Below, piece by piece: positions 1 through 64,000 of a DNA stretch of 64,000 nt; positions within the stretch are counted from its first letter, which is position 1, and each line of letters begins with the position of its first letter. This DNA comes from a bacterium (GTDB lineage Bacteria; Oederibacteriota; Muellerivitia; Muellerivitales; Muellerivitaceae). A model generated the notes under the pieces. The model searched no databases. It had not been told where the DNA came from and saw only the letters and a list, made by a program, of their open reading frames with translations. The stretch is from assembly GCA_035549195.1 (NCBI GenBank), contig DASZRK010000002.1, positions 62,001 to 126,000 of the forward strand, in the 5' to 3' direction. The position numbers and the translations under genes are program-made.

Positions 1-894
1 GATCTGCTGGACGGTGGTGGTCACGTCCTCGCTCATGGCCGAGACCTCGGCGGTGGAGTGGCTCATGGACTGGACCTGCTCGGTGAGGTGTTCGGAATGT
101 TCCATGATCCGGAGCACCATGGCCCGGATGCGCCCCAGGAACTGGTTGAAGGAGCCCGCCATGGCCCCGATCTCGTCGTGGGTGCTCACCCGCACCTGCA
201 GGGTCAGGTCCGCGTCGCCCCGGGAGAGCTGTTCCAGTTCGGCGCCCATCTCATGGATGGGCCGGATGACGAAATAGTTGAAGGTGGGCCAAAGGATGAG
301 GGTCACGAAGAGCAGGATCGCCAAGGTGACGCCGCCCAGGGTCCAGAGGGTCTCGGTCACCCTTTCCTGGGACTCGGGGTCCAGGAGGCTCAAGGGGAGC
401 TCCATCTCCAGGCCGCCGGAAAGCGCCCCGGCGCCGTCATGGAGCGGGAAAAGGCAGCGCACCGTCCCGCCGGGAAGGAACTGGGAGGGCGGGGCGATGT
501 GGGACTCGATACGGGGCAGTTCTTCCTTCGGGTTGCCCGGGTGGGGGGTGTAGCCCTCCACGCGGACCTTCTCGGCCAGGGGCTTGCCCTTGAGGTCCAC
601 GAGGATATAGGAGGAAGCCTGGAAACGGGAGGCCAGGTCCTCCAGCAGGTCGGCCAGTTCCTGGTTGCGGGAGTGGCGGACGGCGTTGTGGATGGTCTTG
701 TCCACCAGGGCCACCGAGGAAGCCAGGACCTCGGTCTGCCGGCCCTGGACCCTTTCCTTCTGGCGGGAAACGGCGAGGAAGCCGATGACCAACGCGATGA
801 AGAGGATGGAAAACAGGACCGTGGCGAGGACCCGGACGCCTAATTTGCTGCTGAACAAGGGCTGGCCTTTCCCACGGGGATGGAACGCAGGCAT
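1..894 (-). CDS. Methyl-accepting chemotaxis protein, N-terminal part (cut by window edge)
   Basis: The reading frame opens with ATG at 894 and runs without a stop to base 1, so the C-terminal signalling domain lies outside the window. Seen: a cytoplasmic start, a first membrane helix around residues 19-41, a periplasmic sensor stretch of about 140 residues, a second helix around residues 185-207, then a HAMP domain (RPIHEMGAELEQLSRGDADL and DEIGAMAGSFNQFL) leading into an S/T/Q-rich helix typical of the methylation region. In this family the sensor domain detects ligands and the cytoplasmic tip controls CheA. The sensor type is not recognised. Palindromic repeat DNA lies directly upstream. 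Confidence 0.85.
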   Translation of the reverse strand, partial: MPAFHPRGKGQPLFSSKLGVRVLATVLFSILFIALVIGFLAVSRQKERVQGRQTEVLASSVALVDKTIHNAVRHSRNQELADLLEDLASRFQASSYILVDLKGKPLAEKVRVEGYTPHPGNPKEELPRIESHIAPPSQFLPGGTVRCLFPLHDGAGALSGGLEMELPLSLLDPESQERVTETLWTLGGVTLAILLFVTLILWPTFNYFVIRPIHEMGAELEQLSRGDADLTLQVRVSTHDEIGAMAGSFNQFLGRIRAMVLRIMEHSEHLTEQVQSMSHSTAEVSAMSEDVTTTVQQI

Positions 895-936
895 TTTAAC
901 AGGGACGGCGGTTTTTCAAGCGGGTTAAAAAACGAT

Positions 937-1052
937 CGAACCACGGAGGGCGCAGAGATCACAGAGAAGACCCCTTCCCGGGGAAAGATAACGGCTTGAG
1001 GCCGAGCCCCGACCGATCTTCCCTCGGTGTCCTCCGTGACCTCTGTGGTTCG
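937..1052. repeat. Palindromic CACAGAG-type repeat, copy 1
   Basis: The left arm reads GAACCACGGAGGGCGCAGAG and continues with CACAGAGAAGA; the right arm is its approximate reverse complement (CCTCCGTGACCTCTGTGGTT). The arms are built of 9-nt units around CACAGAG and enclose about 55 unrelated bases. It lies between the chemotaxis receptor start and the cysteine desulfurase stop. It is one of at least seven copies in this window. Confidence 0.85.
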
Positions 1053-1064
1053 AGGACGTTCCTT

Positions 1065-2231
1065 TTATTTGTCGTCCTCGAACAGGGAGGACATCATCCT
1101 GAGGCCCTGGACCACCTCGGGCAGGGCCTTGAGGAACTGCTTCACCTGGTCGCCGGTGTTGTGGCGGCCGAAGCTCAGGCGCAGGCCCTGTTTGGCCTCC
1201 TTCGGGGAACGGCCCATGGCGGCCAGCACGTGGGAGGGGGGCGCGGAGCCCGCGGCGCAGGCGGCGCCCGAGGAGACGGCGAAGCCCTTGGCGTCCAGGC
1301 TGTGCACCAGGTTCTCCCCGTCCAGGCCGGGCAGGGTGACGTTGAGCAGGCCGGGCAGGCGCCGGTCGGGGTCGGCCGGGCCGTTCAGCTTCAGGTCGGG
1401 GAAGATCTTACGGGCCTCGTCCAGGAAGATCTCGCCCATGACCTTGAGGCGGCCCATCTCCGTAGGGTCCGAATGGATCAGCCGGGCGGCCTCGGCCATG
1501 CCCACGATGCCCGCCACGTTCTCGGTCCCGCCCCGGCGGTCCTTCTCCTGGCCCCCGCCGTGGATGAGGGGCACCAGCTCCACGCCCCGGCGCTGGTAGA
1601 TGAACCCGGCCCCCTTGGGCCCGTAGATCTTGTGGGCGGCGACGGAAAGGAAGTCGATCTTGTCCCGCTGGGTGTCGAGGGAGAGCTTGCCGTAGGCCTG
1701 CACCGCGTCGGTCATGAAGAGGATGCCGTTCTCCCGGGCGAAGGCCCCCACCTCGCGGAAGGGCTGGATGGCCCCCACCTCGTTGTTGGCGGCCATCAGG
1801 CCGATGAGACGGGTCTCGCCCTTGCGGACCGCCTTCTGGACGGCCTTGGGGTCCACGAAGCCTTCCGAGTCCACGGGGACCGTGGTGACGGAGACGCCGT
1901 GGTTGGTGAGCCAGTCGGCGCAGTCCAGCACGCAATGGTGCTCGACGGCGGAGAGGATGATGTGGCGGGGCTTGCCCTCGTGGGCCCAGGCCACGCCCTT
2001 CAGGATCGCGTTGATGCCCTCCGTGCCGCCGCTGGTATAGACGATCTCCTTGGGGTCGGCGTTGAGGGTGTTGGCGATCTCGTCGCGGGCTCGCTCCAGG
2101 GCGGCGCGGCCTTCCCGGCCCAGGGCGTGCACGCTGGAGGGGTTGCCGTATTCTTCTTTTAGATAAGGGAGCATCTTTTCCAGCACCCTCTCGTCGAGGG
2201 GGGTGGAGGCGGCGTGGTCGAAGTAGATCAT
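1065..2231 (-). CDS. Cysteine desulfurase (NifS/IscS family)
   Basis: A 388-residue PLP enzyme that would remove sulfur from L-cysteine and hold it as a persulfide for Fe-S cluster or tRNA thiolation pathways. Seen: N-terminal YFDHAASTPLD, the TSGGTEGIN phosphate-binding loop, H98/H99 in AVEHH, D175 in MTDAVQ, the PLP lysine K201 in AAHKIYGPKG, and the catalytic cysteine C325 in SSGAACAAG. The length and the short loop around the cysteine fit the NifS/IscS group rather than SufS. No IscU/NifU scaffold or IscR regulator is adjacent, so the acceptor cannot be assigned. The ATG at 2231 gives the standard N-terminus. Confidence 0.93.
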   Translation of the reverse strand: MIYFDHAASTPLDERVLEKMLPYLKEEYGNPSSVHALGREGRAALERARDEIANTLNADPKEIVYTSGGTEGINAILKGVAWAHEGKPRHIILSAVEHHCVLDCADWLTNHGVSVTTVPVDSEGFVDPKAVQKAVRKGETRLIGLMAANNEVGAIQPFREVGAFARENGILFMTDAVQAYGKLSLDTQRDKIDFLSVAAHKIYGPKGAGFIYQRRGVELVPLIHGGGQEKDRRGGTENVAGIVGMAEAARLIHSDPTEMGRLKVMGEIFLDEARKIFPDLKLNGPADPDRRLPGLLNVTLPGLDGENLVHSLDAKGFAVSSGAACAAGSAPPSHVLAAMGRSPKEAKQGLRLSFGRHNTGDQVKQFLKALPEVVQGLRMMSSLFEDDK

Positions 2232-2289
2232 GGGTTTCCTTCAGGGATCCGGGACGGCCTCAGTTTAGCATCCTTCGGGCGGGTCCGAA

Positions 2290-3780
2290 CTATTTCGATG
2301 CCGGGTTCCAACTCGCCCATTCACCATACGCTACCGGCCCCTGCCTTAATGGGACTTTGGTGGCGGATTGGACCGTCGGGTCCGCCTTCAACCGCGCAAT
2401 GATCCCATCGGCATTTCCACCGGTCACCTTCAAGAAGTAATCAGGGTTCAAGCCGTCCGAGGACCCATCGTCCGCTCCAAATCTCGCCAGGACCTTTGTT
2501 CTCTCCTCCAAGGAAGTGCCGTTTTGAAAGTGGATCGCGATCCGGTCCGGTTCCTGGCCCTTCAACAGGCAAAGCGCATTTTCCTCATTCCCGGGTTTTC
2601 CATCCGCCTTCTCAAAGGACCCGACTTCGACACGCGGAAAGCCGGAAACCCAATGAAGACGCCCGACGATCCGAAGATAGGCTTGCTGGTCCGGAATATC
2701 CTGGTCCCAATAGACCAAGATCCGCCTATAACATCCCCCGGGAACCGGGAGGGGCTCATCCGGCACAAAATAAGCGATCCGTTCCTTATCCAGGGGAAGG
2801 GTCATCGATCCCGGTCCCGTCTTTATCCTCTTCCCCAACAAACCCGTGAAAGTCACTGGATCGTTCTCGGTCTCAAGATGGACATAGGCATTAGCGCCGC
2901 TCACGTCCCCATGGTCCCGGGCCAATCCGTACCATTTCTTCGCTTCCGCCAGGTCCTTGTTCAACCCACGGACTTTCTTGCCTGATGCATAACCCGTTTC
3001 AAAATAGGATCCGAGTTCGTTCTCGGCGGGACCCCATCCCTGTTGGGCGGCCTTCTTGATCCATTCCAAGCCTTTCTCCCGATTGTCGTCGGTGTAGCCC
3101 TCCCACTCCTGGTACCCACCCAAGTAATAGCGGCCCAATTGGTACTCGGCATCGGGGTCCCCCTTTTCGGCCCGGAACTTGGCCGACTCAAAAGGAAGGG
3201 TCGGGGCCACGGAAACACCCCTTTGGGTCACAGGGGAAAAACCCGTCGGCACAAATGAATATCGCGGCTGGATCATGGCCGCCTCTTCGCAGCTCAAACC
3301 CCATTGTCGGAGCCATGGCGGGAGCAATGGATTTTTCATGTCCATGACAAGGGCTTCGTTTTCCAAATGGGAGATGGTCTCCACGGCCTTTCGGCCTGCC
3401 GTCTTCTCGACCAGGTATCCCACCGCGCAGACCGCGCCATTGTCGCCGATGAATTCCGGCGTCCTTTTGAGGAACCGGTGATTTTCCGGGAATTTCCCGG
3501 CTTCCCGGTAATCCCTCAGGAGGTCCATAAGATGGAGCCGATTCGACCTCTGTTCTTTTGAAAGTCCCCTCACCCTTCCGGCCCGGAACCTCTTTTCCAG
3601 GATGGCCAAATGGATTTGGATCCGTTGTTTTTCCGTGGTTCGGGGTAAAAAAGCGGCGATGTTCTTAAAGTGGCCGTCGTAACGGGCCATCCCCCGTTCC
3701 AGGTCCGGGACTTTTTCGGCGTGGCCGATCATTCGACCCACGATGAGGAAAAAAATGATCAGTGGATTTTTTATTCGCAT
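2290..3780 (-). CDS. Secreted Sel1-repeat protein of unknown function
   Basis: I chose the ATG at 3780 because GAGGA lies just upstream and the protein then begins with a signal peptide (MRIKNPLIIFFLIVGRM, cleavage near GHA-EK); an ATG at 3837 would bury it. The 496-residue product has an N-terminal helical region, a block around NGAVCAVGYL...LSCEEAAMIQP that I recall only as a conserved unnamed region, two or three Sel1-type repeats (AEYQLGRYYLGG, EKGLEWIKKAAQQG, AEAKKWYGLARDHG) near the middle, and a C-terminal domain with no recognised motif. Sel1 repeats usually mediate protein-protein contacts. No partner is evident from the neighbours. Confidence 0.8.
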   Translation of the reverse strand: MRIKNPLIIFFLIVGRMIGHAEKVPDLERGMARYDGHFKNIAAFLPRTTEKQRIQIHLAILEKRFRAGRVRGLSKEQRSNRLHLMDLLRDYREAGKFPENHRFLKRTPEFIGDNGAVCAVGYLVEKTAGRKAVETISHLENEALVMDMKNPLLPPWLRQWGLSCEEAAMIQPRYSFVPTGFSPVTQRGVSVAPTLPFESAKFRAEKGDPDAEYQLGRYYLGGYQEWEGYTDDNREKGLEWIKKAAQQGWGPAENELGSYFETGYASGKKVRGLNKDLAEAKKWYGLARDHGDVSGANAYVHLETENDPVTFTGLLGKRIKTGPGSMTLPLDKERIAYFVPDEPLPVPGGCYRRILVYWDQDIPDQQAYLRIVGRLHWVSGFPRVEVGSFEKADGKPGNEENALCLLKGQEPDRIAIHFQNGTSLEERTKVLARFGADDGSSDGLNPDYFLKVTGGNADGIIARLKADPTVQSATKVPLRQGPVAYGEWASWNPASK

Positions 3781-3833
3781 GGATCCTCGGGATGACCACG
3801 ACGAGATCATCAAGAACGACCGATATGACCGCC

Positions 3834-4271
3834 TCAAAGCTCCATGAGCTCCAGCAGCCCTTCGGGATAGAGCGGGACCTTGCCGGCGTGCAGGTCCTTC
3901 AAGGGCACCCAGACCGCCTTGCCGAGCGTCCTGCCCCCTTCCAGGATGGGCCGCTCCGCCGCCTCATAGAGGGCGGGGTCGGTCAGGTCGCCCCGGAAGA
4001 TGATGAGGATCTCGTGGCCCGACTCGCCCGTCAGGGGGAAGGGGCTCTCCATCTGGCCGTAGGATTCGAGGTTCTTCAGTTCAGCCCCGATCCCCTCGCG
4101 GAAGGCCCGGCGCACCGTCTGCTGTTCGGGCTCGCCGAACCCCACCCGGCCCCCCAAGGGGCGGTAATAGGTCCCACCCTTGGCCTTGTCCTGGCATTCC
4201 ATCAAAAGGACGCGGCCATCCTTCTCGACGACGCAGACGGCCACGACATGAACGGCATCACTTCCCTGCAT
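3834..4271 (-). CDS. Nudix-fold protein with degenerate Nudix box
   Basis: A 145-residue protein with the Nudix fold pattern: an early strand VHVVAVCVVEKDGRVLLMEC, a GGTYYRPLGG turn, then the box GRVGFGEPEQQTVRRAFREG. The canonical core REUxEExGU reads RAFREGIGA here: the first Glu is Ala and the last Glu is Gly. Both positions normally bind catalytic metal, so hydrolysis of a nucleoside diphosphate derivative is doubtful. AGGAG lies before the ATG, and the start overlaps the preceding gene by 14 bp, indicating translational coupling. It may be a binding or regulatory member of the family. Confidence 0.85.
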   Translation of the reverse strand: MQGSDAVHVVAVCVVEKDGRVLLMECQDKAKGGTYYRPLGGRVGFGEPEQQTVRRAFREGIGAELKNLESYGQMESPFPLTGESGHEILIIFRGDLTDPALYEAAERPILEGGRTLGKAVWVPLKDLHAGKVPLYPEGLLELMEL

Positions 4272-4809
4272 TTTCCGCTCCTAAAAATGAATTCAGCAGG
4301 CCGGACCATTCGGTCTCCTGCAGGCGCACCAGCACCCGGTAGGGCACGGAGGCGGGGTCCTCCTTGCGGTATTTGTCGCAAAGGTCCACGAAGGTCTCCG
4401 GTTCCCAGAGGCAGGACTTGTGGACCCGGTCCCGGAGCTTGACGAGGTCCTTGGGCGGGTCCTTTTCCAGGATCTCCAGGACCGACCAGCCGATGGCCCG
4501 GTAGGCGCTGTCCGGCGCCTTCACCCGGGCATACCAGTACTTGGAATTGCCGGCGTCGGGCTCCCGCCGGTGCAGGATGGCATGGATCCAGTTGCCTTGC
4601 CAACTCCCCTCGTGGTCATTGGCCACATTATGCGCTTCGTCGAAACAGTCAAGGTAAAGGAAGAGCGCGCCCTGCACGAAGGGCTTGAGCCCCGAGGCGG
4701 CCACCGCCTTGGCCGCCATGGCCGGGGCTTGGCCCCGTTCCAACCGGTCGAGGGGCCTGGCCTGGCCCGCGAAGGCCATGAGGGACTGGATCTTGGATGA
4801 GAATTCCAC
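4258..4809 (-). CDS. Conserved-looking hypothetical protein (183 aa)
   Basis: It starts at GTG 4809, preceded by AAGGGAAG. The protein is soluble, with no signal peptide or membrane helix. The most distinctive part is the central stretch with FDEAHNVANDHEGSW, WIHAILHRREPD and KYWYARV, rich in His, Asp and Trp, which looks like a conserved core, but I do not recognise the family. It sits 10 bp after the stop of the 4820-5257 gene and overlaps the Nudix-like gene by 14 bp, so the three are probably co-transcribed. Confidence 0.75.
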   Translation of the reverse strand: MEFSSKIQSLMAFAGQARPLDRLERGQAPAMAAKAVAASGLKPFVQGALFLYLDCFDEAHNVANDHEGSWQGNWIHAILHRREPDAGNSKYWYARVKAPDSAYRAIGWSVLEILEKDPPKDLVKLRDRVHKSCLWEPETFVDLCDKYRKEDPASVPYRVLVRLQETEWSGLLNSFLGAENAGK

Positions 4810-4819
4810 GGCGCTTCCC

Positions 4820-5257
4820 TTAGGGTTCCAGGGTCTTCTGGTGCCCCGCCTTGTCCGACATCTCGATGGCGCTCTGGGAGCCCAGGCCCTTCATCCGCAC
4901 GAAGGTCTTGTCGTCCTGTCCCATGACCAGGAAGCCCGCGCCCTGTTCGTTGGCCACCAGCTTCACCTCGGGCCGCCCCTGGGGGTCGATCAGGCGCAGG
5001 ATGACCGTGTCCGGCAGGGTGCCGCCATCGGGCATTCGGACCTTGGGGTCGGCGGGGAGCACGGCGATGGCGGCCCGGATGCGGTCCTGCTGGTCGACGA
5101 TCTGCAGGCCGCGGCCCCTCAAGATCCCGTCCGAGTCGGCCCAGGCGGAGCGCAAGGGCGCGCCCAGGAAGACCAGTAGGACGCAGGTCACGTTCAGGAC
5201 CGTCAGGGCGACCAGGAAACGGCGGAGCTTCTGCATTTGGGCCAATTCGTTCGACAT
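4820..5257 (-). CDS. Membrane-anchored hypothetical protein (145 aa)
   Basis: The ATG at 5257 has a textbook AGGAGG six bases upstream. A single membrane anchor spans about residues 12-34 (FLVALTVLNVTCVLLVFLGA), with a short charged cytoplasmic tail before it. The outside part has two repeated beta-like motifs (LRGRGLQIVDQQDRIRAAI and LRLIDPQGRPEVKLVANEQGAG). This pattern of strands with D-x-x-G-R turns resembles small extracytoplasmic beta-sheet proteins, but no function is known to me. It is the first gene downstream of the 5276-5309 terminator. Confidence 0.75.
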   Translation of the reverse strand: MSNELAQMQKLRRFLVALTVLNVTCVLLVFLGAPLRSAWADSDGILRGRGLQIVDQQDRIRAAIAVLPADPKVRMPDGGTLPDTVILRLIDPQGRPEVKLVANEQGAGFLVMGQDDKTFVRMKGLGSQSAIEMSDKAGHQKTLEP

Positions 5258-5275
5258 GGGAGACCTCCTGGAATG

Positions 5276-5309
5276 AAAAAGGCCCTCCCCTTCATAGAAA
5301 GGGAGGGCC
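5276..5309 (-). terminator. Intrinsic terminator
   Basis: On the minus strand GGCCCTCCC (5309-5301) pairs perfectly with GGGAGGGCC (5289-5281), followed by TTTTT. It lies 3' of the candidate structured RNA and just before the ribosome site of the 4820-5257 gene. Confidence 0.85.
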
Positions 5310-5474
5310 TCCAGTCTAACTTCCCGGAAAGGTCCGACAAAACCCTTTCGGGCCTTGGGGCACCGGGCGCGCCGGGGAGGGCAAGTGTCGAAGACGAAAC
5401 CCCTTTCGGCCCGGGGTTCCTAGCCTTTTGCCCCTCCTGGCGCTCCCGACGCCCCAAGGACTTCCTTCCGACCC
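5281..5474 (-). ncRNA. Candidate long-hairpin noncoding RNA
   Basis: The minus strand can fold into a long interrupted rod. Outer pairs are 5470-5473 with 5331-5334; then a perfect 9-bp helix 5451-5459 with 5353-5361; then a helix 5429-5438 with 5374-5384 with one bulge; then an inner hairpin AACCCC/GGGGTT (5398-5403 with 5413-5418). The 3' side of the lower bubble can form CCC-GAAA-GGG. A -10-like TCTAAT (5475-5480) precedes the 5' end and an intrinsic terminator follows. The rod with a central bubble recalls 6S RNA, but I see no decisive family signature; it could also be a 5' leader of the 4820-5257 gene. Confidence 0.4.
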
Positions 5475-5487
5475 ATTAGAACCTTTT

Positions 5488-5597
5488 GAACCACCGAGAA
5501 CACAAAGGTCACCAAGAAGAACCTAGGCCTTAGGCAGGAGGACATTCAAGATTCCCCCAAAGATCCTCCGTGCTCTCCGTGCCCTCTGTGGTTCGAA
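5488..5597. repeat. Palindromic CACAGAG-type repeat, copy 2 (diverged)
   Basis: The left arm is GAACCACCGAGAACACAAAG; the right arm ends CCGTGCCCTCTGTGGTTCG. It fills the gap between the vWA gene stop and the structured RNA, and its edge provides the region upstream of the RNA's putative promoter. Confidence 0.8.
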
Positions 5598-5602
5598 CCA
5601 CC

Positions 5603-6376
5603 TTAATCCACCCGTTTCATCCGCACCCCGAAGTCCACGTTGTTCTTCACCCAGCGGATGAACTTGTCCTGCTTCTCCATCGGCCCGTCGGGGTTGTAGA
5701 TCTTGGGATCCTTCCAAGTCTCCATGACGGGGGCCTCCTGGGTCCAGACCTTCACGCGCCGGCGGGGCACCTGCCCCTCCCACTTCTTCCCCACAGTCGG
5801 GTCCGTATAAAGGAGGCGGACCGTCACGTTGCGGGAGAGCTTCTCCAGCGGCGAAAGGTCGATGCCCCGGAAGTCGTGCCGCCCGTGGTTGCCCGGCACG
5901 TCCAGCATCCCGTCGCTGACCATCACCACCGCCAGGGGCTTGAGGACCATGTTGCGGTCCTTCACCATCTCGGTCACCTTCTGGAAGAAGGCGTTGTAGT
6001 CGGTGTACTTATCGACGTGGTCCTTCGGGAAGATCTCGCGCAGTTTCGCCTCGATCTCCTCCGGCGTCTTGTCCTGGAAGGTCTCGATGGGGAAGAAGAC
6101 CTTCGGCTCCCCCTTCTTGTCCCCTCCGATGGACCCCACGAAGAGCGCGGCGGGCTGGGTCATCCCCTCCAGGCCCTTCAGGTGCCCATAGATGTAATGG
6201 GACAGGAACTGGATGGAGTCGTCGAAATCCGGCCCCTTGAGGAAGGACCCGCTCTGGTCCACCCCGATGAACATCACCAGCCGGGGTTGGGGTTTGTCGT
6301 CGAAGAACCCGCCCCAGACCGGCATGGTCACGAACAGCGCCAGGGCCCCGAGGGCCGTGATCCTTGCCGTCCTCAT
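5603..6376 (-). CDS. Secreted von Willebrand factor A-like protein
   Basis: A 257-residue protein with an N-terminal signal peptide (MRTARITALGALALFVTMPVW). The fold is suggested by a hydrophobic strand ending in the metal-site motif DQSGS (LVMFIGVDQSGSF) and a later VVMVSDGMLD strand, as in vWA domains that bind a divalent cation and ligand proteins. The start overlaps the end of the upstream membrane protein gene by 4 bp (ATGA), so the two are translationally coupled and probably work together. The C-terminal tail (about residues 200-257) is basic and lacks a known motif. Confidence 0.8.
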   Translation of the reverse strand: MRTARITALGALALFVTMPVWGGFFDDKPQPRLVMFIGVDQSGSFLKGPDFDDSIQFLSHYIYGHLKGLEGMTQPAALFVGSIGGDKKGEPKVFFPIETFQDKTPEEIEAKLREIFPKDHVDKYTDYNAFFQKVTEMVKDRNMVLKPLAVVMVSDGMLDVPGNHGRHDFRGIDLSPLEKLSRNVTVRLLYTDPTVGKKWEGQVPRRRVKVWTQEAPVMETWKDPKIYNPDGPMEKQDKFIRWVKNNVDFGVRMKRVD

Positions 6377-7647
6377 GGCCGCGCCTCCTGGTGGGTGCTG
6401 TCGGGCACGACGGACAAGGGCGCCGCCTTCGCCTTGCCGGACCGCTTGCGCGCGATCTCGGGCTTCGCCTGCAGCAATTCCCGCGAGCGCATGATGTCGC
6501 GGAAGCTCTTGAAGGGCAGGTCGAAGAGGTGGCGGGACATGATCAGAAGGATGAAGAAGTTCACGGTGGCCGAGACCACCTGCATGGGCGGCAAAAGGAA
6601 GGCCCCCAGCAGTTCATCCCCCTTCTCCCGCAGGTAATCCATGTCGCTCTTGACCGAATAATAGAAGGCGGTCGTATAGGCGAAGGCGTCGTCCATCTTC
6701 GCCGACACCCCTCCCTCGGGTTTCTTCAGGCCCGTTCCCTGGATGATGGCCGTCAGGATGGGCACCCCGTGGGACCCGAAGAGGAACCAGGTCATGCCCC
6801 GGACCCCCAGCCAGGCCAGGAAGCCGATGAAGAGCGTCCCGCCCATGCCCAGGTCGAAGTCCTTGGAGGTGTGCTGGGCGAACCAGGGCACCAGCGAATC
6901 CACCAGTTCACGGTAGAGGAACAGCACCTCCACGAAGGCCGCCACGCATTCCACCAGGCTGATCTTCACGATGGTGGGGATGTCCCGGCTTTCCAGGGCC
7001 TTGGACCAGGCCGCCAGCACCGCGTAACTGCCCATGATGAGGAAGAACATGAAGAGGAAGAGCGGGATGCGGATGGCCGTCTCGGAGAGCTCGCCCCCGG
7101 TCATGTTGGCCAGGGTGTCGAGCACCAGGGGGGTCATCACATAGGTGAAGATCACCGCCTCCACCAGGCACCAGGCGAAGGTCATCACCACCGCGATCCA
7201 GGGCACCCCGGGTGTGGACACGCCCTTGGCCACCGTGCGCACCAGCCGGAAGGGGATCATCAGGATGTCCTGAACGATGAACCAGACCCCCAACACCATG
7301 ACCCGCGCCAGACCGTAGAGGGACGAGACCAGCACTATCAGGAACTTGAAGAACCCGCCCCAATAGGCGAAGACGCTCTTGAGGTAGTCCCACCAGGTGA
7401 CGCAGAAGGCCTTGAGGAACTCCACCCTCTTCTGGCGGACCACCACCGTTAAAAGCGACGGCACCGTGAGCCAAAGGCACACCATGGTGGCGGCCGCCGG
7501 CAGCAGCAGGAAGACCCGTTTGGCCACCATCAGCCCCAAGGGATCCTGCGCCCCCCAGGCGAATTGAAGCACTTGTTGTTGGAAGAACGTCGGGAACAAC
7601 AGGACGGACAGAATGACGGAACCGAGGCTGGATGCGCCTTGATCCAT
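6373..7647 (-). CDS. Polytopic membrane protein of unknown function
   Basis: A 424-residue protein with about eight hydrophobic segments (for example near residues 40-70, 100-130, 150-185, 195-215, 275-300, 350-375) and a basic C-terminal tail. AGGAGGTG precedes the ATG at 7647. No transporter or enzyme signature is visible. Coupling by a 4-bp overlap to the secreted vWA-like gene suggests the pair forms one envelope complex, with this protein as the anchor. The Shine-Dalgarno region AGGAGGTG is a perfect complement of the CACCTCC in the small RNA candidate at 57.8 kb, though such a match is expected for any strong ribosome site. Confidence 0.8.
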   Translation of the reverse strand: MDQGASSLGSVILSVLLFPTFFQQQVLQFAWGAQDPLGLMVAKRVFLLLPAAATMVCLWLTVPSLLTVVVRQKRVEFLKAFCVTWWDYLKSVFAYWGGFFKFLIVLVSSLYGLARVMVLGVWFIVQDILMIPFRLVRTVAKGVSTPGVPWIAVVMTFAWCLVEAVIFTYVMTPLVLDTLANMTGGELSETAIRIPLFLFMFFLIMGSYAVLAAWSKALESRDIPTIVKISLVECVAAFVEVLFLYRELVDSLVPWFAQHTSKDFDLGMGGTLFIGFLAWLGVRGMTWFLFGSHGVPILTAIIQGTGLKKPEGGVSAKMDDAFAYTTAFYYSVKSDMDYLREKGDELLGAFLLPPMQVVSATVNFFILLIMSRHLFDLPFKSFRDIMRSRELLQAKPEIARKRSGKAKAAPLSVVPDSTHQEARP

Positions 7648-7912
7648 GACCGCACCTCCTATTGCAGAAGGCGAAGGTTGCCCCGTCCCCGGCGGCCTGC
7701 CGCGTCCCTCGAAAGGGGCTTGGCGGGAGTACCACTAGAACCCAATGGGACCTTCAGATAGAGGGTAGGCCCAAGGCGTCAAGGACCCCAATCAAAACCG
7801 ACGTTAAAGCAGGGTCATGCCTTTACCCCTTGGATTTGGGGCTGGTTGCACGTGAGTGAAAAAAGCGGAAATCGATGTCGAAGTTTGGGAAATATTTCAC
7901 AAGGAACAACGG

Positions 7913-7988
7913 CTTCACCACGGAGCCACGGAGAAGGCAAAACCAGGACGGCTTTTTCACCGCGAAGACGCGAAGTCCGCGAAGAAAT
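7913..7988. repeat. Palindromic-type repeat fragments (CACGGAG and GCGAAG variants)
   Basis: The gap 7648-8088 has no gene I can support. It contains TTCACCACGGAGCCACGGAG at 7914-7933 and TTCACCGCGAAGACGCGAAG at 7955-7974. These are left arms of two related repeat types without clear right arms, so they look like eroded copies. Confidence 0.65.
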
Positions 7989-8030
7989 CCCAAACCCTTT
8001 CAGGACATCCGCCAAAACCAAGATCAAGAA

Positions 8031-8071
8031 CCCCTTCTCCCTCGAGGGGAGAAGGCCGGGATGAGGGTGAC
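8031..8071. repeat. CTCCCTCGAGGGGAGAAGG-type short repeat
   Basis: A short G/C-rich palindrome-containing string (CTCCCTCGAGGGGAG followed by AAGGCCGGGATGAGGGTG). I have seen similar strings recur in many environmental genomes; only one copy is visible here, so its repeat status rests on memory, not on this window. Confidence 0.35.
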
Positions 8072-8088
8072 CTACAGGTTGGGGATCC

Positions 8089-8238
8089 TTAATCCAAGTG
8101 CTTTAGGCGGCGGTCACGGGGTTTTTCCTTGCCGCCCATCATCCGCGCCGCGCCGCATTGGGGGCAGACGAATTTGCGCTTTTTATGGGCCGAATGGGCC
8201 TGTTCCCGCATCTTGATCTTGCAGCGTCGGCAGAACAA
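8089..8238 (-). CDS. Small zinc-ribbon protein (49 aa)
   Basis: A TTG start at 8238 with AAGGTG six bases upstream gives a 49-residue basic protein. It begins MFCRRCKIKM and has CPQCG further on, so CxxC...CxxC with a spacer of 18 residues forms a zinc ribbon. The tail is strongly basic (GGKEKPRDRRLKH), compatible with nucleic-acid binding. A damaged copy of its 5' end lies at 9441-9452, fused to a cyclotransferase fragment. It is close to the 3' edge of the AT-richer mosaic. Confidence 0.55.
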   Translation of the reverse strand: MFCRRCKIKMREQAHSAHKKRKFVCPQCGAARMMGGKEKPRDRRLKHLD

Positions 8239-8250
8239 GCGAACACCTTT

Positions 8251-8928
8251 CTAAACAATATTTCGGGTCGCGCATTCACGAGCATATATTTTTAAATGAA
8301 GATCGAGATCCCGGTTCCGCCTTAAAAACCGTTGAATAATGGCCCTGCTCCTCACTGTTTTTTGATGTCCCAAACCGTGTAGGGCACCGCGAAGACAATA
8401 ATGATTCTTAAGTTTTAATATCCCCTCCAAAGTATCCAGCATCGCCTTTAAAAGAGCTTTTCCGTTCGCGGTCAGCGGCCCTCTCTTCCAGTTACGCGGC
8501 ACTCCTTCGAACCAATCCCACCACATAAAAGCAGAATCTTCTATTTCTCTTTTCTCAAAGACCCCGGCATAGAGCTCCCCCATGGATTCGACACATCTCA
8601 CTCGAAGGGACAAGGGAACGGACTTATTAGTGAGCACATCAGGCAGGTTGGCGCCAAAAGCCAGATAATACAAACCCTGATTAACTTGATCGTCGCTAAA
8701 ACGATCGAAATTACTCGGACGGGAGAAAAGACGGATCACATTACGAACAAGGACCTTTGGGTCGTATTGACGACTCCACTTATCTTGAAAATACCAATCC
8801 TTCCCACGATCCTTTTTAGGTTGATCCGAGTATTTAGACCTATGGCGAGGATGGACTTTCCGATCAAAAGCGAACCGAACCCATTTTTCGAAATTTTCCG
8901 GATCCACCATTCCTTCGTTCACTCCCAT
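8251..8928 (-). CDS. Hypothetical protein (225 aa) in AT-rich segment
   Basis: A soluble protein with no signal peptide; ATG at 8928 is preceded by GAGGTGG. It is rich in basic residues and aromatic residues (FMWWDWFEGVPRNW, KHYCLRGALHGLGH). The C-terminal half has helical stretches resembling HEAT-like packing, for example LLKAMLDTLEGIL, but I do not recognise a family. Base composition and codon use are visibly more AT-rich than in surrounding genes, suggesting recent acquisition. Confidence 0.65.
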   Translation of the reverse strand: MGVNEGMVDPENFEKWVRFAFDRKVHPRHRSKYSDQPKKDRGKDWYFQDKWSRQYDPKVLVRNVIRLFSRPSNFDRFSDDQVNQGLYYLAFGANLPDVLTNKSVPLSLRVRCVESMGELYAGVFEKREIEDSAFMWWDWFEGVPRNWKRGPLTANGKALLKAMLDTLEGILKLKNHYCLRGALHGLGHQKTVRSRAIIQRFLRRNRDLDLHLKIYARECATRNIV

Positions 8929-8940
8929 TGACCACCTCGT

Positions 8941-9000
8941 CCAATTCCCCTTCCTAGTAACCCTGCTTCACGGGAAGGAGATAACCCAGGTCGGGTCCCA
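8941..9000 (-). pseudogene. Duplicated fragment of the cyclotransferase gene 3' region
   Basis: About 60 bases match 9925-9983 inside the gamma-glutamylcyclotransferase-like gene at roughly four of five positions (for example shared TAACCCTGCTTCAC and ATAACCCAGG). In frame it reads DLGYLLPVKQGY followed by a stop, against NLGYLLQVKQGY in the intact gene. It is a non-functional tail copy. Confidence 0.7.
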
Positions 9001-9004
9001 ACTT

Positions 9005-9157
9005 CTATTTGAGCGATCCGGCGGGGACCCGTACCACTTTCCCGTTCTTCCATATCACCAGGGGACGACCGGATCTCTTATGTTCCTCCACCACCTGCCG
9101 AACGGCCTTTTTCATGGCCGCTTCCGCTTTATCCTGCAAGGACATCCTTTTTTTCAT
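9005..9157 (-). CDS. Small partner protein of a zeta-type kinase toxin (50 aa)
   Basis: ATG at 9157 overlaps the stop of the preceding toxin remnant (ATGA), a coupling typical of toxin-antitoxin pairs. The product is basic and mostly helical at the N-terminus (SLQDKAEAAMKKAV) and ends in a short beta-like stretch RPLVIWKNGKVVRVPA. From memory, small proteins of this pattern commonly follow zeta-type ATPase genes in bacterial genomes and are assumed to be the antitoxin. Here the toxin is broken, so the gene may be an orphan remnant. Confidence 0.65.
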   Translation of the reverse strand: MKKRMSLQDKAEAAMKKAVRQVVEEHKRSGRPLVIWKNGKVVRVPAGSLK

Positions 9158-9356
9158 GACCCACCTCGTTCACCCTGAATTTTGTCGAACAGGTCCTCAT
9201 GGAATACTTCGACATTCCCGTTCCGGCCTTTGGCGACCAAAAGCGGGACTGAGCCGGAATTGTCGAAAAGCATCATTGGGGAAGGAATTGCCTGGCGAAA
9301 GTCGTCTTTCCTGCGCCATTGGGACCCGCGATGACGTAAATATTCTTGTTTTTCAT
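9154..9356 (-). pseudogene. Truncated zeta-toxin-like ATPase/kinase remnant
   Basis: ATG at 9356 opens with NIYVIAGPNGAGKTTFA, a P-loop in the form seen in zeta toxins and related kinases. A TGA follows at codon 28. The next bases in another frame encode MLFDNSGSVPLLVAKG...EVFHEDLFDKI, which is the typical C-terminal end of the same family. The central part, about 130 residues in full-length members, is missing, and the total span is not a multiple of three. The pattern indicates an internal deletion with frame loss. Confidence 0.75.
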
Positions 9357-9370
9357 GACCTTATTTTAAC

Positions 9371-9455
9371 TTATTCCCGGGAGTTCAACTTGCTGTATTC
9401 CACGGCCTCTTCCAATATCCCCTTGTTCAAGTCTTGTAGCGTCGGCAGAACAAGG
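9371..9455 (-). pseudogene. Chimeric remnant: zinc-ribbon gene 5' end joined to cyclotransferase 3' end
   Basis: The minus strand encodes LNKGILEEAVEYSKLNSRE and a stop, closely matching LDEGILEEAVKTSEARSGK, the C-terminus of the intact cyclotransferase at 9869. Just before it, TTGTTCTGCCGACGCT repeats the 5' end of the small zinc-ribbon gene at 8238. The segment is therefore a junction of two duplicated fragments and is not a gene. Confidence 0.65.
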
Positions 9456-9511
9456 GGCCTCCCCAGACCGTGTTATTTCCAAGCGTAATTCGTTAATTTT
9501 TAAATACCGTA

Positions 9512-9829
9512 CTAAAAATCAACCCTCTTTCCGGTCGTTAGACACCACAAAAACGTCGCGACGAAGAATCCTGAAACGAGAATATTGGCCCCAAGTATTA
9601 TTTTGTCGATGACGTCTAGTTTTTTGTTCCAAGAAATTGCCGAAATCAAGAAAGATAAACAAACATAACCAATTCCAAGTGTCGGGAGACCATAGATAAA
9701 AATACACAAAATCGGAAATAATAAAATATCTGCCGACGTGATAAACCAAGTAACCCAACAGGCAAGAGCAAGAAAAAGTGGGATGTTTAAAATGATCGAT
9801 GACAAAAATAAAAATCTGTTAAGTTTCAA
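9512..9829 (-). CDS. Small membrane protein (105 aa) in AT-rich segment
   Basis: It starts at TTG 9829 with GGGGAGG seven bases upstream. The product has three to four hydrophobic helices (about residues 5-25, 30-52, 52-70 and 80-100) and few charged residues (NKKLDVIDK between helices 3 and 4). No family is recognised. Its AT content is among the highest in the window, matching the neighbouring mosaic and unlike the flanking housekeeping genes. Confidence 0.65.
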   Translation of the reverse strand: MKLNRFLFLSSIILNIPLFLALACWVTWFITSADILLFPILCIFIYGLPTLGIGYVCLSFLISAISWNKKLDVIDKIILGANILVSGFFVATFLWCLTTGKRVDF

Positions 9830-9868
9830 AATACCTCCCCGTGTTGGACTCGCGCCGATCCACTCTCT

Positions 9869-10330
9869 TCACTTTCCGGATCGCGCCTCGCTCGTCTTCA
9901 CCGCCTCTTCCAGGATGCCCTCGTCCAATCCCCATTCCTTGTAACCCTGCTTCACCTGAAGCAGATAACCCAGGTTGGGTTTGCCGAAAGGCGGGTCCGT
10001 TTGGGTCAATTGATAGCAGACGGCCTTCACCTTTTCCCCGCCGTCCTTTTCCACCTCGACGTCCAAGGGCTTGTAGAGCCCCTTCTCGCAGGCCTCGGCC
10101 CGGTCCAGGTATTGGATCATGACGACGTCCAGTTCATAGAGGGTGCCGGGAACGGTGCTGGCGGGGTCGGGCAGGAGATTGACGACGGGGCCCTTGCGCT
10201 CCGTGGAATGGCCCATGAAGGCCAGGCGGTAGCCCTTCAGGAAAGCCCGCGTGACGGGGCGGTTGCCCATGAGGCGGCGCTCCATCTGGGCACGAAGGAG
10301 GCTGGAGCCGTAGGCGAAATAAAGGGGCAT
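9869..10330 (-). CDS. Gamma-glutamylcyclotransferase-like protein
   Basis: A 153-residue protein with the cyclotransferase-fold opening YFAYGSSL (usual form YFAYGSNL), a GTLYELD strand and LDRAEACEKGLYKP, where the family has its general acid/base Glu. Family members release 5-oxoproline from gamma-glutamyl compounds, but many bacterial homologues are uncharacterised. The Asn to Ser change in the substrate loop is visible. Two partial copies of its 3' end lie downstream at 8941-9000 and 9371-9440, so this end has been duplicated repeatedly. Confidence 0.8.
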   Translation of the reverse strand: MPLYFAYGSSLLRAQMERRLMGNRPVTRAFLKGYRLAFMGHSTERKGPVVNLLPDPASTVPGTLYELDVVMIQYLDRAEACEKGLYKPLDVEVEKDGGEKVKAVCYQLTQTDPPFGKPNLGYLLQVKQGYKEWGLDEGILEEAVKTSEARSGK

Positions 10331-10339
10331 AAAACTAGT

Positions 10340-10456
10340 TTAACCACGGAGGGCACAGAGAGCACAGAGAAAGACCTTTTTGATTTGAAGTCTTCACCGG
10401 CTCTTCGTCAAAGACAAAATCCTTCTCTGTGGCCTCTGTGATCTCTGTGGTTCGAG
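10340..10456. repeat. Palindromic CACAGAG-type repeat, copy 3
   Basis: Left arm TAACCACGGAGGGCACAGAG and AGCACAGAGAAAG; right arm TTCTCTGTGGCCTCTGTGAT then CTCTGTGGTTCGA. It exactly fills the gap between the cyclotransferase start and the stop of the next lipoprotein gene. Confidence 0.88.
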
Positions 10457-10462
10457 CGGTCC

Positions 10463-11113
10463 TTAGGGGTTCTTCTCCGGCAGGCTGGGCGTGGAATGGG
10501 GGACCACCAGCGCCTTGGTGGCCGAGATCTCGGAGGTCAGGGTCACCCGCAGGGGCGCCCCGTGCTGGCAAAGCTGGAGCAAGGCCGTCCTAGTATCCCC
10601 CGGGTTGCCCACCCCCAGGCTGACCGCCAGGCCTTCCCGGCCCAGGTCGAAGTCCTTGTCCAGGTAGGTGCCCGCCAGCGGAGCCCAGCCGCCATCCTTG
10701 GGCAGGATATCGGCGGTCAATTGGCCCCGGCGGCTCTCCTCGCGGTTGGCGACGGTAAGGGAGACCTTCCAGGTCCATTTGGCGGGGATCTTCAAGGAAA
10801 AGACCCGGCACTCATTGGCCGCCAGGACCAGGTCGTAGCGCTTGAAGGGGTCCAGGGGCGCGGGGTCGCCCAATGTGCCCATGGGTCCTTGCCGGGCCTC
10901 CACATCCGACACTTCGGTGAGGCCCATCTCCTGGTCCAACCCGAAGCACGACGGCAAAACCAGGAGAACGACCAAAAGAAGAGGCCATTTGAACCACAGA
11001 GGGCACAGAGAACTCAGGGAAAATCCTCTTGGGTATTTCGGCAAATCGATCCAGGGGCTTTGCTTTTTCAAATTTTTTCTCTGTGCTCTCTGAGCTCTCT
11101 GTGGTTCGACCAT
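10463..11113 (-). CDS. Probable lipoprotein (start uncertain, 5' end is repeat DNA)
   Basis: From ATG 11113 the frame encodes about 40 residues that are simply translated repeat (QRAQRAQRKN...), then a lipoprotein signal WPLLLVVLLVLPSC with C56 as the lipid-anchored cysteine. A signal this deep would not work, so translation probably begins within or just after the repeat, although no in-frame ATG, GTG or TTG with a ribosome site is obvious there (a CTG is at 10999). The mature part, about 160 residues, has strands such as CRVFSLKIPAKWTWKVSLTV and no recognised domain. The next gene upstream ends 3 bp away. Confidence 0.6.
   Translation of the reverse strand: MVEPQRAQRAQRKNLKKQSPWIDLPKYPRGFSLSSLCPLWFKWPLLLVVLLVLPSCFGLDQEMGLTEVSDVEARQGPMGTLGDPAPLDPFKRYDLVLAANECRVFSLKIPAKWTWKVSLTVANREESRRGQLTADILPKDGGWAPLAGTYLDKDFDLGREGLAVSLGVGNPGDTRTALLQLCQHGAPLRVTLTSEISATKALVVPHSTPSLPEKNP
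10990..11109. repeat. Palindromic CACAGAG-type repeat, copy 4 (inside a coding frame)
   Basis: Left arm GAACCACAGAGGGCACAGAG, right arm TCTCTGTGCTCTCTGAGCTC then TCTGTGGTTCGA. It lies between the SpoIID-like gene stop and the signal peptide of the lipoprotein gene, and supplies that frame's first 40 codons. Confidence 0.88.
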
Positions 11114-11116
11114 GGT

Positions 11117-13207
11117 TCAAGGTCCCAGCTTTTCGACGGAACCCTTGGGGAAATAGTGCCGCAGGATGGCCCGGAAATCCTCGCCCGCCCGCGCAAGACC
11201 ATAGCACCCGACCTGGCACAAGCCAACCCCGTGGCCCCAGCCCCCGCCATAGATGGTGTATTCCAGCGGCCAACCCTTGGGGTCGCGCTGGGTCTCGATC
11301 CAGACGAGGTTGCTGCGCAAGCCCCCCAGGAACCCCCGGATGGCGTCGCCCCGCACCCGCTTCGTTCCCTGATCACCCTCCACCAGCAGGACCTGGGCCC
11401 AGCCCGCGCTGGAGCGTTTCTCGACGAGGAGACGCTTGAGCCGCCCGATCTCGGGCGCCTTGGCCTCCAGCTCCTGGGCGCCGATCATGGAGATCCAACG
11501 GTAGTTCTTGTAGCCCCGCAGTTCGAGGACGCGGCACCAGGCCACCCGGTCCTCCTGCACCCATTCCTTCAGGTGGAGGGGCGAAGGGGGGAATTCCATG
11601 TCCCGGTTGTAGCGCTCGGGGAAATCGGGCACGCCCACCACGGGCTCATGCCCTCCCCAAGCCTCCTGGTAGTCCTGGGTGTGGCCGCCGCACTCGGCCG
11701 AGAAGACCGTCTTGAGGATGTGGTCGCCCTTCTTCACCACCATCCCCGCCGTTTGCCGCACCGCCTCGCTGGACCGGGCCACTTCGGCCGTGATGCCCCG
11801 GTAGACCTGGTCGCCCACCGTGTCCACCACGTCGAACCCCTGGGAGGCGTGCCCTCCCATGCGGGTCATGGCGTAACTGCGGGCCGCCACCGCCTGGGCC
11901 TTGAGGGCCTCCATGGGCCAGGAGGGATTCATCTCCGAGGGGATGACCCCCGCGCAATAGTCCTCCAGCCCGACCCGGTCGATGACCGAGAAACCCTTGC
12001 CCGGTTCGGGACGGACCTCGATCGTCCCCCGGTAGGCCCGGTCCTCGGCCTCCTTGGCGAAGAAGTAGCCCGCGCCCGAGGGCAGGGCGTGGATGAGGAT
12101 GGCCTTGGCGGGGTCCGGAGAGGACACCTGGAGGGGCCGGTCGAACTTGAGGACCAGCTTGTTCCTCCGGTCCAAAAGCTCCCAGGCATCGGCTTGGCCC
12201 TTCCGACCCCGTCGGTAGATCCATTGGTGGTCCACTCCGCCCTGGAGCTGGGTCACCGGGCCCTGGCCTTCCACCGAGACCGTGAGGTCGCCCTGGCCCC
12301 GGAACACCACCCGGCCCATGCCGGTCAGGAGCCCGACCCGCACCGTGACGGGGGACGGGGCGATGGGCGGGGCCGGGGTGGGCTGGTAGTCCTTCCATTG
12401 GGCCAGGCGCAGGGCCTTTCGTTTCTTCTCTTCCCCCGGCAGTTCCTTGGCCACCAGGGCGGCCTCGGCCTTCAATTCCTGGTTCTGGGGCTCGACCTGC
12501 ATGGCCCTTTGATAGCGCTCCAGGGCCTCCTTGGAACGTCCGAGGCGTTCCAGGAGCCGGGCGATGAGCCCATGGACCTTCTTATAACTGGGGTCCAGCT
12601 TGAGGAGGGCCAGGTAGGCGTCCAGCGCCCCCTGGTCGTCGCCGGCGAGGGTGAGCACCTCCCCCAGCCGCCAATAGGCCGGGGCGAAGCGCGGCTTGAT
12701 CTTGACCAGGTCGTTCAGGAACCCCGCCGCTTCCTCGAGCTCCCGCTTGCGGAACCAGCGCCGCTTGTCGACCCGGGCCTTCTCATGGTCCACCTGGGCC
12801 AGGCCCCAAAGGACCCAGGGATCCCGCGGCTCCTGCTTCCGCGCCTCCAAAAGGAAGGCTTCGGCGTTGCGGGAACGGCCCATCTGCAGGAGGGTCAGCC
12901 CCAGGGCGAGCCGCACCTTCGCGTCCCCGCCCTTCTCCAGGCAGGACCGGTAGGCCGTCAGGGCCCCGGCGTCGTCCCCGATGCTCTTTCGCAGTTCGGC
13001 CAACTGGAGCCAAAGCTCCTGGTCCGTGGGGTCGCGGGCGATCCTTTCCCTTAAAAACCCGTCGGCCTGGCGGAACTGCCCCTGGGCGTAAAGTTTTCCC
13101 AGGTCCTCCTCGAAGGTCGAGGCAAGAAGGGGGGAAAGGAGGAACGGAACCGCCAAGACGCCGAGACGCCACGAAAGACCCGATGGATTTTTAAAACCCT
13201 TGCTCAT
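11117..13207 (-). CDS. TPR protein with C-terminal SpoIID/LytB domain
   Basis: A 696-residue exported protein. After a signal peptide (SWRLGVLAVPFLLSPLLA) come tetratricopeptide repeats across roughly residues 30-270, then a linker with PTPAPPIAPSP, then a SpoIID/LytB-type domain. The latter is recognised from GLEDYCAGVIPSEM, ALKAQAVAARSYAM, ECGGHTQ and GGGWGHGVGLCQVG near the C-terminus. SpoIID in sporulating bacteria is a lytic transglycosylase acting on denuded glycan strands; outside sporulators the domain is common in envelope proteins of unproven role. The signal peptide codons coincide with a palindromic-repeat arm. Confidence 0.88.
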   Translation of the reverse strand: MSKGFKNPSGLSWRLGVLAVPFLLSPLLASTFEEDLGKLYAQGQFRQADGFLRERIARDPTDQELWLQLAELRKSIGDDAGALTAYRSCLEKGGDAKVRLALGLTLLQMGRSRNAEAFLLEARKQEPRDPWVLWGLAQVDHEKARVDKRRWFRKRELEEAAGFLNDLVKIKPRFAPAYWRLGEVLTLAGDDQGALDAYLALLKLDPSYKKVHGLIARLLERLGRSKEALERYQRAMQVEPQNQELKAEAALVAKELPGEEKKRKALRLAQWKDYQPTPAPPIAPSPVTVRVGLLTGMGRVVFRGQGDLTVSVEGQGPVTQLQGGVDHQWIYRRGRKGQADAWELLDRRNKLVLKFDRPLQVSSPDPAKAILIHALPSGAGYFFAKEAEDRAYRGTIEVRPEPGKGFSVIDRVGLEDYCAGVIPSEMNPSWPMEALKAQAVAARSYAMTRMGGHASQGFDVVDTVGDQVYRGITAEVARSSEAVRQTAGMVVKKGDHILKTVFSAECGGHTQDYQEAWGGHEPVVGVPDFPERYNRDMEFPPSPLHLKEWVQEDRVAWCRVLELRGYKNYRWISMIGAQELEAKAPEIGRLKRLLVEKRSSAGWAQVLLVEGDQGTKRVRGDAIRGFLGGLRSNLVWIETQRDPKGWPLEYTIYGGGWGHGVGLCQVGCYGLARAGEDFRAILRHYFPKGSVEKLGP
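13148..13176. repeat. CGCCAAGA-type repeat arm within signal-peptide codons
   Basis: ACCGCCAAGACGCCGAGACG followed by CCACGAAAG matches the left arm of the repeats at 18618 and 52862. No right arm is present. Read on the minus strand it encodes SWRLGVLAV of the SpoIID-like protein. Confidence 0.65.
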
Positions 13208-13218
13208 GGCGGTCCTGA

Positions 13219-13254
13219 AAAAGAAAAACCTCCAAGTCGGAACGACCGGAGGTT
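13219..13254 (-). terminator. Intrinsic terminator of the 13294-13794 gene
   Basis: Minus strand AACCTCC (13254-13248) pairs with GGAGGTT (13233-13227), followed by TTTCTTTTT. It separates the 13294 gene from the SpoIID-like gene. Confidence 0.75.
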
Positions 13255-13293
13255 TTAAGGGTCGGCCCGGCTCGGCGCCGGGCGGTGAGGGTT

Positions 13294-13794
13294 TTACTTC
13301 TTGGCCAGTTCCAAACGCCGGGGGACCAGGACCGACTCGTCCCGGGAGGACCAGTAGCCCGTGTTGTCGATGACCTCGAGGTTGGGCACGTAGCGTTTCT
13401 TGAGGTAGTCCAGGATCTTCACCAGCGCGATATGGGAGGCGACGTCGCCCGGGCGCAAGTTCGTGCAGGTATGGACCTGGTGCAGGACCTGGCGCAGGGC
13501 CCCGGTGGGCTTTTGGCCCGGCATCTCGGCGGGGGCTTTCTCGTAATAGATATGGGAGAGATAGCCGTCCTTGTCGAAGGTGACCTGGATGGGGGAGGTG
13601 GTCTTGGAAAGGGTCAGGCGGATGCCGCGCAGGGTCAGGCGGGTCCCGGTCGGGTCCCCTTCCTGGGCGAAGACATGGTCCACCATCTCATGGGCCCAGC
13701 CGCTGACCTGGGCGATATCCCGGAATTCCTCCTGGAGGTCCCTCAGCGCTTCCTGGCTCTTGATCTTCCCGAAATAATGGACGGTGGTGGACAT
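13294..13794 (-). CDS. Conserved-looking hypothetical protein (166 aa)
   Basis: ATG at 13794 follows AAAGGGGGATGA, a good ribosome site. The protein is soluble. Its N-terminus VHYFGKIKSQEALRDLQEEF, a central LTLRGIRLTL...VTFDKDGYLSHIYY beta region and a His-containing helix VHTCTNLRPGDVASHIALVKIL look like a two-part alpha/beta fold, but I do not recognise the family. It has its own terminator and seems to be a single-gene unit. Confidence 0.7.
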   Translation of the reverse strand: MSTTVHYFGKIKSQEALRDLQEEFRDIAQVSGWAHEMVDHVFAQEGDPTGTRLTLRGIRLTLSKTTSPIQVTFDKDGYLSHIYYEKAPAEMPGQKPTGALRQVLHQVHTCTNLRPGDVASHIALVKILDYLKKRYVPNLEVIDNTGYWSSRDESVLVPRRLELAKK

Positions 13795-13891
13795 TCATCC
13801 CCCTTTGATGCACCCAAGGTTGGAACGGCGAGCCACGATTTCAATCCCATCCCCGGATCTTTTTCCGGGAACCCGCGTCACAGGGGCCGCT

Positions 13892-14242
13892 TCACTCGTT
13901 GACGGCCAACGGCATTTCCAATTGTCCGTCCTTGGAAACCACCGGTCCCTTTTCGGGGGGAAGCGTACGGAAGATCCCCTTGAGGTTCTTGCCGGCCTTG
14001 AAGGAAACCTTGGGGTAGGCGGGGAGGGAGATGGGGAGGTTCCGCGCGAGGTCACGGCCCTTCTTGCCCGACACCATCTTGGTCTGGAAGACACCGAAAT
14101 CGCGGATCTCGATGCGCTGACCCTCCGCCAAGGCTTCCTGGATGGAGGACACCAATTTCCGGACCACGACTTTCGCGTCCGGGCGGGCAAGTTTGGTGGC
14201 TTTCGCCACCGCGTCCACTACATCTTGTAGGACAAACTTCAT
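13892..14242 (-). CDS. HU/IHF-family DNA-binding protein
   Basis: I start at ATG 14242, which gives the standard HU N-terminus (DVVDAVAKATKL); a longer frame would add an unrelated hydrophobic leader. Seen: the helical dimerisation part, the IEIRDFGVF strand, a shortened arm region around GKKGRDLARNLP and the closing PKVSFKAGKNLKGIF. Family members bend DNA as dimers and shape the nucleoid. About 25 extra C-terminal residues (RTLPPEKGPVVSKDGQ...) exceed the usual length of about 90. A consensus -10 box ends seven bases before the ATG, so the mRNA may be leaderless. Confidence 0.88.
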   Translation of the reverse strand: MKFVLQDVVDAVAKATKLARPDAKVVVRKLVSSIQEALAEGQRIEIRDFGVFQTKMVSGKKGRDLARNLPISLPAYPKVSFKAGKNLKGIFRTLPPEKGPVVSKDGQLEMPLAVNE

Positions 14243-14249
14243 GGGGGGA

Positions 14250-14258
14250 ATTATATCA
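14250..14258 (-). promoter_or_regulatory. Extended -10 promoter of the HU-like gene
   Basis: Minus strand TGATATAAT combines the extended TGn element with a perfect TATAAT (14255-14250). The expected transcription start, 14243, is one base before the ATG at 14242. No Shine-Dalgarno sequence is present. Confidence 0.55.
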
Positions 14259-14299
14259 AGGGGCAAAAATAAGGGAAATAGCCCCATCGGGAATAACCC

Positions 14300-16624
14300 C
14301 TAAAAAGAGTGCCACTTCCCTTCCTCGAAGGTCCGCCAGCGGCCCTTTCCTCCCTCCCCCACCTCCACTTCGATCGCGCCGTCCAGGGCGGTGGAAAACA
14401 CCCTGGCCCCGGGCCGGGCCCGCCCGAAAAGGACGTGATCGTCGGCGTAATCCCGCCAATCGCTCAGGACCGTGAAACGGGGGGTGAGGTCCTTGGCGCA
14501 AAGGCCCGGTTCGCCGCTACGGCGGCCATGGTGGGGCGCCATCAGCCAATCCAACCCCGCCAGTCCGGGGTTCCCGTTGAAGAGCCTGAGCAGGCCTTCC
14601 TTCTCCAGGTCCCCGGGAAAGAGGAACCGTACCCCCCGAAAGGTCAAAAGGGTCGCCAGGGAGAGGTTGTTGACCGCATGGAGGTGGGGATGGAATTCCC
14701 GGGGCGGATGGAGCAGTTCCAGGTCCATTGGCTCCAATCCCTCCAGCGGGTCGCCCGCTTCCACTTCCCTCTTCGGGATCCCCAGTTCCTTGATCCTTCC
14801 TTCGAAGCGCCGGTAGATGAAGCTCGGGGCGGGATTGCGGCCGCTCTCGAAGACCTCGCCCACCCGGCAGGCGCCCAGCAGGTTGTAAAGGCCGCCCACG
14901 TGGTCCTCGTCCGGATGGGTGAGCAGGGCCCCGTCCACACGGTCCAACCCCTCGTGCCGCAGGTAGGTGACGAGCGGGCTGAACCGGTCGGCGCCTTTGT
15001 TCTCCTTGCCCCCGTCCAGGACCAGCACCCGGCCCTGGGGCGACCGGACGACCACCGCGTTGCCGTGGCCCACCGCCAGGTAGGTGACCCGCAGGGGCTG
15101 CCGCTCCAACCTTCCCCCAAGAAAGACCGCGACCGCGGCGCAAAGAAAGACCGCCGCCGCCCGCATGAACCACCGGCGTCCCCTCCTCAGTTTTTTCATT
15201 CCCTCCTTCCATCGGGGGGAGGGCTCCACGGGACGGGGGCGGGGCCAGTAGAAATAGAACCCCGCCAACAGGAACAAGTGATAGAGCAGGACCCATCCCC
15301 CGGGCGGCGAGGCCACCACCCATTCCACGCCCGGCAAGGCGGCCATCCGGTCGGCGGCCCCGAGAAGGAACTTGAGCGGCATCTCGCAGGCGCCGCCCAG
15401 GAAATGCCCCAGGGCCGGATGGATCAGGGACCCGGCCAACACCGCCGCCCCGCCCGCCGCCGAGAAGAGCGCCAGGGGCACCACGACCAGGTTGGCCGGG
15501 ACCGAATAGAGCGAGACCTGGTTGAAGGCGTCGGCCATCAGGACCCAGACCGCGAACTGGGCCGACAGGGTGGCGGTGACCAGCAGGGCCGCGGGGCGCC
15601 AGAGGAAGGAGAGTTTTTCCAGCAGGGGCGAAGCCATCACCATGAGCCCCGCCGTGGCCAGGAAGGAGATCTGGAAGGACAGGTCCTCCAGGAGCAAGGG
15701 ATTGAGAAGGAGCAGGAAGAAGGCGGTGCCGAGCAAGAGCGTTCCCCCGTGCACCTTGCGTTCCAGCAGGAGGGCCAGCAGCGCCAGCCCCGAGAAGACC
15801 GCCGCGCGGCAGACCGGCGGATGGGCGCCCGTCACCAGGGTGAAAAGGAGCAGCAGCGGCAGGGTCACGCCCGCCGCCCATTTGCGGGGCACCCGCAGGG
15901 CGCGAAGCACCAGGAAACAGAGCCCGGCCAGGAAGGCCGTCATCATGCCCGAGACCGCCAGGATATGGATGGTCCCGGTGAGGAAGAAGGACCGCACCAG
16001 GTCCTCCGGCAAGGGCGACCGCTCCCCCAGCAGGATGCCGGCCAGGAGGGCGTTCTCGGGGAACTCCAGGTCGGCATCAAGGGTGTCCAGGGACCAGCGC
16101 TTCAGCGAAGCGGCCCAACGCGGCAGGAACCAGCCCCGGGGAGGGGCCGGGGTCCTTTGCCATTTCCCCGGCGCGCCATAGAGCACATAAAGAAGGCCCT
16201 GGTCCCGCAGGTATTTGGGGTAATCGAACTGGCCCGGGTTCAGGGGCGGAGCGGGCGCCTGCACCTTGCCCTCGACCTCCACCTCATCCCCGTAGGAAAG
16301 GACCGCCTGGGACCGGCCCGGCGCAGGAAAGAAGGCCGCCCGCACCTTGACCGGGGGCAAGGGCCGGCCGTTCAGGGAGACCAATTGGCAGACCGCCCGG
16401 ACCTCGCGTACTTGAGGATCGTAAACGCCCCGGGTTCGGCCCGTTTCGTGGCCCCCCGGCGCGTGCTCGAAAAGGACCTGGGGCTCTTCCCGGACCCAAA
16501 GCTTGAAGAGACCCTTGGTGGGCTTGGGAAAAAGGGCGGACTGGGTCCGAAGGTCCGTCCGGGCCTGCCAGGCGCGCAGGAGGAGAAGGACACCGGCTAA
16601 GATCAAGATCCACTTTCGATCCAC
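14300..16624 (-). CDS. comEC: ComEC/Rec2 family DNA uptake channel
   Basis: A 774-residue inner-membrane protein starting at GTG 16624 (GAGG upstream). Order of parts: two N-terminal membrane helices and an OB-like soluble domain (about 30-200), the polytopic competence domain (about 205-500; FFLTGTIHILAVSGMM is the conserved segment), and a C-terminal metallo-beta-lactamase-like domain (about 510-770) with VGHGNAVVV, LDGGKENKGAD, LLTHPDEDHVGG and APHHG. In transforming bacteria it carries single-stranded DNA across the inner membrane and the C-terminal domain is thought to degrade the other strand. Other competence genes are not in this window. Confidence 0.93.
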   Translation of the reverse strand: MDRKWILILAGVLLLLRAWQARTDLRTQSALFPKPTKGLFKLWVREEPQVLFEHAPGGHETGRTRGVYDPQVREVRAVCQLVSLNGRPLPPVKVRAAFFPAPGRSQAVLSYGDEVEVEGKVQAPAPPLNPGQFDYPKYLRDQGLLYVLYGAPGKWQRTPAPPRGWFLPRWAASLKRWSLDTLDADLEFPENALLAGILLGERSPLPEDLVRSFFLTGTIHILAVSGMMTAFLAGLCFLVLRALRVPRKWAAGVTLPLLLLFTLVTGAHPPVCRAAVFSGLALLALLLERKVHGGTLLLGTAFFLLLLNPLLLEDLSFQISFLATAGLMVMASPLLEKLSFLWRPAALLVTATLSAQFAVWVLMADAFNQVSLYSVPANLVVVPLALFSAAGGAAVLAGSLIHPALGHFLGGACEMPLKFLLGAADRMAALPGVEWVVASPPGGWVLLYHLFLLAGFYFYWPRPRPVEPSPRWKEGMKKLRRGRRWFMRAAAVFLCAAVAVFLGGRLERQPLRVTYLAVGHGNAVVVRSPQGRVLVLDGGKENKGADRFSPLVTYLRHEGLDRVDGALLTHPDEDHVGGLYNLLGACRVGEVFESGRNPAPSFIYRRFEGRIKELGIPKREVEAGDPLEGLEPMDLELLHPPREFHPHLHAVNNLSLATLLTFRGVRFLFPGDLEKEGLLRLFNGNPGLAGLDWLMAPHHGRRSGEPGLCAKDLTPRFTVLSDWRDYADDHVLFGRARPGARVFSTALDGAIEVEVGEGGKGRWRTFEEGKWHSF

Positions 16625-16686
16625 GGATAGGCCTCAAATGAAGGAAAAATACCTCTCCAAGAAGAACGAACGTCCCAACAGCCATT

Positions 16687-16782
16687 TAGCCACAGATACA
16701 TGGGATGCACAGGGAGGACGTCCAGGAAAAACGATCCATCCGACCCTTCCGGGTGGTTTTATCCCATGCATCGGTGGCTCGA
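16687..16782. repeat. Palindromic GCCACAGAT-type repeat, copy 1
   Basis: Left arm AGCCACAGATACATGGGATG, right arm ATCCCATGCATCGGTGGCTC, which are approximate reverse complements. It fills the gap between comEC and the lipoprotein gene. A relative lies at 42713. Confidence 0.75.
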
Positions 16783-16802
16783 TGGCTTTTTCGCCGTCGG
16801 CC

Positions 16803-17300
16803 CTATTTGAGGTTCTCGGGGACGATCCCGTCCTTGAAGGTGAAATAGCCGAAACCGGACACGACGATGGGACCCCGGCCGTCATAGGCGGGGACCACTT
16901 CGATCCGGAGGAAATACTTGCCGTAGGTGTACTTGGTGGTCTTCGTCGCGTAAAGGAAGGAGCGGGAAGCCCGGCGCCAGACCCCGTCCTGGCGCAGGCC
17001 CGTCTCGGAAGCCTTGAACTGGAAGTCCAAAAGGCGTCCGTAGATCTTGTCCATCTGCCCGATATGGTCCCCCAGTTCCTTCTCATCCTTGACCACCATG
17101 TGGAAACCCGGGTCCAGGCGCTGGAAAAGGTCCTTCATGTCCTGTTGGAGCAGGTCGGAAGCCACCGCGTTGGCCAGGTTGCGGGCCTGGGTGTAATCGG
17201 CCAGCGGCACCACCGGCTTCTGGCCGTCGCCCGCGGGCTTGGGGCCGCAACCGGTCATCCATCCTAAAAGGGCCAGGGCCAGGACCAGGGAGCGGGACAT
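16803..17300 (-). CDS. Lipoprotein of unknown function (165 aa)
   Basis: ATG at 17300 opens a lipoprotein signal with lipobox ALLGWMTGC. The mature part contains a NTF2-like pattern: a first helix with YTQARNLANAVASDLLQQD, then strands LLDFQFKASETGLR, FLRIEVVPAYDGRGPIVVSGFGYF and a C-terminal FKDGIVPENLK. The fold assignment is tentative. It follows the NHL-repeat gene by five bases and is probably in one transcript with it and the upstream GH2 gene. Confidence 0.75.
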   Translation of the reverse strand: MSRSLVLALALLGWMTGCGPKPAGDGQKPVVPLADYTQARNLANAVASDLLQQDMKDLFQRLDPGFHMVVKDEKELGDHIGQMDKIYGRLLDFQFKASETGLRQDGVWRRASRSFLYATKTTKYTYGKYFLRIEVVPAYDGRGPIVVSGFGYFTFKDGIVPENLK

Positions 17301-17305
17301 GGGGC

Positions 17306-18742
17306 CTACTTGATGTAGGAAAAGGGGATCGAGATCTGCTTCTCGATGCGGTCCCGGGATGAATAGGTGGCCATGACGTGGAGCAGCAGCGAATAGTTGC
17401 CCGAGACGACGGAAGGGTCGGGGGTCCAGTCCAGTTCCTGGCGGCCCAACTCCAGGTCCTGCTTGAGGGCCAAGGTGGTCACGGGACGGGCGGCCCCGTC
17501 CAGGACCTGGGCGGTCACTAGGGCCCGTTCGGTGAGGAAGAAGGGGATCCGGAACCCCGTGCCGGAGAGCTCCACCTTCGGGTCCAGGGCGTCGGCGCCG
17601 TTCCAGAAATATTGGACGCTGTCCTTCTCGCTGACCAGCACCTGGCCGAACTGGTGGTTGATGGCGATGCCCCGGGGTTCGTTGAATTGGAAGTCGTCCC
17701 CACCCGGGCCCCCGAAGGTCACCAGGTAATGCAGGTCCTTGTCGAACTTGCGCAGGCAGTCCTTGAGGCCGTCGGTCGCCACCACGTTGCCGAAATAATC
17801 GAAGGCGCAATCGTTGAGCTTGACCGGTCCGTCGGGGATCGCGGCGGCCTCGGCCTGGGCCAGGGGCGACCCGGCCAGGCTGAGGGTCTGAAGGCGCCGG
17901 CCCTGGCGGTCGATGACGGCCAGCCGGTCGGCGTAGGGTCCCTGCGGGTAGAAGGTCCAGGCCTCGTGGGCGTCGATGACGGCGATCGCGCTGGGGCCCT
18001 CCAACCGGGGCGTGGGAAGCACCCGGAAGCGCCCCGAGGGGGTCATGACCTGGATGCGGTCGTTGCCGGTATCGGCGATATAGAGGTTCCCCTGGGAATC
18101 AAAGGCCACTCCCATGGGACCGGCGAAGTGGCCCGGCGCGTTCCCCGCCTTGCCGGCCGTCTTGACCCAGGCCATGCGGAGCCCGTCGTGCTTCAGGAAG
18201 CAGATCCGGTTGTTGCCCGTGTCGGCGATGGCCACCCGGCCGTCGGGATGGATGGCGGCGCCGGTGGGATGGAAGAACTGCCCCTCGCCATGGCCCGTCT
18301 TGCCGAAGCGGCGGATGTCCTTGAGCCCCACGTTATAGACGATCTCCCCGGCCCCCGAATTGACCCCGATGCAGGTCACCACCACGTCGTTGTTGGGGTC
18401 CTGGGGGTTGTGGTCGCTCTTGAGCAGCGCGCAGGCCACCCCCCGGGGATCGTCGAAGGAACAACCGGGGAGCATGAGCGAAAGCATGGTCTGGGTCCCC
18501 CGGTGGATGTTGAAGGGCAGGAACCCGTTGGTGGGATAGACGAAAGTGGAGGGGACCTCTTTCAAGACCTCCAACGGCGCCGCAACGGCGAAGACCGGAA
18601 CCGCGATGAAAAGGCAGGTCCACCGCCAAGCCGCCAAGCCGCCAAGAACGGCTTTCCAAGAACGGGGTTCCCCATCCCGGCCCCTCCCAAAGGATCCTTC
18701 CTTCCGATCTTTCCTTGGCGTCTTGGCGTCTTGGCGGTCCAC
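17306..18742 (-). CDS. NHL-repeat beta-propeller protein, exported
   Basis: From GTG 18742 (AGGAAG upstream) the first 35 residues are translated repeat DNA (DRQDAKTPRKDRKEG). A TTG at 18637 would instead begin a clean signal peptide AAWRWTCLFIAVPVFAVAA, and I regard this as the more likely functional start. The mature protein has NHL repeats, seen as HPTGAAIHPDGRVAIADTGNNR, GPMGVAFDSQGNLYIADTGNDR and EPRGIAINHQFGQVLVSEKD, forming a propeller. The C-terminal 90 residues (ALVTAQVLDGAARPVTTL...GNYSLLLHV) resemble the FlgD-type Ig module used in secretion or anchoring in several phyla. Confidence 0.82.
   Translation of the reverse strand: MDRQDAKTPRKDRKEGSFGRGRDGEPRSWKAVLGGLAAWRWTCLFIAVPVFAVAAPLEVLKEVPSTFVYPTNGFLPFNIHRGTQTMLSLMLPGCSFDDPRGVACALLKSDHNPQDPNNDVVVTCIGVNSGAGEIVYNVGLKDIRRFGKTGHGEGQFFHPTGAAIHPDGRVAIADTGNNRICFLKHDGLRMAWVKTAGKAGNAPGHFAGPMGVAFDSQGNLYIADTGNDRIQVMTPSGRFRVLPTPRLEGPSAIAVIDAHEAWTFYPQGPYADRLAVIDRQGRRLQTLSLAGSPLAQAEAAAIPDGPVKLNDCAFDYFGNVVATDGLKDCLRKFDKDLHYLVTFGGPGGDDFQFNEPRGIAINHQFGQVLVSEKDSVQYFWNGADALDPKVELSGTGFRIPFFLTERALVTAQVLDGAARPVTTLALKQDLELGRQELDWTPDPSVVSGNYSLLLHVMATYSSRDRIEKQISIPFSYIK
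18618..18741. repeat. Palindromic CGCCAAG-type repeat, copy at a gene start
   Basis: Left arm CACCGCCAAGCCGCCAAGCC then GCCAAGAA; right arm CTTGGCGTCTTGGCGTCTTG then GCGGT. It lies exactly at the 5' end of the NHL-repeat gene, so its right arm follows the GTG and its left arm runs into the signal peptide. Confidence 0.85.
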
Positions 18743-18758
18743 TCGCTCTTCCTTTTTC

Positions 18759-20894
18759 TCAGTGTTTCTTCGGGACGACTTGGAACCGATAGTCGTTCCG
18801 GGCCAGCACCTTGCCGCCCTTGGAGAGCGATACCTCCACCCGGTATTCCCCGAAGGGCGCGTTCCCGGGCACCTTGAAACCCTTGATGTGGTTGTAGCGC
18901 TTCTTGGCCTCGAAGGGTTGGACGACCGAATCGGCGGGGATGTCGCAGGGACGTTTGTCCCGGTGAAGGACCTTCCCGTTGGAGGCCACCACCTTGGCCT
19001 CGGCCGAAAGGCCCTTGAAGGCCGTCGGCAGGTCGTTGACCACCTGCAGGGTGTTGAGGAGCGACACGCCCCAGTTGAAGACGTCGCCCCGGTTGTATTG
19101 GCTGATATGGGCCCGCCAGACGGGAAGCAGGGGCTGGGAGGCGGTCTTGAGCGCCTCGTAGCCCGGCTTGGGCTTGCGGTAATAATCCACCACGCTCCAG
19201 GTGATGGAAGGCCAGCAGTCCACGAACATGAACTGGAAGTAGCCCGTGACCGGCTTGTACTTCTTGAGCCGGAAGCTCTGGATGTATTCCTTCACGATCC
19301 TCGCCTGGTAGGCCTGGCTGTTCCTCACGAACTCCTCGATCGAATCCCCCATCGGGACCTTGGCCACGTTGAAGGTCTGGAAATACTGGAAGTCGCGGAA
19401 GGCCCATTCGCTCCACTTGGGGGGCCAGAGATCGGCGGGCTTGAACATCTTCTTGAGGGTGGAAAGGTCCGGCAGGGCTTGGGCCCCGAACTCGGAATAG
19501 AAGGGGCTCTCGGCGGTGATGCTGCCGGGCGCGTCCTTCACCACCGACTCCTCCCAATACCAGCCCGGGTAGGGGTGGAGCTTGAAATCGCTGGCCACGT
19601 CCACGTAACGGCTGTCGTCCTCTTCCTTGACCGCCCGCTCCAGCACCGGGTCCAGCACCTCGCGGTTGTGGGAGGGTTCGTTGTGGCAGCACCAGACCAG
19701 GATGGAGGGATGGTTATAAAGGAGGCGGACCATCTCCTTGACCTGCCGGCGGGCGTTGCGGGTGAAGGCGTCGGTGGCCTCGTAGCTCCATTGCAGGGCG
19801 AAATCCTGCCAGACGAAGATCCCGGCCTCGTCGCAGGCCGAATAGAACTCGTCGCGGTTCACGTGGGCGTGGACCCGCACCCCGTTGAGGTTGGCGTCCC
19901 GCATCATCCGGACGTCCCGGGCGATCTTGTCCTGGGTGTATTCGGAAAGCCACTGGGTGGGGATGATGTTGGTGGCCCGGGGGAAGAAGGGCCGCCCGTT
20001 CAGCCTGAACTTCCAGCCGGGTTCGACCTGGATGGAACGGATGCCGAAGCGGACCTTCCCCTTTTCGACCACATGGCCCGTGGCCGAATCATGGACCTGG
20101 ATCGCGGCCTGATAAAGGTTGGGTTGGCCCTGGTCCCAGGTCCACCAGAGGCGGGGCTTGGCCACGGTCTGGCTCACCTGCACCTCGGTCTGGCCCCGTT
20201 GCAGGTGCACGTTCTTCTGGGTCTTGAGGCGCGTGGGGAACCCCACCCCCTCCAGGTCCAGCCGGATGTCATAGGTCCCGGCCTCGGCCACGTTGAGCAG
20301 CGTCAGCTTGAAGTTGACCACCGCCTGGCCGTTCTTGAGCAGGACCGAATCCACCTGGATGCGCTTGAGCAGCACCTGGTCCACCAGCACCAGTTCCACG
20401 TCGTTCCAGAGCCCGCCGGTGTTCAGGTCCTGGCCCCGCTCCACGTCCCAGCTCCCGGGCCGGGCGTCGTGGTGGTTGAAGATGCCCTTGATCAGGTGCT
20501 TGTTATGCGGCCAGACCTTGCGGTTCTCCTTGGGGGATTCGACCCGGACCTTGAGTTGGTTCTGGTTGCGGAGCGCGTGGGTGGCGTGCAGGTCGAAGGT
20601 CTGGAAATAGCCCTCGTGGCTCCCCAGGAGCTGGCCGTTCAGCTCGACCTTCGTGAAATAGTCCGAGCCCTTGAACCGAAGGAAGGCCGCCTGTCCCTTC
20701 TTTAATAGAGGGGCCTTGAACTCCCTTTCATAGAGGGCTTCCCCGGCGAACTCTTCACCTTGCAGGTACCAGTTGGAGGGGACCTGGATGACCCTCCCTT
20801 TCGCCTTGGCGAGGGGGACGGACCTTTTGTCCAAGGTGGACTCGGCCAGGCGTATGAAGCTCCATTTACCGTTGAGGGAGATGATCTGGGACAA
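18759..20894 (-). CDS. Glycoside hydrolase family 2 protein
   Basis: A 711-residue enzyme starting at TTG 20894 (AAGGA eight bases upstream). It lacks a signal peptide. It shows the GH2 order: jelly-roll sugar-binding domain (about 1-160, with VPSNWYLQGEEFAG), Ig-like domain (about 165-270), and TIM barrel (about 280-560). The catalytic acid/base is E406 in CCHNEPSHN and the nucleophile is E468 in SPFYSEFGAQ. The family includes beta-galactosidases, beta-mannosidases and beta-glucuronidases; the substrate cannot be decided here. A C-terminal domain of about 130 residues ends in an Ig-like strand pattern. It sits between a tiny membrane protein and an exported propeller. Confidence 0.9.
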   Translation of the reverse strand: MSQIISLNGKWSFIRLAESTLDKRSVPLAKAKGRVIQVPSNWYLQGEEFAGEALYEREFKAPLLKKGQAAFLRFKGSDYFTKVELNGQLLGSHEGYFQTFDLHATHALRNQNQLKVRVESPKENRKVWPHNKHLIKGIFNHHDARPGSWDVERGQDLNTGGLWNDVELVLVDQVLLKRIQVDSVLLKNGQAVVNFKLTLLNVAEAGTYDIRLDLEGVGFPTRLKTQKNVHLQRGQTEVQVSQTVAKPRLWWTWDQGQPNLYQAAIQVHDSATGHVVEKGKVRFGIRSIQVEPGWKFRLNGRPFFPRATNIIPTQWLSEYTQDKIARDVRMMRDANLNGVRVHAHVNRDEFYSACDEAGIFVWQDFALQWSYEATDAFTRNARRQVKEMVRLLYNHPSILVWCCHNEPSHNREVLDPVLERAVKEEDDSRYVDVASDFKLHPYPGWYWEESVVKDAPGSITAESPFYSEFGAQALPDLSTLKKMFKPADLWPPKWSEWAFRDFQYFQTFNVAKVPMGDSIEEFVRNSQAYQARIVKEYIQSFRLKKYKPVTGYFQFMFVDCWPSITWSVVDYYRKPKPGYEALKTASQPLLPVWRAHISQYNRGDVFNWGVSLLNTLQVVNDLPTAFKGLSAEAKVVASNGKVLHRDKRPCDIPADSVVQPFEAKKRYNHIKGFKVPGNAPFGEYRVEVSLSKGGKVLARNDYRFQVVPKKH

Positions 20895-20915
20895 GGAGGA
20901 TTCCTTTCGAGAGGG

Positions 20916-21047
20916 TCATGGCCTGCCTTGGGAGGAGGCTTCCGACCCGGGAGTTTGGACGGTCCTTGGCTGGAGGGCAAGCCGAAGGACGCCCAACAGG
21001 GCCATCACCACGAGGAAACCGACCACTTTTTTCTCTTGGGGGGTCAT
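20916..21047 (-). CDS. Small single-pass membrane protein (43 aa)
   Basis: A perfect TATAAT at 21079-21084 implies transcription from about 21072, which excludes the ATG at 21080. The ATG at 21047, preceded by AAGGAAAAGG, is therefore preferred. The peptide has a charged start TPQEKK, one helix (VVGFLVVMALLGVLRLAL) and a polar tail. The opening resembles the N-terminal anchor of ComEA-like proteins, but no helix-hairpin-helix follows, so it could be a remnant or an independent small protein. The GH2 gene begins 21 bp after its stop. Confidence 0.5.
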   Translation of the reverse strand: MTPQEKKVVGFLVVMALLGVLRLALQPRTVQTPGSEASSQGRP

Positions 21048-21078
21048 GGGGGCCTTTTCCTTGGGGGCAAGGGCGCTC

Positions 21079-21084
21079 ATTATA
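21079..21084 (-). promoter_or_regulatory. Consensus -10 element
   Basis: Minus strand TATAAT; the last T overlaps an upstream ATG. The -35 region is weak. It would serve the small membrane protein and probably the GH2 gene. Confidence 0.4.
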
Positions 21085-21259
21085 GCCAAAGGCCCCGGCG
21101 GAAGGACCGCCCAGGGCCGCTTGGGGCGGGGCGAAAACCACGCCCAAGGTCCCCAATGGGCCCTTTCCGTGGGAAAATCGTCCGGTGGGTTTGCCCCCGC
21201 ACCCCTTTGGGCCCTTTCCATCGTCTAATGACGGAGACCTTCAGGACAGGAAATCTTCC

Positions 21260-21838
21260 TTGACCGACGCCGAAAAGATAACGCTCATCCTCCAGGGCCA
21301 AAAAGACCTCTATGGCGACCTGATCCACCAATACCATAAGAAGGTCATGGGCTATTGCCTCTCCATGCTCCAGAACCACTCGGAAGCCGAGGAGGCCGCC
21401 CAGGACATCTTCATCAAGGCCTACCGGAACCTGCCCAAATTCAAGGGGAATTCCCAGTTCTCCACCTGGCTCTACCGCATCACCGCCAACCATTGCCTCG
21501 ATGTTTTGCGCAAGCGCAACCGCCGCAAGACCTTTTCGCTGGACGCTTTATTGGAGGACGAGGGAGAATCCATCCACCGTTTCCTGGCCGCTCCCCCCCT
21601 GGCCGAGGCCCAGGCCGAGAACCGGGACCTGACGGGCAAGATCCTTTCCACCCTGCCCGAGGATTACCGGGCCATCCTGACCCTCCGGGAAGTGGACGGC
21701 CTGGAATACCAGGAGATCGCCAAGGTTTTGGAGTGTTCCCTGGACGCGGTCAAAGGCCGCCTTTCCAGGGCCCGGCGCCTGCTCCAGGAGAACCTACGAC
21801 ACTTCCTGGCCGAAAAGGACGTCCAAACAGACGGATAA
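21260..21838 (+). CDS. ECF-type RNA polymerase sigma factor
   Basis: I place the start at TTG 21260 (AGGA upstream): the product then begins TDAEKITLILQGQK, the normal ECF N-terminus; a longer frame from GTG 21185 adds a Pro-rich stretch with no counterpart. Seen: region 2 with EEAAQDIFIKAYRNLPKFKG and STWLYRITANHCLDVLRKR, and region 4 with LREVDGLEYQEIAKVLECSL and VKGRLSRARRLL, the -35-binding helix-turn-helix. It leads a plus-strand operon: anti-sigma factor five bases later, then a Spy-like protein, a TolC protein and an RND pump. This suggests an envelope-stress or toxic-compound response. Confidence 0.88.
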   Translation: MTDAEKITLILQGQKDLYGDLIHQYHKKVMGYCLSMLQNHSEAEEAAQDIFIKAYRNLPKFKGNSQFSTWLYRITANHCLDVLRKRNRRKTFSLDALLEDEGESIHRFLAAPPLAEAQAENRDLTGKILSTLPEDYRAILTLREVDGLEYQEIAKVLECSLDAVKGRLSRARRLLQENLRHFLAEKDVQTDG

Positions 21839-21843
21839 CCACC

Positions 21844-22281
21844 ATGAACCACGAAATGATCCAGGAAAAACTCTTCGCCCTTTATGACGGCCCCCTGACC
21901 GAACAGGAAAGGAAGGTCGTGGAGGGACATTTGTCCCAGTGCCGGCAGTGCCGCCGGGCCCTGGCCGAGTGGAAGGCCCTGTCCCAGCGCCTTTTCCCCA
22001 AGATCGCCTTCTCGGAAGCCTCCGAAGATATTTTCACCCTGGGCGTCCTGCGCCAGTTGGAACCCTACCGGCCCGCCGAGGTCTTTTGGACCCGGCCCTT
22101 GTTCAAATGGGCCGTGCCGGCCTTGGGCGCCGCCGCCCTGATCGCCTGGTTCTTCCTCTCCTCCTTGAACACGGGCGCGGGCTTGGTGAACGAGCCGGCC
22201 GAGGCCGCCTTCACCTTCGCCGGGGCCGGCGGAGGATACACCCAAAGCGGGTTCGTCCCCGTCTCCTATCCCGGACCTTAA
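21844..22281 (+). CDS. Zinc-type (ZAS) anti-sigma factor
   Basis: A 145-residue membrane protein with an N-terminal anti-sigma zinc motif: H29, C33 and C36 in EGHLSQCRQCRRAL. Such domains hold the cognate ECF sigma factor inactive at the membrane. A single helix (about residues 88-108, FKWAVPALGAAALIAWFF) is followed by a short Gly/Ala-rich outer tail. It starts five bases after the sigma factor stop. Release could be by proteolysis or by metal or thiol chemistry at the Cys pair; the sequence does not say which. Confidence 0.85.
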   Translation: MNHEMIQEKLFALYDGPLTEQERKVVEGHLSQCRQCRRALAEWKALSQRLFPKIAFSEASEDIFTLGVLRQLEPYRPAEVFWTRPLFKWAVPALGAAALIAWFFLSSLNTGAGLVNEPAEAAFTFAGAGGGYTQSGFVPVSYPGP

Positions 22282-22294
22282 AGGAAAACCCGAC

Positions 22295-22711
22295 ATGAAG
22301 ACCTTCTGGATCTCCCTCTTCACCTTCGTCGCCGGGATGGCCCTGGGCGTTTTCGTCCACGGCGTCGTCGAGATCCGCCACTTCCGCGAAGTGCGGGTGA
22401 ACATGCACAATCCCAACTCGGTGCTGGACAACCTCTCCCGACGCCTGGACCTTTCCGACGACCAGCAGCAAAAGGTCCTGGTCCTGCTCAAGGCCCAGAT
22501 CCCCAAGACCGATGCCCTGCGGGACGAACAGCGAAAGAAGTTCAAGGCCATCCGGACCGCCTTCGACGCCCAACTGCGCCCCCTGCTGAACGCGGACCAA
22601 CAGAAACGGCTCGACGCCATGGTGGCGGACTGGGACCGGCATGAGAAGGCCGAGACAAGGGACCCGGACTGTCCCAGCGGTCCCGTATCCGCGGCGGTCG
22701 CTCCGCGCTGA
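22295..22711 (+). CDS. Membrane-anchored Spy/CpxP-like protein
   Basis: A 138-residue protein with one N-terminal anchor (FWISLFTFVAGMALGVFV) and an external helical domain. It carries two LTxxQ-like motifs, LDLSDDQQQKVLVLL and LLNADQQKRLDAM, as in Spy, CpxP and zinc-resistance proteins that bind misfolded proteins or metals in the periplasm. It follows the anti-sigma factor by 13 bases and fits an envelope-stress regulon. A likely terminator follows, so the pump genes downstream may need read-through or a second promoter. Confidence 0.75.
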   Translation: MKTFWISLFTFVAGMALGVFVHGVVEIRHFREVRVNMHNPNSVLDNLSRRLDLSDDQQQKVLVLLKAQIPKTDALRDEQRKKFKAIRTAFDAQLRPLLNADQQKRLDAMVADWDRHEKAETRDPDCPSGPVSAAVAPR

Positions 22712-22747
22712 GATCAACGTCCCCGGCCTCTCCCCGGATGGACCTAC

Positions 22748-22775
22748 GGGGCCCCCTCCCAAAGGGGGCCCTTTC
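22748..22775 (+). terminator. Possible intrinsic terminator
   Basis: GGGCCCCC (22749-22756) pairs with GGGGGCCC (22764-22771), loop TCCCAAA. The T tract is short (TTTCGTATT), so termination may be partial. Confidence 0.55.
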
Positions 22776-22889
22776 GTATTTCAGGAAAGCTTCGTTGCAG
22801 GTATAAGGAACGTGAAATTTTCAGCGACCATTTGAAATCGGTGGGCCTCTTCGCATAAAGTGCGCCGACCCGAGAACGAACGAGGACCC

Positions 22890-24245
22890 ATGACCCAAAG
22901 ATCCCTGCTCTTGCTTCCGCTGTTGCTCGTCGGATGCGCGGGCGCGCCCGTGGTGGTGCACGACGGCAAGATCGAGCACCCCCTGGAGGAGGCCACCGGC
23001 CTTTCCACTTCCGACGTCGAGAAGGCCGCCGGTAAGGGCGAGTTGGACCTTTGGGACGTCTATGCCCTGGCCGTCGACCGGACCGAGACCCTGGCCACGG
23101 CCCAGGAGAACGTCGAACAGGCGGAAGCCCTTTCCCGCCAGGCCGTCGGGGCCTGGCTTCCCCAGATCTCGATCGCCGACCGCAAAAATTGGCAATCGGA
23201 CAGCTACATCGTGGGCCCCTCCAACTCGAGCCCGTTGGACAACAGCCTCTATCTCTCGGGGGCCGAGACCATCCTCAGCGGACTCACCCAGGTGGCGGCC
23301 ATCCAAGGGGCCCAGGCCACCATCGATTACCAGCACGAGAACCTCAAGGACTCCGCCGCCACCCTCTTGAGCGGCGTGGCCCAGGCCTTCTATGACGTCC
23401 TTTCCCTGCAGGAATCCCTCGGGACCCAGCAGGCCACCCAGGACCTGACCCAGAAGACCCTCGACCAGCAGAGGAGCTGGCAGGCCATCGGCCGGGCCCA
23501 GAAGAGCGACGTCCTGGCCACCTCGGCCCAATTAGCGCAGGTCGTCGCCAACCTGGCCAGCACCCGTGACCAATTGGCCCAGGCCCGCGAGGCCCTGGCG
23601 ACCCTGGCGGGCATCCCGCCGGACGCGGCCTTGAAGAGCGATAACGAAGTCCTCACCGCGCCCACCGCCACCCTGGAAGAGTGCCTGGCCCGCGTGAAGG
23701 ACCGGCACGACGTCAAGGCCGCCCAGGCGGCCGTGGCCATCGCCGACGCCCAACTGCTCCAAGCCCACGGCGGGCACCTCCCCACCCTGGCCCTCCAGGG
23801 ACAGTATTCGCTCCTGCAGGACGGCGGGGGTTCCACGCCGGACTGGACCGTGCAATTGAACGCCTCCCTGCCGCTCTTCGAGGGCGGGCAGGTCGTGGCC
23901 CAGGAGGATTCGGCGGCCTCCAAGAAACGCCAGGCCGAGCTCGAACTTTCCCGCACCCAACGCAACGCCGCCCAGCAGGTCCGTCAGGTCTACCAGGACC
24001 TGGTGAACACCCTGCAGGTCATGGACGCCTACCAGAAGGCCGTGGACGCCGCCCAGGCGGCCTACGAGGCCGTGCTGCACGATTACCGCCTGAACCTCAC
24101 GAACAACCTGCAGGTCCTGAACTCCTTGAACACGCTGGAAAGCACGAAGGAAAGCCTGGTCAAGGCCCGCTACCAGGTGCTGGCGGACAAGGTGGCCCTG
24201 GGCGTCGCCACCGGCGAACTGCCGAAACTGAACCACTCAAATTAA
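22890..24245 (+). CDS. TolC/NodT-family outer membrane efflux lipoprotein
   Basis: ATG at 22890 has GAGGA upstream and begins a lipoprotein signal RSLLLLPLLLVGC. The 451-residue product is almost entirely long amphipathic helices rich in Ala and Gln, in two related halves: ATAQENVEQAEALSRQAVGAWLP early and VKAAQAAVAIADAQLLQAHG later. Short strands such as YLSGAETILSGL and LNASLPLFEGGQV belong to the barrel. Such proteins trimerise into the outer-membrane exit duct of tripartite pumps. It is followed by an RND pump gene, but no periplasmic adaptor gene is present. Confidence 0.9.
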   Translation: MTQRSLLLLPLLLVGCAGAPVVVHDGKIEHPLEEATGLSTSDVEKAAGKGELDLWDVYALAVDRTETLATAQENVEQAEALSRQAVGAWLPQISIADRKNWQSDSYIVGPSNSSPLDNSLYLSGAETILSGLTQVAAIQGAQATIDYQHENLKDSAATLLSGVAQAFYDVLSLQESLGTQQATQDLTQKTLDQQRSWQAIGRAQKSDVLATSAQLAQVVANLASTRDQLAQAREALATLAGIPPDAALKSDNEVLTAPTATLEECLARVKDRHDVKAAQAAVAIADAQLLQAHGGHLPTLALQGQYSLLQDGGGSTPDWTVQLNASLPLFEGGQVVAQEDSAASKKRQAELELSRTQRNAAQQVRQVYQDLVNTLQVMDAYQKAVDAAQAAYEAVLHDYRLNLTNNLQVLNSLNTLESTKESLVKARYQVLADKVALGVATGELPKLNHSN

Positions 24246-24343
24246 CCACAGAGGACACAGAGATCACAAAGATCTAGATCGGCGGGCCGTTCGAACGGCG
24301 GAAGATCCTTCTCCGTGCCCTCCGTGCTCTCCGTGGTTCAAAA
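24242..24343. repeat. Palindromic CACAGAG-type repeat, copy 5
   Basis: Left arm TTAACCACAGAGGACACAGA; right arm TCCGTGCCCTCCGTGCTCTC then CGTGGTTC. It occupies the whole gap between the TolC and RND genes and ends just before the AAGGA ribosome site of the pump gene. Confidence 0.87.
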
Positions 24344-24352
24344 GGACTTGAA

Positions 24353-27300
24353 ATGACCCTTTCCGACGTCTCCATCAAGAATCCCGTCTTCGCCTGGATG
24401 CTCATGTTCGGGCTCATCCTCTTCGGGATCGTGTGCTTCCTCCGCCTGGGCGTCTCCCAGATGCCCGACGTGGACTTCCCCGTGGTCAACGTCTCCGTCT
24501 CGCTCCCCAACGCCTCGCCCCAGATCATGGAGTCCGACGTGGCGGACCCGGTCGAGGACGCGGTCCTGGGCGTGGAGGGCGTGCAGGACGTGCAGACCAC
24601 CTGCACCGAGGGAAGCGCCAACATCTCCATCCAGTTGGACATCAGCCGGGACGTGAACGTGGCGGTCCAGGACGTGCAGACCGCCGTCTTCCAGGTGGAG
24701 CGCCACCTGCCCAAGAACATCTACCCCCCCATCATCCGCAAGTTCAACAACAACAGCTCCCCCATCATGTGGCTGGCGGTCTCCGCCGACCCGCCCCTGA
24801 CCCTCAAGGACCTGATGCTCTACGTGCGCGACCAGTTGAAGGACCGCTTCACGAACGTCGACGGGGTGGCCAACGTCTTTTTGGGCGGTTTCGTGGACCG
24901 CCAGGTCAACATCTGGGCCGACATCAACAAGCTCAACGCCCGCCAATTGACGGCCGACGACCTGGTCAACACCATCCAGAAACAGCACGCCGAGGTGCCA
25001 GCCGGCTTCATGGAGACCCCCAAGACCCAGTACGACATCCGCTCCATGGGCGAGGCCTATTCCATCAAGGATTTCGGGGACCTGCCCATCCTCCAGCGCG
25101 GCGGGGCCCCCAACTACGCCCCCACCAAGCTCAAGGACGTGGCCGCCATCGAGGACGGCCTGGCCACCATCTCCCGCATCTCGCGCTTCAACGGCATCCC
25201 CTCCTGCGGCATGGGGATCGTGATGCAGGACGGCTACAACGCGGTCCAAGTGGGTGACGCGGTCAAGGACCGGGTGGCCCAGATCCTCCCCAACCTGCCC
25301 AAGGGCTACCACGTCGCCCTCAATTTCGACACCACCACCTTCATCAAGGACAACGTCTTCGAACTGGAGCTGACCATCCTCCTGGCGGCCCTCCTGACCG
25401 CCCTGGTCTGCTATCTCTTCCTGGGAAGCTGGTCCTCCACCCTCAATGTCTTTTTGGCCATCCCCACCTCCCTCTTCGGGACCTTCATCGTCATCTATTT
25501 CTTCGGCTTCACCCTGAACACCTTCACCCTGCTGGCCCTGTCCCTTTCCATCGGGGTGGTGGTGGACGACGCCATCATGGTGTTGGAGAACATCGTGCGC
25601 CACCAGGAGAAGGGCGAGAACATGGTGGACGCGGCCCTCAAGGGCGCCCGTGAGGTGACCTTCGCCGCCGTCGCCACCTCGGTGGCCATCGTGGCCATCT
25701 TCCTGCCCCTGGTCTTCATGCAGGGGGTCATCGGCAAATTCATGCTGCAGTTCGGGGTCACCCTCTCGGGCGCGGTGATGATCTCGCTCCTGGAGGCGGT
25801 CACCCTCACCCCCATGCGCTGCTCCCAGTTCGTGCACGCCGCCGACGAGACCCGCGGCTTCGCGGGTTACGTGGCCCACAAGTTCGAGAAGCTCTCCGCC
25901 TTCTATTCCCGCGCCCTGGCCTGGTGCCTGGATCGCCGCTGGTGGGTGGTCCTGGGGGCCCTGGTCTTCTTCGCGGCCTCCATGTTCATGGCCAAGCTGG
26001 TGAAAAAGGAACAGGTCCCCTCCACCGACCAGAGCGCCTTCCTGATCAACTATCAGCTCCCGGTCGATTACTCGATCTTCCACACCGACGAGGTCATCAA
26101 GCAATGCGAAGCCGTCCTCAAGGACCGCAAGGAGATCCAGAACCTTTACACGGCGGTCGGGGGTTTCGGCGGGAATGCGGCCAATTCGGCCATCATGTTC
26201 GTGACCATGAAACCCCAAGGGAATCGTCCCAAGGCCGATTGGTCCGAGAAGATCCCCTCCACCGGCCCCCTGTCCCTGCTGACCAATTTCTTCGACCGCC
26301 ACTTCACCACCCCCCACCTGACCCAGCAGGAGTTCATGGCCGTCGTCCGCAAGTCCCTCAAGAAGGTCTCTCCCGACCTGCAGGTCTTCCTGATCGACCT
26401 TTCCAAGCGGGGCCTTTCCAGGGGGAAGGGTTACGACGTGGAATTCACGGTGACCGGCCCCGACTGGGCGGACCTGGCCAAGTATTCGGAGGAGATCAAG
26501 AAAAGGATGAAGGACAGCCCCCTGCTGGCCGACGTCAACAACAACTACCTGGCGGGGCAACCCGAGATCCAGATCATCCCCGACCGGGCCAAGGCGGCCC
26601 TGCGGGGCGTGGACATCTCCGACCTGGGAACGGTGCTCGGGACCCTCATCGGGGGCTATACCTTCCAGAGCGCCTATTACCACGAGTCCGGCCACCAGAA
26701 CAACATCTTCATCCGCGTGCCCCAGGACCAGCGCCTGAACCCTTCGGACCTGCGCAAGGTCTATACCCGTAACAACCGTGGGGAACTGGTGCCCATCCTG
26801 GACGTGGCCGACATGAAACAGGTGGACTCCCTCCAGCAGATCACCCGCGACAACCGCCAGCGGGCCATCTATTTCCAGGCCAATCATTCCACGACCGCCA
26901 CCGGCCAACAGGCCTTGGACGAGGCCCTGAAGATCGCCAAGTCCGTCCTTCCCCCGGGCTACCAGACGGCCCTGACGGGCACCTCGCAGGAAGGCTCCAA
27001 CACGGGCAAACAGCTCATGGTCGCCATGGTCCTGGGGATCATCGTGGCCTACATGGTGCTGGCCAGCCAGTTCAACAGCTTCATCCATCCCTTCGTGATC
27101 CTCCTGGCCCTGCCCTTCTCCATCACCGGGGCCTTCGGGACCCTCTGGCTCTTCAACCAGTCCATGAACATGTACAGCTTGATCGGCCTTTTCCTCCTGT
27201 TGGGACTGGTGAAGAAGAACTCCATCATGCTGGTCGACTTCACCAACCAGGCCCGGGAACGGGGCATGGCGGTGAAGGACGCCCTCCTTTACGCCTGCCC

Positions 27301-27583
27301 GGTGCGCCTGCGGCCCATCCTCATGACCTCTTTCGCCACCGTGGCGGGGGCCTTGCCGGCGGCCCTGGCCTTGGGACCGGGCGCCGAGCTTCGCCAACCC
27401 ATGGCGGTGGCCATCATCGGCGGCATCCTCATCTCCACCCTGCTCACCCTGGTGGTGGTCCCCTGCGCCTACAGTCTTTTCGCCGGGCTGGAGTCGAAGA
27501 GGCGGCATTTGGCCTTCACCGTCGACGCCGAGGGCAACGTGGCCACGGTCCCCGGGAAAAAAACGAAGGCCCGCTCCCGCTGA
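24353..27583 (+). CDS. RND-family efflux transporter (AcrB/MdtBC-like)
   Basis: A 1076-residue inner-membrane pump. It starts SDVSIKNPVFAWMLM, the usual RND N-terminus. Two halves each carry a large periplasmic loop after the first helix (PVVNVSVSLPNASPQIMESD in the first). The proton-relay pair is in GVVVDDAIMVLEN of helix 4; the second half has GLFLLLGLVKKNSIMLVDF and PVRLRPILMT. These features fit the HAE-1 multidrug group rather than the heavy-metal group. The operon lacks a membrane-fusion protein, so an adaptor must come from elsewhere. The C-terminal tail is basic. Confidence 0.93.
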   Translation: MTLSDVSIKNPVFAWMLMFGLILFGIVCFLRLGVSQMPDVDFPVVNVSVSLPNASPQIMESDVADPVEDAVLGVEGVQDVQTTCTEGSANISIQLDISRDVNVAVQDVQTAVFQVERHLPKNIYPPIIRKFNNNSSPIMWLAVSADPPLTLKDLMLYVRDQLKDRFTNVDGVANVFLGGFVDRQVNIWADINKLNARQLTADDLVNTIQKQHAEVPAGFMETPKTQYDIRSMGEAYSIKDFGDLPILQRGGAPNYAPTKLKDVAAIEDGLATISRISRFNGIPSCGMGIVMQDGYNAVQVGDAVKDRVAQILPNLPKGYHVALNFDTTTFIKDNVFELELTILLAALLTALVCYLFLGSWSSTLNVFLAIPTSLFGTFIVIYFFGFTLNTFTLLALSLSIGVVVDDAIMVLENIVRHQEKGENMVDAALKGAREVTFAAVATSVAIVAIFLPLVFMQGVIGKFMLQFGVTLSGAVMISLLEAVTLTPMRCSQFVHAADETRGFAGYVAHKFEKLSAFYSRALAWCLDRRWWVVLGALVFFAASMFMAKLVKKEQVPSTDQSAFLINYQLPVDYSIFHTDEVIKQCEAVLKDRKEIQNLYTAVGGFGGNAANSAIMFVTMKPQGNRPKADWSEKIPSTGPLSLLTNFFDRHFTTPHLTQQEFMAVVRKSLKKVSPDLQVFLIDLSKRGLSRGKGYDVEFTVTGPDWADLAKYSEEIKKRMKDSPLLADVNNNYLAGQPEIQIIPDRAKAALRGVDISDLGTVLGTLIGGYTFQSAYYHESGHQNNIFIRVPQDQRLNPSDLRKVYTRNNRGELVPILDVADMKQVDSLQQITRDNRQRAIYFQANHSTTATGQQALDEALKIAKSVLPPGYQTALTGTSQEGSNTGKQLMVAMVLGIIVAYMVLASQFNSFIHPFVILLALPFSITGAFGTLWLFNQSMNMYSLIGLFLLLGLVKKNSIMLVDFTNQARERGMAVKDALLYACPVRLRPILMTSFATVAGALPAALALGPGAELRQPMAVAIIGGILISTLLTLVVVPCAYSLFAGLESKRRHLAFTVDAEGNVATVPGKKTKARSR

Positions 27584-27610
27584 CCTTCCTTGGCCCGTAA
27601 GGACGGAACC

Positions 27611-28624
27611 ATGGACCCTCGATCACCCTTGAAAAAGAACCTTCCGGCGGCTTTCCTGGCCCTCATGGCCTGGACGGCCGTCTCCCCCGCCCTGGCGGGG
27701 TCCCTTTCCTTCTCCAAACCCTCCCTCCAGGCGGTCCTTCCCTGGACCAGTGACCACTCTCCCGGCGCGCCCCAGGAAGGCGCCGACTGGCTGGTGGTGG
27801 ACGGCCGGGGCCGTTTCCTCCTGGTCTCGGGGCTCGATTTCGACCTTTTCTCCCGGGACGGGAAGTGGATCCGGACCACCCAGCCGTTGGACGCCCAGGA
27901 GAATTTCTACGGTTTCGCCGGATTGGAGGCCCTCGCGAAGGGCGGGACCGTCGTCCTGGTCCGCCTGGAAAGCGTCCGGGAGCAATGGGGCAAGGATAAT
28001 TTCGAACTGCGCACCAAGCCGGGCGTTCGACGGGTCCTGCTGGATACCGAGGGCAAGGTCCGCGAGGCGAAGGAATTCGTGGACGACCTGCAGCCCCACT
28101 CCAGCTATTGGCTCATGGATGGGGCGGTCTATGCCGTCCATGACGACGGCACCTACCGGGAACTCGATCCGGAAGGACCGGCCCCTTCCGCGAAGGAACC
28201 TTTCCTTTTCTTTGCCCGGACGGCCTTCGAGCCCGAACGGTGGCTGGCCCACCTCAAGGGTCTTCCGGTGTTCCGGTCGAAGAACGGCGCCTACCACGAC
28301 ATCCATGGGCAGGTCCACGATGTCCCGGGCGCCTCTTCCTTCCTCCTGGGACGCCGCTTCGTCGAAGGGGTCGGCCCCCTGGCCTTCCGGCGCGGAAGGA
28401 CCTATTACCGGGTGGTCTGCGATGAGAAGAAGGGGTTCGTGGATTCGGTCTTCGTGGAGGATCCGGCCCGTAAAAGCTACGCGCTGGTCGAATTGGAACG
28501 GCCCGAAGGGGACCTGACCGGCGCCAAGAGGCCGGTGATCCATGTGGACGGCCACGGGGACATCTTCGAGGGCGTGGCCAAGAAGGACGGCTACCGCATC
28601 TACCGCTGGAGGGCCCTCAACTGA
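27611..28624 (+). CDS. Secreted hypothetical protein (337 aa)
   Basis: I use ATG 27611 (AAGGACGG upstream), which gives a signal peptide KNLPAAFLALMAWTAVSPALA. The mature protein is beta-rich with recurring strand-turn units (LVVDGRGRFLLVSGLDFDLFSRDGK, VYAVHDDGTYRELD, YRVVCDEKKGFVDSVFV), suggesting a propeller-like or repeat beta fold, but no motif is specific. It lies 27 bp after the RND gene and may be the last gene of that operon. Its 3' end overlaps the convergent pth gene by 8 bp. Confidence 0.7.
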   Translation: MDPRSPLKKNLPAAFLALMAWTAVSPALAGSLSFSKPSLQAVLPWTSDHSPGAPQEGADWLVVDGRGRFLLVSGLDFDLFSRDGKWIRTTQPLDAQENFYGFAGLEALAKGGTVVLVRLESVREQWGKDNFELRTKPGVRRVLLDTEGKVREAKEFVDDLQPHSSYWLMDGAVYAVHDDGTYRELDPEGPAPSAKEPFLFFARTAFEPERWLAHLKGLPVFRSKNGAYHDIHGQVHDVPGASSFLLGRRFVEGVGPLAFRRGRTYYRVVCDEKKGFVDSVFVEDPARKSYALVELERPEGDLTGAKRPVIHVDGHGDIFEGVAKKDGYRIYRWRALN

Positions 28625-29222
28625 CCGGCGGGTCCGCCTCGGGGCCGGATGGGTCCCGGTTCAGATCGTTCATGGCGGCCTCGGGCCCCTTCAGGATGAA
28701 GGTCTCGATCCCCTCGGCCGCCCGCGCCACCGCTTCCTCGACCTTTTCCTTCTCCCCCGGTGGGAACCCCGAAAGCACATGATGGGCGCCTTCCCCCGCG
28801 GATGGAGGTTTCCCCACCCCGATGCGAAGACGGGGGAAACCGTTCCCTCCCAAGTGGGCGATGAGGGAATCCAGTCCGTGATGTCCGCCGGAACCGCCCG
28901 AAGGCCTCAGCCGGATACGGCCGGGGGAAAGGTCCAGGTCGTCGGACACCACCAGGATGTGGTCGGCCGGGATATTGCGGTAGCGGGCGTAAGGCCCGAC
29001 CGCCCGGCCCGATTCGTTCATGAAGGTCTGGGGGAAAAAAAGGACGACCTCGCGCCCCTCCAGGGAATAGGATCCGAAGATGGCCTCGTCCTTCTCGCGA
29101 TAGGCGACGCCCCGCTTCTTGCCCAGGGTCTCCACCGCCCGGAAGCCCACGTTGTGGCGGGTGTGGCGGTAGTTCTCGCCGGGGTTCCCCAATCCCACGA
29201 CCAACCAGATCTCGCTGGCCAT
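28617..29222 (-). CDS. pth: Peptidyl-tRNA hydrolase
   Basis: The start at ATG 29222 gives the standard EIWLVVGLGNPGENY opening; a longer frame exists but adds no homologous sequence. The enzyme releases peptides from peptidyl-tRNA that drops off the ribosome. Seen: the catalytic His in RHTRHNVGF, the FFPQTFMNESG segment, and the Asp in VVSDDLDLSPG. The usual GGHNGL reads GGHHGL here. It forms the end of the common glmU-prs-rplY-pth order. Confidence 0.93.
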   Translation of the reverse strand: MASEIWLVVGLGNPGENYRHTRHNVGFRAVETLGKKRGVAYREKDEAIFGSYSLEGREVVLFFPQTFMNESGRAVGPYARYRNIPADHILVVSDDLDLSPGRIRLRPSGGSGGHHGLDSLIAHLGGNGFPRLRIGVGKPPSAGEGAHHVLSGFPPGEKEKVEEAVARAAEGIETFILKGPEAAMNDLNRDPSGPEADPPVS

Positions 29223-29278
29223 CTGTTCCTCTCGTTCCTGGAGCGACGGGGCTAGTTTAACCGACAAGGGCTGAAATG

Positions 29279-29312
29279 AAAAAAGCCACCCAGGGCCAAA
29301 GCCCTGGATGGC
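29279..29312 (-). terminator. Intrinsic terminator of rplY
   Basis: Minus strand GCCATCCAGGGC (29312-29301) pairs with GCCCTGGGTGGC (29296-29285) across a TTTG loop, followed by TTTTTT. It lies between rplY and pth. Confidence 0.88.
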
Positions 29313-29333
29313 TCGAGAACTTCTTCCGCCGGG

Positions 29334-30074
29334 TTACTTCTTCTCGGCGGCCTTCTTCTCCCCACCCTTGGCGTCGGGGGCCGCGGCGGCCCCTTCTTCC
29401 TTCTTCTTGGCGGTGAGGACTTCCGGCTCGGCGCCCGCGGCGGGGGCGGCGCCCGGCGCGGCGGCAGCGGCCGCGGCGTCCGGTGTGGCGGCCTTGACCT
29501 CTTCGGCCATCTGCTGGGCCACGGACAGGACCACGCTATCACCGGAGGTGATGGCCTTGACGCCCTCGGCCAGCTTCAGGTCGCTGACGTGGACCGAGCT
29601 TCCGATCGCCAAGTGGAGCGCGTCCACGGTGACGGCCTCGGGGATCTGGGCGGGCAGGCACTGTACCTCGACGGAGCGCAGGAACAACTGCAGCACACCC
29701 CCGGCCTTCACGCCTTCGCAGGTCTCGCCGTTGAGGATCCGGACCGGGATCCGGATGCGGATCTTCTCGTCCATCTTCACCTTCAGGAAATCGGCGTGGA
29801 TGATGAGGTTCTTGAGCTTGTGGTTCTGGACTTCCTTCAGGATGGCCAGTTGGGAGCCGCCCTGGGCACCCTCCACTTCCAATTGGAAGAAGATGTTCTC
29901 GCCCCGGTTGCTGGTGAGGATCTTCGAGAGTTCCTTCTCATTGACCTCGATGGTCAGGTTGGGTTCCTTGTGGCCATAGACCTCGGCCGGGACGAACCCC
30001 TTCGCGCGCAGGCGGCGGCAATCGGCGCTGCCACGGATGTCGCGGACTTTGGCTTTCAACGGTACTTGTTTCAT
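29334..30074 (-). CDS. rplY: Ribosomal protein L25/general stress protein Ctc
   Basis: A 246-residue member of the long CTC form of L25, which binds 5S rRNA. The N-terminal domain is seen from VPLKAKVRDIRGSADCRRLRAKGFVPAEVYG; the second beta domain includes FLRSVEVQCLPAQIPEAVTVD. The C-terminus is an unusually long Ala/Pro/Glu/Lys tail of about 60 low-complexity residues, ending in repeated KK motifs. ATG at 30074 has GGAGCG upstream. It is co-oriented with prs, with a repeat in the gap. Confidence 0.92.
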   Translation of the reverse strand: MKQVPLKAKVRDIRGSADCRRLRAKGFVPAEVYGHKEPNLTIEVNEKELSKILTSNRGENIFFQLEVEGAQGGSQLAILKEVQNHKLKNLIIHADFLKVKMDEKIRIRIPVRILNGETCEGVKAGGVLQLFLRSVEVQCLPAQIPEAVTVDALHLAIGSSVHVSDLKLAEGVKAITSGDSVVLSVAQQMAEEVKAATPDAAAAAAAPGAAPAAGAEPEVLTAKKKEEGAAAAPDAKGGEKKAAEKK

Positions 30075-30157
30075 CGTCTTATCGCTCCGGCCCAGGGCGT
30101 GAGGGCGACGGTTCAGCCTTCACGTGTCCCAAGTTTCTTTTTTATTTATTTTATTTC

Positions 30158-30246
30158 TTACCGCGAAGAAACGAAGGTGCGGATGGGATCGACCCAAGGG
30201 ATCGCCCGAGGGTAAGAACTTCGCCGTTTTCGCTTCTTCGTGGTGA
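30158..30246. repeat. Palindromic GCGAAG-type repeat
   Basis: Left arm TTACCGCGAAGAAACGAAGG; right arm TTCGCCGTTTTCGCTTCTTC then GTGGTGAAG. It lies between prs and rplY. Confidence 0.7.
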
Positions 30247-30265
30247 AGGTGGGCTTCCGCCCCGA

Positions 30266-31228
30266 TCAGAGGTCGTCGAACAAGGAACTGATGGAAGCTT
30301 CGTTGTGGATCCTCATGATCGCCTCGCCCAGCAAGGGGGCCACCGACAAGACCGTGATCTTGGGCGCCCGCTTTTCCGGGGGGAGGGGAATGGTATCCGT
30401 AATGACCAGCTCTTTCAAGACGGATTTTTGGAGGTTTTCCACGGCCTTTCCCGACAAGACCCCGTGGGAACAGCAGGCGTAGATGTCCTTGGCCCCGAAC
30501 TTGACCAGGGCGTTCACCGCCTCCACCAGGGAGCCCCCGGTGGCGATCATATCGTCGGGGATGAGCACGTTCTTGCCCTTCACCTCCCCGATGAGGTTCA
30601 TGGCCTCCACTTCGGTCGGGCCGGAGCGGCGTTTGTCCACGATGGCCAGGTCGGTCCCCAGCTTCTTGGCGTAGGCCCGGGCCATCTTGATGCCGCCCAC
30701 GTCGGGCGAGACCACGATCAGGTTCTTGAGCTTCTTGCGGCGGACATAGTTGGCGATGATGGGCGAGGCGTAGAGATGGTCCACCGGGATGTCGAAGAAA
30801 CCCTGGATCTGCTGGGCGTGCAGGTCCATGGTCAGGACCCGGTCGGCCCCGGCGCGCGTGATGAGGTTGGCCATGAGCTTGGCGGTGATGGGCACCCGGG
30901 GCTGGTCCTTGCGGTCCTGCCTGGCGTAGCCATAGTAGGGGAGCACGGCGGTGATGCGGCGGGCGGAGGCGCGCCGGAAGGCGTCCAGGATGATGAGCAG
31001 CTCCATCACGTTGTCGTTGACCGGGGGGCAGGTGGGCTGGATGAGGAACACGTCCCTCCCGCGCACGTCCTCCTTGATCTTGATGCGGATCTCCCCCTCG
31101 GAGAAGCGGCCGACCATGATCTCGCCCAGGGGCATCTTGATGCTCTTGGCGATTTCCCGGGCCAGGGGCACGTTGGCCGTCCCGCAGAAGATCTTCATGG
31201 CGTCATTGTTCTTCAACTTGGGGCTCAT
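30266..31228 (-). CDS. prs: Ribose-phosphate pyrophosphokinase
   Basis: A 320-residue enzyme that makes PRPP from ribose 5-phosphate and ATP. Seen: KIFCGTANVPLAREIA, the RDVFLIQPTCPPVNDN segment, YGYARQDRK (ATP-binding flexible region), the conserved MDLHAQQIQGFF and the PRPP-binding loop IPDDMIATGGS. The start at ATG 31228 has AAGGA upstream; a second ATG at 31198 would give the shorter N-terminus common in the family. It sits between glmU and rplY. Confidence 0.95.
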   Translation of the reverse strand: MSPKLKNNDAMKIFCGTANVPLAREIAKSIKMPLGEIMVGRFSEGEIRIKIKEDVRGRDVFLIQPTCPPVNDNVMELLIILDAFRRASARRITAVLPYYGYARQDRKDQPRVPITAKLMANLITRAGADRVLTMDLHAQQIQGFFDIPVDHLYASPIIANYVRRKKLKNLIVVSPDVGGIKMARAYAKKLGTDLAIVDKRRSGPTEVEAMNLIGEVKGKNVLIPDDMIATGGSLVEAVNALVKFGAKDIYACCSHGVLSGKAVENLQKSVLKELVITDTIPLPPEKRAPKITVLSVAPLLGEAIMRIHNEASISSLFDDL

Positions 31229-31286
31229 AGGGGTCCTTGAACGGGTTGATGAAGGCGGAGGAGGGGCGTCGAAAGCGGGATTTTAT

Positions 31287-32636
31287 CTATTTCCTTCCTT
31301 TGGGTCTAGCGGGAACCCCGACGACCGTCGTGCCCGCCCGGACGTCCCGGGTCACCACGGCGCCCGCGCCGATCACGGCCTTGGCGCCGACCTTGACGGG
31401 GGCCACCAGGGTCGAGTTGCTTCCCAGGAAGGCGCCGTCGCCGACCGAACTCCCGTGCTTCTTCTTGCCGTCGAAGTTGGCGAAGACGCATCCCGCGCCC
31501 ACGTTCACGTTCTTGCCCAGTTGGGCGTCCCCCACGTAGGAGAAATGCCCGCATTTGGTGCCGGCGCCGAGCTTGGAGTTCTTGATCTCGGCGTTGGTCC
31601 CCACGTGCACGTACTTGTCCAAGACCGACCCGCCCCGCACATGGGCGAAGGGCCCGGCGTCGCAACCATCCCCCAGGTCGCTATCCGTCACCCGGGAATG
31701 GCGCACGACCACCCCGTCCCCCAGGCGCGAGCCGTGGATCACGCTTCCCGCCTCGATCTTGCAATCCTCCCCGATCTCGGTGGCGCCCAGGAGCTGGACA
31801 TTCCCCTCGATGAGGCTGTCCCGGCCGATGGCCACCTTGGGGCCGATCTCCACCGATCCGGGGTCCAGGAAGGTCACCCCTTCGCGCTGGTGGTGCTCCA
31901 CCCGGCGCAGGTTCCAGAGCCGGTGGGCCTGGGCCAACTGCTGGCGGTTGTTGATGCCCAGCACCTCGGATCGGTCCGGGACCATCAGGGCGTGGACCTT
32001 GCCGCCCTTCGAAAGGATGAGGGGGATGGCGTCGGGCAGGTAGAGTTCCTTGGGGCCCTTCGGCGATCCGATCCCGGCCAAGGCCTCCGCCAGGGCGGGA
32101 GCGGAGAAGAAATAGACACCGCCGTTGATCTCATTGAGATGTTTCTCGAACTGAGTGGCGTCCTTCTCCTCCACGATGCGCTCCACTTCCCCATCCGTCC
32201 CGCGCACGATGCGGCCATAACCGAAGGGGTCCTCCACCCGCGCGGTCAAAAGGGTGGCGGAAGAGCGTTGGAGCAGGTGGAACTGGCGCAGGGCCTGGAC
32301 GGTCTGGGGACGCACCAGGCAGGCGTCGGCGTAATGGACGAGGATGTTCCCCTTGAAGCCCTTCAGTTTGGGGAGCACCTGGGCCACCGCGTGGGCGGTC
32401 CCCTTGCGGTCCTTTTGGATGACGGGAACGGCCCTTTTTTCCACCGCCGCCGCCACGGGGCTTTTGGCGTCGCCCACCACCACGAAGATCCGCTCGGGCA
32501 GGAGGGACTCGGCGTTCCCAAGGGCATATTCGATCATGGGCTGACCCGCGATGGGATGCAGGACCTTGGGGGTCTTGGACCCCATCCGGGTGCTGTCTCC
32601 GGCGGCCAGAAGGATGGCGATCGTGGGCGTAGGCAA
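31287..32636 (-). CDS. glmU: Bifunctional GlmU (GlcNAc-1-P uridyltransferase/acetyltransferase)
   Basis: I choose TTG 32636 as start because a perfect GGAGGG lies five bases upstream and the product (449 aa) begins PTPTIAILLAAGDSTRMGSK, the normal N-terminus. An ATG at 32687 has no good ribosome site. The N-terminal pyrophosphorylase domain (1-230) has the LAAG...TRM...PKVLH signature; YADACL replaces the usual GDVPL-like motif. The C-terminal half is a left-handed hexapeptide-repeat helix (IGPKVAIGRDSLIEGNVQLL onward). It makes UDP-GlcNAc for peptidoglycan and lipid A. Confidence 0.93.
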   Translation of the reverse strand: MPTPTIAILLAAGDSTRMGSKTPKVLHPIAGQPMIEYALGNAESLLPERIFVVVGDAKSPVAAAVEKRAVPVIQKDRKGTAHAVAQVLPKLKGFKGNILVHYADACLVRPQTVQALRQFHLLQRSSATLLTARVEDPFGYGRIVRGTDGEVERIVEEKDATQFEKHLNEINGGVYFFSAPALAEALAGIGSPKGPKELYLPDAIPLILSKGGKVHALMVPDRSEVLGINNRQQLAQAHRLWNLRRVEHHQREGVTFLDPGSVEIGPKVAIGRDSLIEGNVQLLGATEIGEDCKIEAGSVIHGSRLGDGVVVRHSRVTDSDLGDGCDAGPFAHVRGGSVLDKYVHVGTNAEIKNSKLGAGTKCGHFSYVGDAQLGKNVNVGAGCVFANFDGKKKHGSSVGDGAFLGSNSTLVAPVKVGAKAVIGAGAVVTRDVRAGTTVVGVPARPKGRK

Positions 32637-32727
32637 GGGGACCCTCCAACGGTCTAGTTTCAACGCCCCATCATAACGCAAAGACATCGACCGGACCTGT
32701 CCGAGCTCATGGAAGGAAGGGGAAATT

Positions 32728-34722
32728 TCAGCGGGCCGGCCTGTCCCGAAGGAGGAAAACGGCGCTTTTTCCATCGACGTAAAGGGGCTGTAACCACCGG
32801 TCCTTGAAGGCCGCCCAATTCCCGAAGGGTTCGCCGGTGGCCGAATAAGGGAACCGGTCCCCGAACAAACGGGTCCCCTCGGTCCCCGAGACCACCAGGG
32901 CGTCGATGCCCATCTCCCGCAGGGTGCGCCGCATCCCATCCGGGTCCAGGCCCGAGAGGAGTTCGGGGACCTGGGGGTCGAAAAAGCTGTTGGTCACGAC
33001 CTCGCCGGGGTAATAAAGCCCGCGGGCATCCCCGACGACCAGGGACCGTCCGCCCGCGGGCAGGACCCGGGCCGCCGCTTGGGCCAACGAAAAATAGGAA
33101 TCGGTCTGGGGACTTTGGGCCAGATAGTCCCTTTGGCTTTCCGCGCCCGACCAGACCCGGTCGATCCGGTAATAGTGGAAGGCCAGACGGCCCAAGGAAA
33201 GGAAGGACAGGACCCCGAAGACCCCCAGGACGCAGACCGCCCAACGGCGCCATCCCGGCGTCCGGACCTGGCCCAGCCCCATTCCCGCCGCGATCAAGAG
33301 GACCCCGAAAGCGGGGATCACCAACCGGGGTTGGTGGGAAAGTCCGAACCCGGCCAAAAGCCAAACGCCCCCCAGGGCCCCAAGGAACTTCGCGGGACCC
33401 GGAAGGCCCCTCCAAAAGAAAAGAAGGGGAAGGAGTCCCAGCACCAAGGGGGCCGTGGTCCGGTCCAGGTCCCGGGTCAGGACCCTTTGGAGCCAAGCGG
33501 TGAAGGAGGGATGACCGATCCAGGAAGCCTCGTGATCGGACAAAAGGGAGGCCAGGGAGGCGGGCGGCAGGGATCCCCCCCAACCCAGGAAGGGATAGGG
33601 GTACAGAGGATCCGCCCGAAGGGCCAGGTTCCTCATCAGCCAGGGTGCCAGGAGAAGGAACGCGACCGAACCGATCAGGATCCAACGCCGCCCCTGGCCG
33701 CGCCGGAGGGCCCAGGACCCTCCCAGGGCTAGGAGGATCCCCAGTCCGGCGGTGAACTTGACCGAAAGGGCGGCGCCGGCGAAACATCCCGCGCACAAAG
33801 CCCATCCCGCCCCCCTTTTTTGCGTGGAACGCCCAAGGGACAGGAGAAAGAGGAAAAGGAAAAAGGCCAGCAGCACATCCACCTGGCTGGTCCAGACCGT
33901 CGCGTTGAAAAGGGGCACGGTCATCACCATGGCCCAAGTGGCCGCGCCCGCCCAAGCTCCCGCTTCCTCGGCGGCCCAAAGCCCCGCCACCCAGGCGGTC
34001 AGGACCAGTCCTCCCACGTTCAACAACTTGGCCCCTTCGCTTCCCCCGAAAAGGAAACCATTGAGAAGGACCATCTCGCCCCCGAAGGGGTAATAGGTAT
34101 AGAGGTTGGTGGGCAGGTCCACGAGGGTGTGGCGGTCCAGCCAGGCCTGGAGGGTGGAAAGGTGATAGACCAACCCGTCATAAAAGACGTCGGGCGCGGA
34201 CCCCATCATCAGGCTGAGGACCCCGAAAAGGCCCCCCAAGAGGAGGAACCCTTTCGTCCCTCGTTCCTGCTCCCCCCATGCATCGGCCCAAGTGAACCGC
34301 TCGGCCCGCAGTTCCACCAGGGCCCCAAGGGAAAGACCCACCAGGACCAGTTTCAGCAAACCCGGATACCAAAGACCATTGAGCCCCAAGGCGGTCCAAG
34401 CGATCCCCAGTCCTAAGGCGCCCAGCCCCAAGGCCAGGGGCCCCCGGAAAGGTCCGGGATCAAGGCCCATCCAGGCGAGAAGCCGGGCTCCGGAAGCGTA
34501 AAAGACCAGGCCGATTAGGAACACGCCCAGGAGGTTCTTCAGGAACAGGATCCAGGTCCCGAAGAATTTTTCGGCCTGGAAGGAGGACAGGTCCCGGGGC
34601 AAGGACCCCAGGAAGGACAGGTCCAAGGCCCCGGGGAGCGGGAAATAGTGGACGAAAACCAGGGCCGACCAAACCGAGGCGGCGGCCCAAAAGACCTTCC
34701 CGGCGTTGGAGGGGGCTTTCAC
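32728..34722 (-). CDS. GT-C-type membrane glycosyltransferase-like protein
   Basis: A 664-residue protein starting at GTG 34722 with about a dozen membrane helices and a soluble C-terminal part of about 160 residues. The first large outer loop has DVFYDGLVYHLSTLQAWL, where GT-C enzymes place a catalytic Asp, followed by YTYYPFGGEMVL. This fits the ArnT/PMT (GT39 or GT83-like) superfamily that transfers sugars from polyprenyl-phosphate donors. The specific donor and acceptor are unknown. The serine hydrolase gene upstream ends 7 bp away, so the two are likely co-transcribed. Confidence 0.82.
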   Translation of the reverse strand: MKAPSNAGKVFWAAASVWSALVFVHYFPLPGALDLSFLGSLPRDLSSFQAEKFFGTWILFLKNLLGVFLIGLVFYASGARLLAWMGLDPGPFRGPLALGLGALGLGIAWTALGLNGLWYPGLLKLVLVGLSLGALVELRAERFTWADAWGEQERGTKGFLLLGGLFGVLSLMMGSAPDVFYDGLVYHLSTLQAWLDRHTLVDLPTNLYTYYPFGGEMVLLNGFLFGGSEGAKLLNVGGLVLTAWVAGLWAAEEAGAWAGAATWAMVMTVPLFNATVWTSQVDVLLAFFLFLFLLSLGRSTQKRGAGWALCAGCFAGAALSVKFTAGLGILLALGGSWALRRGQGRRWILIGSVAFLLLAPWLMRNLALRADPLYPYPFLGWGGSLPPASLASLLSDHEASWIGHPSFTAWLQRVLTRDLDRTTAPLVLGLLPLLFFWRGLPGPAKFLGALGGVWLLAGFGLSHQPRLVIPAFGVLLIAAGMGLGQVRTPGWRRWAVCVLGVFGVLSFLSLGRLAFHYYRIDRVWSGAESQRDYLAQSPQTDSYFSLAQAAARVLPAGGRSLVVGDARGLYYPGEVVTNSFFDPQVPELLSGLDPDGMRRTLREMGIDALVVSGTEGTRLFGDRFPYSATGEPFGNWAAFKDRWLQPLYVDGKSAVFLLRDRPAR

Positions 34723-34729
34723 GGTCCTA

Positions 34730-36274
34730 TCACTTCCCTTTTTTCAGCGGGCTTCGGGTCTTCTTATGGGACCCCTCCAGGATATCAAAGGTCCGCTTGA
34801 AGAGGTCCCAACAACGGCGGGACGCGCGGCTGTCCTTCGCGTCCCCACCCGTCATCACCACGACCACCCCACCGTCGGGAACGATGAAGATATATTGCCC
34901 CCCCACACCCCAGGCCTCGACGACCCGCCGGGTGCGCCCATGCGCGATGACGTTCCGTTCCCACCAAAGGTAGCCGTAATCGAGGCCCTTTCCCAGGGCA
35001 TCCTTCACCTGCGGCGAGGTGCTTTTTTCGATCCATTCCTTCGGGACGACCACTTGGCCCTGCCATTCCCCCTTTTGGAGGACCAACAGACCGATCTTGG
35101 CCATGTCCCGGGGCGTCAGGGAAAGGCCGAAGGCGGGGGAGTGGGCCCCCTGGGGCCCTTCCCACCAGGTGGGGGCTTGGATCCCCAGCGGATCGAAAAG
35201 GTCCTTTTGGGCGAGGGCCAGGAGCGGCAGCTTGCTTTGCTTTTGCAGCGCCTCGGCCAGGATGGAAAGGCAGGCGCCGCAATAGGCGAAATGTTTCCCA
35301 GGCTCCCGGGTCATGGGAAGGGAAAGGGCGAAGGAACCCCAGTCGGACGAAGCCACCATGGGCCAGGAGCAGCCCTTGCCCCGGGACAGGTCATCGCAAT
35401 CGATCCCGGAGGTCATGGTGAGCAGGTCCTTCACCGTGACCTTTCCCTTGCGGGCATCCCCGGACACCGGAGGCCCGGGGAACAGGTCCTGGAGCTTATC
35501 GTCCGGATCCAGCCAACCCTTCTCCACCGCGTCCCCCACCAATAAGGAGAAGATGCTCTTGGTGACCGACTGGACCGGATGGGGGTCCCGGGGGCCATAG
35601 CCGTAGAAATACTCCTCGAGCAGGAGCTTGCCGTCGTTAAGGACCAGAAGGCTATGCAGGTGCCTGTATTTCCCATGGAGGGCCCCCTGGACCAGGGCCT
35701 GGAAGCGGCGTAAACGGGCTGGATCCTCCTTCAGGTCCCCGGGGACAAGACCGTCCCCCAGGTCCTGGGGCGGGATATAGGAATAGCTTTTGTCCGCCCG
35801 GGGCCTCAAGCGGTCGCTCCCCCGGGTGAGGGTGATGGGATAGGAAACGCCCTCCCCCATCAGGCTTTGCTTGCCGTCCTTCCCCGCCCCCTGGGTGAAG
35901 GTCCCGGTCATCACCGGACAGCGGGGGAAATAATCCAGGTGGATCGTCCCGCCCCCCGGCGTCACGCCATCCAGCGCCCCGTCCCCGGCCCCGAAGGAGA
36001 CCAGTTCGTTATAGATGCCGTCGTCCAGGTTGTTGTAATAGCCGAAATCCTCCCAGAACTGGAAGGCCACCTGGAACCGGTGGGATCCGGAGCCGAAGGT
36101 TCCCTGCCAATCGCCGCCCCAGGGTTCGTCGATCGAATCGGCCCATCCAGGACCCACGGCGCAGGCAGCGATCAAGGTGAGGAGGAAGGTCCGGACCAGG
36201 TTCAGAACCGGACCCCCACGGAGAACCGGGACTCCGCCGGGCCCCAAGCCAATTGGAGGGGCGTCCATTCCCAC
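34730..36274 (-). CDS. Serine hydrolase, class C beta-lactamase/6-aminohexanoate hydrolase type
   Basis: The active-site SxxK is S-V-T-K in VQSVTKSIFSLLVGD; a later FAYCGACLSIL occupies the YxN position in the form seen in NylB-like hydrolases, and GVGGQYIFIVPDGG matches the third motif. The signal peptide NLVRTFLLTLIAACAV begins at residue 25 when the frame is read from ATG 36274. A CTG at 36205, overlapping the upstream stop codon (CTGA) with GGGGGT before it, would give a normal signal peptide, so the true start may be non-canonical. Residues 60-150 form an extra N-terminal beta domain. Confidence 0.8.
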   Translation of the reverse strand: MGMDAPPIGLGPGGVPVLRGGPVLNLVRTFLLTLIAACAVGPGWADSIDEPWGGDWQGTFGSGSHRFQVAFQFWEDFGYYNNLDDGIYNELVSFGAGDGALDGVTPGGGTIHLDYFPRCPVMTGTFTQGAGKDGKQSLMGEGVSYPITLTRGSDRLRPRADKSYSYIPPQDLGDGLVPGDLKEDPARLRRFQALVQGALHGKYRHLHSLLVLNDGKLLLEEYFYGYGPRDPHPVQSVTKSIFSLLVGDAVEKGWLDPDDKLQDLFPGPPVSGDARKGKVTVKDLLTMTSGIDCDDLSRGKGCSWPMVASSDWGSFALSLPMTREPGKHFAYCGACLSILAEALQKQSKLPLLALAQKDLFDPLGIQAPTWWEGPQGAHSPAFGLSLTPRDMAKIGLLVLQKGEWQGQVVVPKEWIEKSTSPQVKDALGKGLDYGYLWWERNVIAHGRTRRVVEAWGVGGQYIFIVPDGGVVVVMTGGDAKDSRASRRCWDLFKRTFDILEGSHKKTRSPLKKGK

Positions 36275-36762
36275 GCTTCGCCCTTTCGGGAGCGCAGGAC
36301 CTGGTTGTAGCGCTGGACGGCGTTGAATTTCCGGGCCTCCGAGTTGGTGTCAAAGAGGCTCCCCAGTCCCCAGACCAACTGGGCCACGGTGAAGCCCGTG
36401 AAGACCCGGTCCGCCCAATCCACGTTCAAAAGCGGCGTGGGCCGGAAGAAAAGGGCGATGTCGCATCCCGTGAGCAGGCCCGCGGCGAAGACCGTCTCCC
36501 CCACCACCTGGCATTGGCCGGCCTCGCGGATGAGCCGGGAGGCCTCCGCGTCCCCCAGGGGATAGATGACGGACTTGAAATCCTCCATGTCCCGAAGGGA
36601 CCGCCCCTGGAGGGTGTATTCCATTTTTCCGCCCAGGACGCCGAAGAGACCCAACCCCATCCGGCTTTCGATGGGCTGGTCCCCCGGCAAGGCCGGGACC
36701 CGACCCCAAACTTGGGGGATGAAAGGACCTAGGAAAAATAATGCGGCAAGGAGGGGACGCAT
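36202..36762 (-). CDS. Exported hypothetical protein (186 aa)
   Basis: A signal peptide (PLLAALFFLGPFIPQVWG) starts the protein. The mature part has FGVLGGKMEYTLQGRSL, a probable internal hydrophobic helix (VFAAGLLTGCDIALFF) and a basic end. No family is recognised. Its 3' end overlaps the following serine hydrolase frame and is joined to it by a CTGA overlap, suggesting coupled translation. The upstream gene 36789 is 27 bp away. Confidence 0.7.
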   Translation of the reverse strand: MRPLLAALFFLGPFIPQVWGRVPALPGDQPIESRMGLGLFGVLGGKMEYTLQGRSLRDMEDFKSVIYPLGDAEASRLIREAGQCQVVGETVFAAGLLTGCDIALFFRPTPLLNVDWADRVFTGFTVAQLVWGLGSLFDTNSEARKFNAVQRYNQVLRSRKGEAWEWTPLQLAWGPAESRFSVGVRF

Positions 36763-36788
36763 GGCCCTACTTTAAAGGGGAGGAGCCC

Positions 36789-37151
36789 TCAAGCGCCAGT
36801 TGGATGGGAGTCAAAAAAGTCAGGGGACCAGGTCCGGACCATGGAAAGCCAAGCGTCCATCTTCTGGAAACGCTCCTCCCCAGAGAACCAACGGACCGGC
36901 CGCCCGTGATGGAAGAGCACCAAGGTCGGGTCTTCCTGGAACCAGGGGGCCGGCGCGTCGTTGAAGACCGCGCCCAGGTCCAGGATCCCCACGGCGATCT
37001 CCCTGTCGAAAGAGAAGGCCAACGGTAGGAGTTCCTTGGACGTCCGGGAGGCATCGCTTCCCGGGGCCAGCAGTTCCGCGACGACCAGGCCTTTCCCTGG
37101 GCGGGACCATTCGGACCAATTGTCGGCCGTAAAGGCGCGAAGGGCGGCCAT
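36789..37151 (-). CDS. Thioredoxin-fold protein lacking the CxxC motif
   Basis: The start at ATG 37151 is chosen because it begins the recognisable fold; a longer frame is Pro/Arg-rich and lacks homology. The 120-residue protein follows the thioredoxin pattern: strand LVVAELLAPG, then SDASRTSKELLPLA where WCGPC would be, strand IAVGILDLGAVF, the cis-Pro segment DPTLVLFHHGRPV and a terminal helix. Both redox cysteines are absent, so it cannot act as a disulfide oxidoreductase. It may be a chaperone-like or binding member. Confidence 0.75.
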   Translation of the reverse strand: MAALRAFTADNWSEWSRPGKGLVVAELLAPGSDASRTSKELLPLAFSFDREIAVGILDLGAVFNDAPAPWFQEDPTLVLFHHGRPVRWFSGEERFQKMDAWLSMVRTWSPDFFDSHPTGA

Positions 37152-37153
37152 GG

Positions 37154-37324
37154 TCAACCTGCCTTCGGGACCGTGAGGAAGGGCGCCTGGAAAGCCCGGA
37201 TCGCCTTCACGAAAAGGGGATTGGCGCCGCCCGGCGGGACGGCCCGCAGGAGCCTCCGCGCGGGGACTTTCCGGGGCCTGGGGTCCCGGGTGGAGCGGGT
37301 GGGAACGGCCGGAAAGGGGGTCAT
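37154..37324 (-). CDS. Possible small Pro/Arg-rich protein (56 aa)
   Basis: ATG at 37324 overlaps the stop of the Crp/Fnr-like gene (ATGA), with AGGAGG seven bases upstream inside that gene. The stop TGA lies two bases before the ATG of the thioredoxin-like gene. The peptide is basic and Pro-rich (TRDPRPRKVPARRLLRAV), with the C-terminal half more hydrophobic. The coupling on both sides argues for real translation; the sequence itself has no recognised feature. Confidence 0.45.
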   Translation of the reverse strand: MTPFPAVPTRSTRDPRPRKVPARRLLRAVPPGGANPLFVKAIRAFQAPFLTVPKAG

Positions 37325-38028
37325 TCCCCATCCTCCTCTTCCATCCGGTCGATGATCTTTTGCATGTCGCGGATGAGGATGCGGCCGCGGGTGCAGGCGA
37401 CCAATCCGGCGGCTTCCAGCTTGGTGAAGGTCCGGATGCAGGTCTCCACCACGGTCCCCGCCATTTCGGCGATCTCCCGGCGGGTCAGGGGGATGGTGTT
37501 CCCGAATTGGTCCGCCAGGGTGGCCAGGACGTGCAGGATGCGCTTCTCCACCGACTCCTGCTCGAAGGTCTGGGTCTCCTTGGAGCGGCTCAACCTTTGG
37601 GAAAGCTGGTCCGCGACCGCCAGGGTCACCGAGGGATGGCGGCCCAGGATCCCGATGAAATCGGCCCGGGGGATGGAAAGGACGGTGACGTCGGTCTCGG
37701 CCACGCTATGGCAGGGATAGGTGCCCCCGCCCAGGGAACAGCAGGACCCGAACATGGACTTGGGGCCCACCATGCAGAGGGTCTGACACCGGCCGTTGGG
37801 GCTGCAAGCCTGGGCCTTGACGTGGCCCTCCTTCACGAACCAGACCTGGTCCGCCGGGTCCCCGTCCAGGAAAAGGGTGTCCCCCTTCTTGAAGCGGCGC
37901 TCGATCATCTTTTTTTCCAGCTCGGACTGTTGGGCGAAAGGCAGGCTCTTGAAGATGTCCAGGAAGGGGGCTTGCGTCCTCCCCGGGACGGCCATCGGGT
38001 TCGGCCGGATCTTGGAATAGGTCAGCAT
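37321..38028 (-). CDS. Crp/Fnr-family transcription regulator with cysteine cluster
   Basis: ATG 38028 has AGGAGG five bases upstream; the GTG just before it is too close. The N-terminal cyclic-nucleotide-type beta roll (about 25-140) contains six cysteines, C75, C81, C85, C96, C97 and C106, in QACSPNGRCQTLC and FGSCCSLGGGTYPC. The C-terminal helix-turn-helix (LTRREIAEMAGTVVETCIRTF) is typical of the Fnr side of the family. The cysteines do not match the classical Fnr N-terminal cluster but could bind an iron-sulfur cluster, heme or NO. It is downstream of a receiver protein. Confidence 0.88.
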   Translation of the reverse strand: MLTYSKIRPNPMAVPGRTQAPFLDIFKSLPFAQQSELEKKMIERRFKKGDTLFLDGDPADQVWFVKEGHVKAQACSPNGRCQTLCMVGPKSMFGSCCSLGGGTYPCHSVAETDVTVLSIPRADFIGILGRHPSVTLAVADQLSQRLSRSKETQTFEQESVEKRILHVLATLADQFGNTIPLTRREIAEMAGTVVETCIRTFTKLEAAGLVACTRGRILIRDMQKIIDRMEEEDGE

Positions 38029-38090
38029 CACTTCCTCCTTAATGGAACGGCTCTAGGCTTCGGGCCCAAGGCCCTTGGCCGGGTGAACGT

Positions 38091-38471
38091 CTAATCCTTT
38101 GCGCCCCTCAAATATCCCGCCACGATGCCCGGAAGGGCCTGGGTATCGATGGGTTTGCTCAGGTACCCGTCGCATCCGGCGGCCATGGCCTTCTGCTCGT
38201 CCCCCTTCTGGTCGTAGGAGGTGATCATGATCACGATCGCATCCTTCGAGCGGGGGTCGGCCTTCAGGCGCCGGGTCAATTCCAGGCCGTCGACCCCGGG
38301 GAGCTGGAAATCCATGAGGATCAGGCGGGGCCGGAACCCCTCCAGGACCCGGAAAGCCTCTTCGGCGCCCTGGGCGGTGTGGACCTGGTAATGCTCCACT
38401 TCCAAAAGGAGCTTGGCCAGCTTCAGGTTCAGGGGGTTGTCATCGATGATCAAAATGGGTTCTTCGGACAT
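38091..38471 (-). CDS. Single-domain CheY-like response regulator
   Basis: ATG at 38471 (GGAAGG upstream) gives a 126-residue receiver domain. Seen: acidic pair in ILIIDDN, phospho-acceptor D54 in LILMDFQLPG, switch region ITSYDQKGDEQKAMAAGCDGYLSKPID with the conserved Lys. There is no output domain, so it must act by protein contact or as a phosphorelay intermediate. It is closely similar to the receiver at 40458, especially in GCDGYxSKPxD, indicating a local duplication. It is separated from the NtrC-type gene by the 38.6-38.9 kb repeats. Confidence 0.93.
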   Translation of the reverse strand: MSEEPILIIDDNPLNLKLAKLLLEVEHYQVHTAQGAEEAFRVLEGFRPRLILMDFQLPGVDGLELTRRLKADPRSKDAIVIMITSYDQKGDEQKAMAAGCDGYLSKPIDTQALPGIVAGYLRGAKD

Positions 38472-38628
38472 GGTGCCTTCCCCGGTCGGATTTGACCTAA
38501 AGAAAGGCAACTGTGATGCCAGTCATAGAAGGGGAAAAACCGGGGAAAAAGGGGTGATCGGAGCGGAGGATCGGATGAAAAAGGGGGATTATGGCATGGG
38601 CGCCATAGTGGAGGAGCCAGAGCCCATC

Positions 38629-38768
38629 GGAACCACAGAGGGCACAGAGGTCACAGAGAAAATCATTCTTGCTTTTGACTTTTTCCGTCCTACAAAAGAC
38701 GGCCGTCTCCGTGCACCCCGTGCGCCGCCGAAGGCGGCCTGTGGTTCAAATGGGCTAGCTTTTCGACC
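38629..38768. repeat. Palindromic CACAGAG-type repeat, tandem copy 6
   Basis: The gap 38472-38931 has no supported gene; it holds this and the next copy. Left arm GGAACCACAGAGGGCACAGA; right arm CCGTCTCCGTGCACCCCGTG, interrupted by a small hairpin CGCCGCCGAAGGCGGC, then CTGTGGTTC. The centre AAATCATTCTTGCTTTTG is shared with the next copy. Confidence 0.9.
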
Positions 38769-38800
38769 AAAAGTCGTATTTTTGGGACTTCATGAAGTCG

Positions 38801-38936
38801 GAACCACAGAGGTCACAGAGGGCACAGAGAAAATCATTCTTGCTTTTGGCTTTTTCCGTCTTCCAAAAGACGGCCGTCTCCGTGCTCTCCGTGCGCCGCC
38901 GAAGGCGGCCTGTGGTTCAAATGGGCTAGCTTTACG
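38801..38936. repeat. Palindromic CACAGAG-type repeat, tandem copy 7
   Basis: Nearly identical to the preceding copy, 171 bp further on, including centre, inner hairpin and the 3' flank AAATGGGCTAGCTTT. In the arms, GGC and GTC units are swapped. It ends inside the last codons of the NtrC-type gene. Confidence 0.9.
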
Positions 38937-40320
38937 ACTGAAGACCGTACTTCTTCACCTTCATAAAAAGGGTCTTGTAGTCGGTCCGGAGGATCTTGGC
39001 GGCCTGGGACTTGTTCCCCTGGGTCGCCCGCAGGACGTTACGGATGGCCTGCTTCTCCGCTTCCTCGGCGGCGCGGGTCGAGATCTGCTTCAAGGAAAGG
39101 CCGGGCGCCAGGGGCACTTCCACGGCCTCCAGGCCCGCCTGGGGCGCGGAACCCTTGCCCAGGAGGGATCGGAGGACCTCCGGACCTACCTCCGGGCCTT
39201 GGCTCAAGAGCACGGCCTGCCTGACCACGTTGCGCAGTTCCCGGATGTTCCCGGGCCAGGGGTAATCCCGGAGCCGCTCCAGGGCCTCGGATCCCAGGGG
39301 CGCCAGGGGCTTGCGGAATTCCACGGCCGCCTCCTCCAGGAAGCGGCCCGCCAACAGCTCCAGGTCCTCGAGACGGTCCCGCAAGGGGGAAAGCTGGAGG
39401 GTGAACTCGGCCAGGCGGTAATAGAGGTCCTGGCGGAACTTCCCTTCCTGGGCCAGTTGTTCCAGCGGCGCGTTGGTGGCGGCGACGAAGCGCACATCGA
39501 TGGCCAGGGACCGCTCGGCGCCCACGGGGCGCACCTGGCGTTCCTGGAGCACCCGCAGCAGCTTGGCTTGGAGCCCCATGGGCAGGTTCCCCACCTCGTC
39601 CAGGAAGAGGGTCCCGCCCGACGCCAGGACCATCTGGCCCTCCTTCTTGCGGTCGGCGCCGGTGAAGGCGCCCTTCTCATGGCCGAAGAGCTCGCTCTCC
39701 AGCAGGTTCTCGGCCAGGGCGCCGCAATCGATGGCCACGAAGGGTTTCCCCCGGCGGGGGCTTTCTTCGTGCAGGGCCCGGGCGGCCAGTTCCTTCCCCG
39801 TCCCCGTTTCCCCCTGGATGAGCACCGTCAGGTTGGAGGGGGCCACCTTCCGGATCTGGGCCACCATGTCGCGCAAGGCGGGGCTCTCCCCCGCCAACCG
39901 TCCCAGGGCCGGTCCCTTGCCCGCCCTCTGGCGGAGCTCCTCCATTTCGTTCAGCAGTTCGTCCCGTTCCAGGGCATTGCGGAGCGTGATGAGCAGTTGG
40001 TCGTTCTCGAAGGGCTTGGTGAGGTACTGGTGGGCGCCGGCCTGCACCGCCTCCACCGCCTTCTGCACGTCGGTGACCCCGGTGAGCATCAGGACGGGAA
40101 GTTGGGGGCGGCGTTTCTTGAGCTCCTTGAGGACCTCGATGCCGCTCATGTCAGGGAGCTGGAGGTCGAGGAGGACCGCGTTCACCGTGGGGACCGCCCG
40201 TTCCAGGGCGGACCGGCCGTCCTCGGCCGTCAGGACGTCGTAACCCGCCACCTTGCCCAGGAGGGTCTGGAGCAGGCGCCGTTCGATGGCGTCGTCGTCC
40301 ACCACAAGGATTTTCTTCAT
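38932..40320 (-). CDS. NtrC-family sigma-54-dependent response regulator
   Basis: ATG 40320 (GAGGT upstream) begins the receiver at KKILVVDDD. D52 in LLDLQLPDMSG is the phosphorylation site. The AAA+ domain has Walker A GETGTGKE (170-177), the sigma-54 contact loop GAFTGA (217-222) and the arginine-finger region FRQDLYYRLAEF. The C-terminal Fis-type helix-turn-helix (NKSQAAKILRTDYKTLFMKVKKYG) binds enhancer sites. It would activate sigma-54 promoters in response to a partner kinase, probably the PAS kinase at 40918. Its last residues are in DNA that overlaps a palindromic repeat. Confidence 0.95.
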   Translation of the reverse strand: MKKILVVDDDAIERRLLQTLLGKVAGYDVLTAEDGRSALERAVPTVNAVLLDLQLPDMSGIEVLKELKKRRPQLPVLMLTGVTDVQKAVEAVQAGAHQYLTKPFENDQLLITLRNALERDELLNEMEELRQRAGKGPALGRLAGESPALRDMVAQIRKVAPSNLTVLIQGETGTGKELAARALHEESPRRGKPFVAIDCGALAENLLESELFGHEKGAFTGADRKKEGQMVLASGGTLFLDEVGNLPMGLQAKLLRVLQERQVRPVGAERSLAIDVRFVAATNAPLEQLAQEGKFRQDLYYRLAEFTLQLSPLRDRLEDLELLAGRFLEEAAVEFRKPLAPLGSEALERLRDYPWPGNIRELRNVVRQAVLLSQGPEVGPEVLRSLLGKGSAPQAGLEAVEVPLAPGLSLKQISTRAAEEAEKQAIRNVLRATQGNKSQAAKILRTDYKTLFMKVKKYGLQS

Positions 40321-40357
40321 TTGAACCTCAGGTAAAAGATGGACTAAAAGGCATCCC

Positions 40358-40448
40358 ATGACACGAAGATTCTAAAACACTAAGAAATCCGTTCCTTTTC
40401 GATCCACATACAAAACCCTTACTTCGAATCTTTGTGGCTTCGTGTCAT
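40358..40448. repeat. Palindromic ATGACACGAAGA-type repeat
   Basis: Left arm ATGACACGAAGATTC, right arm GAATCTTTGTGGCTTCGTGT then CAT. It lies between the NtrC-type gene and the receiver gene 40458. Confidence 0.75.
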
Positions 40449-40457
40449 CCGATGCCT

Positions 40458-40823
40458 TCATTCCTTCAAATACCCCGCCACCTGGGACGCGAAGGTCTGC
40501 ACGTCCAGGGGCTTGGAGATATAGCCGTCGCAGCCCGAAGCCAGGGCCTTCTCCTCGTCGCCCTTCATGGCGTAGGCGGTCACGGCCACGATGACCAGGT
40601 CCTGGAAGGCCGGATCGGCCTTCAGTTGGGCCGTCAGCTCCAGCCCGCTCATGCCGGGCAGTTGGAGGTCCATCAGGATCAACCGGGGCCGGGTGTTCTC
40701 CAGGCTCTGGAGGGCCTCCTCGGCGGAGCCGGCGGTGAGGACCCGGTAGCCCTCCTTGGCCAAGAGGAGTTTCGTGAGCTTGAGGTTGATCGGGTTGTCG
40801 TCCACGATGAGGATCTCGGTCAC
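40458..40823 (-). CDS. DivK/CheY-like single-domain response regulator
   Basis: A 121-residue receiver starting at GTG 40823. Seen: ILIVDDNPINLKL, D52 in LILMDLQLPGMSG and VTAYAMKGDEEKALASGCDGYISKPLD with the conserved Lys. The A-x-G-C-D-G-Y-I-S-K-P pattern is typical of DivK-like receivers and of receivers next to hybrid kinases. It lies between the PAS kinase and the NtrC-type regulator, so it likely receives phosphate from the same kinase. It is paralogous to 38091-38471. Confidence 0.93.
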   Translation of the reverse strand: MTEILIVDDNPINLKLTKLLLAKEGYRVLTAGSAEEALQSLENTRPRLILMDLQLPGMSGLELTAQLKADPAFQDLVIVAVTAYAMKGDEEKALASGCDGYISKPLDVQTFASQVAGYLKE

Positions 40824-40890
40824 TCGAACACCCCGAAACCAATTCTTGATGTCGGAAAGTTTTCGACACTGATCCTGCGTCGAAAAAATC

Positions 40891-40921
40891 CTGAATTCAA
40901 AATTAAAAATTCAAAATTCAT
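40891..40921. repeat. AT-rich AATTCAAAATT-type repeat
   Basis: CTGAATTCAAAATTAAAAAT then TCAAAATTCA, in a GC-rich background; its edge overlaps the stop of the histidine kinase. A related string is at 50615-50648. Confidence 0.6.
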
Positions 40922-42105
40922 GCTTGGTTTCCAGAGGTGTCCCGGGGCAGGACCGCGGTGAAAACGCTCCCCGTCCCATAAACGCTCCGGACCGAGACCG
41001 CGCCCCCCTGGGCCTCCACCAGACGCTTGGTGAGGGCCAGTCCCAGGCCCGTGCCCGCGTATTTCTTGGCGACCCCCTGGTCGAGCTGCTGGAACTCGAT
41101 GAAGAGCTTGTGCATGTCCTTTTCCTGGATCCCGATGCCCGTGTCCTCCACCTCCAGGCGGAACCGGTCGTTCCCCTCGGGCAGGGCCCGGACGGTCACC
41201 GTCCCGCCCTCGGGGGTGAACTTGATGGCGTTGGAGAGGAAATTATAGAGGACCTGCTTGAGCTTGGAGGCGTCCAGCACCACCGTCCCCAGGGCCGGGT
41301 CCACCTGGGCCACCAGGTCCAGCTTCTTGGGTCCGGCGATGCCCCGCAGGATCTCCTTGACCTCGGTGATGGAACGGGAAAGATCCACCTTCTCGGGGCG
41401 GAACTGCATCTTGCCCGCCTCCACCTTGGTGAGGTCCAGCACGTCGTTGATGAGCTGCAGCAGGTGGCGGGCGCTGGTGAGGATGTCGCCCAGGTATTCC
41501 TTGTGGTCCGGCGAGAGGGGCCCCACCTTCTCATGCACCATCAGCTCGGAGAAGCCGATGATGGCGTTCAAGGGCGTGCGCAGTTCGTGCGACATGTTGG
41601 CCAGGAACTCGCCCTTGAGGCGGTTGGATTCCTGCATGCGGCGGTTCTCCTCCTCCAGCACCCGCCGGCGCTCGGAGACGTCCCGGACCGCGGCGATGAC
41701 GAAGACGCCCTCCTCCGTATGGATGGGGCTGAGCGATATCTCCGCGGGGAACTCGCTCCCGTCCCTTTTCAGGGCGTAAAGGTCCATCCCGGCGCCCATG
41801 GGCCGGATCTTGGGGGCGTGGAAGTACTCGCCCCGGTGGGCCGGGTGGCCTCCCTGGTACCGGGCGGGGACCAGGGCCTCGATCTTGAGGCCTTGAAGTC
41901 CGTCCGGCGGGTAGTCGAAGAGGGTCTCGGCCTGGGCGTTGGAGAGGACGATCCCGCCGTCCTTGCCCACGATGACCATGGCGTCCGGGGCGGCGGCCAA
42001 AAGACCCCGGAGCAGGGCCTCCTCCGATCTCGGACGGGCGGAAGGGCCGTGTGTCCTTTTCCCGGGGCCGCGGGTCTTTCCGGTTCTCGGTTTGTTCTTT
42101 TTCAT
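40918..42105 (-). CDS. PAS-domain sensor histidine kinase
   Basis: A 395-residue kinase without membrane helices. After a basic N-terminus (1-27) comes a PAS domain (about 30-145: APDAMVIVGKDGGIVLSNAQAETLF, ending VRDVSERRRV). The HisKA domain has H173 in FLANMSHELRTPLNAIIGF. The catalytic part has N-box LYNFLSNAIKFTPEGG, G1 VEDTGIGI and G2 GTGLGLAL. It should autophosphorylate H173 in response to a cytoplasmic cue and pass phosphate to the nearby receivers and NtrC-type regulator. Confidence 0.95.
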   Translation of the reverse strand: MKKNKPRTGKTRGPGKRTHGPSARPRSEEALLRGLLAAAPDAMVIVGKDGGIVLSNAQAETLFDYPPDGLQGLKIEALVPARYQGGHPAHRGEYFHAPKIRPMGAGMDLYALKRDGSEFPAEISLSPIHTEEGVFVIAAVRDVSERRRVLEEENRRMQESNRLKGEFLANMSHELRTPLNAIIGFSELMVHEKVGPLSPDHKEYLGDILTSARHLLQLINDVLDLTKVEAGKMQFRPEKVDLSRSITEVKEILRGIAGPKKLDLVAQVDPALGTVVLDASKLKQVLYNFLSNAIKFTPEGGTVTVRALPEGNDRFRLEVEDTGIGIQEKDMHKLFIEFQQLDQGVAKKYAGTGLGLALTKRLVEAQGGAVSVRSVYGTGSVFTAVLPRDTSGNQA

Positions 42106-42159
42106 GCGGGAAGGATTTCCTTTTTGGGGGGTGGGCTTCCCAATTTTAATCCAGGGCCA

Positions 42160-42189
42160 TTGGTTTTACGACGGGAAGAAGGCTATATT
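42160..42189 (+). promoter_or_regulatory. Probable promoter of the glutathione peroxidase gene
   Basis: TTGGTT (42160-42165) and TATATT (42184-42189) are separated by 18 bp; transcription would start near 42196, about 21 bases before the ATG. It lies in the divergent gap with the histidine kinase. Confidence 0.45.
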
Positions 42190-42216
42190 CCCGTTACATC
42201 CACCGGGAGGAAGACC

Positions 42217-42699
42217 ATGTCCATCCATCCATTCCAAGCCAAGACCATCGACGGGAAGGAAATCGCCCTTTCCCAATACCGGGGCAAGGCCCTTTTGATC
42301 GTGAACGTGGCCAGCCGTTGCGGCTTCACCCCGCAATACGAGGGCTTGGAGGCGCTTTACAAGAAATACAAGGACCGGGGGTTCGAGATCCTGGGCTTCC
42401 CCTGCAACCAATTCGGTTCCCAGGAGCCCGGGACCGAGACGGAAATTAAACAGTTCTGCGACCTGAACTACGGGGTGACCTTCCCGCTCTTCGCCAAGAT
42501 CGACGTGAACGGGCCCAACGCCCATCCCCTCTATAAGTACCTGACCTCGGAGAAACCCGGCATCCTGGGCACCGAGGCCATCAAATGGAACTTCACCAAG
42601 TTCCTCATCGGCAAGGACGGCGAACCCGTCAAGCGTTACGCCTCGGCGGCCACCCCCGCCAGCCTGGAAGCGGACGTCGAAGCGGTCCTTAACAAGTAG
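42217..42699 (+). CDS. Glutathione peroxidase family protein
   Basis: ATG 42217 is preceded by GGGAGG. The 160-residue protein has the thioredoxin-fold peroxidase signature: catalytic C35 in VASRCGFTPQY (Cys, not selenocysteine), Q69 in PCNQFGSQEP, and W124 and N125 in IKWNFTKFL, completing the catalytic tetrad. Bacterial members reduce hydrogen peroxide or lipid peroxides, often with thioredoxin rather than glutathione as donor. It is a single gene, divergent from the kinase. No export signal is present. Confidence 0.93.
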   Translation: MSIHPFQAKTIDGKEIALSQYRGKALLIVNVASRCGFTPQYEGLEALYKKYKDRGFEILGFPCNQFGSQEPGTETEIKQFCDLNYGVTFPLFAKIDVNGPNAHPLYKYLTSEKPGILGTEAIKWNFTKFLIGKDGEPVKRYASAATPASLEADVEAVLNK

Positions 42700-42712
42700 G
42701 ACAAGGCCCATT

Positions 42713-42841
42713 GAGCCACCGATGAACACCGATCAACTCCGATAAAGACCCGATAGATCATTTTCACCACAGAGACCCCCCCGTCCCAGCCCACGATCGT
42801 ATCCAAGACTTATCGGCGTTCATGCCCTTCATCGGTGGCTA
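42713..42841. repeat. Palindromic GCCACCGATGAACACC-type repeat, copy 2
   Basis: Left arm GAGCCACCGATGAACACCGA then TCAACTCCGAT; right arm TCGGCGTTCATGCCCTTCAT then CGGTGGCT. A further half-arm (ATGCCATGCATCTGTGGCTG) occurs at 42927-42946. Confidence 0.82.
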
Positions 42842-42866
42842 ATGGGACGTTCGATGTCGTCGCGAA

Positions 42867-42895
42867 ATAAAAAAGCCCGGGGATTTCCCGGGCTT
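42867..42895 (-). terminator. Intrinsic terminator of the FG-GAP gene
   Basis: Minus strand AAGCCCGGG (42895-42887) pairs with CCCGGGCTT (42881-42873), followed by TTTTAT. It lies 60 bp downstream of the stop at 42957. Confidence 0.85.
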
Positions 42896-42956
42896 GTGTG
42901 CCGGTCTTCTGTTCCATCCCATCTATGCCATGCATCTGTGGCTGGAATGGATCTTT

Positions 42957-44459
42957 TTAGTGGATGACCGCCAGCTTGCGCGTGAAGGAGACCCCGTCCA
43001 CCGTGAAGCGGCCGATGTAACTGCCGCTGGCCAAGGCCTGGCCCGCCTGGTTCGTCAGGTCCCAATCCACGCTGTTCTCCCCCGCCACCGTGGCCGAGGC
43101 CGGCAGGGTCCTGTCCCAGACCAGCGTTCCGGTCAGGTCGAAGACCTGGACGCTGACGTTGGAAGGCCCCGGCAGGTCGAAGTGGAGCTTCACCGACCCT
43201 CCCCGGGCCGGGTTCGGATAGAAATAGGTGGTCTCATCGCTGAACCGGTCATGGGACCCGTGCGCCAGGGCGTCGGGCGTGGGCGTCGGGGCCACCAGGG
43301 TCAGGGGCACCACCTTCAGGCTGTTGGTGCGCATGTGGGTCGTCACCAGGGCCGCGCCATCCTGCCCCTTCATCACCGCCAGTTCGACCGGACCGAAGGA
43401 ATGGTCCTGGCCTTCGGCCACCGTCAGGGTGCCCTCCAGGGCGTAGGTCCCGTTGAGGGCGTCGAAAACATCGATGGTGTCCGAGTCGCGGTTGGCGACC
43501 AGGATCTCCAGGTCCTTGTCCCCGTCCAGGTCCGCCACGGTCAGCCCGTTGGGATGCTGGCCGGTGGTCGAGAGCGGGAGTTGGGGATCGAGGGAGCCGT
43601 CGGCCTGTTGCAGGAAGACCTGCACGTTGTTCTTGGTGAAATCGGCCAGCACCAGGTCGGAACGCCCGTCGCCGTTGAGGTCGGCCAGGTGAAGGTCCGA
43701 GGGCGAGCCGCCCGGCGGGAGTTCCAGGGTGCGGGTGACCGCGAAGGACGAGGGATCGGCGTTGGAAGCCGAGAGGATGACGACCTGGTTGGCGTTCATA
43801 CAGACCACCGCGATCTGGCCGGAACCGTCGCCCGTCAGGTCGCCCACCGCCAATTGCACCGGGCCGCCCGGCACGGGAATATCGGTCCGTTGGCCCAGCT
43901 TCCCGTCCTTGAGCGGGAAGAGGGAGACCTGCCCCGCCCCGTAATCGGCCACCGCCACGAAGTCGGTCCCGTCCCGGCGGGTGCGCCCCGCGGCCACGCC
44001 GACCGGCATCTTCAAGGTCGGGGCCTCGTCCACCTGTCGGAAGCTTCCCCTTCCCCATTGAAAGACCTGGAGGCGATCCGCCTCATAGGCGGTGACGAAG
44101 AGCAGTCCCTTGCCCGTGGATTGGGCGTCCAGGATGGCCAGGCCCCGGGGGCTCTGGGCGGTGGGGATCGTGGCGATGGGGCTCAAGGCCGAACCGTTCA
44201 GGCCGAAGACCTGCACCGTGGAATCCTGGGCGTGGGTCAGGGAAACGGGGGTGGAGAGCCCGATGAAGGTGTGGGAACCGAAATTCGCCACCGCCAGTTG
44301 TTGGGAGCCGTTCCCCAGCAGGGAACCGACCGCCAAACCCCGGGGGCTGGTCCCCGCGTCCTGGCTGGTGGGTGTTTGGAAGGGCAACGGGACGGCTTGG
44401 CTTGCGAGAGGAAGAACGGCGATAAGGGCGGCTTTCCGGATAAAGGTACGGATCTTCAT
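42957..44459 (-). CDS. Secreted FG-GAP/VCBS propeller protein with C-terminal sorting-type domain
   Basis: A 500-residue exported protein; AGGAGG precedes the ATG and the signal peptide is IRKAALIAVLPLASQAV. Repeats of about 60 residues carry the calcium-site-like LNGDGRSDLVLADF, LDGDKDLEILVAN and LTGDGSGQIAVVC, giving a seven-bladed propeller-like fold. After a Thr/Pro linker comes a C-terminal domain starting YFYPNPARGGSVKLHFDLP, as in FlgD-like or secretion-sorting modules, ending SGSYIGRFTVDG. It is probably displayed on or released from the cell surface; the ligand is unknown. Confidence 0.88.
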   Translation of the reverse strand: MKIRTFIRKAALIAVLPLASQAVPLPFQTPTSQDAGTSPRGLAVGSLLGNGSQQLAVANFGSHTFIGLSTPVSLTHAQDSTVQVFGLNGSALSPIATIPTAQSPRGLAILDAQSTGKGLLFVTAYEADRLQVFQWGRGSFRQVDEAPTLKMPVGVAAGRTRRDGTDFVAVADYGAGQVSLFPLKDGKLGQRTDIPVPGGPVQLAVGDLTGDGSGQIAVVCMNANQVVILSASNADPSSFAVTRTLELPPGGSPSDLHLADLNGDGRSDLVLADFTKNNVQVFLQQADGSLDPQLPLSTTGQHPNGLTVADLDGDKDLEILVANRDSDTIDVFDALNGTYALEGTLTVAEGQDHSFGPVELAVMKGQDGAALVTTHMRTNSLKVVPLTLVAPTPTPDALAHGSHDRFSDETTYFYPNPARGGSVKLHFDLPGPSNVSVQVFDLTGTLVWDRTLPASATVAGENSVDWDLTNQAGQALASGSYIGRFTVDGVSFTRKLAVIH

Positions 44460-44561
44460 TGGACCTCCTAAAAAGAAATCAGTAGGTCAATGGTATCAAA
44501 AAAGTCCGGTCCCGGCGGTCGTCTCGGGGGAAAAAGAGGAAGGAAAAACCCCAGGTCAGGC

Positions 44562-45854
44562 CTATTGGCCCCGGCCCATCCCGTAATAGGTGAAACCCTG
44601 TTCGGCCAGCGGGCCGGCCTCATAGAGATTGCGGCCGTCCAGGATCAGGGGTTGTTTCACCAGGCCCCGCAGTTTCCGGAAGTCGATCTGCCGGAACTCG
44701 TTCCACTCGGTGACGATCAGGATGGCGTCCGCCCCATGGGCCGCCTCGTAGGCGGAAGGCGCGTATTTGACGTGGGGCAGGAGGGCCCGGGTCTTTTCCA
44801 TCGAGACCGGGTCATAGGCCCGCACCTTGGCCCCCGCCTTCAGGAGGGCGGGGATGATGTCCAGCGACGGCGCTTCCCGCAGGTCGTCGGTGTTGGGCTT
44901 GAAGGCCAGGCCCCAGACCGCGATGGTCTTGCCCTTGAGGTTCCCCACCACCCGGCGCACCTTCTGGAGGAAGATCTTTCGCTGCTGCTTGTTCACCGCC
45001 AGCACCTGGGGAAGGATCTTGAAGGGCTGGCGGTTCTTCTTGCCGATCTTGGCCAGCGCCGCCACGTCCTTGGGGAAACAGCTTCCCCCGAAACCCAGGC
45101 CGGCGTTCAGGAACTGTCCCCCGATGCGCGGGTCCAGCGCCATGCCCTTGACCACCTGCAGGATGTCGGCCCCGATACGGTCGCAGAGGTCCGCCACCTC
45201 GTTGATGAAGGAAATCTTGGTGGCCAGGAAGGCGTTGGAGGCGTACTTGATCATCTCGGCGCTCTTGAGGTCGGTGATGACCACCGGGCACTGGAGCAGC
45301 TTGTAGATCTCGGCCACCTTCTGGGCGGCGGCGCGGTTGGTGGCCCCGATGACCACCCGGTCGGGCTTCATCAGGTCGTTCACCGCCGAGCCTTCGCGGA
45401 GGAACTCGGGGTTGGACACCACGTCGAAGGAGACGTCCGAGGGGCTGTTCTGGATGATGATCCGGGCCACGATGTCGGCCATGCCGATGGGCACGGTGCT
45501 CTTGTTGATGATGATCTTGTAGCGGTCGAGGCTTTTCCCGATCTCGCGGGCGGCGGCCTTGACGTTGGTGATGTCCGCTTCCCCGTCCTGGCCCGGCGGG
45601 GTGTTGACGGCGATGAAGATGAAGTCGGAGGCCTGGACGGCGCCCTTCAGGTCGGTGGTGAAGGTCAGGCGCTTGCCCCGGTTGCGCTGGATGATCTCGG
45701 AAAGGCCCGGCTCGAAGATGGGCACCACGCCCCGGCGCAGGGCCGCGACCTTTTTCCTGTCGATATCCACGCAGATGACCTGGTTGCCGAACTCGGAGAA
45801 ACAGGCCCCCGTCACGAGCCCCACATAACCGGTCCCGATCACGGCGATGCGCAT
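44562..45854 (-). CDS. ugd: UDP-glucose 6-dehydrogenase
   Basis: Start ATG 45854 (GGAGG upstream) begins the NAD-binding motif RIAVIGTGYVGLVTG; a longer frame has no homology. The 430-residue enzyme oxidises UDP-glucose to UDP-glucuronate in two steps. Seen: the STVPIGM loop, the catalytic C259 in GFGGSCFPKD, K205-containing MIKYASNAFLA region and the C-terminal UDP-binding KPNTDDLREAP. The product would feed capsule, exopolysaccharide or LPS synthesis. The GDP-mannose dehydrogenase alternative is less likely given these motifs. Confidence 0.93.
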   Translation of the reverse strand: MRIAVIGTGYVGLVTGACFSEFGNQVICVDIDRKKVAALRRGVVPIFEPGLSEIIQRNRGKRLTFTTDLKGAVQASDFIFIAVNTPPGQDGEADITNVKAAAREIGKSLDRYKIIINKSTVPIGMADIVARIIIQNSPSDVSFDVVSNPEFLREGSAVNDLMKPDRVVIGATNRAAAQKVAEIYKLLQCPVVITDLKSAEMIKYASNAFLATKISFINEVADLCDRIGADILQVVKGMALDPRIGGQFLNAGLGFGGSCFPKDVAALAKIGKKNRQPFKILPQVLAVNKQQRKIFLQKVRRVVGNLKGKTIAVWGLAFKPNTDDLREAPSLDIIPALLKAGAKVRAYDPVSMEKTRALLPHVKYAPSAYEAAHGADAILIVTEWNEFRQIDFRKLRGLVKQPLILDGRNLYEAGPLAEQGFTYYGMGRGQ

Positions 45855-46024
45855 GAAAAAGCCTCCGAAAAGGATTGGGAAGATTGGACGCCCGGCCGGG
45901 TCACCCCGGACCCAGGGACAAAACCAAAAGCAGGATAGCCTTTTCCGATGATTTTCCAAGTTGGAAAGAGGACGGCCCGGGCCCCCGAAAAGGGGCATGG
46001 GCCGGGAAAAAGGGCCTGCCTTCC

Positions 46025-46900
46025 CTAGGGCTGACTTGGGGGGCGGGCGTTCTGTAACTGCATCCGTTCCTGCTCGCTGAGCTGGTAGGGGAACATGGAA
46101 AAGTCCACGGCTTGGTCCCCCCCGCCCTCGGTCCCCCGGAAGCTCTGGTTCGGCGGTTCCTCATAGGCCTTGGCCATCCGCGCCCCCACGTCCAGCCCCG
46201 ACGGGTCATCCGTCCAATACCTTTCCCCGAAATTCGGGTGACTGATCCGGACCTCGTAGGCTTCCGGAGCCGAGAGCGGGGGGACGGTCACATGGTAAAA
46301 ACCCTGTTCGTTCGTGGTGGCGGTCACCGCCACGCCGTTGTTCGAGAAGACAATCACGGCGCCGCTGATGGTCGACAAATGGAGGCAGTCCAGGACCTTC
46401 CCGTGGAACTGCCAGGACGGGCCCGCGATGGTCATGGGGGTGGCGATGGGCGTGGGGGTGCAGGTCGCATCGGGATACCCGCAAGGCAGGGGGGTCCAGG
46501 TCGCCTCCGGGGACGGCTCTTCGGTGGCGTTCCCATAGATGGAGGTCGGGCGCTCGATGGGCTTCGGGGTGGCGTATCCGTCGGTCTTGGGTGTGGGCCA
46601 AAAGGAATAGAGGGCCGCTCCCAGCAGGAGCGGGACCGCGAGCAGGATCATCTTCTTGAGTGGGAACTCCTGGTATTGCCGCTCGGGCAGCGGTTTTTTC
46701 CAAGGGTTCGTTTCGGCCGGGGGCGGGTTTTCTAAAGGCGGCGCGGCGGCCGGTTCCGGGCCCGATGGCGCCGGCCCAGGTCCGGGGGTCTCCGGGGGCG
46801 GAGGCGCATTGCGTTCCCGCCATTTGGCGAAGATCAACCCGCAGGCTTCGCAGGTCTCATTGCCATCGGCTTGTTCGAACCGGCAACTGGGGCATTGCAT
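46025..46900 (-). CDS. Zinc-ribbon, single-pass membrane protein with CnaB-like domain
   Basis: A 291-residue protein with an unusual order. Residues 1-25 form a zinc ribbon (CPSCRFEQADGNETCEACG). A Pro-rich linker runs to about 80. One membrane helix follows at about 82-102 (KMILLAVPLLLGAALYSFW). A Thr/Pro linker and then a carboxypeptidase-regulatory-like beta domain (WQFHGKVLDCLHLSTISGAVI...NEQGFYHVTVPPL) lie outside. A cytoplasmic zinc ribbon joined to an external domain recalls sensor-like bacterial proteins. It has no operon partner. Confidence 0.7.
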   Translation of the reverse strand: MQCPSCRFEQADGNETCEACGLIFAKWRERNAPPPPETPGPGPAPSGPEPAAAPPLENPPPAETNPWKKPLPERQYQEFPLKKMILLAVPLLLGAALYSFWPTPKTDGYATPKPIERPTSIYGNATEEPSPEATWTPLPCGYPDATCTPTPIATPMTIAGPSWQFHGKVLDCLHLSTISGAVIVFSNNGVAVTATTNEQGFYHVTVPPLSAPEAYEVRISHPNFGERYWTDDPSGLDVGARMAKAYEEPPNQSFRGTEGGGDQAVDFSMFPYQLSEQERMQLQNARPPSQP

Positions 46901-46931
46901 TCAATGATTATAAAACGGATTTTGGGGAATC

Positions 46932-46967
46932 AAAGAAAACGGACCGGTCGTTCCTTTGGGTCCGTTT
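46932..46967 (-). terminator. Intrinsic terminator of the 47095 gene
   Basis: Minus strand AAACGGACC (46967-46959) pairs with GGTCCGTTT (46945-46937), followed by TCTTTG. A second hairpin (GAGGAT/ATCCTC, 46999-47028) lies closer to the gene. Nothing else is seen in 46901-47094. Confidence 0.65.
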
Positions 46968-47094
46968 AAGGTGAAAAGAGAGCCGATCGGGCATTCGCGG
47001 AGGATCTTTTAAACTTCGACGAAATCCTCCATTCCCGACAGGGCCAAGAGAAGGACCTATCGGGACCCACCCTAGTTCAGGGGCATGGACCTAG

Positions 47095-47532
47095 TTACTT
47101 TTGACCCCTGTTCTTCGGGTCAAAGTCCACGGTCCATTCAATGCCGTACTTATCCCGGAACATCCCGAAATAGGAACCCCAGGGACTGTCGGCGATAGGC
47201 ACTTCGATCGCTCCACCCGCCGAAAGTCCATTGAACAACCTGTCGGCCTCTTCACGGCTTTCCGCGCTGATCGCTATCTTGGACCTGTTCTCGTTTTCGT
47301 TCACCCGCCCCATCCTTTCCGGGACGTCATTGGCGATCAAAACATTCTTCCCGATGGGCAAGGCGATGTGCATTATTTTATTCGCTTCCTTCTCCGGGAC
47401 CTGGAACTCGGGGCTCGCTAGGTCCTTGAAACGGACGATCTTCGAGAATTCTCCCCCGAAGACCGATCGGTAAAATCCGAACGCTTCTTCGGCGTTCCCA
47501 TTGAAGTTGATGTAAGGATTGATGGTCGGCAT
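47095..47532 (-). CDS. VOC-superfamily protein, PhnB/YjdN-like
   Basis: A 145-residue protein beginning PTINPYINFNGNAEEAFGFY, the standard opening of PhnB-like members of the vicinal oxygen chelate superfamily. Two beta-alpha-beta-beta-beta modules are seen; the second ends in SPWGSYFGMFRDKYGIEWTVDF. Proteins of this type are annotated from bleomycin resistance to glyoxalase, but most are uncharacterised, so no reaction is assigned. GAAAGGAA precedes the ATG. Confidence 0.88.
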   Translation of the reverse strand: MPTINPYINFNGNAEEAFGFYRSVFGGEFSKIVRFKDLASPEFQVPEKEANKIMHIALPIGKNVLIANDVPERMGRVNENENRSKIAISAESREEADRLFNGLSAGGAIEVPIADSPWGSYFGMFRDKYGIEWTVDFDPKNRGQK

Positions 47533-47643
47533 AACGTTCCTTTCTCGGTCGACGTTCTTTCACGGCTTTACCCGCTTTATTCCCCAACGACACAAAAAGA
47601 GGCCACGCCTAAATCTACTTGAGGACCATCCCCATGGTACGGC

Positions 47644-49683
47644 TCATTTCAAGCCTCCGGTCATCCGGAAATGGTGGCTGAACTCAGTACTACGGACCAA
47701 TTGCGGGACCCACCCGCTTTGGACCGCCAGCTTTTCGAGGTGGGACCAATCCCGGTGCTGGAGGGCGGGGCCTTGGGCGTTCTTCTCCCCGCCGGAAGGC
47801 GCCTGGGAACGGGCCACGGAACCGACCAGCAGGCCCGGGCCCGTCCGACGGAACAGGTCCAAATGGGCGGCCACCACCCCATCGGAAGCATAGGAAAAAA
47901 GGGCCCCTTCCGACGAAACAACAACGAGGGCCGCCGGACCCAGGGACCCCAACAACCGCCGCAGCGGTTCCGGGTCCTCCCAATCATAGTCGATCACCTC
48001 CAAGGCGATTTCCAGGCCCCGCAAAGGCCCCCCGGCGGAACGGAGGGCGTCCAAGGCCCGGCTCCCGAAGGCGGGACCTTCCCTTTCCAGTTCCAGGACG
48101 TGGATCAGGACCTTCCGGTCCGACAGGAGTCGGCGCGGATCCCGGGACAGGAGGATCAGCGCGTTGAGGTTGTCGATCGCGGGCCCGCCCCCGATGTTGA
48201 TGAAGTGGAGGGGAACACCCGGATTTTCCGCCAGGGCCGGGGCCACCCCCTCGGCCTGTAAATGCGCCATGTCCCAGAGACGCAACCGCAGGGTCCGGGC
48301 CAATTCGGACGCCGCGATGCGGCGGTCGAACCATCCCCCCCAGCCCGGCTTTTGGTGTTCCGGGCCCAGTTTCATCAGATAGGTGCCCATGCCGCTCAGG
48401 AAGCTGCCCCGCGCGTCCCGGACCTCCCGGACCAGGGGCGACCCGGGCCAGAATTTCCCCATCGGTTCGATCACGGCGCGGGACAGGACCCGTTCCACGA
48501 TGCTCCGCTCCCGGCCCTTCGGCGGCGGATAGCCAAAGGAAGGGTGGGTGATATCGATGACCGGCAACTCATCCCCACCGTCCCTGGATGCGTAACAAAG
48601 ACCCGGGCGCCCTCCCTTGCCGGGGTTCCCGGCCGGGAACGGCCCCCGCGTGGACAACCGCCGCAGGATCCGGTAAGGGGCGGAACGGAAGGACCTTTCC
48701 AAGCGGCCGGCGGACGGGCGGGTGGCCGACCAGCGCATGACGGCCCAATAGGCCCGCTGAAGGATCCCCACGGTCCCGGGCCGGTGGGGCACCCGGTCGT
48801 TCAAGGCCCGCATCTTCCGGCCGAAGGTCTCCACCCATTTCCGGTTCAATTCCCGGCGGTGGGACGACCGGGTCAGGGCCAGGGAAAAGATCTGCGGATT
48901 GGTGTTGATCTCCCAGACACTGATCCGGCCCTCTGCGTCCACTCCATAGTCGACGCGCCCATAATCCACGCCGGCCAGGGCGAAAACGCGGCGCAGGAGG
49001 TCGGCATGGGGGTTCCGGGCGACATGGTCCCTTTCCTCCGCCAGCAACCCTTCCTCGAAAAGTCCCGCTTCCTTGACCTGCCAATGGGAATTGAAAAGCA
49101 CGCCCCGGGGGATCACCTCATCCCCGATGAGGAAGGCCGCGTATTTGGCATAGGCCCCGTCGGGACGTTGGGACCCCGCGTACTCGCAGGCGATCCATCC
49201 TTCCAGGTCCTTTCCCTGGGAACGCAGTTCCTCGATCCGCCGCTGGAGCGCCTCCGGGCCCTCCAACAACCCCGACCGGGCTCCATCATGGTCGTTGGCC
49301 ACGCGGAGGAAGACCGGGAACCGGACATCGGGAGGAGGGGGTTGCCACAGGGGCCAGGCCCGGTGACGGTTGATGCCTTCCGCTTGGAGCTTCCGGAGAA
49401 GTTCCAAGCGGCGCAGGGTCCGCCCAGGCTGGTTCAAGGTCACCCACCGCGCGGGATCCTCCTGCAAACGCTCCCACAGCTCCCCGGCTTGGGCCTCCTC
49501 GGCGGGGCTCAAACGCTCGATGTCGGTGAAAAGATAGACGCCCGGCGGTGGCTCGCCGGCGGAGCGCAAGAGCGGATGCCCATAGGGGACCGGTTTGAGG
49601 ATGTCCCGGTCCGGGGCTCCCGCCCCGGCCAGGTATTCGTCGATCGTATGGAGGCCGAAACGGGTGGCCAGGAAGTGGATCAT
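47644..49683 (-). CDS. Fusion of an ATP-grasp-like domain and a methyltransferase-like domain
   Basis: A 679-residue soluble protein. The N-terminal part (about 1-290) resembles an ATP-grasp ligase: FPVFLRVANDHDG, WIACEYAGSQRP and the metal-site motif VWEINTNPQIF, where Glu and Asn bind Mg-ATP in RimK-like enzymes. The C-terminal part (about 470-660) has a Rossmann glycine-rich motif LHFINIGGGPAIDNLN and VLIHVLELE, as in SAM-dependent methyltransferases. The middle (300-460) is Arg-rich. The fusion suggests activation of a carboxylate followed by methylation, but substrate and both activities are inferred. Its start overlaps the SnoaL-like gene by 4 bp. Confidence 0.65.
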   Translation of the reverse strand: MIHFLATRFGLHTIDEYLAGAGAPDRDILKPVPYGHPLLRSAGEPPPGVYLFTDIERLSPAEEAQAGELWERLQEDPARWVTLNQPGRTLRRLELLRKLQAEGINRHRAWPLWQPPPPDVRFPVFLRVANDHDGARSGLLEGPEALQRRIEELRSQGKDLEGWIACEYAGSQRPDGAYAKYAAFLIGDEVIPRGVLFNSHWQVKEAGLFEEGLLAEERDHVARNPHADLLRRVFALAGVDYGRVDYGVDAEGRISVWEINTNPQIFSLALTRSSHRRELNRKWVETFGRKMRALNDRVPHRPGTVGILQRAYWAVMRWSATRPSAGRLERSFRSAPYRILRRLSTRGPFPAGNPGKGGRPGLCYASRDGGDELPVIDITHPSFGYPPPKGRERSIVERVLSRAVIEPMGKFWPGSPLVREVRDARGSFLSGMGTYLMKLGPEHQKPGWGGWFDRRIAASELARTLRLRLWDMAHLQAEGVAPALAENPGVPLHFINIGGGPAIDNLNALILLSRDPRRLLSDRKVLIHVLELEREGPAFGSRALDALRSAGGPLRGLEIALEVIDYDWEDPEPLRRLLGSLGPAALVVVSSEGALFSYASDGVVAAHLDLFRRTGPGLLVGSVARSQAPSGGEKNAQGPALQHRDWSHLEKLAVQSGWVPQLVRSTEFSHHFRMTGGLK

Positions 49684-50093
49684 CGCAGGACGTTGGGCAC
49701 GCCCGGTAGCAGGGAAAAATGGCTATGGACGCAATGCCACCGATCCCCGCCCTTGAGGCGCAGGATCAACGTCGACCTGCCCGGCCTTTCGAACCGTCCC
49801 TGGTCGGGGGCGATGCCGGTGGAGGTCCAGGGAACGGCGATGGACAGGACCCCATGGGCGGCCTCCCCATGGACCCGCATGGCGTCCAATTGGAAAGTGA
49901 ACCCCTCGATATTGGGCCAGACCCTGGACCACTGCTCGGCCTCCAGGCCCCTCTGGCCGGCCACCGCATGGACCCGGCTTCCATATCCCAGGACATCGGG
50001 GTCGAAAAGTTCCCGCGCGGACGCGTAATCCTGTTTCCGGACGCAATCCTGGAACCGGACCAACCATTGTTCGGCGATATCCTTGGGGACCAT
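49680..50093 (-). CDS. SnoaL/NTF2-like protein
   Basis: A 137-residue protein with the alpha/beta cone fold: first helix IAEQWLVRFQDCVRKQDYASARELF, then DPDVLGYGSRVHAVAGQRGLEAEQW, and C-terminal strands WTSTGI, STLILRLKGGDRWHCVHSHFSL. Members act as isomerases, cyclases or ligand-binding proteins; DUF4440-type proteins are close. The ATGA overlap with the ATP-grasp/methyltransferase gene makes the two a single expression unit and suggests a shared substrate. Confidence 0.82.
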   Translation of the reverse strand: MVPKDIAEQWLVRFQDCVRKQDYASARELFDPDVLGYGSRVHAVAGQRGLEAEQWSRVWPNIEGFTFQLDAMRVHGEAAHGVLSIAVPWTSTGIAPDQGRFERPGRSTLILRLKGGDRWHCVHSHFSLLPGVPNVLR

Positions 50094-50221
50094 TGGGGCA
50101 TTTTATACAGGGACCGCGTTCGGCGGGAAAAATCCGGGTAAAGACGGGAAGCGGTGAAGGTCGAATGGTTCGATAAACCCACCACAAAGCCGCCCGCCCT
50201 GAGTTCATCGAAGGGTTAGCT

Positions 50222-50349
50222 CACAGGGGAAAGGACCCCCTGTGTACCCCATGAAAGGCCCTAGGGGCCCTGCCCCTATGAACCCCACGGTTCGAATCCC
50301 TATTACCACAAATAATTAAGCCCTCTCTCCCGAAGGAAGAGAGGGCTTT
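50222..50349. other. Structured repeat unit A (with terminator)
   Basis: Contents on the plus strand: perfect 8-bp hairpin CACAGGGG/CCCCTGTG (50222-50229 with 50237-50244); a second hairpin TAGGGG/CCCCTA (50262-50267 with 50273-50278); a block CACGGTTCGAATCCCTATTA then CCACAAATAATT; and an 11-bp terminator stem AAGCCCTCTCT (50318-50328 with 50338-50348). GGTTCGAATCC is T-arm-like, but no tRNA can be folded. It is repeated as unit B. Confidence 0.6.
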
Positions 50350-50392
50350 CGATAGACCAAACCCAGGGCGGTGAATGTCGAACCGCTTCGCT

Positions 50393-50521
50393 CACAGGGG
50401 AAAGGACCCCTGTGTACCCCTTTGAACGACATGGGGACCTACTGTTCCCCATACCCCTCACGGTTCGAATCCCTATTACCACAAATAATTAAGCCCTCTC
50501 TCCCGAAGGAAGAGAGGGCTT
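50393..50521. other. Structured repeat unit B (with terminator)
   Basis: It has the same CACAGGGG hairpin (50393-50400 with 50407-50414), a different second hairpin ATGGGGA/TCCCCAT (50431-50437 with 50446-50452), the same block from CACGGTTCGAATCCC, and an identical terminator stem (50491-50501 with 50511-50521). The second hairpin is conserved in position but not in sequence between A and B. The terminator also serves tRNA-Gln read from the other strand. Confidence 0.6.
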
Positions 50522-50524
50522 AAT

Positions 50525-50599
50525 TGGCTGGGGCGGTAGGATTCGAACCTACGAATGCCAGATCCAAAATCTGGTGACTTACCGCTTGTCGACGCCCCA
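50525..50599 (-). tRNA. tRNA-Gln (anticodon TTG)
   Basis: A full cloverleaf on the minus strand: acceptor stem TGGGGCG with CGCCCCA, discriminator G, and a gene-encoded CCA. The anticodon arm CCAGA-TTTTGGA-TCTGG gives anticodon TTG. The T arm is GTAGGTTCGAATCCTAC. The flanking gap 50094-50770 otherwise holds the two structured units and one AT-rich repeat. Confidence 0.95.
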
Positions 50600-50614
50600 A
50601 TGTCCGCAAAGCCG

Positions 50615-50648
50615 CGAATTTTGAATTTCGAATTCTTAATTTTTAGTT
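50615..50648. repeat. AT-rich AATTTTGAATT-type repeat
   Basis: GCGAATTTTGAATTTCGAAT then TCTTAATTTTTAG, a relative of the string at 40891, upstream of tRNA-Gln on its strand. It may contribute AT-rich promoter sequence. Confidence 0.55.
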
Positions 50649-50770
50649 AAAAACCCTAAAACCCATCGGCGGGCAGGTAATTTAATTCCCGCAACTTCCT
50701 TATGCAAGCGCCAATTATATGGTCAAAAGGGCGGTTGAGACCCGGCCCCGGCGCGTGATAGCCTGAAAAC

Positions 50771-50971
50771 ATGGAACAAGAACAGGAAACCCCCGAAAAG
50801 ATCACCCGGCTCCCTTCCCTCTTCGAGATCGGCAAGGGTCTCGCCAAGGGACAAAATTCGGAGACCGAGAAACTCTTCTACACCTGTCCCCAATGCGGCC
50901 ATGGGATGGTCACCAAAAAGTGCAAGATCGTCTGCTACCACTGCCATTACTTCATTGGCTGCGTCGAGTGA
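50771..50971 (+). CDS. Small zinc-ribbon protein (66 aa)
   Basis: A 66-residue protein with an acidic N-terminus (EQEQETPEKI), a linker, and a zinc ribbon near the C-terminus made of CPQCG and CYHC separated by about 13 residues. It could bind a nucleic acid or protein partner. Its 3' end overlaps the convergent hydrolase gene by 25 bp. It is the only plus-strand gene between the glutathione peroxidase gene and the end of the window. Confidence 0.7.
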   Translation: MEQEQETPEKITRLPSLFEIGKGLAKGQNSETEKLFYTCPQCGHGMVTKKCKIVCYHCHYFIGCVE

Positions 50972-51960
50972 CCCTTCTTTTTCTGCCCGCTCATTAGATC
51001 CTCTTCCGCCTTCGGGAAGCCGGCCTTCAGGTCCTTCAGGAACTCTTCCACCACCTTCTCATAGATCATCGGATAGAGCTTGTAGGTCTCCTCATGGCCT
51101 GCGTCGGGGATATAGATGAGCCGCTTTTGCCGGGACGTGGTGGCTTCGAAGAGTTTCCGGACCTCGTCCGACTTGGCCAGGTCGTCCTTCTCGCCCGTGA
51201 TATAGACCGTGGGGACCCCGTTCAATTGTTTCACCACCGGCAGCAGGTCCAGGTCGCTTTCCTTCAGGTCCAACCCCGTGTCCTGGTCATAGGCGGAAAG
51301 GACCTTTTGCAGGAACCCGGGAAAGGCCGCGAACTTGGCGCCCATGGTACGGCGGGAGACATAGGACTTGAGGTTGGCGAGGGGGCTGTCGGCAATGACC
51401 GATACGTTCGGCGTCCCAATGGCGGCGCGCAGGGCGCTGATGGCCCCCATGGAGAACCCGAAATAGACCAGGGGACCTTTCAACGAATGGCGGCTTTCCA
51501 AATAGGCCCGGGCCGCGGGGAAATCCTTGTATTCCAGGACGCCGCCGGCCAGGGGCGCGTCCCCGCTCTGCCCGCAGCCCCGCTGGTCGAAGATCAGGAC
51601 CTGGCATCCCAGCTTGTGGAGGAAAAGGGCCCGCGACAGCACCTGTTCCCGGTTCTTGAAGGCGCCGTGGGTCAGCAGAACCGTCGCCAGGACGTCCTTC
51701 TTCTTTTCGGCCGGGATCCACCAGGCCGCCAGGGGGATGCCGTCCGGGGTCCGGATCGTGACCGCCTCATAATGGGACATCCCATAGACCGCCGGGGTCT
51801 CGGTGACGGGCTTCTTGACCTTGGCCTTGGCCGCAATGGACTGGGCGACCTTGCCCGGCAGGACCCCATAAATGAAGTAAAGCCCGCCCAAAACCGCCAG
51901 GACCAGGACCGCCAGGGAGAGAAGCACCCAACGGTTTGGAGAGTTCCTCGTTTTAGCCAT
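50947..51960 (-). CDS. Membrane-anchored alpha/beta hydrolase
   Basis: A 337-residue protein with an N-terminal anchor (WVLLSLAVLVLAVLGGLYFIYG) and an external alpha/beta-hydrolase domain. The nucleophile is S170 in VYFGFSMGAISA; the acid is in VYITGEKDDLA and the His in YIPDAGHEE. The oxyanion-side motif is LLTHGAFKNRE. It resembles the YfhR/Bem46-like group, whose substrates are mostly unknown. It follows ispE by 10 bp, so the TPR, ispE and hydrolase genes likely form one operon. The C-terminus is basic. Confidence 0.88.
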   Translation of the reverse strand: MAKTRNSPNRWVLLSLAVLVLAVLGGLYFIYGVLPGKVAQSIAAKAKVKKPVTETPAVYGMSHYEAVTIRTPDGIPLAAWWIPAEKKKDVLATVLLTHGAFKNREQVLSRALFLHKLGCQVLIFDQRGCGQSGDAPLAGGVLEYKDFPAARAYLESRHSLKGPLVYFGFSMGAISALRAAIGTPNVSVIADSPLANLKSYVSRRTMGAKFAAFPGFLQKVLSAYDQDTGLDLKESDLDLLPVVKQLNGVPTVYITGEKDDLAKSDEVRKLFEATTSRQKRLIYIPDAGHEETYKLYPMIYEKVVEEFLKDLKAGFPKAEEDLMSGQKKKGHSTQPMK

Positions 51961-51969
51961 GTTCCACCC

Positions 51970-52860
51970 TCAAATGAATTGGACCCCATCGGGGACCGCT
52001 TGGACCGCCCAGACCTCCCAACCCCGGCCCTCGAGCGAACCGCGGATCCGCTCCGCATGGTCCGCGTTCTCCGCCACCCCGAAGACCGTCGGCCCGCTGC
52101 CGCTGACCAGGACCCCCAGGCTTCCCGCCTTCTCCAGCGCCTCCCGGACCTTTCCGATGAGGGGCAGGAGAAAAAGGGCCGCGGGCTCCAGGCCGTTGAA
52201 CAGGGCCCGGCCGATCCGGTCCGCTCTCCCGTCCGCGGCCACCTGCCGGAAAGCCCGGGCCTTCTCCCCGCCGGTGAACAACGCCTTTCCCGACCCGTAG
52301 ACCGAAGGCGTCGAAAGGCCCTCCGCGGGCTTGACCAGCACCAGGGACCAGGAGGCCGGAGAGTCCCAAGGTTCGATGATCTCGCCCCGGCCGGTCCCCA
52401 AGGCGGTGCCGCCCTTGAGGAAGAAGGCCACGTCGGAACCCAATTGGGCCGCCAGGGGTTGGAGCTTGGCCGGTCCCCACCCGGTCTTGAAAAGACGGTC
52501 CAGACCCAAAAGGGTCGCGGCCGCGTCGCTGGAACCGCCACCCAACCCCGCGGCCATGGGGATCCTCTTGGTGAGCCCGATCCGGACCCCCGGCTCCTTC
52601 CCCAGCGCCTCTTTCGCGAAAAGACGCGCCGCCCTCAGGACCAGGTTCGAATCGTCCGCCGGGAGCGTCGAGCCCTCGACCTCGAGACGGAGGCCGGAGC
52701 CGCCCTCCTCCATCCTCAGTTCGTCGTAAAGGGCGACGGCCTGGAACACCAGGGCCAGTTCATGGAAGCCGTCGGGACGCCGCCCCAGGACCTCCAGGAC
52801 CGGGTTGACCTTCGCGGGCGTCCGCAAGAACAGGTTCAGGCTCAAGAGAGAACACCCCAT
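51970..52860 (-). CDS. ispE: 4-diphosphocytidyl-2-C-methyl-D-erythritol kinase
   Basis: A GHMP-family kinase of the non-mevalonate isoprenoid pathway, 296 residues. Seen: the N-terminal substrate region TPAKVNPVLEVLGRRPDGFHEL with the usual Lys and Asn, the ATP-binding PMAAGLGGGSSDAAA, and the C-terminal VSGSGPTVFGV. The ATG at 52860 begins three bases after the edge of a palindromic repeat, so the ribosome site is poor; a TTG slightly downstream (LSLNLFLR) may be the original start. Confidence 0.93.
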   Translation of the reverse strand: MGCSLLSLNLFLRTPAKVNPVLEVLGRRPDGFHELALVFQAVALYDELRMEEGGSGLRLEVEGSTLPADDSNLVLRAARLFAKEALGKEPGVRIGLTKRIPMAAGLGGGSSDAAATLLGLDRLFKTGWGPAKLQPLAAQLGSDVAFFLKGGTALGTGRGEIIEPWDSPASWSLVLVKPAEGLSTPSVYGSGKALFTGGEKARAFRQVAADGRADRIGRALFNGLEPAALFLLPLIGKVREALEKAGSLGVLVSGSGPTVFGVAENADHAERIRGSLEGRGWEVWAVQAVPDGVQFI

Positions 52861-52861
52861 T

Positions 52862-53024
52862 CACCGCCAAGGCGCCAAGACGCCAAGAAGGACCGAATGA
52901 AAATTCCCGGGAAAAGAACGTCCGGATCAGGGAAAAAAGACCCTTGGAAAACATCCCTTCGGGCCTCCGGGTCCCGCTTTTCGATCTTTTCTAAGATCTT
53001 CTTGGCGTCTTGGCGTCTTGGCGG
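52862..53024. repeat. Palindromic CGCCAAGA-type repeat
   Basis: Left arm CACCGCCAAGGCGCCAAGAC then GCCAAGAAG; right arm TTCTTGGCGTCTTGGCGTCT then TGGCGGT. It fills the gap between the TPR gene stop and the ispE start. Confidence 0.87.
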
Positions 53025-53042
53025 TAAAGGATCTTTTGGCAT

Positions 53043-54776
53043 TCAAAGACCCGAAGTGGAATTCTCTTGGATCTTCAGGGAGAAGTCCTTGTTGGCGGGG
53101 TCCAGCGCGGAGGCCTTCTTCCACTGCGCCACCGCCTGCCGCTTCTGCCCCTGCTTGAGGTAGACCTGGGCCAGGTGGTCGAAGATGACCGCATCGTCCT
53201 TTTGGGAGGTCTTGAGGAGTTGGACGGCCTTCTCCAGGCTGGCCTGGGCCTGGGGGTATTCGCCCCGCTTGAATTGGACCCAGCCCATGCTGTCCAGGTA
53301 ATAGGGGTTCTCCGGTTCGAGCTTGAGGGCGCTTTCCATGTAACGCTTAGCCTCGTCCAGGCGGATGCCCTTGTCGGCGAAGGAGTAACCGATGTAGTTA
53401 TCGACCTCGGCGTTCTCGGGCTGGATCTCCAGGACCTGTTTCATGGAGGCGATGGAGTCGTCGAAATGGCCCTGCTTGTCCAGGACCACGCCCTGGTTGA
53501 AATAGGCCTGGGCCAGGGAGCCGATGTTGAATTCGGGCGCCTGCTTGTCCCGGTAATTCTTCTCGATCTTGATCACCCGCCGGTATTGTTCCAGGGCCTC
53601 GGGATACTTCTCCGCCTCGTGGTAGAGCATCCCCTGGACCAGGAGCAGGTCCGGATGGTCCGGTACGGCCTTCAGACCCTCTTCCACGGTCTTTTGGGCC
53701 AGGTCGGCCTTCTTCTCCCGGTCATAAAGGAGGGCCAGGCGCACCCAGGCATCCAGGGATTTATCATCGTTCTTCAGGATCTCCTGGAGCTGGAGCTCCG
53801 AATCGGCGAAGTCCTTCATCTCCTCATAGGCGGCCGCCAGGCGGTAGCGGATGAGGGCCTCGGTCGGTTTCTTTTCCAGTATTTTTTGGAAGACCTGGAC
53901 GGCCTCGGGATAACGCTGGAGGCGGAAATAGCACAGGCCGATGTAGTCGTTGACCCCCACATCCTCCGGTTTCAGGGAGGAATAACGCTGGAAAGCCTCC
54001 AGGGCCTTCCCATCCTCCTTCTGGTTGTAATAGAGCTGTCCCATGGCCAGGTAAGGCTGGGGGTTCTCCGGGTCCTTCTCCGCCAGGGCCTGGTAGATGG
54101 TGATGGCTTGCTGGGGTTTCTGGTCCAGTTCATAGACCAGGCCCAGGGAGGAATAGGCGCGGGCGTCCTTGGCGTCCAGGTCGATGGCCTTCTTGAAGGC
54201 CTCCTCGGCCTTCACCACCTGGTTGGAGCGGGTATAGATGAGGCCCATGTTGTAATAGACGGCCTCTTCCTTGGGATGGTCGGCCAGGATCTTGACGTAT
54301 TGCTGGATGGCGTCCTCGTAGCGGTTCTGTCCGGCCAGCACCCCCGCCAAGTAATAGCGGGCCTCCAGGTCCTGGGGATCGATCCTCAGGATCTCCTCGT
54401 ACTCATGCTGGGCCTTGCCGTACTCGCCCTGCGACCCCAAGAGGCCCGCCAGCATCATGCGCGGTTCGATCTTCTCGGGGGAGATCTCGATGGACTTGCG
54501 CAGTTCCTCCACGCTCTTGTACTCCAGGCCCTCCACGTAATAGTGGTAGGCCAGGCGGTCATGGATGGAGGCCGACCTGGGGTCGTAGCGGATGGCCTGC
54601 TGGAACTCGACCAGGGACCGCTCCACGTCGCCGGTGCGCTGGGCATAGATCCCGTTGAGGTAATGCCAATAGGACCGGGGGTCGTTGGCCAGGCGGTCGC
54701 CGTCCACGTCCGCCCAAAGGGCGGTGACGAGGGAAAGGAAGGACAAGGCGAGGAAAAGCGGTTTCGGGGTTCGCAT
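53043..54776 (-). CDS. Exported TPR-repeat protein
   Basis: A 577-residue protein with a signal peptide (KPLFLALSFLSLVTALWA) and about 14 tetratricopeptide repeats through the rest of the chain, for example RSLVEFQQAIRYDPRSASIH, KAEEAFKKAIDLDAKDARAY, EALEQYRRVIKIEKNY and EAKRYMESALKLEPENPYYL. Such repeat solenoids scaffold envelope complexes. In several bacteria a similar TPR gene precedes ispE. The cyclic-nucleotide-binding gene lies 11 bp upstream and may be co-transcribed. Confidence 0.88.
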   Translation of the reverse strand: MRTPKPLFLALSFLSLVTALWADVDGDRLANDPRSYWHYLNGIYAQRTGDVERSLVEFQQAIRYDPRSASIHDRLAYHYYVEGLEYKSVEELRKSIEISPEKIEPRMMLAGLLGSQGEYGKAQHEYEEILRIDPQDLEARYYLAGVLAGQNRYEDAIQQYVKILADHPKEEAVYYNMGLIYTRSNQVVKAEEAFKKAIDLDAKDARAYSSLGLVYELDQKPQQAITIYQALAEKDPENPQPYLAMGQLYYNQKEDGKALEAFQRYSSLKPEDVGVNDYIGLCYFRLQRYPEAVQVFQKILEKKPTEALIRYRLAAAYEEMKDFADSELQLQEILKNDDKSLDAWVRLALLYDREKKADLAQKTVEEGLKAVPDHPDLLLVQGMLYHEAEKYPEALEQYRRVIKIEKNYRDKQAPEFNIGSLAQAYFNQGVVLDKQGHFDDSIASMKQVLEIQPENAEVDNYIGYSFADKGIRLDEAKRYMESALKLEPENPYYLDSMGWVQFKRGEYPQAQASLEKAVQLLKTSQKDDAVIFDHLAQVYLKQGQKRQAVAQWKKASALDPANKDFSLKIQENSTSGL

Positions 54777-54787
54777 GGGATCGTCTT

Positions 54788-55240
54788 TCAGACTTGTTTG
54801 ATGGACTCGTTGGCCTTGCGGAGCCGTTCGTTGGCCGTGCGCAGGAAGACCAGCAGGATCTTCAGGGCGATATCGGGGTGCTTCTCCAAAAGGGTCGTGA
54901 AGGCCTTCTTGGTCATGACCAGGAGGCTCGAGTCCTCGGCGACCCGGGCGGTGGCGGTCCGGGGACGGTTGTCGATGAGGGACATCTCCCCCAGGAACTC
55001 GCCCTCCTTCAGGCTCGCCAACACGATCTCCTCGTTCCCCTTCCCCTTCTTGGTGATGTTCACCGTGCCCTTGCGGATGACGTAGAGGATCTCCCCCGTC
55101 ATGCCTTCCACGAAAAGGGTGGCGTTGCGGGTATAGACCTTCTCGAAGAAGAGGGTCGACACGCTGGCCAGTTCGGAAGGGCCCAGTTCCTTGAACAAGG
55201 GGATGCCCTTGAGCGAATCGACGTCGAGCTGTCCGGCCAT
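54788..55240 (-). CDS. Cyclic-nucleotide-binding-domain protein
   Basis: Start ATG 55240; upstream frame sequence is unrelated. The 150-residue protein is a single cNMP-type beta roll: GIPLFKELGPSELASVSTLFF, LFVEGMTGEILYVIRKGTVNI and the phosphate-binding-cassette-like FLGEMSLIDNRPRTATARVAED. The Glu and Arg expected for cyclic nucleotide contact are present (GEMSL and RTATA). It has no DNA-binding domain, so it should act through protein contacts. The C-terminal helix is basic. Confidence 0.88.
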   Translation of the reverse strand: MAGQLDVDSLKGIPLFKELGPSELASVSTLFFEKVYTRNATLFVEGMTGEILYVIRKGTVNITKKGKGNEEIVLASLKEGEFLGEMSLIDNRPRTATARVAEDSSLLVMTKKAFTTLLEKHPDIALKILLVFLRTANERLRKANESIKQV

Positions 55241-55318
55241 GGTTCCCCTTTTCCCCTGGTTTTGACGCGCATTATACATCCGGGGGGTCCGCAAAAAGCC
55301 CGTGTCCGAGGAAAAGGA

Positions 55319-56626
55319 TCAGCGGCGCCCCAGGATCCTCCGGGCGGCGGACGTTCCTTGGGCGATGGCGCTTTCCATGCTCCCGTACTCCCAAAGGCCG
55401 TAGCGGCCCACGCCATCCACGCCTTTACGCCGGTAATGGTCCAGGAGCTCCGGCACGCACTCGCGGTCCCGGTCATAGATCACATAGGCACCGGGCAGGT
55501 CCAGGTCCGCCCGGCTGACGACCTGCTTCCCGCTCTTGATCCAGCCCAGGTGCTTCAGGCCTTCCAGGGCCTGCTTCCCCAGGACCTTCGGCGAGGGCCG
55601 CGGGCCCCGGTAGGAGAATTCCACATAAAGGGAAAAGTGCCCCGAGGGGGCGACCGTGGGCACGCAGGCGCTCACCGAACCGGCCCGGTGGAAGGTGAAC
55701 TCGGCCCCCGGGAAATAGACCCAGCTATAGGGGATGGGTTGGCGCCCCCGGAGGCCCAGGTTGATGTTGTAGATCGAGGTGGCCTTGAGCCTGCCGGCCA
55801 TCCGGCGCAGGCCCGCCGGAAGGTCGCGGGTCAAGCGGACCAGGCGGGGCAGGGGAAGGCTGGAGACCATCCGGTCGAAGGGGACCGCCCGTCCATCCTT
55901 CAGCCACGCGGTCCTTTTCCCCAGGTGGAGCCCCGCCAGTTCGGCCCCGAGCCAAAGGTCCGGGAGCCCTTTCGCGATGGCCTGGGGGAGGATGGAGATG
56001 CCGCCCTGGTCGGGATAGAGGAACGTGGCGTTGTAGCCCGCGCTGGAGTTGCGGGAGCCCCGGGCCCCTTCCAGGACCTCCAGGACCCTCGGGCGGGGCA
56101 CGAAGCGCCCCATCCAATGGGTCGAGAGTTTGTGCAGCGGGAACTTCCAGAGCTTTTGGTTGTAGGGGAACATGAAATTCTTGGAGATGCCTTCGCCGAA
56201 AGAGCGCAGGCACCAGGTCCTGAAATCATCCGCCGGGCCCGTCCCGTCCGCCGACCGCCGCCCCAACTGGGCTTGGAGATAGCCCAGGACGTTCTCCCGC
56301 ACGGTGGCGCTGGGAAGTCCCGCGTTGTTCTCCTGGTAGGGATATTCGCTGTAGGTCCCTTCGCTATGGATGACCGCGTGGCGGCGGCGGACCTTGAGCC
56401 GGTCCCCGACCCATCCAAGCACCCATTCCTTGACCTTGGGGTCCTGGAAGTGGAGGAAGTGCCCCGTGTAATCGTAGGTGAAACCCTGGGTCAGCACGGA
56501 ACGGCAGAGGCCGCCCGGATCCTTTTCCTTCTCGACGAGGAGATAGGGATGGGAATGTTGGAAGAGCTCCCGGGCGCAGGACAGTCCCGCCAAGCCGCCG
56601 CCCGCGATGAGGACGCGGGGCTTCAT
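55319..56626 (-). CDS. FAD-dependent UDP-galactopyranose-mutase-like flavoenzyme
   Basis: A 435-residue flavoprotein. The dinucleotide fold is seen at the N-terminus (VLIAGGGLAGLSCARELFQ) with EKEKDPGGLCRS following, and the C-terminal FAD site near GVGRYGLWEYGSMESAIAQG. Between are GISKNFMFPYNQKLWKFPL and GYNATFLYPDQGGISILPQA, patterns found in UDP-galactopyranose mutase and related amine-oxidase-fold enzymes. The gene overlaps the WecA-like gene by 4 bp, pointing to a cell-surface polysaccharide pathway. Confidence 0.85.
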   Translation of the reverse strand: MKPRVLIAGGGLAGLSCARELFQHSHPYLLVEKEKDPGGLCRSVLTQGFTYDYTGHFLHFQDPKVKEWVLGWVGDRLKVRRRHAVIHSEGTYSEYPYQENNAGLPSATVRENVLGYLQAQLGRRSADGTGPADDFRTWCLRSFGEGISKNFMFPYNQKLWKFPLHKLSTHWMGRFVPRPRVLEVLEGARGSRNSSAGYNATFLYPDQGGISILPQAIAKGLPDLWLGAELAGLHLGKRTAWLKDGRAVPFDRMVSSLPLPRLVRLTRDLPAGLRRMAGRLKATSIYNINLGLRGRQPIPYSWVYFPGAEFTFHRAGSVSACVPTVAPSGHFSLYVEFSYRGPRPSPKVLGKQALEGLKHLGWIKSGKQVVSRADLDLPGAYVIYDRDRECVPELLDHYRRKGVDGVGRYGLWEYGSMESAIAQGTSAARRILGRR

Positions 56627-57714
56627 TTCTTCCGGGACTTTCGGGGGCTCCGGTCAGGGGGCTTCAGGAAAAGCCGGAAGGGGTTCTCCCGGACCTTTTG
56701 TTTCCCCTCGTCCACCGGGATCACCGAGACCGCCACCGTGAAAAGGAGCGTCAAGGTGAAGAGTCCCAAGAGGAGGATGGTCGCCCTTTTTTCGGAGACA
56801 TGGACCAGCACCCAGGCCGCGATCCCCAGGAGGATGGAAAGCCCCCAAAGGGTCCCGACCACCTGCTTGACCGTCATGCCCACCGCCCGCAGGCGCAAGG
56901 CCAAGTGGTCGTTGGAGCCGCGGAACATGGAACGTCCCTTCAGGAAGCGCAGGAACATGACCAGGGCCGTGTCGTAAAGGGGGATCCCGAGGATGAGCAG
57001 GGGGGCCAGGAGGCCTTCCACGTTCACTTGGGAATAGCCGTGGCCCATGGCGAGTCCCGCCAGGACGAAACCCAGGAACAGGGCGCCCGAGTCCCCCATA
57101 TAGATCCTGGCCGGTTGGTAGTTGTAGGGAAGGAACCCCAGGACGCTCCCCCCCAGCGCGGCAGCGGTCAGGTGAACATAGCTATGCGGCCCCAGGGCAG
57201 GGACCAAGGCGAAACCCAGGCAGGCCAGGACCGTTACCCCGCCCGCCAGCCCATCCATGATGTCGATGAGGTTCACCGCGTTGGTGACCGCCAGCACCCA
57301 GAAGACCGTCAGGACTTTCCCCAACCAGGGGTGGCTGGGCAGGAACTCCAACTGAACACCGAAAAGGATCAGCAAGGCCGCCGCCAGGACCTGGAAGAGG
57401 AACTTGATGCCCGGTCCCAGGGAGAAGAGATCGTCCACCAGTCCCAGGATGGCCATGACCGTGCCTCCGGCGAGCAGGGCCAGGACCCGGGGCCCATCCT
57501 CCGGCGGGGTGAGGATCAAGGCCGAAAGGATGCCCATCAGGAAGGCGAAATAGATGGCCAGGCCGCCCAGGTAGGGGATGGGCGCCGTGTGCTTCTTGAG
57601 CTGGCCTTGCGGGCTGTCCAGGAACTGGGTGCGAAGGGCGATCTTGCGGAAAAGGGGGGTCAGCCCCAGGGAAAGGGCGAAGGTGATGAAAAAGAGCAGC
57701 CAGTCGGTGTTCAG
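56623..57714 (-). CDS. WecA/TagO-like polyprenyl-phosphate sugar-1-phosphate transferase
   Basis: A polytopic membrane enzyme with about 11 helices that would load the first sugar-phosphate onto undecaprenyl phosphate. Seen: the DD motif in AILGLVDDLFSLG, NAVNLIDIMDGLAGG, ARIYMGDSGALFLG and the HxxxR-type region HLALRLRAVG. A perfect GGAGG lies seven bases before CTG 57714, which gives the N-terminus NTDWLLFFITF; a GTG at 57750 adds 12 residues but has no ribosome site. I prefer the unusual CTG. It is coupled to the flavoenzyme gene. Confidence 0.85.
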   Translation of the reverse strand: MNTDWLLFFITFALSLGLTPLFRKIALRTQFLDSPQGQLKKHTAPIPYLGGLAIYFAFLMGILSALILTPPEDGPRVLALLAGGTVMAILGLVDDLFSLGPGIKFLFQVLAAALLILFGVQLEFLPSHPWLGKVLTVFWVLAVTNAVNLIDIMDGLAGGVTVLACLGFALVPALGPHSYVHLTAAALGGSVLGFLPYNYQPARIYMGDSGALFLGFVLAGLAMGHGYSQVNVEGLLAPLLILGIPLYDTALVMFLRFLKGRSMFRGSNDHLALRLRAVGMTVKQVVGTLWGLSILLGIAAWVLVHVSEKRATILLLGLFTLTLLFTVAVSVIPVDEGKQKVRENPFRLFLKPPDRSPRKSRKK

Positions 57715-57803
57715 GGGTGTCCTCCAAAGCGGATGCTGTCTTTCAGGCACTATAACACAGGGGGGAAAGGGTTAAAATTCGGTGGAAAATGGCCCTTGGG
57801 GCA

Positions 57804-57882
57804 TAAAAAAAGAGCCCCGGTGGGTCGACCGAGGCTCTGGAGGTGAGTTTTGATTCGTTTAGGCCAGTTGTCGCTGACCTGC
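57804..57882 (-). ncRNA. Candidate sigma-54-dependent small RNA (about 79 nt)
   Basis: From the predicted start at 57882, the RNA runs through an unpaired region (GCAGGTCAGCGACAAC ... AACTCACCTCC) to a 10-bp terminator stem AGAGCCTCGG/CCGGGGCTCT (57838-57829 with 57820-57811) and a T run. CACCTCC (57845-57839), a direct complement of strong Shine-Dalgarno sites, sits just before the stem. There is no open frame of note. It lies between the sigma-54 activator gene and the WecA-like gene. It could instead be an attenuated leader for the latter. Confidence 0.6.
57811..57838 (-). terminator. Intrinsic terminator after the small RNA
   Basis: A 10-bp stem with one G-U pair and an 8-base loop, followed by six or seven T residues on the minus strand. 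It also closes read-through transcription from the activator gene. Confidence 0.85.
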
Positions 57883-57892
57883 ATTACATATA

Positions 57893-57908
57893 AGCAATGC
57901 TTGTGCCA
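57893..57908 (-). promoter_or_regulatory. Sigma-54 (-24/-12) promoter
   Basis: Minus strand TGGCACAAGCATTGCT fits TGGCAC-N5-TTGCW exactly, with GG and GC at the required spacing. The predicted transcription start is near 57882. It lies about 115 bp downstream of the stop of a sigma-54 activator gene, in an AT-rich stretch. Confidence 0.72.
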
Positions 57909-57961
57909 ATCTTTGGTCTTTTTACAATGGCTCAAAATAAGGGTTTTGGGACCCAGCTTCT

Positions 57962-58028
57962 TCGAACTGAACCGTTCGAGTGTAAAATAATTATACTATT
58001 GATAACCAAGTGTTAATTATATTTACAC
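57962..58028. promoter_or_regulatory. Possible activator binding sites upstream of the sigma-54 promoter
   Basis: Two dyads: TCGAAC/GTTCGA (57962-57967 with 57974-57979), 54 bp upstream of the -24 element, and GTGTAAA/TTTACAC (57980-57986 with 58022-58028), which frames an AT-rich region and overlaps the end of the activator gene. Position and symmetry fit enhancer sites, but binding is inferred. Confidence 0.4.
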
Positions 58029-59906
58029 TTTGGATGTTTTCAGGCCGTATTTCCTGATCTTTTGATAGAGGGTCGGTCGGCTGATCCCCAGCCGCAAGGC
58101 CGCCTGCTTCTTGTTGAACCCGGCTTCCTGCAGCACCCGCAGGATCAGGTCCTTCTCCCCCTTCTCCAGGACCCCGATCCCGGGAAGGGTGGCCGCTTCC
58201 GATGCCAAAAGGCCCTGCGCCTCGGCCCACTCCGCCGGCAAATGCCGGGGCTCGATCACCACATCGTCATGCAAGGTCACGATCCGTTCGATGACATTCT
58301 CCAGCTCCCGGACATTGCCCGGCCAGCGGTAACGGGCCATGGCCTGGAGCGCCTCGGACGAAAAGGTCTCGAAACGCGTCGGCCGTTCCTTCTTCAGCCG
58401 GTCGAGGAAATAACGGGCCAAGATCGCCAGGTCCTCTCCCCGGTCCCTCAGGGGCGGCATCTCCAGCACGATGACGTTGAGCCGGTAGAAAAGGTCCTCC
58501 CGGAAGTGGCCGTCCTGGATGGCCTTCTTGAGGTCCCGGTTGGTGGCGGCGATGACCCGGATATCGACCTTCACCCGCTCGGTCCCTCCCACCCGCTCGA
58601 ACTCCCGTTCCTGGAGGACCCGAAGGAGCTTCACCTGGGTGGCCGCCGAGATCTCCCCGATCTCGTCCAGGAAGACCGTGCCGCCGTCGGCGGCCTCGAA
58701 CTTGCCGATCTTCCGACCCACCGCTCCCGTGAAGGAGCCCTTCTCATGGCCGAAAAGCTCGCTTTCCAGCAGGGTCTCGCTCAACGCCGAACACACCAGG
58801 GGCACGAAGGGCCGGTCGTGCCGGGCGGACTGCTCATGGATGGAGCGGGCCACCAGTTCCTTGCCCGTTCCGTTCTCCCCCAGGATGAGGACCGTGGCGT
58901 CGCTCGCCGCCGCGCGCTTGATGAGGTCCCGGATCTTCCGCATGGGGGCGCAATCGCCGATCAAGGAGGTCTCCCCCACGGGCTGTTCCTTGCGGGCGGT
59001 GGCAGCCGAGACCATGGATTTGGACAGGGCGAAAAGGATGGAAGCGGCGTCCTTGGAGGACTTCACGAAATCCTCGTAGTCCTTGCGCATGCGGCCGGTC
59101 AGGCCCTCGTGGTAATAGACCTGCCCCAGGTTGTAGATGGCGTTCACATGGTCCGGGTCCTGCTTCAGGACATCCTTGAACTCGGCCACCGCCTTTTCCA
59201 GCTCCCCCTTCTTGAAGTAGCAGATGCCCAGGTCGTTCTGCAGGTTCCACCTTTCCTCTCCCGCCGGGACCTTCTTCAAGGCCTTGCGGTAGGCGGTGAT
59301 GGCTTCGTCGAAACGCTCCAAGGCCATCAGGCAGTCGCCCGATGCGCCGAGGGCGGGAAGGTTGCCCGGGTTCCCCTCCAGGGTCCTTTGGTATTGCTCC
59401 AGGGCCTTTTCCAGCTCCCCCTTCTCCTTGAACAGGGCTCCCAGGTTCATGCGGCATTGGTACTCCAGGGTCTGGGCCGAATGGAAAAGCCCCAGGTAAT
59501 AGGCGCCCGGAGTGATGGGGTGCAGCAGCCGGAGGGCCTCGAGGAATTCGAAGGCCGCATCGTTCACCTGCCCCCGTTGGCGGTGGATGAGGCCGCAATT
59601 GAAGTGGATGTCCAGGTGATTGGGGTTGATCCGCAGGGCCTTCTGGTAATGGTCCAGGGCCACCCCCAGGTCCTGCCCATGGAAGGCCGCATGCCCCACG
59701 TCCCTCAGCGCGAAGGAATTGAAGGGATTCTTCTTGGCCACCGCCTTGAAGGACCGCAGGGCCTTGTCATACTCCCCTTCCTCGAAAGCCGCGATGCCTT
59801 CCTCGGTGGCCTTGTCCAAGGGTTCATGGACCGCGCCGCAGACCGGGCAATATCGGTGTTCGGCCTCCAGGGGATTCCCGCATTCGCGGCAGGGAAAGAG
59901 GGCCAT
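58023..59906 (-). CDS. Zinc-ribbon/TPR sigma-54 transcription activator
   Basis: A 627-residue regulator with an unusual front end. C6, C9, C20 and C23 (CRECG, CPVCG) form a zinc ribbon. TPRs span about 35-290 (for example [41 protein letters not shown]). The AAA+ domain has Walker A GENGTGKE (343-350), sigma-54 loop GSFTGA (390-395) in place of GAFTGA, and [21 protein letters not shown]. The C-terminal Fis-type helix-turn-helix is [20 protein letters not shown]. It has no receiver, so control is likely by protein contact with the TPRs. Confidence 0.93.
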
Positions 59907-59909
59907 GGA

Positions 59910-60281
59910 TCAGGCCCCTTTCTTCTTGGGCGGCTTCGCGCCTTCCAGCTTCCCGATCTGCATTTGGGTCAGGTGCACCGCCTGGGGATGGCCGGCGTAT
60001 TTCTTTTCCAGTTCCTTATATCGTTTGAGGGCTTCCTTCTTCTTGCCCGCCTTTTCCAGCTTATAACCCTGGCGGAATTCCTTCTCGAACTCGATGAATT
60101 TCTCCTGGGCTTCCCGGGAGAGGCGCGTGGTCCAAAGGTGGGCGAACTCGGTGAGGGCCGCCATGGTCATCAGATAGACGAAGTAGGGGGGGAAAGCATA
60201 GGCGGCAAAGAGCGCCACGAAGGTCAGGCCGCCCCACTCCTCCTTCTTCAGCATGGTCTTGGGCGTTTCGGGTTCTTTCAC
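59910..60281 (-). CDS. Small membrane protein with helical TPR-like tail (123 aa)
   Basis: It starts at GTG 60281 (AAGGGA upstream). It has one or two membrane segments (LTFVALFAAYAFPPYFVYLMTMAAL) and a basic helical cytoplasmic part with a TPR-like unit (YKLEKAGKKKEALKRYKELEKKYAGHPQ). It ends three bases before the sigma-54 activator gene, so the two are in one operon. It could tether or sense for the TPR region of the activator; this is inference from context. Confidence 0.75.
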   Translation of the reverse strand: MKEPETPKTMLKKEEWGGLTFVALFAAYAFPPYFVYLMTMAALTEFAHLWTTRLSREAQEKFIEFEKEFRQGYKLEKAGKKKEALKRYKELEKKYAGHPQAVHLTQMQIGKLEGAKPPKKKGA

Positions 60282-60349
60282 GGGGTCCCTTCAAAGGCCG
60301 GAACAGGCGAGTAAATTTATTTTACACCCCGCCCTCGGGGCCTTTTGGA

Positions 60350-60381
60350 CAAAAAAAAAGCCCCGGCCGGAAGGCCGGGGC
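60350..60381 (-). terminator. Intrinsic terminator of pnp
   Basis: Minus strand GCCCCGGCC (60381-60373) pairs with GGCCGGGGC (60368-60360), followed by nine T residues. It lies 15 bp after the pnp stop. Confidence 0.92.
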
Positions 60382-60394
60382 TTTCAACGGCTTT

Positions 60395-62506
60395 TTAATT
60401 CTTTTTGTAATCCTCGATCTTCAACCCCAAGGCTTCCTTGCGGGAAAGCTTGATCTTCTTGGTCTTCGGATCGATCCCGATGCACTTGACCAGGAGCTCA
60501 TCGCCTTCCTTCAGGACGTCCTCCACGCGTTCCACGCGGCGGTTGTCCAGCTGGGAGATGTGCACCAGGCCGTCGGTGCCCGGCAGGATCTCGACGAAGG
60601 CGCCGAAATCCATGATCTTCTTGACGGTCCCGAAGTAGATCTTGCCCTCTTCGGCTTCCGCCATGAGGCCGTCGATGAAGGCCTTGCACTTCTCGATGGC
60701 GGCGCCATTGGGAGAAGCGATATGGACGGTCCCGTCGTCCTCGACGTTGACCTCCACCTGGAAATCCTCCTGGATCTTTTTGATGGTGGCCCCGCCCTTG
60801 CCGATGATGTCGCGGATCTTGTCCACCGGCACCTTGATGCTGACGATGCGCGGCGCGAAAGGCGACAGGTCCTTCTGGGGCGTCGAGAGCACCTTGTCCA
60901 TGATGTCCAGGATGGTCAAGCGGCCCTGCTTGGCCTGGGCCAGCCCCTTGTCGATGACCTCGAAGGGCAGGCCGAAGATCTTGATGTCCATCTGGATGGC
61001 GGTGATGCCCTTGCGGGTCCCGGCCACCTTGAAGTCCATGTCGCCGAAGTGGTCTTCCAGGCCTTGGATGTCGGTCAGGATGGCGGTCTTGGACATGTCC
61101 TCGTTGGAGACCAGTCCCAAGGCCACGCCGGCGCAGGGGGCCTTCAGGGGCACGCCCGCGTCCATCAGCGACAGCGAACCGCCGCAGACGGAGGCCATGG
61201 AGGAGGAACCGTTGGATTCCAGGATGTCGGACGTGACCTGGATGGTGTAGGGGAAATCATCGTGCTTCGGGAGCAACGGCTTCAAGGCGCGCTCCGCCAG
61301 GTTGCCGTGCCCGATCTCACGACGGCCGGGGCCCGACAGGCGCTTGATCTCGCCCACCGAGTAGGGCGGGAAGTTGTAGTGGAGCATGAAAGTCTTCTTC
61401 TGTTCGCCTTCCAGCTCCTCCAGGATCTGCTGGTCGTCCTTGGTGCCCAAGGTCGTCGTCACCAAAGCCTGGGTCTGGCCGCGGGTGAAGAGCGCCGACC
61501 CGTGGGTACGGGGCAGGACGCGGGTCTCCGCCGTGATGGGGCGGAACTCGTCGAACTTGCGGCCGTCCTGGCGCTCTTGGCGGTCCAGGATGGCTTCGCG
61601 GACCAGGTCGGACTCGATGCCATGGACCAGCCCGTGGATGTCCTTATCCTTCTCGGGGAACTTCTCTTTCAAGGCCTCGACGGTATCCTTGGTGACCTTG
61701 GCGATGCCTTCCTGGCGCTTGAGCTTGTCCTTCTCGGCCATGGCGGTCTTCATCTTGGAAAGGGCGAAGTCCTTCACGGCCTTGGCCAGGTCCTCGGGCG
61801 GCTTGACCAGGGTCAAAGCGCGCTTGGGTTTGCCCGCCTTCTTCACCAGCTGTTCCTGCAGGTCGATGATCTTCTGGCATTCCTTGTGGGCCAGCTTGAT
61901 GGCCTCGAACACCACGGATTCGGATTCTTCCTCGGCCTCGCCCTCGACCATGACCACGGCCTTGCGGCTGGCGGCCACGATCAGGTCCATCGTGCTCTTC
62001 TCACGCTGGGCGAAGGTCGGGTTGATGACCAGGTCGCCGTTGACGCGGCCGACGCGCACACAGCCGAACATATCGGCCACGGGGATGTCGGAGACGGCCA
62101 AGGCCGCGGAAGCGGCGGAGACGGCCAGGACGTCCGAGTCGTTCTCTTGGTCCGCGGAGATGACGGTGGCGTGCATTTGCACTTCATTGAAGAACCCGTC
62201 CGGGAAGAGGGGGCGGATGGGGCGGTCGATCAAACGGGAAGTGAGGATCTCCTTGGTGCGGGGACGGCCCTCGCGCTTGAACCAGCCGCCGGGGATGCGT
62301 CCCGCGGCCGAACTGCGTTCGCGGTACTCGACGGTGAGGGGGAAGAAATCCTTGCCCGGCATGGGGTCCTTGGCGCCGACCACGGCCACCAGGACCACGG
62401 TCTCGCCCAGTTGGGCCAGGATCGATCCGTCGGCCTGCTTGGCCAAACGGCCGGTCTCGAACGAGATCTGGGTATTGCCTAAAGCGCTGCTGACACGTTC
62501 CATCAT
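60395..62506 (-). CDS. pnp: Polyribonucleotide nucleotidyltransferase (PNPase)
   Basis: A 703-residue 3'-5' exoribonuclease of RNA turnover. Order: RNase PH domain 1 (about 10-140, with [20 protein letters not shown]), helical domain (145-230), RNase PH domain 2 (about 310-540, with [31 protein letters not shown] and [11 protein letters not shown] carrying the catalytic Asp), KH ([15 protein letters not shown]) and S1 ([16 protein letters not shown]). AAGGAG precedes the first ATG. It is downstream of rpsO, the order seen widely in bacteria. Confidence 0.96.
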
Positions 62507-62583
62507 TTCGGAAGCTCCTTCGATAGTTTAGTGGTGTGAGGAAAAGGCCGGGATGAACGGACGAAGAACGGGGGCGGTCCTTA

Positions 62584-62613
62584 CTTCACGCCCTTCGCGG
62601 CTTCGTGGTTCAA
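62584..62613. repeat. GCGAAG-type repeat half-arm
   Basis: CTTCACGCCCTTCGCGGCTT then CGTGGTTCAA is the right arm of the GCGAAG-type palindromic repeat without its partner, in the gap between rpsO and pnp. Confidence 0.5.
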
Positions 62614-62620
62614 TTCGTCC

Positions 62621-62887
62621 TTATTTGCGAAGTCCCAAACGATCGATGAGCGCGGCATAGCGCTTCACGTCGTGCTTTTTCAGGTAGTCCAAAAGACGGC
62701 GCCGGTGCCCGACCAGCTTGAGCAATCCACGGCGGGACGCATGGTCCTTGGGATGGGATTTGAAATGTTCCGTTAAGTACTTGATCCTCTCGGTGACGAG
62801 GGCGATCTGAACTTCAGGGGAACCGGTGTCGCCTTCCTTTTGCCTAAAATCCTGAACGAGCTGGGTCTTCTTATCCTTGGTCATCAT
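62621..62887 (-). CDS. rpsO: 30S ribosomal protein S15
   Basis: ATG 62887 has GAGGAG seven bases upstream. The 88-residue protein begins [20 protein letters not shown] after an extra Met and has the family core [42 protein letters not shown] and the closing [13 protein letters not shown]15 binds the 16S rRNA three-way junction early in 30S assembly, and in many bacteria represses its own mRNA. It is followed by pnp. Confidence 0.96.
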
Positions 62888-63090
62888 GGTACTGCTCCTC
62901 AAAGTTAATTTTTACGGCTTGGACTCCCCCCGAACCGAGCGATCGTTAGAGTGAACGAAGGCCAAGTAAGGGATCCGTGCCCCATCCGCTTCCAAGATCC
63001 AAAGGCGGATGGGCCCCGAGTAAGTGAAACGCATCGAGGGGCTAATCGCTCTTTTTGGAAGCGTGCCTGCGCCAAAAGTCCGGGCGCAGG
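62888..63090 (-). promoter_or_regulatory. Structured 5' leader of rpsO
   Basis: From the predicted start at 63090 the leader is about 200 nt and contains hairpins: CTGCGCC/GGCGCAG (with a 9-base loop) and CATCCGC/GCGGATG extended by flanking G-C pairs. S15 binds structured leaders in several phyla, each with a different RNA shape; whether this one binds S15 is inferred. Confidence 0.45.
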
Positions 63091-63096
63091 GGCAGT

Positions 63097-63125
63097 ATTC
63101 TATGGGCATTCCATAGGTGAGTAAA
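63097..63125 (-). promoter_or_regulatory. Promoter of rpsO-pnp
   Basis: Minus strand TTTACT (63125-63120) and TAGAAT (63102-63097) are separated by 17 bp, a good sigma-70-type match. It lies in the gap after ribF. Confidence 0.55.
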
Positions 63126-63158
63126 GGAGGATGGGCCTCCGTGAGGACCCCAAAAACC

Positions 63159-64000
63159 TTATTTGAGGCGGGGGAGCGGGGTTCCCATGATCTTTCGAAG
63201 GTCCTTCTTGATCTGCCGCACCAGGAGCGCGGGGGACGGGAATTTCCTCTCCGGCCTCAGGTATCCGAGCAGTTGGACCGCCATCTTTTTCCCATAAAGC
63301 TTCCCGTAATAATGGAGCAGATGGACCTCGGCCTGGCGATGGTGGTCATCGTCCCGGAAGGTGGGCCGGTGCCCCAGGTTCATTCCCGCCCGGTAGAGCT
63401 TCCCCCCGAGAGGGACCGCGCAAGCATAGACCCCATCCTTGGGAAGGTAGGAGGAGATGCGGGCCAGATTGGCCGTGGGAAAACCGATCCGGTGTCCCAG
63501 GTGTTTCCCATGGACCACGGTCCCCTCGATGCGATAAGGCCGCCCCAGCATGGCCCAGGCCTGGTCGGGACGCCCGGCCGCGAGACTTTCACGGATGCGG
63601 CTGGAGGAGATGATCCGGCCTTGATAGCGCACCGGAGCCACGGAACGGACCTCGAACCCCCGTTCCTTGCCGACGCGCCTTAAAAAAGCGATGTCGCCCG
63701 CCGCCCCCCGGCCGAAACGGAAATCCTTCCCCACGACGATCCCCTTCACCCGCCCCAAACGACCCAGCCAATCCAGGAACTGTCCCGGGTCCTTTTTCGA
63801 GAAGGCCCGGGAAAAAGGGATGACGGCGACCCGTTGGATGCCGGCTTCCCTCAACAATCCGAAGGTCTCCGTTCGGTCCAAAAGGAACGGGATGCGTTCG
63901 CCACCCCGCAGGATGTGGACCGGATGGTCCTTGAAGGTCGCGGCCACGGCCGTGGCCTTCGAACGGCGGGCAAGCTTGACCGTTTCCCTGGTCAGGGCTT
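63159..64000 (-). CDS. ribF: Bifunctional riboflavin kinase/FAD synthetase (cut by window edge)
   Basis: The frame is open to base 64000, so the N-terminus is outside; a GTG at 63947 is internal. It converts riboflavin to FMN and FAD. Seen: the FAD synthetase part with TAVAATFKDHPVHIL, VVGKDFRFGRGAAGD and SSSRIRESLAAG, then the riboflavin kinase domain with GKHLGHRIGFPTANLARI, KDGVYACAV and GMNLGHRPTF. It precedes rpsO-pnp as in many bacteria. Confidence 0.94.
   Translation of the reverse strand, partial: ALTRETVKLARRSKATAVAATFKDHPVHILRGGERIPFLLDRTETFGLLREAGIQRVAVIPFSRAFSKKDPGQFLDWLGRLGRVKGIVVGKDFRFGRGAAGDIAFLRRVGKERGFEVRSVAPVRYQGRIISSSRIRESLAAGRPDQAWAMLGRPYRIEGTVVHGKHLGHRIGFPTANLARISSYLPKDGVYACAVPLGGKLYRAGMNLGHRPTFRDDDHHRQAEVHLLHYYGKLYGKKMAVQLLGYLRPERKFPSPALLVRQIKKDLRKIMGTPLPRLK

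Follow-up and report, generated by a model that had tools for sequence, protein, structure and literature searches.

An ATP-grasp ligase family protein fused to a probable methyltransferase-like domain and encoded in overlap with a SnoaL-like gene

Background

The closest described relatives of the protein reported here are the ATP-grasp ligases RimK, LysX, ArgX and D-Ala-D-Ala ligase (Ddl). A second point of comparison is offered by graspetide loci, which combine ATP-grasp and methyltransferase genes, and in which, according to PMC8939145, the two activities are encoded by separate genes. A third is the biosynthesis of mycothiol by Ino1 and the MshA-D proteins, whose ligase, MshC, is a CysRS-like protein; the protein considered below is an ATP-grasp protein. 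Across the literature surveyed, no system is described that associates an ATP-grasp protein with a SnoaL-like partner or with mycothiol, the amidoligase survey of Iyer et al. 2009 lying outside that scope.

Here we describe a gene pair from the window, a stretch of 64,000 nucleotides from a bacterium of a small and little-sampled phylum (45 genomes of that phylum are in our collection). It encodes a member of a ligase family that is without a curated model; in the window this member carries a second, enzyme-like domain in the same chain and has a SnoaL-like protein as its partner. Residues 1-300 of the fusion resemble RimK, LysX, ArgX and Ddl in predicted fold and metal-site motif; the second domain and the SnoaL partner set the window protein apart from these enzymes.

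Results and discussion

Layout of the gene pair and integrity of the fusion

Both genes lie on the reverse strand. The first (49680-50093) encodes a 137-residue SnoaL-like protein of the NTF2 fold, and the second (47644-49683) a 679-residue protein in an open reading frame of uniform coding character. The stop codon of the former and the start codon of the latter share the four nucleotides ATGA (49680-49683), which is the overlapping arrangement that an earlier note on this DNA had described. The longer protein comprises an ATP-grasp domain (residues 1-300; 48784-49683), a linker (residues 301-355; 48619-48783) and a C-terminal, probably methyltransferase-like domain (residues 356-679; 47647-48618). 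The linker is basic and helical and, when compared by eye, is like the basic tails in which some of the stand-alone ATP-grasp relatives end. On the 3' side of the fusion gene a gap of 111 nt is followed by a glyoxalase-like gene, a hypothetical gene and then a UDP-glucose dehydrogenase, and on the 5' side of the pair lie a tRNA-Gln gene and unrelated genes.

Two further features of the 5' flank are recorded here in their own right. Near the tRNA-Gln gene (50525-50599) there are two 75-nt copies of a repeat (50274-50348 and 50447-50521; 93% identical and 173 nt apart), each containing GGTTCGAATCCCTATTACCACA, which resembles a tRNA 3' end, with a hairpin after it; the copies may be tRNA ends that have decayed or scars left by integration. 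A 66-residue open reading frame at 50771-50971 shows a CPQCG ... CYHCHYF pattern, like that of a small zinc ribbon protein.

None of the ATP-grasp relatives that we recovered possesses the C-terminal half, and of the genomes searched none but the window's own draft genome showed the fusion; the phage records and plasmids searched, as well as the viral contigs scanned with the C-terminal domain, yielded no fusion. The C-terminal half begins where its stand-alone relatives begin, indicating that two otherwise complete proteins have been joined end to end. The same comparison supports the earlier note's description of a two-domain chain made of parts that are usually separate proteins, as both halves lie in one coding-like frame and each has aligned stand-alone relatives. 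That these are two genuine domains is well outside what chance could produce. The occurrence of the fusion in a single draft genome of 80 contigs, with no second genome among those searched, might raise the suspicion that assembly or sequencing error has united two adjacent genes. However, the frame and the GC3 run evenly through the junction (0.81 in residues 1-300, 0.91 in 301-355 and 0.80 in 356-679; 0.83-0.90 in the surrounding genes), and each part is complete when compared to its stand-alone relatives. We accordingly consider an artefact very improbable.

The N-terminal half as an ATP-grasp ligase

In an AlphaFold model computed with 12 relatives, residues 1-300 are predicted with confidence (pLDDT mostly 74-96 per ten-residue block, with two blocks at 60 and 68). 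A Foldseek search of the PDB with this region recovered RimK (2.8e-10), LysX (1.7e-9), ArgX (3.4e-9) and Ddl (6.5e-9) as its top matches, and the 50 best matches are all ATP-grasp enzymes, with DcsG also on the list. At the level of sequence, neither Pfam nor NCBIfam provided a model over its cut-off for this half, ligase models included, and a PDB sequence search likewise returned no family. The relatives, which align across residues 1-295 at 29-44% identity, come from sources that include Solimonas, a Myxococcota MAG and a genome of the same class, Planctomycetota, plasmids of Deinococcus and Paracoccus, and IMG/VR contigs.

An alignment of 27 sequences (the window protein and the 26 relatives) reveals that D54, N84, R92, P123, F125, R127, H132, E167, G242, R243, D245, E258, N260, N262 and P263 are invariant and that K204 is kept in 26 of the 27. 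The EINTNP motif (residues 258-263; 48895-48912) thus retains E258, N260, N262 and P263 throughout, with I259 and T261 conserved in 25 of the 27 sequences. By analogy, R127, H132, E167, K204, R243, D245, E258, N260 and N262 would provide the metal-binding and nucleotide contacts. Taken together, the predicted fold and the conserved motif place the window protein in the ATP-grasp superfamily, in agreement with the ATP-grasp region and the EINTNP metal site proposed earlier from the letters alone. As a separate observation, long proteins in the window's own family (L003-L005; genomes G007 and G002) have a C-terminal part with weak similarity to the ATP-grasp half, and the L003 protein contains TPR-like repeats.

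With RimK as the top Foldseek match, the enzyme could be envisaged as attaching an amino acid to some protein, which would also be the target of the methyltransferase-like half. Yet the fold equally covers ligases of small molecules (LysX, Ddl and DcsG), and the neighbors of the relatives are sugar genes (see below), so that a RimK-like modification of proteins appears improbable. The ligase half is most likely a carboxylate-amine ligase acting on a small, perhaps amino-sugar, substrate.

The C-terminal half

Stand-alone relatives of the C-terminal half were found in five genomes, one of the window's phylum (G037) and four of a single class (G714, G893, G959 and G962), and they align with it across residues 353-674 at 36-45% identity. 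In methyltransferases an acidic residue is usual after strand 1 in motif I. When a profile of the six members of the domain was compared by hhalign with a Methyltransf_25-like protein, which owes its methyltransferase label to a Pfam match just below the cut-off (Methyltransf_25, 8.7e-6), a probability of 93.0% (E 3.4e-7) was obtained for an alignment that starts at motif I and reaches the C terminus. In this alignment the INIGGGPA segment (residues 495-502; 48178-48201) matches the motif I segment IDLACGPC of the methyltransferase, and the members of the domain have N or S at the position usually held by the acidic residue.

These results suggest that the C-terminal half is probably a SAM-methyltransferase-like domain. 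The alternative is that it adopts another fold, or is a non-catalytic substrate-binding domain, with the ATP-grasp half active alone. This would accord with the non-canonical motif I, with the failure of all Pfam methyltransferase models on the six members (0 of 6), with the lack of a methyltransferase among PDB sequence matches and of any Pfam or NCBIfam family over cut-off, and with the unusable fold predictions, both for the domain as a single sequence (pLDDT 36.8) and for this half in the model computed with 12 ATP-grasp relatives. Against it stands the hhalign probability itself, as the controls, a UDP-glucose dehydrogenase and another methyltransferase-like protein (L069), each reached only 0.3%; we regard this alternative as somewhat unlikely. 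Of the SAM-binding, methyltransferase region that the earlier note had proposed, the distinct domain is borne out by the stand-alone relatives and a methyltransferase affinity is indirectly supported by the hhalign result; Pfam, the PDB and the fold models gave no support for that affinity.

The SnoaL-like partner

The 137-residue protein passes the Pfam cut-offs for both SnoaL_3 (1.5e-7) and SnoaL_2 (8.2e-7), which places it in the SnoaL-like/NTF2 family under which it had previously been named. Unlike usual SnoaL genes, the window gene overlaps an ATP-grasp gene, and we saw no polyketide genes near it. The pairing recurs in Planctomycetota: at two loci (L013 and L038/L021), the only matches to the window SnoaL among 337 genomes of that phylum, a SnoaL gene 38-43% identical to the window's overlaps an ATP-grasp gene, and in L013 and L038 the overlap is of 4 nt, as in the window. 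In the tree of the 27 ATP-grasp sequences, the window protein does not group robustly with the other SnoaL-linked members. The same SnoaL subfamily is present on eight alphaproteobacterial plasmid records, in the three annotated ones of which no ATP-grasp gene adjoins it. A SnoaL-like gene of this subfamily also occurs without ATP-grasp on an IMG/VR contig of 137,914 bases (L072; IMGVR_UViG_3300019487_000004, 2327-2695).

Comparison with graspetide loci

In its combination of an ATP-grasp ligase with a methyltransferase-like activity the window protein resembles the graspetide systems, to which the earlier note had linked it. Were it a maturase of this type, the ATP-grasp half would link side chains of a ribosomal precursor peptide through ester or amide bonds, and that peptide would be modified further by the methyltransferase half. 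One relative gives a weak match to the graspetide model TIGR04187 (E 0.028), but its score of 13.6 bits is far below the cut-off of 350, and the window protein itself has no match at E up to 1. Furthermore, no short open reading frame in 45900-52000 is conserved in 24 related loci, the matches seen being shadow frames of genes and marginal ones to unlinked regions, and there is no evident leader peptidase or exporter adjoining the genes. The window protein also differs from graspetide systems in that its domains are fused. The proposed link is thus not supported, whereas the accompanying remark that no precursor peptide is evident nearby is borne out, and we consider a graspetide-type maturase quite improbable.

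Gene neighborhoods of the ligase relatives

The contexts of the stand-alone ATP-grasp genes point to sugar metabolism. Family 2 glycosyltransferase (GT2) genes are found near them in L013, L052 and L054 according to Pfam, and in L037, L045, L055 and L056 when read by eye; the Solimonas gene has GNAT and GT1-like genes nearby, and that of L015 lies inside a plasmid polysaccharide cluster. In two Planctomycetota loci (L040, genome G265; L041, genome G226) the ATP-grasp gene is placed directly 3' of Ino1 with a 4-nt overlap, accompanied by a histidine phosphatase and a GT4 gene and, in L041, by a PIG-L gene; in a third (L044, genome G253) it is associated with GNAT, PIG-L and GT4 genes. On viral contigs (L051-L056) some of the genes that flank the relatives belong by their matches to phage structural families (phrog_3287 and phrog_2941 in L054), and GT2 is near; one of these contigs, L052, has two ATP-grasp copies. 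These genes look like phage or prophage cargo.

The sets of L040, L041 and L044 are reminiscent of mycothiol biosynthesis in that a GT4 gene is accompanied by Ino1, PIG-L or both, and one set also has GNAT. All nevertheless fall under the mycothiol cut-offs: the NCBIfam model closest to the L041 PIG-L protein is mycothiol MshB (38 bits against a cut-off of 224) and that closest to the L040 Ino1 is mycothiol INO1 (444 against 638). No MshC (TIGR03447) was found over cut-off in seven genomes, including the window's and those of L040, L041 and L044; one of the control genomes passes the model. Such mycothiol-like neighbors together with the want of an MshC over cut-off suggest that in these relatives the ATP-grasp protein may act as the ligase of a pathway for an amino sugar, a role that for the window gene itself we can only infer. 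No glycosyltransferase, Ino1 or PIG-L gene adjoins the window pair, and at the two PIG-L genes of the window genome, which are on other contigs, a mycothiol-like cluster was sought and none was seen.

Proposed function

Given that the ligase relatives occur among sugar-building genes, the window set probably makes a modified amino sugar or a similar small molecule. We propose that the fusion is a two-domain tailoring enzyme, a small-molecule ATP-grasp ligase with a methyltransferase-like domain, whose SnoaL partner acts on the same molecule, and give this reading a probability of about 0.5. Using ATP and Mg2+, the ATP-grasp half would convert a carboxylate to an acyl phosphate and couple this to an amine, the amine being most likely that of an amino sugar or another small molecule. 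The C-terminal half would carry out SAM-dependent methylation of the ligase product or of its precursor, and the SnoaL-like protein would bind or further convert the same small molecule; the gene layout, the ATP-grasp fold with its conserved motif, the end-to-end fusion and the recurrent SnoaL pairing are shown by the data, whereas methylation, the nature of the substrate and the role of the SnoaL protein are inferred.

A more far-reaching version, which we put forward tentatively and consider rather unlikely as a whole, is that the ATP-grasp family comprises amino acid-amino sugar ligases that replace MshC in mycothiol-like pathways and also serve in bacterial and phage sugar-decorating cassettes, the window protein being its methyltransferase-fused and SnoaL-paired version.

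Conclusions

The ATP-grasp family described here extends across several phyla, plasmids and phage-like contigs, yet no curated model recognizes it over its cut-off. Its neighbors (Ino1, GT4, PIG-L, GNAT and GT2) predict a substrate in a manner that is specific and testable, and the fusion and the overlap with the SnoaL gene suggest which activities share one pathway. If the prediction is true, the family would bring another type of ligase to the synthesis of amino-sugar conjugates, low-molecular-weight thiols among them.

Follow-up and report, generated by a model that had tools for sequence, protein, structure and literature searches.

The window, a stretch of 64,000 nucleotides, carries on its minus strand, in a single direction, a gene for a predicted membrane protein of 123 residues, a gene for a sigma-54 activator, a pair of candidate enhancer dyads, a -24/-12 promoter element, a predicted small RNA that ends in an intrinsic terminator, and a gene for a WecA-like glycosyltransferase (Table 1). 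An earlier note on this DNA had placed a sigma-54 promoter, followed by a short terminated RNA, about 115 bp past the stop codon of the activator gene, and this layout was borne out, with the stop codon at 58023.

The activator combines TPR repeats, an AAA+ sigma-54 domain with a GSFTGA loop and a Fis-type HTH, carries two CxxC pairs at its N-terminus, and gave no match to a receiver domain. Full-length relatives were found in 20 of the 45 phylum genomes, all of them with the sigma-54 contact loop (GSFTGA/GAFTGA; 20/20). Almost all genomes examined have a homologue of the 123-residue protein in front of the activator or of its TPR remnant; this probably membrane-bound protein may be the signal partner of the activator.

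Table 1. Features of the locus, in order of transcription.
Feature	Position	Strand	Basis
Predicted membrane protein, 123 residues	59910..60281	minus	membrane nature read from sequence
Sigma-54 activator gene	58023..59906	minus	domains read from sequence and profiles
Candidate enhancer dyad 1 (UAS1) TGTAAATATAATTAACA	58011..58027	minus	TGT-N11-ACA
Candidate enhancer dyad 2 (UAS2) AGTATAATTATTTTACA	57981..57997	minus	aligned position
Sigma-54 -24/-12 promoter TGGCAC-AAGCA-TTGCT	57893..57908	minus	zero mismatches
Predicted small RNA, ~79 nt	57804..57882	minus	start placed at the usual 12-nt distance from the -12 element
5' hairpin AGGTCAG-CGACAA-CTGGCCT	57861..57880	minus	fold and covariation
Single-stranded linker AAACGAATCAAAACTCACCTCC	57839..57860	minus	alignment
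Intrinsic terminator AGAGCCTCGGTCGACCCACCGGGGCTCT and T7	57811..57838	minus	11 pairs, 7 G-C
Separate extended -10-like element of wecA TGTGTTATAGT	57749..57759	minus	conserved in the family
WecA-like glycosyltransferase family 4 gene	56623..57750	minus	PF00953

Promoter, enhancer dyads and predicted RNA

The promoter element TGGCACAAGCATTGCT was claimed to be a full match to the sigma-54 consensus; it agrees with TGGCAC-N5-TTGCW at every position and is the single perfect match in the 64-kb window. A search of the whole genome with TGGCAY-N5-TTGCW returned 8 perfect matches, versus 7 for the reversed control; taken alone, the match is at chance level, and its significance comes from its conservation across nine genomes, not from the match itself. 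The promoter halves TGGCA and TTGCT were unchanged in all eight genomes of the family, and the second half reads ATGCT in the ninth. Elsewhere in the same genome, perfect sigma-54 elements precede genes for an ammonium transporter, a nitrate/nitrite transporter, a porin-like protein and a MoaA-like protein, a nitrogen-type regulon whose elements lack TGT-N11-ACA dyads.

The dyad symmetries described between the activator gene and the promoter stood in part. A pair of TGT-N11-ACA dyads, starting ~119 and ~89 bp upstream of the -24 element, was conserved, whereas the TTCGAA dyad near 57961-57981 (TTCGAAC...GTTCGAG) was rejected, its sequence not being kept by the relatives. UAS1, at 119 bp, shares bases with the stop codon of the activator; UAS2 departs from the pattern by one base in the genome of the window and is intact in seven of the nine genomes. 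Upstream of the promoter, the nine genomes together contain sixteen such dyads, where dinucleotide shuffles gave 0.34; the count peaks clearly at the N11 spacing and drops to few or none at the adjacent spacings. Both dyads were displaced by 10-12 bp, about one helical turn, in the ninth genome. The window's own genome has seven further sigma-54-like sites, all of them without a TGT-N11-ACA dyad.

For the 85-nt strand, the predicted folding energy is -29.2 kcal/mol (z = -4.15 against shuffled sequence), in line with the claim of an RNA of about 79 nt closed by a strong terminator, and RNAalifold recovered both hairpins from an alignment that had not been fitted to the structure. Double changes were observed in the fitted alignment at 7 pairs and in 13 cells, versus 3.8 and 4.9 in shuffles, and this covariation signal was lost when the pairing partners were slid. 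The 5' hairpin shows double changes at six pairs and keeps its loop GCGACAAC within the family, and the terminator loop GACCCACC was unchanged in the nine genomes. The linker between the hairpins is single-stranded and follows the pattern AAACGAATCAAAA..CUCACCUCC; its UCACCUCC matches, base for base, the anti-Shine-Dalgarno tail of the 16S rRNA of the same genome (GGATCACCTCCTTTCT), and the CACCTCC reported just before the stem is present at 57845..57839.

Judged by comparison across the genomes, the RNA is non-coding: neither a reading frame nor a start codon nor a Shine-Dalgarno site is kept. Rfam yielded no match at the gathering threshold or at E<=5, the Qrr and GlmY/GlmZ models included, in agreement with the suggestion that the RNA is unlike those families; it probably represents an undescribed regulatory RNA gene of ~80-100 bases.

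Conservation and probable independence of the module

DNA matches to the module were found in all of the seven other genomes of the family, with the activator gene on one side and the wecA-like gene on the other wherever the contig permits, and the gene order tpr123-activator-RNA-wecA-FAD gene was common to the family genomes. The conserved blocks begin at the enhancer dyads and reach the T tract; past it, little is kept besides a second promoter-like element. A covariance model built from the promoter and RNA of the eight family genomes alone detected the ninth locus, which belongs to a second family of the order, with E = 1.2e-7; its neighbors are likewise an activator, a wecA-like gene and a FAD gene. 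The module was present, then, in 8/8 family genomes and in the single genome that represents the second family, with the -24/-12 element and the stem conserved among these relatives. For the remaining 36 phylum genomes, the top covariance matches (E = 5e-4 or weaker) were ordinary terminators or coding sequence; the weak matches were discarded as further copies, being chance terminators, and an extra DNA match that resembled a second copy in G004 was the terminator that follows pnp.

The ninth genome retains the terminator and its loop, keeps neither the 5' hairpin nor its loop, and carries UAUCUCCCC as linker, while the linker of G004 is ACAGCCUCC, that is, AGCCTCC instead of CACCTCC. Since the hairpin loop or the linker is altered in these two genomes, the terminator loop is the most conserved part of the RNA. 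CACCTCC is carried by the majority of members and not by all of them. The idea that it serves as a targeting seed found no support in this comparison: within the family just the CCTCC core is kept throughout, the second family has it altered, and a shared target was not found.

The association of a sigma-54 small RNA with a neighboring sigma-54 activator gained support from the joint conservation of promoter, dyads and terminator, and of the hairpin within the family. The rpoN gene was detected in all nine RNA-bearing genomes, and it is accompanied there by an activator containing the sigma-54-contacting loop. No Hfq was detected in these nine genomes with the PF17209 profile; genomes vary in completeness, and absences such as this one rest on profile searches of partly incomplete genomes.

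Downstream of the RNA, the terminator lies ~95 bp before the probable start of the wecA-like gene, and the family genomes carry TGTGTTATAGTGCC or a near variant 3' of it, an extended -10-like element that would provide wecA with its own transcription start. As far as sequence can tell, this conserved element beyond the terminator favors a short RNA over a transcript reading through into wecA, the outcome that the earlier note had set against its proposal. The start codon of the wecA-like gene is probably the CTG at 57712-57714 and not the GTG at 57750; the position aligned to the CTG is ATG in G004 and TTG in G002 and G005, and the GTG falls inside the -10-like element. A 0.9-kb insertion with its own gene parts the activator from an intact RNA module in G006, and in G001 the activator and the module are on separate contigs with unrelated sequence beside each, a separation that apparently stems from foreign DNA or rearrangement. 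Because wecA has its own -10 element and these two genomes keep the module apart from the activator, the module looks like an independent transcription unit. Besides its single gene, the G006 insertion (L025, about 3080-3950) contains 63 bp that nearly duplicate the 3' end of the activator gene.

A small protein in the same slot

In the eleven activator-bearing genomes outside the order of the window, the activator gene was followed by a sigma-54 element and a gene for a protein of 61-65 residues. The promoter in this slot was TGGCAY-N5-TTGCT or close to it, with only the GG-N10-GC core in G013, and the upstream regions often contained repeats of GTTTACA or GTTAACA, spaced by roughly one helical turn. 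The ~62-residue protein carries the motif GHxGAGK...GVKKG (loci L099-L113) and had no Pfam or NCBIfam match; a relation to L7Ae was discarded, the similarity to solved structures being marginal and not significant (E 0.15). A profile search recovered the protein in 15 phylum genomes, disregarding one extra weak match with E 0.09, and in 0/9 of the RNA-bearing genomes, so that a homologue encoded elsewhere in those genomes was also dropped as a candidate target of the RNA. A relative with 47% identity was observed in a 173-kb IMG/VR contig with phage-like small genes (L139:3001-3165).

Three genomes of a further family (G014, G025 and G022) encode the small-protein domain and the TPR half of the activator as one fused frame, from which the AAA+ and DNA-binding parts are missing. 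Fusion of the two in one family is a hint that the small protein and the TPR part may work together.

Since the RNA occupies the protein's slot beside the activator, a single circuit appears to deliver an RNA in one lineage and a protein in others. In a tree built from the AAA+ part, the activators of the RNA-bearing genomes fell into one group (96/99), apart from those of the protein-bearing genomes, with a rooting not firm enough to settle the direction of the swap. Replacement of the protein by the RNA in this order would be the simpler reading, given that the protein is spread over more families, although loss of the protein and gain of the RNA may have been separate events. As a working picture, put forward with less confidence than the account of the RNA gene itself, a single slot composed of a membrane TPR protein, a TPR-type sigma-54 activator, enhancers and a sigma-54 promoter could have two products, the 62-residue protein in most of the phylum and, in one order, a structured RNA that took its place, perhaps in a feedback role.

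Interpretation and comparison with known systems

The likely explanation, in our judgment, is a free-standing, non-coding small RNA gene transcribed from the sigma-54 promoter and switched on by the upstream TPR activator through the two dyads. Sigma-54 RNA polymerase would transcribe a non-coding RNA of ~80-100 nt, and the TPR-containing activator encoded just upstream would switch it on by binding the two TGT-N11-ACA dyads, which lie some 120 and 90 bp upstream of the promoter. At the level of sequence, this account is carried by the conserved module, its structure, its non-coding nature, the occurrence of rpoN and of an activator with the contact loop alongside it, and its persistence apart from the activator gene; that the RNA is transcribed, that the neighboring activator is the acting one and that the RNA acts in trans is what we infer from them.

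Its most likely mode of action is proposed more tentatively: the linker CUCACCUCC, and perhaps the terminator loop GACCCACC, may plausibly pair with ribosome-binding regions of mRNAs independently of Hfq. The linker complement GGAGGTGAGT occurred 0-5 times per genome outside the RNA, before genes that were not orthologous, and no conserved target with an extended linker complement was shared among the RNA-bearing genomes searched. Adjacent genes paired with the linker no better than with shuffled linkers. The candidate amtB reached -14.9 kcal/mol and beat 300 shuffles, yet it ranked only 11th of the 116 ribosome-binding-like sites in the examined parts of the genome and therefore gave no evidence of targeting.

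A real sigma-54 RNA that acts on a protein instead of pairing with mRNAs, as a decoy or in feedback on the TPR activator, is the less probable alternative but a serious rival, because of the slot's product elsewhere in the phylum: there the slot yields a small protein, fused in one family to the TPR half of the activator, a hint that the product of the promoter talks back to the activator. The conserved hairpin loop and terminator loop, the lack of a conserved mRNA target and the case of CrcZ, the nearest analogue in layout, which titrates Hfq (PMC4063720), would fit such a role, whereas the exposed linker resembles a pairing region. Two forms of it were discarded, namely titration of Hfq in the manner of CrcZ, no Hfq that could be titrated having been detected in the nine genomes, and a CsrA sponge of the CsrB/RsmZ type, GGA motifs being absent or isolated and not recurrent.

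The remaining readings fared worse. A cis-acting leader, in which transcription from the sigma-54 promoter continues into wecA and the terminator acts as an attenuator or riboswitch, could draw on the strand and gene order shared in eight genomes and on the short distance to wecA; it is improbable in view of the conserved -10-like element 3' of the terminator, of folds that reveal no alternative antiterminator pairing, and of the lack of an Rfam leader match. An accidental -24/-12 match, with a conserved terminator that serves only the activator mRNA, would agree with the chance frequency of perfect matches genome-wide, but we consider it very improbable, given promoter halves that are invariant while the genomes differ elsewhere, positioned enhancer dyads, a covarying 5' hairpin, a module that survives separation from the activator, and sigma-54 promoters at the same place that drive protein genes in other families. 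Equally poor are the prospects of a tiny peptide encoded by the RNA: ATG open frames exist in G000 and G001, but the frame is broken in G002 and G007, there is no conserved start codon and no Shine-Dalgarno site, and the changes observed compensate pairs.

Among known systems, the free-standing RNA gene favored here is nearest in layout to CrcZ of Pseudomonas, an RpoN-dependent small RNA gene immediately downstream of cbrB and activated by CbrB (PMC10562864; PMC4063720); both have a sigma-54 small RNA gene just 3' of an activator gene, here that of its presumed activator. CbrB is, however, a phosphorylated two-component regulator, whereas the activator described here is without a receiver domain, and CrcZ titrates Hfq via A-rich motifs in contrast to our genomes, where Hfq was not detected. 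In the form of its enhancers, the locus is closest to GlmY/QseF-GlrR of the Enterobacteriaceae, with TGT-N12-ACA sites beside the qseEGF operon (PMC6075780) in place of TGT-N11-ACA. GlmY, too, is a sigma-54 small RNA whose synteny with the activator operon is conserved, but its gene is found upstream of that operon, and the RNA works through RapZ/GlmZ and differs from ours in sequence and fold. Qrr1 of Vibrio is a sigma-54 small RNA that likewise adjoins its activator gene, luxO, and has conserved enhancer sites (PMC8043402), but the two genes are divergent, LuxO belongs to the response regulators, and the RNA sequence is unrelated. RNAs of the Hfq-independent type such as RoxS/RsaE and LhrC expose a C-rich segment able to pair with Shine-Dalgarno sites, and the linker resembles it, although its motif is a different one and varies within the order.

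Sigma-54 small RNAs with a dedicated neighboring activator are well documented in Gammaproteobacteria (CrcZ, GlmY and Qrr1); the locus described here would extend them to an uncultured phylum, with no detectable Hfq and with an activator that is not a two-component regulator. Mutually exclusive RNA and small protein behind the same activator and promoter would make an exchange of RNA and protein outputs directly accessible to study, and the fusion of the small protein to the TPR half makes a feedback function testable.
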